Origin: a virus
IMG/VR virus record: IMGVR_UViG_3300037586_002945
Span: 1-20,137 of that record
Length of the DNA stretch: 20,137 nt
Direction: 5' to 3' (one strand)
Below are positions 1 to 20,137 of the stretch, piece by piece. A program made the translations under genes and the position numbers. A model generated the notes under the pieces. That model worked only from the letters and a program-made list of their open reading frames with translations, had not been told where the DNA came from and searched no databases. Position 1 is the first letter of the stretch. The number at the start of each line of letters is the position of its first letter.

Positions 1-58
1 AAACGGCGAGACGTACACTTTAACCATCACCTGTATTAAGGAATATACGGATCTTTAA
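1..58 (+). CDS. C-terminal end of an upstream gene (partial)
   Basis: Frame 2 is open from the window edge and ends at the TAA at 56-58. It gives an 18-residue tail, NGETYTLTITCIKEYTDL, with the alternating pattern of a beta strand. The other two plus frames stop at 39 or earlier with less protein-like sequence. In phages of this type the gene before the adaptors is often a capsid or capsid-associated protein, but the fragment is too short to identify. A 25-base gap with no obvious promoter or hairpin separates it from the next ATG. Confidence 0.4.
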   Translation, partial: NGETYTLTITCIKEYTDL

Positions 59-83
59 ATCTATTGGATAGGTTTTCATACAC

Positions 84-317
84 ATGCAACGCGATATTCC
101 AAAAGTTCCAGAAGATCTGGAGGAGATGAGGGTACAGTTTTATCACTATGCCACACAGCAACACTATATCTTAGATAAAGTAAACCAATTGGAACCGGAC
201 GTTAAGGATATAAAACGTACCTTGTTTCAAATCAAATGGTTTTTATTGGGTGGTGTGGTGATATTGCTTGCCCAACAAACAGGTATCGGGCCTGTTCTGG
301 CTGCACTGCTTAAATGA
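84..317 (+). CDS. Small membrane protein with helical N-terminus (holin-accessory-like shape)
   Basis: 77 residues. Residues 1-50 are charged and helical (DKVNQLEPDVKDIKRTLFQI looks coiled-coil-like), followed by one strongly hydrophobic segment at about 53-75 (WFLLGGVVILLAQ, then GIGPVLAALL). This order, soluble coiled coil then one C-terminal membrane helix, recalls XhlA-type haemolysin/holin-associated proteins, and the DVKDIKRTL segment is the closest resemblance. That is similarity of layout, not proof of function. The ribosome site is weak: AGG at 70-72, 11 bases before the ATG. The stop at 315-317 is 3 bases before the next ATG, so it is probably co-transcribed with the adaptor genes. 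It could equally be a minor virion or membrane-contact protein. Confidence 0.65.
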   Translation: MQRDIPKVPEDLEEMRVQFYHYATQQHYILDKVNQLEPDVKDIKRTLFQIKWFLLGGVVILLAQQTGIGPVLAALLK

Positions 318-320
318 ATC

Positions 321-1208
321 ATGGCTACGTCTGGATCTATAAATTTCGAACTCGATGTAAATGATTATATTGAGGAAGCCTTTGAACGGTGCGGTCTTGA
401 AGTTCGTACAGGTTATGATCTAAAAACCGCGAAGCGTTCTATGAACTTGCTTCTAGCGGATTGGGCTAACCGTGGCTTAAACCAATGGACCATTAAGCAG
501 ACCTCCATAACCGTTGCGGCGGATATTACTGAATATCCTGCGGGCACCGTAACTATGACGGTGGGTTCTAGTTCAGGTTTTACGATCGCTGAAACCATTA
601 CGGGAGGAACCAGTGGCGCTACGGCTTCCATTACCAATCTTCCCTCGGGTACTTCAATGGCGATCACCATTCCGACAGGAACTTTCACCAGCGGTGAAAC
701 CCTTACAGGTGGGACAAGCGCAGCAACTACCACCCTTTCTGCTGCCGTTGATTTAACGAACGCACAGGGCACCATAGATATTTTATCGTTAGTGGTTAAA
801 CGAGGCGATAACAGTTATGCCGCCGCGCGTTTAAGTCGGGACGGATATATTACGATCCCAAATAAAACAGAAACAGGTCGTCCTTCCCAGTTTTTCTTAG
901 ATCGACAAGTAACGCCTAATTTAAAAATTTGGCCTGCGCCTGAAAACAGTACAGACATTCTCATTTTTGATCGTCTTTATCGAATAGACGATGTTGATGA
1001 TTTTACAAATACACTTGGTGTACCGTTTCGTTTTTATCCTGCTTTGGCAGCAGGACTTGCTTATTACATTGCGTTAAAACGAGCGCCCAATCGGATTCAA
1101 GTTTTGAAACCGTTATATGAAGAAGAGATGGAGAGGGCTATGGTAGAAGATCGTGACCGAGCCTCGTTTAATGTCGTGCCTAGCTTAGAGTATGCGAAAT
1201 TTAACTGA
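321..1208 (+). CDS. P22 gp4-like head-tail adaptor (tail accessory factor) with repeat insertion
   Basis: 295 residues. The N-terminal 60 residues have the layout of P22 gp4-type adaptors: a helix ending in a small 'CGL' turn (24-26), a second helix with AKRSMNLLLADWANRGLNQW (37-56), then a beta strand. These proteins bind under the portal ring after DNA packaging and form the platform for the nozzle. The C-terminal half contains LSRDGYITIPNKTETGRPSQ and IWPAPE, then a helical end (PALAAGLAYYIALK). P22 gp4 is about 166 residues; part of the excess here is a glycine/threonine-rich insertion at about 75-147 holding two copies of a GE/AETxTGGTSxAT motif. No ribosome site is evident. The ATG is 3 bases after the previous stop, and the TGA overlaps the next ATG (TGATG), which suggests translational coupling at both ends. 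Confidence 0.75.
   Translation: MATSGSINFELDVNDYIEEAFERCGLEVRTGYDLKTAKRSMNLLLADWANRGLNQWTIKQTSITVAADITEYPAGTVTMTVGSSSGFTIAETITGGTSGATASITNLPSGTSMAITIPTGTFTSGETLTGGTSAATTTLSAAVDLTNAQGTIDILSLVVKRGDNSYAAARLSRDGYITIPNKTETGRPSQFFLDRQVTPNLKIWPAPENSTDILIFDRLYRIDDVDDFTNTLGVPFRFYPALAAGLAYYIALKRAPNRIQVLKPLYEEEMERAMVEDRDRASFNVVPSLEYAKFN
579..731 (+). repeat. Two-copy Gly/Thr-rich repeat inside the adaptor gene
   Basis: Residues 87-102 (FTIAETITGGTSGATA) and 122-137 (FTSGETLTGGTSAATT) are copies 35 residues apart. The intervening sequence has the same beta-strand, threonine-rich character. The two DNA copies have diverged, so this is not a recent duplication. Confidence 0.8.
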
Positions 1209-1510
1209 TGTCTCGTTTTGCTGTAGGAAAACATGCGCGGGGAATTTCAGATAGATCTGGGTTCTCTTATTTACTTAGGCGTATGAAAAAGGAATGGACC
1301 GGAGCGCTTGTTGGCTATGATGAATGGGAACAAAAGCAGCCCCAGTTAGACCCAAGACGTAAGGTAGTGGACCCACAGGCTTTGAAAAATCCTCGTCCCG
1401 ATAGGGTCGAACCAATGGTGGTCTATGTGGATACGATTATTCCTGAAATAGCTAACTTTAAGCCCATCATGTCTGTGGGGCAGGTTGGCGCGGTGACGGT
1501 GGCGACATGA
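1208..1510 (+). CDS. Conserved small virion-associated protein, cysteine-free zinc-finger relative
   Basis: 100 residues, no cysteine. The pattern ISDRSGF (13-19), KKEWTGALV (27-35), KQPQLDP (43-49) and DPQALKNPRPD (55-65) matches, from memory, a phage family whose other members read CDRCGF, EWNGLxVCPEC, KHPQL and DPQALxxPRP. At the four expected metal-ligand positions this protein has Ser14, Ser17, Gly36 and Glu39. Its role is unknown; genes of this family sit between adaptor genes, and that placement holds here. The C-terminus (SVGQVGAVTVAT) resembles the GTGSVGSVTV repeats of the 212-residue protein. ATG overlaps the upstream TGA by one base, and its own TGA overlaps the next ATG (ATGA). 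No ribosome site is evident, so expression is probably by coupling. Confidence 0.75.
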   Translation: MSRFAVGKHARGISDRSGFSYLLRRMKKEWTGALVGYDEWEQKQPQLDPRRKVVDPQALKNPRPDRVEPMVVYVDTIIPEIANFKPIMSVGQVGAVTVAT

Positions 1511-2154
1511 GCTTTACTTACTCCAGTCTAAAGACCGCTATACAGGATTACACCGAAAACACGGAAACTACGTTCGTCTCGCATATGGACGACTTTATAA
1601 AGCTGTCCGAAGAACGGATCCTGAAAAACGTCCAATTACAGCTTTTCCGTAAAAATGTAACGGGGACCATGTCTTCTTCTAACCAGTATTTAGCTGCGCC
1701 GAGCGATTTTTTAGCACCTTTTTCGTTATCTATTACAAGCAGCAGTGTTAAGAGCTTTCTTCAATACAAAGACGTAAATTTTGTGCAGTCTTTTAACCCT
1801 AACAGTGCTACAACGGGAACGCCCCGGTATTATGCGCTGTTTGACATAACCAACTTTATTATTGGCCCAACGCCGGATAGTGGATATACCACGGAAATGC
1901 ACTATTTCTACCGACCCGCCAGTTTGACGGCTGCGGGAGACAGTGGAACAACGTGGTTGAGTGAAAATGCCACGTTGGCTCTTTTATATGGGTGTTTAAC
2001 CGAAGCCTATACCTATATGAAAGGGGAGCAGGATTTAATGGCCGAATATGAAAAACGCTTTGGAGAATCTATGGTGGCCTTAAAGATGTTTGGGGAAGCC
2101 AAGGAAGTTACGGAAGATTATCGTGCGGGTATGGTTATTAGGCCAAAACAATGA
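1507..2154 (+). CDS. SU10-like phage adaptor protein
   Basis: 215 residues. The N-terminus (YSSLKTAIQDYTENTE, 5-20) followed by HMDDFIKLSEERILKN (25-40) and a beta-rich centre (LAAPSDFLAPFSLSI, then PRYYALFDITNFIIGPTPD) is the layout of the head-to-tail adaptor family typified by phage SU10. A helical C-terminus (ATLALLYGCLTEAYTYMKGE, 157-176, then AEYEKRFGESM) completes it. Such proteins form a ring between portal and tail. This window has both a gp4-like and an SU10-like candidate, so the neck may have two stacked rings, or one of the two may have another job. The start overlaps the previous stop in ATGA and the stop overlaps the next start. Confidence 0.75.
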   Translation: MSFTYSSLKTAIQDYTENTETTFVSHMDDFIKLSEERILKNVQLQLFRKNVTGTMSSSNQYLAAPSDFLAPFSLSITSSSVKSFLQYKDVNFVQSFNPNSATTGTPRYYALFDITNFIIGPTPDSGYTTEMHYFYRPASLTAAGDSGTTWLSENATLALLYGCLTEAYTYMKGEQDLMAEYEKRFGESMVALKMFGEAKEVTEDYRAGMVIRPKQ

Positions 2155-2447
2155 TGGACGCATTAAAATTAGACCTTCCTTCCGATTATTCCGTAGAGGT
2201 TCATACGACAAATAATCGTGGCTTTACGCCTGAAGAAGTGGCGCACCACTGTGCAAACAAAATCATTTCTATATCCAACAATACTCATCCGGGTATTCAG
2301 GCACAGGCTTACGCCTTTAAGGGCCATATAGAAAAAATGATTGCCTTTTACATGCGTGAAGCCATTAAGAGTGATCGAACCACTGTCTATAACGCATTAA
2401 TGGATGCAGGTCATCCAGAACTTGCTGAATCCATTAGGAGACTTTGA
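2151..2447 (+). CDS. Conserved small phage protein of unknown function
   Basis: 98 residues, all-helical appearance. The features are NNRGFTPEEVAHHCANKI (21-38), HPGIQAQAYAFKGHIEKMIAFYMREA (46-71) and SDRTTVYNALMDAGHPELAESIRRL (74-98). I recognise this as a recurrent small protein in tailed phages of marine and alphaproteobacterial origin, always near adaptor or structural genes, without an assigned function. Two consecutive ATGs (2151 and 2154) are possible starts; the first overlaps the previous TGA (ATGATG). TTAGG at 2138-2142 lies about 8 bases upstream. The gene ends at TGA 2445-2447, one base before the next start. Confidence 0.75.
   Translation: MMDALKLDLPSDYSVEVHTTNNRGFTPEEVAHHCANKIISISNNTHPGIQAQAYAFKGHIEKMIAFYMREAIKSDRTTVYNALMDAGHPELAESIRRL
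2436..2440 (+). promoter_or_regulatory. Ribosome binding site fixing the start at 2449
   Basis: AGGAG lies 8 bases before the ATG at 2449. The reading frame is open further upstream with an ATG at 2404, but that ATG has no comparable site and would overlap the previous gene by 44 bases. Confidence 0.75.
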
Positions 2448-2448
2448 T

Positions 2449-2883
2449 ATGGCTTTTACCGGAAATTTTATGTGTACGTCTTTCAAGAAAGAATTAATGG
2501 AAGCCAAGCACAACTTTTTACTTAGTGGTGGGAACACCTTTAAAGCTGCTTTGTATACCAATAGTGCCTCTTTTACGGCAGCTACAACAGCTTATACGGA
2601 CACTAATGAGGTTTCTGGTACGGGTTACGTCGCTAAAGGTAACACGCTTACTCGGATAGATCCGACAACCAGTAGCACCACGGCGTATACGGATTTTGCA
2701 GATACTACGTGGTCATCCAGTACAATCACGGCTCGTGGTGCGATGATTTTTAACGAGGATACTACTGGAGATACTTCAGTGATTGTTTTGGACTTTGGTT
2801 CTGATAAATCCTCCAGTTCGGGAGACTTTAAGATTGTATTTCCCGCTGCGGACGCCAGTAATGCAATTATAAGGATCGCTTAA
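2449..2883 (+). CDS. Probable virion structural protein, beta-rich, unassigned
   Basis: 144 residues. It opens MAFTGNFMCTSFKKELMEAK (helical) and continues beta-rich: FKAALYTNSASFTAATTAYT, then EVSGTGYVAKG, DFADTTWSSSTITARGAMIF and IVLDFGSDKSSSSGDFKIVFP. The pattern 'K.ALYTNSA...T.Y...NEVSGTGY..GG-like..L' is common among small phage structural proteins near tail or capsid genes. Related proteins are variously labelled tail, decoration or hypothetical, so I do not assign a subtype. The start at 2449 is chosen because of the AGGAG 8 bases upstream; an in-frame ATG 15 codons earlier is less likely. The TAA overlaps the following ATG (TAATG). Confidence 0.7.
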   Translation: MAFTGNFMCTSFKKELMEAKHNFLLSGGNTFKAALYTNSASFTAATTAYTDTNEVSGTGYVAKGNTLTRIDPTTSSTTAYTDFADTTWSSSTITARGAMIFNEDTTGDTSVIVLDFGSDKSSSSGDFKIVFPAADASNAIIRIA

Positions 2884-3521
2884 TGGCCGCAATCACCGGT
2901 TGGGGCCGCAGTACATGGGGTTCAGGCACATGGGGCGAAGCCGCTCCAGTTTCCGTTACGGGTGTTGCGGGAACCGGTGCGGTTGGCTCTGTAACAGTTG
3001 AGCTTAGTATTGATGTTTCTGTAACAGGTGTTGCGGGAACCGGTGCGGTTGGGTCGGTAACGGTTACTGAAGGAAGCGGTGTAACCGTTTCTGTAACAGG
3101 GGTTGCCGGTACGGGTTCGGTAGGTTCGGTAACGGTTGAAGGTGATGCCAGTGTCAGCGTTACGGGCGTTGCGGGAACAGGTTCTGTAGGCACTGTTACT
3201 GCTACTGGGGATTCTAATGTAACGGTTACGGGCGTTGCGGGTACAGGTTCGGTTGGATCTGTAACGGTTGAAGGTGATGCTAACGTCAACGTAACCGGCG
3301 TATCCGGTACAGGAGAAACAAGCGGGGTTCTAGTTTGGAGTCTTATAATTCCAGATCAAGACCCCAGCTATAGTCAAATTAGCCCTAGCCAATCTCCATC
3401 TTGGGCTTCTGTGTCACCTTCTCAATCGCCGTCTTTTACACAAATAACGCCGAGCCAATCCCCCTCTTGGTCTTCAGAGACACCTTCTCAAACACCAGAT
3501 TGGATAAAAATTGCAGCATAG
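2883..3521 (+). CDS. Two-part repeat protein, probable surface or fibre-associated virion protein
   Basis: 212 residues with three zones. Residues 7-18 are a Trp-Gly stretch (WGRSTWGSGTWG). Residues 22-144 carry six copies of TGVxGTGxVGSVTV, starting at 26, 48, 72, 94, 116 and 138 and spaced 22 or 24 residues. Residues 157-207 carry five copies of a PSQSPSW-type motif at exact 11-residue spacing (157, 168, 179, 190, 201). There is no cysteine and very little charge. Alternating small and valine/threonine residues suggest stacked beta turns, as in trimeric fibres. It sits directly before the tail fibre gene, so a role on the tail surface is plausible but inferred. The start overlaps the previous stop in TAATG, with AAGGA about 7 bases upstream. 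Confidence 0.7.
   Translation: MAAITGWGRSTWGSGTWGEAAPVSVTGVAGTGAVGSVTVELSIDVSVTGVAGTGAVGSVTVTEGSGVTVSVTGVAGTGSVGSVTVEGDASVSVTGVAGTGSVGTVTATGDSNVTVTGVAGTGSVGSVTVEGDANVNVTGVSGTGETSGVLVWSLIIPDQDPSYSQISPSQSPSWASVSPSQSPSFTQITPSQSPSWSSETPSQTPDWIKIAA
2958..3314 (+). repeat. Six TGVxGTG repeats
   Basis: Six units with consensus VSVTGVAGTGSVGSVTV. The spacing between unit starts is 22, 24, 22, 22 and 22 residues. The last unit is degenerate (TGVSGTGETSGVLV). The DNA copies differ mainly at third positions, which points to selection on the protein. Confidence 0.95.
3351..3503 (+). repeat. Five-copy 11-residue repeat (PSQSPSW)
   Basis: Motif starts at residues 157 (PDQDPSY), 168 (PSQSPSW), 179 (PSQSPSF), 190 (PSQSPSW) and 201 (PSQTPDW) of the 212-residue protein, an exact 33-base period. 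An aromatic residue always fills the seventh position, followed by four variable residues. Confidence 0.95.
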
Positions 3522-3531
3522 GACATGAGTT

Positions 3532-5469
3532 ATGGCAAGTACATACACAACTAATCAGGGCCTCGAAAAACCGGCAACGGGGGACCGTTCTGGAACGTGG
3601 GGAACCATGACGAACACCAACATGGACATGTTGGACAGAGCTATCTCAGGAGTGGGCGCACTCAGTCTGACAGGCACAACTACTACATTAACCACGTCAG
3701 ATGGCTCCGCTTCAGACGGGAACTATAAAGTTCTGATTTTGGGTGGAAGCCCAAGTGGTACTAACACTATTACGTTAAGCCCCAATGATGCGGATAAATT
3801 GTATTTTGTAGTTAATGCCAGCGGCGAAAGCGTAATTTTTTCACAAGGCTCTGGTGCGAATGTCACGATTGCCAATGGTGCGGCTGACATCATCTACGCG
3901 GATGGCGCAGGAGCTGGCGCGGCCGTTTCGAGTTATTTGGCTAACGACTTTGTTTTTAAGACGGGCGATGGCGTAATTCTGAACCTTCAGACTTCTGATA
4001 CGACCGTTACTGCTTCAAGTGTTTTGGGCCGTTTGAATTTTACCGCTCCCAATGAAGGCTCCGGTACAGACGCCATTTTATTAGCCGCATCCATCGCCGC
4101 TATTTCAGAAGGCACTTTTGCAGCAAACAACAATGCCACCAAATTGTCTTTTATGACGGGTGCTTCAGAAGCGGCGAGTGAAAAAATGTCGCTGTCTTCC
4201 GGCGGTAATTTAACGCTGCCAACAGATGGAGTAGTTATTGCCACCGGGGCAGATTCCGACGTCCTGCTCACTCATGTGGCGGACACTGGTCTGACTATGT
4301 CTGTCACCGGAAACAACGTTGCCCAATTATCAGTGACTACAGATAAGGGTACTGCCGCTGTCGGGCCGGTTTTTAATTTAACAAGATATTCTGCGAGCCC
4401 CGCTGCTAGCGATGGCGGCGGAATCATCCAGTTCTTGATGGAGAACGACAACGATCAACTGTGGACTGCTGCTCAAATCTATTCAGTAGCAGTAGATGTT
4501 GCTGATGGGACTGAGGACGGTAAGCTCGTCATAAATACGATGAAAGCTGGCACTTCCACTACGGCGTTAACGATTTCGGATACCGGTATTCAAGTTCCAG
4601 ACGGCGGCACCATTGGTAGCGCTTCAGACACCGATGCGATTGCCATACGGTCTGACGGGAATATCGGTATCGGTGCGGCGGCTTCAGACACAAAGCAAGT
4701 GTATGTCTATGACAATACGACCACCGATCAACTCCTGAGCCTGTATCAAGCCAATGCCGGAAACGGCCAAGCTGGAATTTACCTTACGCATGAGGGGACG
4801 GGAACTGGAATTTATGGACAGGTCAACTTAGGTACGGGTTCAGCCGTTTACGGATACCACAACTCCAGTGGAAGTGTTGGAATCGGAACACGCGGTTATT
4901 CTGTTAGTGGGTACGGCGGCTATTTCGCGACAGGATCTGCGACATACGGTGGGCTTATCGGGTTTAGCGAAGACGGGAGCGAGTACGCGATTTTGGGATA
5001 CCAAAATACTTATGGTGTTTGGACGACAAGTCTGACAGCAACCGGCACAAAATCTTTTCAAATTCCGCACGGACTTCGAGAAGGGTACGATTTAGTACAC
5101 TCAAGTATCGAAGGACCGCTCGTTGACCTAATTTATAGGGGGTCCGTCGATCTCGTAGAGGGAAGAGCCGAAATTTCTATCGACACGAAATTTGGATTCA
5201 CTCCCGGAACTTTTGAATGGCTTACAAAAAATCCACAGACATTCACATCTAATGAAACCGGTTGGGACGCGGTTAAAAGTAGTTTTTCCGGCGACACCAT
5301 CACCATCGAGTGTCAAAACACATCATCGACCGACACAATCAGTTGGATGGTTGTTGCCGAACGCGACGATCCCAACATCAGAGCAACGAGCAAAACGGAT
5401 TCCAATGGTAATCTAATTGTTGAGTGTCCAAGCGACGTGCCGCCGCCACCACTACCACCAGAGGATTAA
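3532..5469 (+). CDS. Tail fibre / receptor-binding protein
   Basis: 645 residues. The N-terminus (TTNQGLEKPATGDRSGTWGT, 6-25, followed by NTNMDMLDRAISG) is the widespread phage fibre anchor module 'PATG..sGtWGt..N.N...ld.aisG'. A long threonine/serine/glycine-rich beta shaft follows (about 45-400). Residues about 400-500 contain GIYGQVNLG, AVYGYHNSSG and YGGYFATGSATYGG, a repeating Gly-Tyr fibre pattern. A C-terminal domain from about 507 to 617 (SFQIPHGLREGYDLVHSSIE, then VDLIYRGSVDLVEG and SWMVVAERDDPN) looks like the tip domain seen at the end of many marine phage fibres. The last 13 residues are proline-rich. There is no peptidase or lyase motif that I can see. AGGA at 3520-3523 lies 8 bases before the ATG. 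Host attachment is the inferred role. Confidence 0.8.
   Translation: MASTYTTNQGLEKPATGDRSGTWGTMTNTNMDMLDRAISGVGALSLTGTTTTLTTSDGSASDGNYKVLILGGSPSGTNTITLSPNDADKLYFVVNASGESVIFSQGSGANVTIANGAADIIYADGAGAGAAVSSYLANDFVFKTGDGVILNLQTSDTTVTASSVLGRLNFTAPNEGSGTDAILLAASIAAISEGTFAANNNATKLSFMTGASEAASEKMSLSSGGNLTLPTDGVVIATGADSDVLLTHVADTGLTMSVTGNNVAQLSVTTDKGTAAVGPVFNLTRYSASPAASDGGGIIQFLMENDNDQLWTAAQIYSVAVDVADGTEDGKLVINTMKAGTSTTALTISDTGIQVPDGGTIGSASDTDAIAIRSDGNIGIGAAASDTKQVYVYDNTTTDQLLSLYQANAGNGQAGIYLTHEGTGTGIYGQVNLGTGSAVYGYHNSSGSVGIGTRGYSVSGYGGYFATGSATYGGLIGFSEDGSEYAILGYQNTYGVWTTSLTATGTKSFQIPHGLREGYDLVHSSIEGPLVDLIYRGSVDLVEGRAEISIDTKFGFTPGTFEWLTKNPQTFTSNETGWDAVKSSFSGDTITIECQNTSSTDTISWMVVAERDDPNIRATSKTDSNGNLIVECPSDVPPPPLPPED
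5460..5465 (+). promoter_or_regulatory. Ribosome binding site for the 53-residue membrane protein
   Basis: AGAGGA lies 6 bases before the ATG at 5472. It supports that start over an in-frame ATG at 5424 that lies inside the fibre gene and would add 16 mostly arginine/threonine residues. Confidence 0.7.
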
Positions 5470-5471
5470 TT

Positions 5472-5633
5472 ATGAAATGGATCATTGACAGATTTAAAGA
5501 ACCTTCGAGCTACGCCGCTGCTGGAGCCGTCGTCATGGGCATCGGTATGCTGACAGGGCAGAATTGGCTAATCATGCTTGGAATTGTTGGCGGTGTAGTG
5601 GGTTTCATCCTGAAAGAAAAAGGCGTGATTTAA
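5472..5633 (+). CDS. Small two-helix membrane protein, holin-like in shape
   Basis: 53 residues. A short basic/amphipathic N-terminus (MKWIIDRFKEPSS) is followed by two glycine-rich hydrophobic stretches, about 14-29 (YAAAGAVVMGIGMLTG) and 32-47 (WLIMLGIVGGVVGFIL), then a charged end (KEKGVI). Two short membrane helices with a tight turn and a charged tail fit small class II holins, which form lesions in the inner membrane at lysis. It follows the fibre gene after 2 bases. No endolysin lies in the window to support a lysis cassette, so a membrane-bound minor structural protein remains possible. Its TAA overlaps an ATG that opens a 13-codon ORF. Confidence 0.6.
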   Translation: MKWIIDRFKEPSSYAAAGAVVMGIGMLTGQNWLIMLGIVGGVVGFILKEKGVI

Positions 5634-5674
5634 TGCTTTCGGATAGCAGCATGTCAGGGCCACGTGAATTCTGA
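5633..5674 (+). CDS. Possible 13-codon mini-ORF (coupling peptide)
   Basis: The TAA of the previous gene overlaps an ATG (TAATG, 5631-5635) that opens MLSDSSMSGPREF and ends at TGA 5672-5674, 5 bases before the ATG of the nozzle gene. An AAGG lies about 10 bases upstream of this ATG, whereas the nozzle ATG has no visible ribosome site of its own. It fits the stop-start overlap habit of the other genes here. The peptide itself resembles nothing I know, so if real its function is probably to carry ribosomes to 5680. Confidence 0.35.
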   Translation: MLSDSSMSGPREF

Positions 5675-5679
5675 ATAGA

Positions 5680-7575
5680 ATGCCTTTAACTAAACTACAA
5701 TTTCGTCCCGGCATTAATCGAGAAATTACTTCCTACAGTAATGAAGGGGGCTGGTATGACTGCGACATGGTTCGTTTCAGATACGGCGTACCTGAAAAGA
5801 TAGGGGGCTGGCAACAGGATTCTTCCTCCACTTTTTTAGGCACCTGCCGTGCGCTTCATACTTATGTTTCCTTAGCGGGTAGTGTTTATACCGGCGTAGG
5901 CACCAACCTAAAATATTACATTTATTTGGGTGGCGCGTTCGCGGATATTACGCCGTTGCGTTCGACTACGTCTGCGGGGGATGTGACCTTTGCTCGTGTT
6001 GGCGTTGGGGATGCAACGCTTACGGTTACGGATACAAACCACGGTGCGGTAGCAAATGACTTTGTTACTTATTCCGGGGCAGCTAGTTTAGGTGAAAACA
6101 TTATTGCGGCGGTTTTAAATCAGGAATATCAAATTGCCACCGTTACAGATGCCAGTACTTACACCATTGAGGCGAAGGATACCGATGGAGATGCGGTATT
6201 AGCTGCCAGTGGTGACTCCGGTAACGGAGGGAGTTCAACCGTAGGAAAATATCAAATAAACACAGGACTGGACTCTACCGTTTTTGGTACAGGCTGGGGT
6301 ACGAGTACGTGGGGCCGTGGTACGTGGGGATCGAGCAGTACCCTCACGGTGTCCGACACGTTGCGACTATGGTCCCATGATAATTTTGGTGAGGACTTAA
6401 TATTTAATGTTCGTGACGGAGGTATCTATTATTGGGACACAAGCGCCAAGACACTGGGCACTGATCGTGCTGTAACGCTTGCTTCGCTAGATACAGATTC
6501 CGCCATACCGACGATTGCCAAACAGGTATTGGTATCTGACCGAGATCGCCACATTGTGGCTTTTGGCTGTGATGGGGAAACCACCATTGGAACGCAGGAT
6601 CCTCTTCTGATTCGTTTTAGCGATTCGGAAAGTACGACGACGTGGAATGCGTTGGCGACCAATTCCGCCGGGGAATTACGAGTAGGGTCTGGATCTGAAA
6701 TTATCTGTGCCGTGGAAACCCGACAACAAATTATAGTGTTTACGGATGCTTCGTTACACGCTATGCAGTTTTTAGGGCCGCCCTTCACTTTTGGCATTTC
6801 CCAGTTGTCTGAAAACATCACCATTATGGGTCCGATGGCGGCAAAGGCAGTGGATGACACGATTTTTTGGATGGGCCAAGAGGACTTTTATGTCTTTGAT
6901 GGGCGCGTTCAGAAGCTCCCCTGCGCCGTGCGCTCTTACATATTTGACGATTTTAATGTGGCTCAAAAACAAAAGGTTTTTGCAGCCCTCAACTCCACTT
7001 TTGACGAAGTCTGGTGGTTTTATCCTTCAGGGGATTCCACAGAAATAGACCGATATGTGATTTACAATTATCAGGCGCAGGCTTGGTCCTATGGTTCCTT
7101 GGCCCGTACGGCATGGTTAGATCGCGGCATTAACGACTATCCTTTGGCAACCGGCACGGATTACTATATGTATGATCACGAATATGGCTTAGATGACGGT
7201 AGTACAAACCCGCCTTCCGCTATTAGCTCCCATGTGGAATCCAGCCAGATTGACCTTGGAGACGGTGAACGGTTTGTGTTTATTCGCCGCCTAATTCCCG
7301 ACGTAACGTTTGGCGGTTCGACGGCAACGTCTCCCACTGCTACATTTACTTTGAAAACACGGAATTTTCCGGGCGGAGCCTACCTAAGCTCTGACGATAG
7401 TTCGGTCACACAATCGGAAGCCGCCACTTCCACGGTAGTAGAACAATTCACCACTCAGGCGTTTGTGCGTCTGCGGGGACGCTCTTTTGCCCTCCGTGTC
7501 GCCAGTTCTGCGGAACAGGTTCAATGGCGTTTAGGATCTCCGCGTGTTGAAGTACGACAGGATGGACGACAATGA
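5680..7575 (+). CDS. P22 gp10-like packaged-DNA stabilisation / tail nozzle protein
   Basis: 631 residues. The start (LQFRPGINREITSYSNEGGW, 6-25, then CDMVRFRYGVPEKIGGW) is typical of P22 gp10-type nozzle proteins, which cap the adaptor ring as a beta-propeller and hold DNA in the capsid. Propeller-like strands include FNVRDGGIYYWD, SDRDRHIVAFG, AVETRQQIIVFTDASLHAMQ, TIFWMGQEDFYVFDG and DEVWWFYPS. Residues about 100-200 form an extra beta domain (TLTVTDTNHGAVANDFVTYS). GWGTSTWGRGTWG at 205-217 repeats the Trp-Gly motif of the 212-residue protein. P22 gp10 is about 470 residues, so these additions explain the extra length. The 46-base gap upstream holds the mini-ORF; the stop overlaps the next ATG (ATGA). 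Confidence 0.8.
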   Translation: MPLTKLQFRPGINREITSYSNEGGWYDCDMVRFRYGVPEKIGGWQQDSSSTFLGTCRALHTYVSLAGSVYTGVGTNLKYYIYLGGAFADITPLRSTTSAGDVTFARVGVGDATLTVTDTNHGAVANDFVTYSGAASLGENIIAAVLNQEYQIATVTDASTYTIEAKDTDGDAVLAASGDSGNGGSSTVGKYQINTGLDSTVFGTGWGTSTWGRGTWGSSSTLTVSDTLRLWSHDNFGEDLIFNVRDGGIYYWDTSAKTLGTDRAVTLASLDTDSAIPTIAKQVLVSDRDRHIVAFGCDGETTIGTQDPLLIRFSDSESTTTWNALATNSAGELRVGSGSEIICAVETRQQIIVFTDASLHAMQFLGPPFTFGISQLSENITIMGPMAAKAVDDTIFWMGQEDFYVFDGRVQKLPCAVRSYIFDDFNVAQKQKVFAALNSTFDEVWWFYPSGDSTEIDRYVIYNYQAQAWSYGSLARTAWLDRGINDYPLATGTDYYMYDHEYGLDDGSTNPPSAISSHVESSQIDLGDGERFVFIRRLIPDVTFGGSTATSPTATFTLKTRNFPGGAYLSSDDSSVTQSEAATSTVVEQFTTQAFVRLRGRSFALRVASSAEQVQWRLGSPRVEVRQDGRQ

Positions 7576-7871
7576 GTTCCAGAAGCCTTGTACAGCCGCA
7601 ATTTCCGCTTCCTCCGAATGCCTATGACGCGGCCTATATGGCTGAAATCGTGCGATCCTTTTCCGTGTTTTTACAGCAGGTCAACAATCCCGGCGACTCA
7701 CGGGCCACGACCATGACTCTCACGAATCTTCAATCAGACGATTATAATCTGGAAACAGGAGCGCTTTTCGAGCATGAGGCTTATATCAAAATCACCCTTG
7801 GGAACGTCTCCAATCCTCGCGGAAGCGCAGGTACGGGAACCGTGGGATCGGCGACGGTAACCACTTCCTAA
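7572..7871 (+). CDS. Conserved small phage structural protein, unassigned
   Basis: 99 residues. The N-terminus PQFPLPPNAYDAAYMAEIVR followed by SFSVFLQQVNNPGD (31-44) and ATTMTLTNLQSDDYNLETGALF is a pattern I associate with a small protein that follows the nozzle gene in marine podovirus-like contigs. It appears to be one N-terminal helix plus a short beta domain. The C-terminus (GSAGTGTVGSATVTTS) matches one unit of the TGVAGTGSVGSVTV repeat found 4.5 kb upstream. AGGA at 7559-7562 is 9 bases before the ATG. It overlaps its neighbours at both ends (ATGA and TAATG). Function unknown. Confidence 0.65.
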   Translation: MSSRSLVQPQFPLPPNAYDAAYMAEIVRSFSVFLQQVNNPGDSRATTMTLTNLQSDDYNLETGALFEHEAYIKITLGNVSNPRGSAGTGTVGSATVTTS

Positions 7872-8089
7872 TGGACAGACCCACCCTTTCTCTATCGCGT
7901 TGGCGGTCTAAGGACAGTTTTGATATAGTGCTTTGTGCATCATGCGGCAATAAGGTTGATACACCTGCGGAAGTTGCTTCCTACCCTTCAGGTCAGTGTC
8001 CAAAATGTAAGAACCCGTGGACAGGGGCCGAGAAACGCAGCACAGCAATCCCGGTCCACGCTCCACGTGCCAGCAGAGGAGTGACCTAA
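7871..8089 (+). CDS. Small zinc-ribbon protein
   Basis: 72 residues. Two CxxC knuckles, Cys22-Ala-Ser-Cys25 and Cys43-Pro-Lys-Cys46, are separated by 17 residues, the arrangement of a zinc ribbon that binds one Zn ion. The first 16 residues are basic, and the last 20 are basic and without predicted structure. There is no helicase, nuclease or polymerase domain attached. Zinc ribbons in phage genomes may bind nucleic acid or simply stabilise a small structural protein. The position inside a structural cassette, with TAATG overlaps on both sides, argues for a virion or assembly role, but this is inference. Confidence 0.75.
   Translation: MDRPTLSLSRWRSKDSFDIVLCASCGNKVDTPAEVASYPSGQCPKCKNPWTGAEKRSTAIPVHAPRASRGVT
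8075..8081 (+). promoter_or_regulatory. Strong ribosome binding site fixing the start at 8089
   Basis: AGAGGAG lies 7 bases before the ATG at 8089, inside the end of the zinc-ribbon gene. It decides against an in-frame ATG at 8017, which would add 24 residues of low-quality sequence that overlap the zinc-ribbon gene. Confidence 0.8.
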
Positions 8090-9822
8090 TGGCTTATGAG
8101 CTTCCCGCTCAGGGGATCACCGGCATACAAAAGGTTGCCGATCACCTTGCGGACTTTGGACGCTTTGGAGACGGCCATCTTGTTCATGCCTCGGAAGGTG
8201 AAGCAGTCGTTCCTTCGGCTGTGCTAGATGAAAACCCACGTTTAAAAACCGCCCTGTTTACCCAAATGAGAGAGAGGGGCCTTGATCCTAATCGCTATAT
8301 TGTGGGTGACAAACTTAATTCTATTAATCCGGTTACCGGCCAACCGGAATTTGGCGTATTGTCGGATATTTGGGGAGGCATTAAAAATGTCGTAAAGGCA
8401 ATTGCGCCGGTTGTACTGCCGGTTGCGTTAAGTATGACGCGGCTAGGCCCCATTTGGGGTGCTGCGGCGGGAACGGGCATTGCTTCGCTTATCGGGGGCG
8501 CTAGTTTTGGCAGGAGCTTAAAAAATTCCGTTATTGCTGGAGGCATTGGTGGACTCTATGCCGGGCTTACAGGGGCGCAGGGCGCACAGCCCGGAAAAGG
8601 TTGGGAAGGCTTCAAAACGGGGGTAAGCGACGCCTTTAAACAACCCTTTATGCCCCGCCCCACACTCACAGGGGCTCCTATAGAAGAGCGAACGCTCGAC
8701 GACGCCATACCCGGTCCCGCCGCAACAAGCCCCGTAGCCGCAGCGTCCGAGATACGCCCCATAACCGCAGCGGAGGCCTCCTTACCTTTGGGCCAATTAC
8801 AACCGCTAGGGGCATATAAGCCGGGGAATCTTCAAGAGTATCAAGAGTATATTGGACAACCCTTTCAACGGGCTGGAGTAGATAGATCCCTTTTTCCGTT
8901 AGGGCTTCAACCGACTCCGTATGAGGCTCAGATTGGTCAGTTTGGTGCTTTGAGGCCAATGTCTCAGCCCGGCGTATCTGCGGCACAGTCGCTGCGTACG
9001 ACAAACGCTGGGGGACTTCCGGGCGGGGTTTCTAGGCCGATACCGTTTGAGCCGAGGGTGCCAATAGCTTCCCAAGCTGAATTATTTCAAACAGTGGACC
9101 CCACTAATAACATCTTTAGGGGAACTCAATTAAAGCCCCCTTCTTTTCAATCACAGGCAGCCCCTACTGTCGGTTTCACGGACGTCCGTGCTCCGGTCCC
9201 ACCGGTCGGTACGGTAGGTGGCCGTGGCCGCTTTGCCAAGGCGCGGGACTTAATGGTCCGGAGCGGCCTCGACCCGGACCAAGTGGAAGAGATTAAACAG
9301 GCTGCATACGACAAAGCATTTGCCCGTACGCGGGACGTGAAGATAGCGGACTTGGCTTATAATAAAGCCGGTCCCGGTATGTGGGCAAAATACGGGCCTT
9401 CAACGGCTTTGGGTCTAGGTGCTGCGGGACTCTTCGGTGCGTTTAAACCGGGGGATGAGCCAGAGCCTGTAGATTTTTACACTCAAATGTACGGGAAAGA
9501 GGGGAGTGCACTGGAGCGGTTAAGAAATAATCCCGGTATGTATAGTGTAGGTGTCCCGAGGAGAGCTTATACCCCCGCCACCCTCGAAGATATTAGATAT
9601 AACGCTGTGGGAGGCCCCATAAACCAAGATAATTTTCCTCCACGTATTGGACCCATTTATGGCTCTGGCACAGGCACGTCTGATGATGTACCTGCTATGC
9701 TGTCCGACGGGGAATATGTGATGACGGCTAAAGCGGTACGTGGGGCCGGAAATGGAAACCGGAAACAAGGGATGCACAACATGTATAACATGATGCGCCA
9801 ATTTGAAGGTCAAGCAGTCTAA
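8089..9822 (+). CDS. Probable internal/ejection-type virion protein with two gating-like motifs
   Basis: 577 residues. The N-terminal region (27-89) reads GDGHLVHASEGEAVVPSAVL then INPVTGQPEFG, a conserved phage module that recurs in the 1425-residue protein downstream. Residues about 100-165 are glycine-rich and hydrophobic (APVVLPVALSMTRLGPIWGA, then GIASLIGGASFG and AGGIGGLYAGLTGA), able to associate with membrane. A proline-rich, low-order middle follows. The C-terminus (525-577) holds GTGTSDDVPAMLSDGEYVM and AKAVRGAGNGNRKQGMHNMY, a motif common near the ends of phage tape-measure and internal proteins. No enzyme motif is visible. ATG overlaps the previous TAA. A role in DNA ejection is inferred from composition, motifs and neighbours. 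Confidence 0.65.
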   Translation: MAYELPAQGITGIQKVADHLADFGRFGDGHLVHASEGEAVVPSAVLDENPRLKTALFTQMRERGLDPNRYIVGDKLNSINPVTGQPEFGVLSDIWGGIKNVVKAIAPVVLPVALSMTRLGPIWGAAAGTGIASLIGGASFGRSLKNSVIAGGIGGLYAGLTGAQGAQPGKGWEGFKTGVSDAFKQPFMPRPTLTGAPIEERTLDDAIPGPAATSPVAAASEIRPITAAEASLPLGQLQPLGAYKPGNLQEYQEYIGQPFQRAGVDRSLFPLGLQPTPYEAQIGQFGALRPMSQPGVSAAQSLRTTNAGGLPGGVSRPIPFEPRVPIASQAELFQTVDPTNNIFRGTQLKPPSFQSQAAPTVGFTDVRAPVPPVGTVGGRGRFAKARDLMVRSGLDPDQVEEIKQAAYDKAFARTRDVKIADLAYNKAGPGMWAKYGPSTALGLGAAGLFGAFKPGDEPEPVDFYTQMYGKEGSALERLRNNPGMYSVGVPRRAYTPATLEDIRYNAVGGPINQDNFPPRIGPIYGSGTGTSDDVPAMLSDGEYVMTAKAVRGAGNGNRKQGMHNMYNMMRQFEGQAV

Positions 9823-10865
9823 TGACTGAATCTACTGTCTCTACACAATTTATCCGAGAAGACCCGGCTATTGAAGCCTATCGCCTTGGTCTTTTAGAGG
9901 ATGTACAAGGCTTTATAAGAAAGCAGATAGAAGAAGGCGTACTGCCCCCTGATTATCAGATTGCGGGTTTATCCGGTTTAGAACAAGCGGGTGCGAGTTT
10001 AGCCGAAGGCGGTATTGGTGCTTACGAGCCTTATATTGCAGGCGGCCTTCGCGGCATACAGGCCGGACAAGCCGCCGTTTCGGGTGCGGCGCTACCCATG
10101 ATGGGCGCTGGTTTTGACGCCTATAAACAAGGCTTGGCCGGAATTCCGACAACCGCAGCACAATTTGATCCTACTATGGCTCAGGCCTATATGGATCCCT
10201 ATGAAGATCAGGTCGTACAGCAAACACTTGCAGACCTTCAACGACAGTCGGCCATTGCTGATCAAACTTTAAAAGCGCAATCCGTGGGTGCGGGCGCTTT
10301 TGGGGGTTCGCGTCAAGGCATTCAACTTGCCGAAGGCGCAAGAAACCTTCAGGAGGCACAGGCCCGTGCTTCAGGACAATTGAGATCTGCGGGTTATCAA
10401 CAGTCCCTTCAAAATGCCCAACAAGCGTTTGAAGCAGCGCAACAACGACAATTGGCGGGCGTGGGCCTTACCGGTCAGTTAGCCCAAGGTGTTGGTCAAT
10501 TAGGCTTACAAACCGGTCAGTTGGGGGGCCAGTTGGGTACGTTAGGGCTACAAGAGGCCGGTTTGGGAGAATTGCGCACTAATCTGGGGATAGCTCAATC
10601 CAGAAATCTTATGGACATAGGTGGTGTACTACGGCAGCAGCAACAATCGGAATTGGACGCACTGCGTCAAACCAATCTTGCTCGACAAGCGCAGCCCTAT
10701 CAGCAGTATGCTTTCCTGTCGGACATTTATAAAGGAACGCCGTCAGGACAGCAGGTCATTACTTCTTCTGCGGCGGCACAACCCTCGGCCTTTCAAACGT
10801 TTACGGGATTGGGTATTGCGGGAACAGCTACGGCGGCAGGCGCTAAAGAAGCGGGGTTATTCTAA
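9822..10865 (+). CDS. Gln/Ala-rich helical internal virion protein
   Basis: 347 residues. It has the diagnostic stretch AYMDPYEDQVVQQTLADLQR (126-145) followed by AQSVGAGAFGGSRQGI, which I recognise from many marine phage genomes placed among putative internal virion proteins. Residues about 170-300 are Gln/Ala/Leu-rich helix with glycine-leucine repeats (GQLGLQTGQLGGQLGTLGLQ). Then come RQTNLARQAQPYQQYAFLSD and IYKGTPSGQ, also a conserved end. There is no membrane helix; the last 25 residues are Gly/Ala-rich. AAGG lies about 12 bases before the ATG. TAATG overlaps occur at both ends. A scaffold for the ejection complex is plausible. Function is not experimentally known to me. Confidence 0.7.
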   Translation: MTESTVSTQFIREDPAIEAYRLGLLEDVQGFIRKQIEEGVLPPDYQIAGLSGLEQAGASLAEGGIGAYEPYIAGGLRGIQAGQAAVSGAALPMMGAGFDAYKQGLAGIPTTAAQFDPTMAQAYMDPYEDQVVQQTLADLQRQSAIADQTLKAQSVGAGAFGGSRQGIQLAEGARNLQEAQARASGQLRSAGYQQSLQNAQQAFEAAQQRQLAGVGLTGQLAQGVGQLGLQTGQLGGQLGTLGLQEAGLGELRTNLGIAQSRNLMDIGGVLRQQQQSELDALRQTNLARQAQPYQQYAFLSDIYKGTPSGQQVITSSAAAQPSAFQTFTGLGIAGTATAAGAKEAGLF

Positions 10866-13800
10866 TGGCGGGTGTTTTATCTAGACCTTTATTTCGTCAA
10901 CACTACCAGACAGGTGGTGGGGTTTCGGACCCTTGGGGTTATTCTTCGGATCAATGGGAACGCGGAAAAGGCATTGCAGGCGAAACCCTCGAACGTGGAA
11001 GAGGTATGGGTAGAGCCACTGTTGAATATCTAATGAAGCAAGGCCTTTCTCTTGAAGAGGCCGTAGAACAGATAAAAAATAACCCCCGTTTAATAGAAGC
11101 TCTAGAACGTGGAAGAGGCGTTGCAGGCGAAGCCCTCGAACGTGGAAGAGGCGTTGCAGGCGAAGCCCTCGAACGTGGAAGAGGCATTGCAGGCGAAGCC
11201 CTCGAACGTGGAAGGGCCGCTATAGACGATCCCCGTGTAAGATCAACCCTCGAACGTGGCAGGGGTATGGCGGGCGAAGCCCTCGAACGTGGAAGAGGAC
11301 TTATGGAACGCCTACACGGAGTACCCCCCGGCGGCTTTGGTGCAGGTTCGGTTAATGTGCCCCCCGGCGGCTTTGGTGCAGGTTCGATTAATGTGCCCCC
11401 CGGCGGCTTTGGTGCAGGTTCGATTAATGTGCCCCCCGGTGGTTTCGGGGGGACTAATTTACCCGTACCCGTACAGCGGTCTGGTTTGCCCGTACCCGTA
11501 CAGCGGTCTGGTTTGCCCGTACCCACAAGTAGCGATGTAGGGTTTCCTCGATCCTTTGATACGGATCATATAGACAGCTTCCGAAATAAAGCCGGACGTT
11601 TTGCAAGAGGGCTTGGACGTTTGGCAATGAACCCTTATTTAGCTGCCGCTTCAATAGGGATCCCTTTAGCTTACGACGCTTTAACAGATTCTCCAGAAGA
11701 ATTGTTGGATCAACTAGACACACAAACACGCGCCTATGTGGAATATTTAATGGAACAAGGCGTTTCCATTGAAGAAGCGCTAAAAATAGCTAGTCCCTCC
11801 GAAGAAGCTCCTTTAGAAAGGCAAGCCGGTGGGGCTGTTTCACTAGGAAAAACAGCGTTAGCTGGTTTAGGTGTGGGAGCCGCTGGAGGAACAGGGTATT
11901 CGCTACATACGCTGAACCGGAGACAAGAGCAACAGCAAGCCTTGGCCCTTTTACCTCCAGAACAACGGGATTGGGTAAAAGCCTTGGTTGATCAGGGTAT
12001 GCCTGTTGAAGAGGCCTTAGAAGCAGTTATTCCTTCTGAAGAAGACCCCTCTTTTAAGGAATCTATTTTAAATTATTTTCGGGAAAATATGACCGGTCCT
12101 CCACCAATTTTTGGTCGAGACGGGATTATTGAGAGAGCATCCAGACGAGGTCGATACGGGATTATTGAGAGAGACATTCAACCTTGGCGCGAACTACCAG
12201 CGGGTAGCTACCAAGAAGGTGGCCCCGTCATGTCACCACAGGCGATGATGCCGCCACCACAGGGAATGCCTCCGCAGGCGATGATGGCCCCGCCTCAAGC
12301 CGCACCTGCTGGCATGGATGCGTTAATGGGACAAGCGCCACAAATGTTAAGCCGAGCCGAAGGGGCGGTAGCTACACGAATGGAAGACGTGGGCCGTGAG
12401 TACGTCAACAACACGTTATCTGCGGTAGACAGGGCTGAAGATCCCGAAGAGTTAATAAACGCTATTCGTGGAACAGACGCACCTATTGAGCAACGGTATG
12501 ACGAACTAGCCCAAATAGTGGGCGAACAGGACGCAGAGGCCACGCCGCCTTCTGTTTTAACCTTGGTACAGCCCGCGCTTATGATGACAGAGCAGGGTGC
12601 CGTGGACAGTGGTATAGGCAACCTGATGCAGGAATTATCGAGTAGTGCTGAAATGCTGACGGGAGAGGGCGAAGCCACTCCGATGGGAGAGGGCGTCGGC
12701 AATTTGATGATGGCTGGTGCACAACCGGCAATGGAAGCGCTCCCCCCTGAAGCCATGATGGGTCCACCGCCCGGAGCGATGATGCCACCACAAGCGATGA
12801 TGCCACCACCGCCCGGAGGAATGGCCTACGGCGCCCCCGTACAGCGTTTTGCTCAAGGGGGTATGGTTAATAGTGCGGAAGAATTAGCCCGTCTAGGACG
12901 GGGGCCAGATACCAAGTTGGTTCATATGTCTCCACGAGAAGTCGGTGCGCTAGACGAGATGGCTAGACAAAGGGGGTTTGCTGGACTACCTCTTAATCCA
13001 CAAACAGGGCTTCCGGAAGCCGGGCTATTTGATCAGGCTCCGGGTAGCGGTATATTGGGCTACTTGGGCGGCTTCGCTGTTGACCCTTTGGGGTCTACGT
13101 GGGATAAGACGACCGGACTATGGAGAAAGGGGGTGGATTTCTATAATAATCCCACTATTCAGAGGTGGCTTGGCGAAGGGGATTTTAAAACGAAGATACC
13201 CGCTATAGCAGCGGACGAGAGCGCTCTGAAGGCATATACCATCCCCGAGGCCCCTATTCAGAGGGTAGGTCCCCGAGATAGGGCCACGATGCCGAGCTAC
13301 ACAGCAGCAGACCTGCTTACGCCAGAGAGCTTTGTCAATTTCGGCTCCAATGCCCCCCTGTATAATGCAAGGAAACGTGCAGAGACGCGCATAAGGGACG
13401 GGGGTATTAGCAGCCTAATAGCCGACCCTGTCTTTGATGCCCCAACAATAGCTCCGGTAACAGTTACGGACACAGAGGCAACAGTAATTGAGCGTCCGAT
13501 CAGAATGGACTATGAACCGGGACGGCAAGACTTTATGGTCGATTATAACGATCCCGAGCGTTTTAAAAAAAACTTTGACGCGCGGCTTAAACTTTACGAA
13601 GACGTTTTAGGCTCTGACAAAGACTTTACTAAATCCCAGATGCTGTTTGACATTGCGGGTGCGGGTTTAAACTTTGCCGGTGGGCGCGGTGCGGGTGGTG
13701 AAAATGTTGCCACACGATCTCCTGCGGCGCAGTTAGCAGCCGCTTTTTCGCAAGTACCTAAAACTATGGGGGAACGTCTGGCGCTGCAAAGACAGGAAGA

Positions 13801-15142
13801 ACGGGGTGTGAAAACCGCCGCCCTCGCGGCCACCGAAAAAGAAGAAACCGCCCGCCGAGAGGTCGTCGCGGACGAGCGTAAACTTAAACAGAACCTGCTG
13901 TTTGACGTTTCCAAGGGGACTTTTGATGCAAACAATCTTGTGAATCTAACTGAGGGAAAGATGACGCATGAAAGAACTTTAGCGACGGCAGACCGCTTCT
14001 TGAAGGGAGAACTTGCAAGACTATCGAGCAGCACCGATTTAGCAGCAGTTGCCATGAGCGGCAAGATTAACGCTGCTAGGGACGAGATAGGTCACCTATA
14101 CAACACTATCGACAGAGCAGCAACGCTAGACACCCGCCAAAAGGACCGACTGGTATTGGCTAATACAGCGCTTACCCAGACTAATCTAACACTGGCAAAT
14201 GAGCGGGAACTAGCCCAGCATAGAGAAGAAAACCAAAACATAAGGTCTGAAAGAGAACTACGCCTTAACGAAAATCTTAATGAGGCCCGGCTTAGACAAG
14301 AGCGCGAGGCGCTAAGATTACAACGCGCTAGAGGTCTAGATGAGTGGTATTTAGGCCTAGAAGCGGCGCAAACAGGAAGACTATCTCTAAAGCTACAAAA
14401 AGAAATAGCGGAGATGGGGGGTTATGCGGAGGCCTCTCAATTTCATAGGGTGCAGGAGTTCAAAGAGAAGCTTTCGGACAGAGAGCTACGGATGTTTGAG
14501 AAAAAACTTGGGATGAACTTCTTGATGGCGACCGCGGGCCAACTCACCAGAGAAGATTTGCTGCGAGAGTCCGCGTTCGATAGACAACTCGAAATCGCAA
14601 TGGGCACAGACAACTGGAACAAGTTCATATACCAACTAGATGAAAGCGTACGACAATTTGACATAGATCACGGGCTAGAGGCCGATTCAATATATGGCAC
14701 ATTGGCGCTTAAAAAGAGGGTCTTAGATCAGGAGGCCCTTGAATATCTTAAAGGCAGCACACCGGGTGTTTTTGACAACATTCCGGGCGGCACTCAAGCA
14801 GAAAGAGATCGAAGGATTTTTGCAATGAGGCCCCTATGGAAGCGTTATGCGGAAGGAACGTTAGCTCCTGCTCAGGAGGATTATTTATCCGCTCTTATAA
14901 CAGGCTATCTGGATCCCACGCTAAACGCGCAAGGCCTCGAAACGCGCAAGGCCCTCCCACAAATGGCGCTTGCGGCTCTCCGAGGACGAAAGAAGCGGGG
15001 GCTAACCATGCCCATACAAAATGCTATGGACCTGAAGTTTGAAGATGTAGATCCGAACTTTTTTGATTCAAACGCGGCCGAAAACGCGGCCGAAAGGAAA
15101 GCCGCGCTAGACAGGCACTTCGGTGGGCGTTCTTTATGGTAA
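10865..15142 (+). CDS. Giant internal/ejection-type virion protein with stacked tandem repeats
   Basis: 1425 residues. Residues 1-150 hold LERGRG(V/I/M)AGEA repeats. Residues 153-198 hold VPPGGFGAGSIN repeats, and 199-222 LPVPVQRSG repeats. Three copies of a helix-loop-helix (V..LM.QG.S.EEA) lie at 53, 292 and 371. Residues 456-485 and about 629-660 are Met/Pro-rich (QAMMPPP). Between them is a conserved helical block (RAEGAVATRMEDVGREYVNN, then TPPSVLTLVQPALMMTEQGA and DSGIGNLMQELSSS) that I recognise from marine phage internal proteins. Residues 680-720 repeat the LVHMSPRE...NPQTGLPEAG module of the 577-residue protein. Residues about 1035-1190 are highly charged helix, likely coiled coil. 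No lysozyme or transglycosylase motif is seen. Ejection-channel component is the best inference. Confidence 0.65.
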   Translation: MAGVLSRPLFRQHYQTGGGVSDPWGYSSDQWERGKGIAGETLERGRGMGRATVEYLMKQGLSLEEAVEQIKNNPRLIEALERGRGVAGEALERGRGVAGEALERGRGIAGEALERGRAAIDDPRVRSTLERGRGMAGEALERGRGLMERLHGVPPGGFGAGSVNVPPGGFGAGSINVPPGGFGAGSINVPPGGFGGTNLPVPVQRSGLPVPVQRSGLPVPTSSDVGFPRSFDTDHIDSFRNKAGRFARGLGRLAMNPYLAAASIGIPLAYDALTDSPEELLDQLDTQTRAYVEYLMEQGVSIEEALKIASPSEEAPLERQAGGAVSLGKTALAGLGVGAAGGTGYSLHTLNRRQEQQQALALLPPEQRDWVKALVDQGMPVEEALEAVIPSEEDPSFKESILNYFRENMTGPPPIFGRDGIIERASRRGRYGIIERDIQPWRELPAGSYQEGGPVMSPQAMMPPPQGMPPQAMMAPPQAAPAGMDALMGQAPQMLSRAEGAVATRMEDVGREYVNNTLSAVDRAEDPEELINAIRGTDAPIEQRYDELAQIVGEQDAEATPPSVLTLVQPALMMTEQGAVDSGIGNLMQELSSSAEMLTGEGEATPMGEGVGNLMMAGAQPAMEALPPEAMMGPPPGAMMPPQAMMPPPPGGMAYGAPVQRFAQGGMVNSAEELARLGRGPDTKLVHMSPREVGALDEMARQRGFAGLPLNPQTGLPEAGLFDQAPGSGILGYLGGFAVDPLGSTWDKTTGLWRKGVDFYNNPTIQRWLGEGDFKTKIPAIAADESALKAYTIPEAPIQRVGPRDRATMPSYTAADLLTPESFVNFGSNAPLYNARKRAETRIRDGGISSLIADPVFDAPTIAPVTVTDTEATVIERPIRMDYEPGRQDFMVDYNDPERFKKNFDARLKLYEDVLGSDKDFTKSQMLFDIAGAGLNFAGGRGAGGENVATRSPAAQLAAAFSQVPKTMGERLALQRQEERGVKTAALAATEKEETARREVVADERKLKQNLLFDVSKGTFDANNLVNLTEGKMTHERTLATADRFLKGELARLSSSTDLAAVAMSGKINAARDEIGHLYNTIDRAATLDTRQKDRLVLANTALTQTNLTLANERELAQHREENQNIRSERELRLNENLNEARLRQEREALRLQRARGLDEWYLGLEAAQTGRLSLKLQKEIAEMGGYAEASQFHRVQEFKEKLSDRELRMFEKKLGMNFLMATAGQLTREDLLRESAFDRQLEIAMGTDNWNKFIYQLDESVRQFDIDHGLEADSIYGTLALKKRVLDQEALEYLKGSTPGVFDNIPGGTQAERDRRIFAMRPLWKRYAEGTLAPAQEDYLSALITGYLDPTLNAQGLETRKALPQMALAALRGRKKRGLTMPIQNAMDLKFEDVDPNFFDSNAAENAAERKAALDRHFGGRSLW
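11102..11311 (+). repeat. 33-base in-frame tandem repeat (LERGRGVAGEA)
   Basis: Perfect or near-perfect units lie at 11102-11134, 11135-11167 and 11168-11200, a truncated unit starts at 11201, a further full unit lies at 11249-11281 and a truncated one starts at 11282. Degenerate units are visible from about 10955. Units 1 to 3 differ at only a couple of bases, which indicates recent expansion. Confidence 0.97.
11321..11452 (+). repeat. 36-base in-frame tandem repeat (VPPGGFGAGSIN)
   Basis: Units lie at 11321-11356, 11357-11392 and 11393-11428, followed by a truncated, diverged copy from 11429. Units 2 and 3 are identical. Confidence 0.97.
11459..11526 (+). repeat. 27-base in-frame tandem repeat (LPVPVQRSG)
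   Basis: Units lie at 11459-11485 and 11486-11512, with a partial third from 11513. The units are nearly identical at the DNA level. The array begins directly after the 36-base array. Confidence 0.95.
12113..12173 (+). repeat. 36-base duplication (GRxGIIER)
   Basis: The block starting at 12113 recurs at 12149. The 17-base core CGGGATTATTGAGAGAG is exact at 12121-12137 and 12157-12173. It is in frame and encodes GRDGIIER and GRYGIIER. Confidence 0.9.
14923..14953 (+). repeat. 14-base direct repeat with 17-base period (out of frame)
   Basis: AAACGCGCAAGGCC occurs at 14923-14936 and 14940-14953. The 17-base period is not a multiple of three, so the two copies are read in different frames (NAQGL and ETRKAL). 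Confidence 0.9.
15071..15094 (+). repeat. 12-base tandem duplication (NAAE NAAE)
   Basis: AACGCGGCCGAA is repeated exactly at 15071-15082 and 15083-15094, in frame, near the C-terminus of the 1425-residue protein. Confidence 0.95.
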
Positions 15143-15171
15143 TAGGTATTCAAATTTGCTTCTGGGGAGAT

Positions 15172-15177
15172 AAGGGG
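15172..15177 (+). promoter_or_regulatory. Ribosome binding site for a GTG start
   Basis: AAGGGG lies 8 bases before the GTG at 15186, within the 43-base gap that follows the 1425-residue gene. I see no promoter or terminator hairpin in this gap. Confidence 0.65.
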
Positions 15178-15185
15178 TATTTAAC

Positions 15186-15872
15186 GTGCCAACAATAGCC
15201 GACTTTAAACAGCGCTATCCTCAGTTCGCGGATATGGCCTCTGAAGATCTTGCCCGTGAACTTCATACGCGCTTTTATTCTGATCGACCCTATGAAGATT
15301 TTATGCAGGAGGTTTTGCCTGACCGTGGGGAGGAAAGCCAAGTTAATTTATTAGGCGTTTCTGAGGGTTTAGATCTGACGGCGGGGACAGGCGTTTCTGC
15401 AAAAGCAAACTTCTATATTAACCAAGCCTCGGATTTAGCTAATGAGGTATTTGGTACAGACATTCCATCAATGTCGCAATCCGCCGAAGAGCTTATACCG
15501 GCTTTAGATGCGCTAAGTACTATCGCCACTACTGAAATGATGAAAACTATTTCAGGAAAGGAAAATTTACAACTCCAATTAAGGTTGCAGAAACTGCAAG
15601 TTCCTTCAAAAAGTTTTATCTATAATGACCGACGATCTTTGAATCAGTTTAAAACCGCCTCCCGCACTATGGATTTTGCCGGTAAACTTTTACTTGAAAA
15701 GCTAGAATCGGGGGAGTTAGATCGCAAACAAATTATAAAAACCAAACGCGATTTATCCTCGGCGCGGGCGCTTCAAAGAGAATACGATAAGTTGACGAAC
15801 GCTTATGAGCGAAAAATGGGTATAGGCATGGAAGAGGAAGATGAAGATTTAGATCGATTTTTCACGTTTTAA
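15186..15872 (+). CDS. Small internal virion protein, unassigned
   Basis: 228 residues with a GTG start, chosen because of AAGGGG 8 bases upstream and because the conserved-looking N-terminus (PTIADFKQRYPQFADMASED) begins right there. 'DFKQRYPQF.DM...DLA..LH.RFYSD' is a short helical module found at or near the start of several phage internal proteins. The rest is helical and charged (LRLQKLQVPSKSFIYNDRRS, then a lysine/glutamate-rich segment), ending in an acidic patch (MEEEDEDLDRFFTF). There is no membrane segment. It lies between the two giant proteins, which suggests a partner or chaperone in the same complex. That is inference. Confidence 0.6.
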   Translation: MPTIADFKQRYPQFADMASEDLARELHTRFYSDRPYEDFMQEVLPDRGEESQVNLLGVSEGLDLTAGTGVSAKANFYINQASDLANEVFGTDIPSMSQSAEELIPALDALSTIATTEMMKTISGKENLQLQLRLQKLQVPSKSFIYNDRRSLNQFKTASRTMDFAGKLLLEKLESGELDRKQIIKTKRDLSSARALQREYDKLTNAYERKMGIGMEEEDEDLDRFFTF

Positions 15873-15878
15873 GTAATC

Positions 15879-18800
15879 ATGGCTGATTTCACAGACCTTT
15901 TAGACCCCTCCGAAATTCTGGATGAAGATACTTTATCGAGTATTGGAAACACAGCGGAAACGGCTCGTCCCATTTTAGGGGTTTCTCCAACAGGTTCCAG
16001 ATTTATAGAAAATTTTGATACCCGTGGGGCTTATGCGGCCCTACGAGAAAAGGGTGATGAGGATTTAGAGGCCAAGCGAAAAATAGCTGAACGACTGGCC
16101 CAAGAAACCCGTTTTAGTATAGAAGCCGCCACACGAGCGGGCTATTCTTACGACGAAATCATAAGCAAATTAACAGGCGTAGACCGTGAAGAATACGGGG
16201 GTGGCTATGGGGCTGCGGCCCGTGGTTTCGGGAGAGAGATTGCTCCCACACTTGCTTTGGGAGCGGGTGGCGTATATGGGGGACGCGGCGCAGGAAAAGT
16301 GATGCGTGGCGCATCGGCTGCCGCATCGGCGGCAGGTCAAAAGCTAAGAGAAACCGCACGGGATCCTTCCCCACCTCGTCAGATTGATCCAAGGGTACGT
16401 GCAACAGGGGTACAAAAGCCTAATTTATCGGCACGTATTCTGAATCTTGCGCCAAAGGCGGCAAAAGCTGCGGCAGCCGCAAGATTGGGGCCTATTGCAA
16501 AAGGCATGGGCTATTTAGCGGGTGTGTTTGGAGGAGCGATTGGTGCGGAACTTGCTGCCAGAAAAGGTGTAGAAGAGGTTTTTGGTGAACCGCGCCCATT
16601 GGAACTTGCCGATTACCCACGTTATGAAGCGGGTAGAACGGCTGGCATGTTTATTGGATCTATTCCCGCTACATTTCAAATAGCGAACGTGCTAAAAGAC
16701 ATTCCAAATTTGGCCCCCGCAGCAATTGCTAAAAACGTAGCCGTGATGGGGGCTAAAGAAGCCGACGACCATTCTGGCTTTGTCAGGAAAATGTTCGACT
16801 GGGGTCGTCAACAGGCCGGGGAGAAAGCGGCTAGGGTCCGTGCGAGAGCGGCTAGGGGAACAAGGGCCTCGCAGGAATCCTTGGAGGGCGGCGCAGAGGT
16901 ATTAAGAAAGGTTGGGCAAGCCATCGTTGAACACCCCAAGAGCGTAATTGCAGGCGAAACTGCGTTAGGCCTTGCGTGGACGCCTTTCGGGGCAATGATT
17001 GCAGAAGAACTCTATCCGGCTCAAGCCGGGGCTAAATTAGGCGCTGAAGTCACCGCTTCTGTCATTTATCCCGGCTCCATGCTTTCCCTCGTCAAAGTTC
17101 CTTTTCGAAAAGTCAGCTCTGCTTTCGGCAAAGGAGCCAGAGAGCAAAAGGCTGCGGATTACATGGTCAACCTATTTGAGGAATTACAAAAGCGGGGTAT
17201 CTCAGAAAGCCCAGAAGAGTTTTTAGCCACGCTTCGCAATGCACGGTTTGAAGACGTTTCAGGAAAGGTGGTTGAACTTACGCCGTCTCAATTAACGGGA
17301 AGCACGACGTATTCCATATTAGAAAAGTTCTTGTCGGACGTAAGCCCCGCTTATTCCGCTGTTCACAAAAGGTCGGCTAGAGACGGCCATGCTGCACTAA
17401 CCGGACTTATAACGGCGCTTTATTCTCACTCAGATCCAAATCTCGTCAACATGGCGGCGAAGCTAGAAGAAAAAATGCTTCAGGACACATTTACAAAATG
17501 GTTTGATACACGGTTGGATAATGCGGTTACTACAACAGAAGAGTTTGCAAAACGCACCGACGATACACCAGCGACCATACAAAGAGAGGTCAATAAGCAA
17601 GTTCACAAAACTATGAAAAGCGCATTAACAGAAGCGCGGCGTGTAGAAAAGAGCCTTTATGAGAACGTTGATAAAACAATGGAGGTGTCTGTAGACAATA
17701 TTGCAAAACGGTGGAATGACGAATACGTCAAGCTGCTTAAACAAGGCGTAACGCTTAAAGAATTACGGAGAGCGGGTATCCCCGCTTTTCTCAAAGACCT
17801 AGAAAACCCCGATCGTCAATTGTGGGGGCAATTAACGGCGCAGTTAGAAAACAGCCAAAAGCTGTCCGATGATTTAAACAAAGCGGTAAAAAACTCCGCA
17901 GGACAATCAGCGGGACGGGCGTTAAATAAGTATCTTCGCAGCAGGGCTATGGGTACGGGTTTAACCCCAGATGAAAAACTGCTCGCAGCGGAAAAGGCCT
18001 TTAACACCCCGCCTCAACAAAAAGGAGGGGCACCCGGCACCTATGAAAATGTTGAGGGTGTGACAAAAAATTTGATGCCCGAACAACGAAAAAACGCCGC
18101 AAACTTGGCAAGGAAAAAGCTGAATCTTCGGAAGACAGATGCCGAAATAGAGAGGCTAACTGCCGAACTTACAAGCGTCAGTAATCCGGATGGTACAGCA
18201 CCGGAGCATTTTAAACGTACCACGTTACGAGAGCTTATGAATTTTAGATCGGAAATGCTGAACAGCGTAAGAAGTACGCAAGCCGGGGAAGTGGTTAATT
18301 ATAACGCCCGTCGAATTTATGGCGAATTAGCAGACGCGGCGCTGGATGATATGGGGGCCAACGTTAACATAGACCCCATTTCTGGAGCAGTAATTGATGA
18401 AGCTCAGGATGTAAGTCCTAATGTCAAACAATTGATAAAAGCCTACACGTTTTCCAGATCACTTAACGACAGCTTTTCAAGGAGCTTTGGTGGAACTCTG
18501 GGACACGTAAAGGGAACGGGACAATATAAAGTACAGCCAGAATTAGCGTTAGATGAAATGTTCAAGGGGAGCAGTAATGCGGTTGCTATAAAGTATAACG
18601 AACTTCAAGAGGCCCTATCCCTATTAGAAACAGCCTCAAGAGGTATTGACGAAACCGCAGAAGGGCTTTTTGTTCCAAATATAGCATCGCTCATTGAAGA
18701 CGAAGGTCTAAGAAAAGCAGGCGTCAATGACGCGCTGGATATGTTCCTGCGACAAGCCTTTCGAGATGAGGCTGTTGTTGTCACTCCGGTTCGGAACCCC

Positions 18801-20123
18801 GCGACGGGGGAAACCATTAATCGTGCGATAGTAGACGAGAAAAAATGGGGAAAGTTTTTAGAGGACCACAAAGAGATTCTTTCCTTAGACATTCTAAGTA
18901 CGTTACGGAAGGATTTAACGGACCTTCCCCAACGAGATCAATTGGTATCGGCTTATTACAACAACCATCCCGACTTCCCTGACAGTGTAGATTTTGCACT
19001 TAAAGGTCCGGGTGAAACGCCTACAGACGTAGGTGATTTTTGGACGAGCATGCAAAAAGAAGCTGTGTGGGCAAAACTTTTAGGGAACGAAAACCCTACC
19101 AAAGTAGTGGCAAACATATTTCGGAAGGACAACAAAAACTTTTCTGCTCAGTACAAAGAATTGGTTCGCTTGGCAAAGGGGCACCCTAATACAGAGGCTC
19201 GTGAGGCTTTCAGGGACTCGATTATCAAATACGCCTTTGAAGAGGCGCGAACCCCCGACGGCTATAGCCTTAAAAAGATCCACAAGGTTTTATTTGAACC
19301 GGAGCATAACGGGCATAGAATGCCCCCGCTTCTTGAGGCTCTGGTCGATGATGAAATCGTAGGTACGACGTTTAACAAAAAACTAGACAATATCATCACG
19401 CAAATGGCTAAACTGGAACGTCTAGCCGATCAGGGCGAAGATGTATCTAAAATATTGGAAAACGACTCTCCGCTTTTTGTATTTGCGGCACGAGTAATTG
19501 GTGCGGCAGCGGGTCGCACCTTTGCAGCAAAAACAGGAATGGGCGGGACAGTTCAAATACCGGGTGCAGCCGCAACTTTCGCAAAAGCCTATCTCAATGA
19601 CATGCCCTCCGTTCTGATTCAGGACATTCTTATCAAGGCCTCTACGCCGGGAAAAGACGGGGCGGAACTGTTAGAAGCGCTTCTTAAAAAAGGGCGTACC
19701 GAACAGGAAAAGGTAGCTGCGGCTCAAATCATAGGTAATGCTATAGCTTACAGCCTTGGGGCACCCGTTGCCGCTATTGTGCGACGACCCGTTCTAGGTT
19801 ATGACGTATTCCGGGCCGAAGACGTTGAACAGCCTTTTCCAGAAGACGCCCCAACCCCCCAGTCTCGTGGGCCGGTAGCACCGGTTCGAGAATATATTCC
19901 ACGTGTGGGACGTGCATTAATCCCCGGACAAGCCCCAGCGGCCTCTGCTCCCGCACCCGCTCCCGCACCCGCTCCCGCACCACGGCCCACGGCTCCCGCA
20001 CCTGCACCACAACCCACGGCCCAAGGTACAACGCTTGAGAACCGACAGCGCTTTGCTCAGATGTTCCCCGGAGACATTACTTCAGGCTTGATCAACCAAG
20101 GGATCGGTTCGTACCGCCCCTAG
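15879..20123 (+). CDS. Giant ejection-type internal virion protein with membrane-prone segments
   Basis: 1414 residues. The first 400 residues alternate charged helices with Gly/Ala-rich hydrophobic stretches, for example EIAPTLALGAGGVYGG, MGYLAGVFGGAIGAELAA, AGMFIGSIPATFQIANVL and ETALGLAWTPFGAMIAEEL. Such segments could insert in a membrane. The middle (about 430-1180) is long and helical. Residues about 1195-1310 contain a small-residue-rich helical block (ARVIGAAAGRTFAAKTGMGG, then IIGNAIAYSLGAPVAAI). An Ala-Pro linker near 1357-1385 leads to a short end (RQRFAQMFPGDITSGLINQG). Length and position recall the largest ejection protein of T7-type phages (gp16), but I see no transglycosylase motif. 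The ribosome site is weak, 6 bases after the previous stop. Confidence 0.65.
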   Translation: MADFTDLLDPSEILDEDTLSSIGNTAETARPILGVSPTGSRFIENFDTRGAYAALREKGDEDLEAKRKIAERLAQETRFSIEAATRAGYSYDEIISKLTGVDREEYGGGYGAAARGFGREIAPTLALGAGGVYGGRGAGKVMRGASAAASAAGQKLRETARDPSPPRQIDPRVRATGVQKPNLSARILNLAPKAAKAAAAARLGPIAKGMGYLAGVFGGAIGAELAARKGVEEVFGEPRPLELADYPRYEAGRTAGMFIGSIPATFQIANVLKDIPNLAPAAIAKNVAVMGAKEADDHSGFVRKMFDWGRQQAGEKAARVRARAARGTRASQESLEGGAEVLRKVGQAIVEHPKSVIAGETALGLAWTPFGAMIAEELYPAQAGAKLGAEVTASVIYPGSMLSLVKVPFRKVSSAFGKGAREQKAADYMVNLFEELQKRGISESPEEFLATLRNARFEDVSGKVVELTPSQLTGSTTYSILEKFLSDVSPAYSAVHKRSARDGHAALTGLITALYSHSDPNLVNMAAKLEEKMLQDTFTKWFDTRLDNAVTTTEEFAKRTDDTPATIQREVNKQVHKTMKSALTEARRVEKSLYENVDKTMEVSVDNIAKRWNDEYVKLLKQGVTLKELRRAGIPAFLKDLENPDRQLWGQLTAQLENSQKLSDDLNKAVKNSAGQSAGRALNKYLRSRAMGTGLTPDEKLLAAEKAFNTPPQQKGGAPGTYENVEGVTKNLMPEQRKNAANLARKKLNLRKTDAEIERLTAELTSVSNPDGTAPEHFKRTTLRELMNFRSEMLNSVRSTQAGEVVNYNARRIYGELADAALDDMGANVNIDPISGAVIDEAQDVSPNVKQLIKAYTFSRSLNDSFSRSFGGTLGHVKGTGQYKVQPELALDEMFKGSSNAVAIKYNELQEALSLLETASRGIDETAEGLFVPNIASLIEDEGLRKAGVNDALDMFLRQAFRDEAVVVTPVRNPATGETINRAIVDEKKWGKFLEDHKEILSLDILSTLRKDLTDLPQRDQLVSAYYNNHPDFPDSVDFALKGPGETPTDVGDFWTSMQKEAVWAKLLGNENPTKVVANIFRKDNKNFSAQYKELVRLAKGHPNTEAREAFRDSIIKYAFEEARTPDGYSLKKIHKVLFEPEHNGHRMPPLLEALVDDEIVGTTFNKKLDNIITQMAKLERLADQGEDVSKILENDSPLFVFAARVIGAAAGRTFAAKTGMGGTVQIPGAAATFAKAYLNDMPSVLIQDILIKASTPGKDGAELLEALLKKGRTEQEKVAAAQIIGNAIAYSLGAPVAAIVRRPVLGYDVFRAEDVEQPFPEDAPTPQSRGPVAPVREYIPRVGRALIPGQAPAASAPAPAPAPAPAPRPTAPAPAPQPTAQGTTLENRQRFAQMFPGDITSGLINQGIGSYRP
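19947..19982 (+). repeat. 12-base tandem repeat encoding an Ala-Pro linker
   Basis: GCTCCCGCACCC is repeated at 19947 and 19959, with a final copy at 19971 that differs in the last base. It encodes alternating Ala-Pro, an extended spacer before the C-terminal end motif of the 1414-residue protein. Confidence 0.92.
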
Positions 20124-20137
20124 ATCAGCCACTCCCG

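Follow-up and report, generated by a model that had tools for sequence, protein, structure and literature searches.

Each rung of the curli fold counts 22 residues, the curli array is seeded or anchored by the homologous partner CsgB, and the secreted subunits assemble into amyloid fibrils. In phage T7, gp7.3 is a 99-residue protein at the adaptor-nozzle junction, with a C-terminal loop (residues 84-98) that is anchored to nozzle subunits according to the structural report (PMC11784390). For the nozzle gp17 of phage SU10, the corresponding paper (PMC9509320) describes a short tail fibre dock loop that projects from blade 1 of the beta-propeller, in which Trp839, Trp847 and Trp857 form a quasi-threefold star that holds the trimeric fibre. 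In the accessible literature on curli-like or beta-solenoid phage repeats, marine phage tandem repeats and donor-strand tail proteins, we found no description of the short repeat unit that is the subject of this paper.

The tail gene cluster

The window, i.e. the whole stretch of 20,137 bases that was analysed (an IMG/VR virus record, from an uncultured marine phage), contains a tail cluster of the short-tailed-phage type (Table 1). The SU10-type adaptor passes the curated cut-off of the SU10 adaptor family PF24175 (83.4 bits versus 27), and the nozzle-type protein is akin by sequence to solved structures, namely 9nwi, whose deposited name is capsid and scaffold protein (E 3.7e-15), and the nozzle gp16 in 8zkk (E 1.8e-7). 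Comparison of p99, p100 and p212 with solved structures by sequence gave nothing credible, and in BFVD two uncultured phage proteins were found at E <1e-4; on the basis of their gene neighbours these three are presumably virion proteins. The initial annotation had noted stretches of one unit in the three separate genes, and all three are indeed present. Elsewhere in the window, a 1425-residue protein (10865-15142) starts at its N-terminus with tandem ERGRGVAGEAL and PPGGFGAGSINV repeats.

Table 1. Positions of the tail genes and of the sequence elements discussed
Feature	Position	Strand	Remarks
Adaptor-like gene	321-1208		
p100 (100-residue protein)	1208-1510	+	Between two adaptor-like genes; degenerate zinc-ribbon-like domain at the N-terminus, then a variable linker and the terminal strand
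p100 C-terminal strand SVGQVGAVTVAT	1472-1507	+	Residues 89-100
SU10-type adaptor protein	1507-2154	+	Adjoins p100; PF24175, 3.7e-23
p98	2151-2447	+	Window copy has weak strand form only (DYSVEVHTT, residues 12-20)
phrog_644 protein	2404-2883		
p212 (212-residue protein)	2883-3521	+	Trp/Gly N-terminus, 22-residue repeat array, Ser/Gln/Trp C-terminus
p212 Trp triad GWGRSTWGSGTWG	2898-2936	+	Trp each 5 residues, common to nozzle protein
Six repeat units of p212	2949-3335	+	Residues 23-151; spaced by 22 or 24; putatively a two-strand beta-solenoid
p212 C-terminal repeats	3336-3518	+	PSQSPSW type, aromatic residue each 10-11 residues
645-residue protein	3532-5469		
Nozzle-type protein	5680-7575	+	phrog_3287, 5.3e-74
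Nozzle Trp-triad loop GWGTSTWGRGTWG	6292-6330	+	
p99 (99-residue protein)	7572-7871	+	Right after nozzle gene; conserved N-terminal domain, small hairpin, terminal half-rung
p99 C-terminal unit GSAGTGTVGSATVTTS	7821-7868	+	Profile match
Tape-measure or ejection-type genes	3' of p99		

Within Pfam, PHROGs and NCBIfam, p212 and p99 matched no family and p100 matched only phrog_28581, through its N-terminus, while the p100 tail corresponded to no family described in these libraries. Weak matches to phrog_32936 were obtained for 4 of 22 p99 relatives. The N-terminal domain of divergent p100 relatives (L128, L131, L336 and others) is zinc-ribbon-like, with a CxxC..CxxC pattern that is kept in the window copy although its cysteines are gone. 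Tblastn searches of named phages with p212 and p99 gave no match, and relatives in named phages were reached via the neighbouring genes. The proteins found, WJZ48131.1 at the p212 position of DSL-LC04 and gp68 of HTVC027P, are annotated as hypothetical protein only. They share with p212 the gene place, the Trp/Gly motif, the 22-residue repeats and the C-terminal Trp repeats, but they have more units and in HTVC027P the repeats have diverged.

The repeat array of p212

The units of p212 start at residues 27, 49, 73, 95, 117 and 139, the sixth being degenerate. The initial annotation was right in counting six, but to say that they fill the protein overstates their extent, as they cover around 60% of it; residues 1-20 form a Trp/Gly motif and residues 152-212 a Ser/Gln/Trp repeat. 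The number of C-terminal repeats differs between relatives, and their aromatic residues could constitute a further dock of the Trp type. Throughout the p212 family the spacing between successive units is predominantly 22 residues (655 pairs), with 24 as the second commonest value (49 pairs), and the arrays differ in the number of units. Hydrophobic residues occupy rung positions 1, 3 and 6 and positions 12, 15 and 17, which suggests a rung of two strands. Such a rung would consist of strand A (VxVTGV), a turn, strand B (xVGxVTV) and a second turn.

The AF2 model of p212 (37 sequences) has low confidence (mean pLDDT 49.9, pTM 0.47) and displays a repeated strand-turn-strand pattern. A Foldseek search of the PDB with this model gave nothing at E <=0.001, the best match being CsgA (8enq, 0.039). 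VIA-align placed the same low-confidence model closest to curli (E. coli 8enq, Z 14.0, rmsd 8.3 with 106 aligned; P. korlensis CsgA 8c50, Z 12.2), with the beta-helix of SufB close behind (5awg, Z 12.1, rmsd 2.5). The hydrophobic pattern and the low-confidence model would fit a two-strand beta-solenoid, and the array is likely to be a solenoid of one kind or another. The likeness to CsgA and CsgB extends to the two strands per rung in the model and to the 22-residue period. In contrast to curli, p212 is encoded among phage tail genes, forms a finite array within one chain, has other conserved residues in its repeat and matched no curlin family in hmmscan against Pfam. By analogy, p99 and p100 might be compared to CsgB.

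The unit at the C-termini of p99 and p100

A profile of 13 columns was trained on the p212 family only (159 distinct units, 140 proteins), leaving out p99 and p100, and run on the 2964 distinct ORF products of 261 loci. At a threshold of 8 bits it recovered 62 of the 68 complete p99 relatives, every match being C-terminal, and 38 of the 107 p100 relatives, 34 of them C-terminally. Only 5 of the 2455 other complete proteins matched, and the one C-terminal match among these was a truncated p100. The idea that a small beta module is shared by the C-termini of different families is supported. In addition, 90/107 p100 tails scored above the 95% point of shuffled tails.

The p99 tail of the window reached 25.2 bits with this profile trained on p212-family units only, a score that was matched by none of 20,000 tail shuffles and none of 3,000 protein shuffles; for p99 tails in general the median was 24.6 bits observed versus -17.7 shuffled. 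The initial annotation had correctly located a C-terminal unit here, with its start at 7818 instead of 7821. The weaker unit that it had seen at the end of p100, at about 1470-1507, is present as well and scored 0.0 bits, which was equalled by 0.36% of the tail shuffles and 0.1% of the protein shuffles (tail p 0.0036). As this match is weak by itself, the case for p100 rests on the relatives: the xVGxVTV strand was found at 9 bits or more in 107 of 132 distinct p100 C-termini, versus 6 of 2308 other C-termini. An alignment of 38 p100 proteins shows the final Val of VTV to be invariant and the preceding linker to be variable in length and sequence.

Short Gly/Val/Thr strands also occur in other phage beta proteins and a few adjoining ORFs end in SVGPVTVSGGVTITVPSG.., as might be expected if the tails resembled the repeat by convergence or by composition. 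Considering that shuffled tails almost never score, that a single one of the 2455 other C-termini matched and that p100 variants exist with complete units in register, we consider this explanation extremely unlikely. A profile retrained without a regular expression gave the same split, with C-terminal matches at 6 bits or more in 64/71 p99, 119/169 p100 and 2/3082 other proteins. Shuffling and retraining together rule out composition for p99, and for the p100 of the window this conclusion again depends on its relatives.

The position of the strand is nearly constant, its end lying 2-3 residues before the stop in 54/54 p99 and 116/120 p100 tails that passed the cut. When core domains were clustered at 80% identity, most members carried the terminal strand in 14 of 15 p99 and 25 of 35 p100 clusters; single linkage at 60% left 3 (p99) and 4 (p100) clusters, hence few independent lineages. 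Because the first p99 sets had been ranked by the full protein, which could favour tailed relatives, p99 was searched again with its N-terminal 52 residues alone. Among the 58 distinct complete proteins from the best 80 of 122 loci, the strand scored at least 9 bits in 42, and in two others (L399 and L453) it was visible below this cut. The remaining 14 lacked it, twelve being short forms that end in ..GELRIVV and two being long forms with other ends. Consistently unrelated ends, which would have argued against a shared module, were thus confined to a minority of the relatives.

In records without the p99 unit, p212 was still matched in 7/9 and p100 in 5/9, and in three records with a short p99 (L293-L295) the p100 profile match runs to the last model position. 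Together with the 14 tail-less relatives this indicates that the p99 tail is dispensable and rules it out as an obligatory dock for p212. A clade of 83-residue p99 proteins (L023-L029, L400-L412) has ANNAAAIAGGLIAGDVYKTSTGELRIVV in place of the hairpin and tail, as if the C-terminal end were interchangeable and this a second version of it.

The presence or absence of the unit among p99 relatives would also suit a micro-module that moves between genes by recombination, as the initial annotation had suggested. Its codons speak against this: at residues where the p99 tail of the window agrees with p212 units, 11 of 53 codons were the same versus 13.5 expected from codon usage. Nor were p99 tails closer to the p212 units of their own genome, the observed value being reached by 280/2000 permutations in one analysis and by 1036/2000 in another. 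For p100 tails a slight excess was seen (0.576 versus 0.553; 0/2000 permutations), which shared ancestry could give. Moreover, many synonymous codons are in use at the conserved p99 tail positions, which points to selection on the peptide and to old tails. The unit also stayed within its three families in a fetch with the p212 array only, which yielded at least 553 relatives in viral contigs and 4 GTDB contigs. Within 80 of these loci (989 new proteins) it was present in 65 p212-like proteins, 49/62 p100 and 2/2 p99, and in no family beyond these. Overall, a mobile module is very improbable; the codon comparison and the within-genome permutations largely refute recent recombination, though not an ancient transfer.

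Phase, register and natural fusion

The tails of p99 and p100 differ from the start of the p212 array in their phase. Rung positions 12/15/17 are hydrophobic in 96-100% of both kinds of tail, and positions 1/3/6 in 2/54/38% of the p99 and 20/11/59% of the p100 tails. Among 181 p212 proteins, by comparison, the first unit has a hydrophobic residue at positions 1/3/6 in 79/78/75%, and only 9 have a strand B one rung before this unit. The tails are therefore half rungs that consist of strand B only, and the p212 arrays mostly begin with strand A.

Longer p100 proteins have extra complete units after the terminal strand, at distances of 23, 22 and 22 residues in L226, 22 in L081, 26 and 24 in L065 and 26 in L163; in the p100 of DSL-LC04 one more rung follows 22 residues on (manual count). 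The number of units per p100 relative ranges from one to about nine, all in register, and the longer proteins show that the terminal strand of p100 is part of the same array as the p212 units. In the Roseobacter phages CRP-902 and CRP-901, a single protein (gp53) carries the p100 domain together with a long array and, at its C-terminus, a Trp triad; besides gp53, the entire CRP-902 record contains no p212 match. Such a fusion is a hint, though no proof, that p100 and p212 cooperate where they are separate proteins. In HTVC027P, p100 has no strand, yet the genome encodes a p212-like protein.

These arrangements could also result from common descent without contact. An array of 22-residue units in an ancestral p100 would have shrunk to a single strand in part of the lineages and become the separate protein p212 in other lineages, and the strand that was kept would fold inside the protein that carries it or in a homo-oligomer. 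The p100 relatives with one to about nine units, the varying unit number of the arrays and the lack of covariation between p99 and p212 are in agreement with such a history. Two points speak against it. The distance between strand and C-terminus stays fixed in two families that are not related to each other, while the linker of p100 is free to vary. The p99 tail, moreover, has no predicted partner in its own chain: the AF2 model of p99 (46 sequences, pLDDT 68) contains one helix and one hairpin, followed past residue 74 by a low-confidence tail devoid of secondary structure. We regard descent without contact as possible, though somewhat doubtful.

Other carriers of the strand

With a 7-column strand profile, scores of at least 9 bits were obtained for 34 of the 136 distinct N-termini of p98 (e.g. 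MFETVESSIGQVTVATT), versus 1 of 2487 other N-termini, which makes the p98 family a possible fourth carrier of the strand. Relatives such as those at L371 1895-2179 and L357 2250-2525 frequently start with xVGxVTVxTT, after which a conserved RG..PEE region follows. Separately, adjoining ORFs of two kinds (L362 1213-1707, L362 2948-3718 and L366) terminate in SVGPVTVSGGVTITVPSGSRWVVL or sequences close to it, which may represent one more C-terminal motif in common.

That p99 and p100 end, and many p98 relatives start, with the same strand might indicate a common acceptor, in which case the strand would be a docking peptide for the edge of another virion protein (nozzle, adaptor or fibre), with p212 as a multivalent carrier and the N-terminal strand of p98 relatives as a further copy. 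The near-constant period of the array would suit regular presentation of such peptides. In the p212 repeat, however, strand A and part of the linker are conserved as well, which suggests a fold rather than beads, and the p98 of the window has only the weak form of the strand. We consider a common acceptor rather unlikely.

The Trp triad of p212 and the nozzle

The p212 and nozzle families have a second element in common, the triad GWGxxxWGxxxWG with a spacing of 5 and 5, which occurs in 138/205 p212 and 90/108 nozzle relatives. Elsewhere it was seen in 2/169 p100 proteins, which are fusions of the CRP-902 type, and in 7/3225 others, some of which may be nozzles since nozzle members were taken from the first 261 loci only. 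Like the dock loop of SU10 gp17, the nozzle and the p212 of the window carry three tryptophans on one chain; the spacing is 8 and 10 in SU10 versus 5 and 5 here, and the triad of p212 is located at the N-terminus. p212 may, by analogy, provide a second dock for fibres. The resemblance of p99 to T7 gp7.3 lies in size, presumed place and the anchored C-terminal loop of gp7.3, and is meant as an analogy without a claim of homology.

A putative docking strand

A role of the p99 and p100 strand in self-association, as the initial annotation proposed, or in docking is plausible. The reading that we favour, tentatively, is that the terminal half-rung docks the putative p212 repeat solenoid onto the phage tail; descent without contact and a common acceptor are serious rivals to it. 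It builds on the shared unit, its terminal position and conservation, its phase and register and the natural fusion, all of which are directly observed. In this scheme p212 would be a tail accessory protein with a core of 22-residue rungs of two strands each. Both p100, encoded between the adaptor genes, and p99, encoded after the nozzle, would terminate in a single strand B whose C-terminus is free. This strand could add to the open first rung of p212, which begins with strand A. The solenoid, split in this manner, would be docked by beta-strand addition onto the region of adaptor and nozzle, where trimeric fibres might in turn be held by the Trp triad common to p212 and the nozzle, in the manner of the SU10 dock loop (PMC9509320). 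A wider and rather speculative extension is that the split beta-solenoid is an assembly device of tailed phages: two ring-bound proteins each present a half rung at a free C-terminus, a soluble repeat protein completes and extends it, and a strand-docked platform of adjustable length results, which also offers trimeric fibres a Trp triad.

Should the terminal strand prove to be a docking tag, it would locate three proteins of unassigned function and provide a sequence handle for tail accessory proteins in uncultured marine phages. It would also be a rare example of several proteins in the same particle sharing one strand motif as their assembly tag. The unit itself reaches beyond the window, into families of uncultured phages, with at least 553 relatives that carry the repeat in viral contigs.
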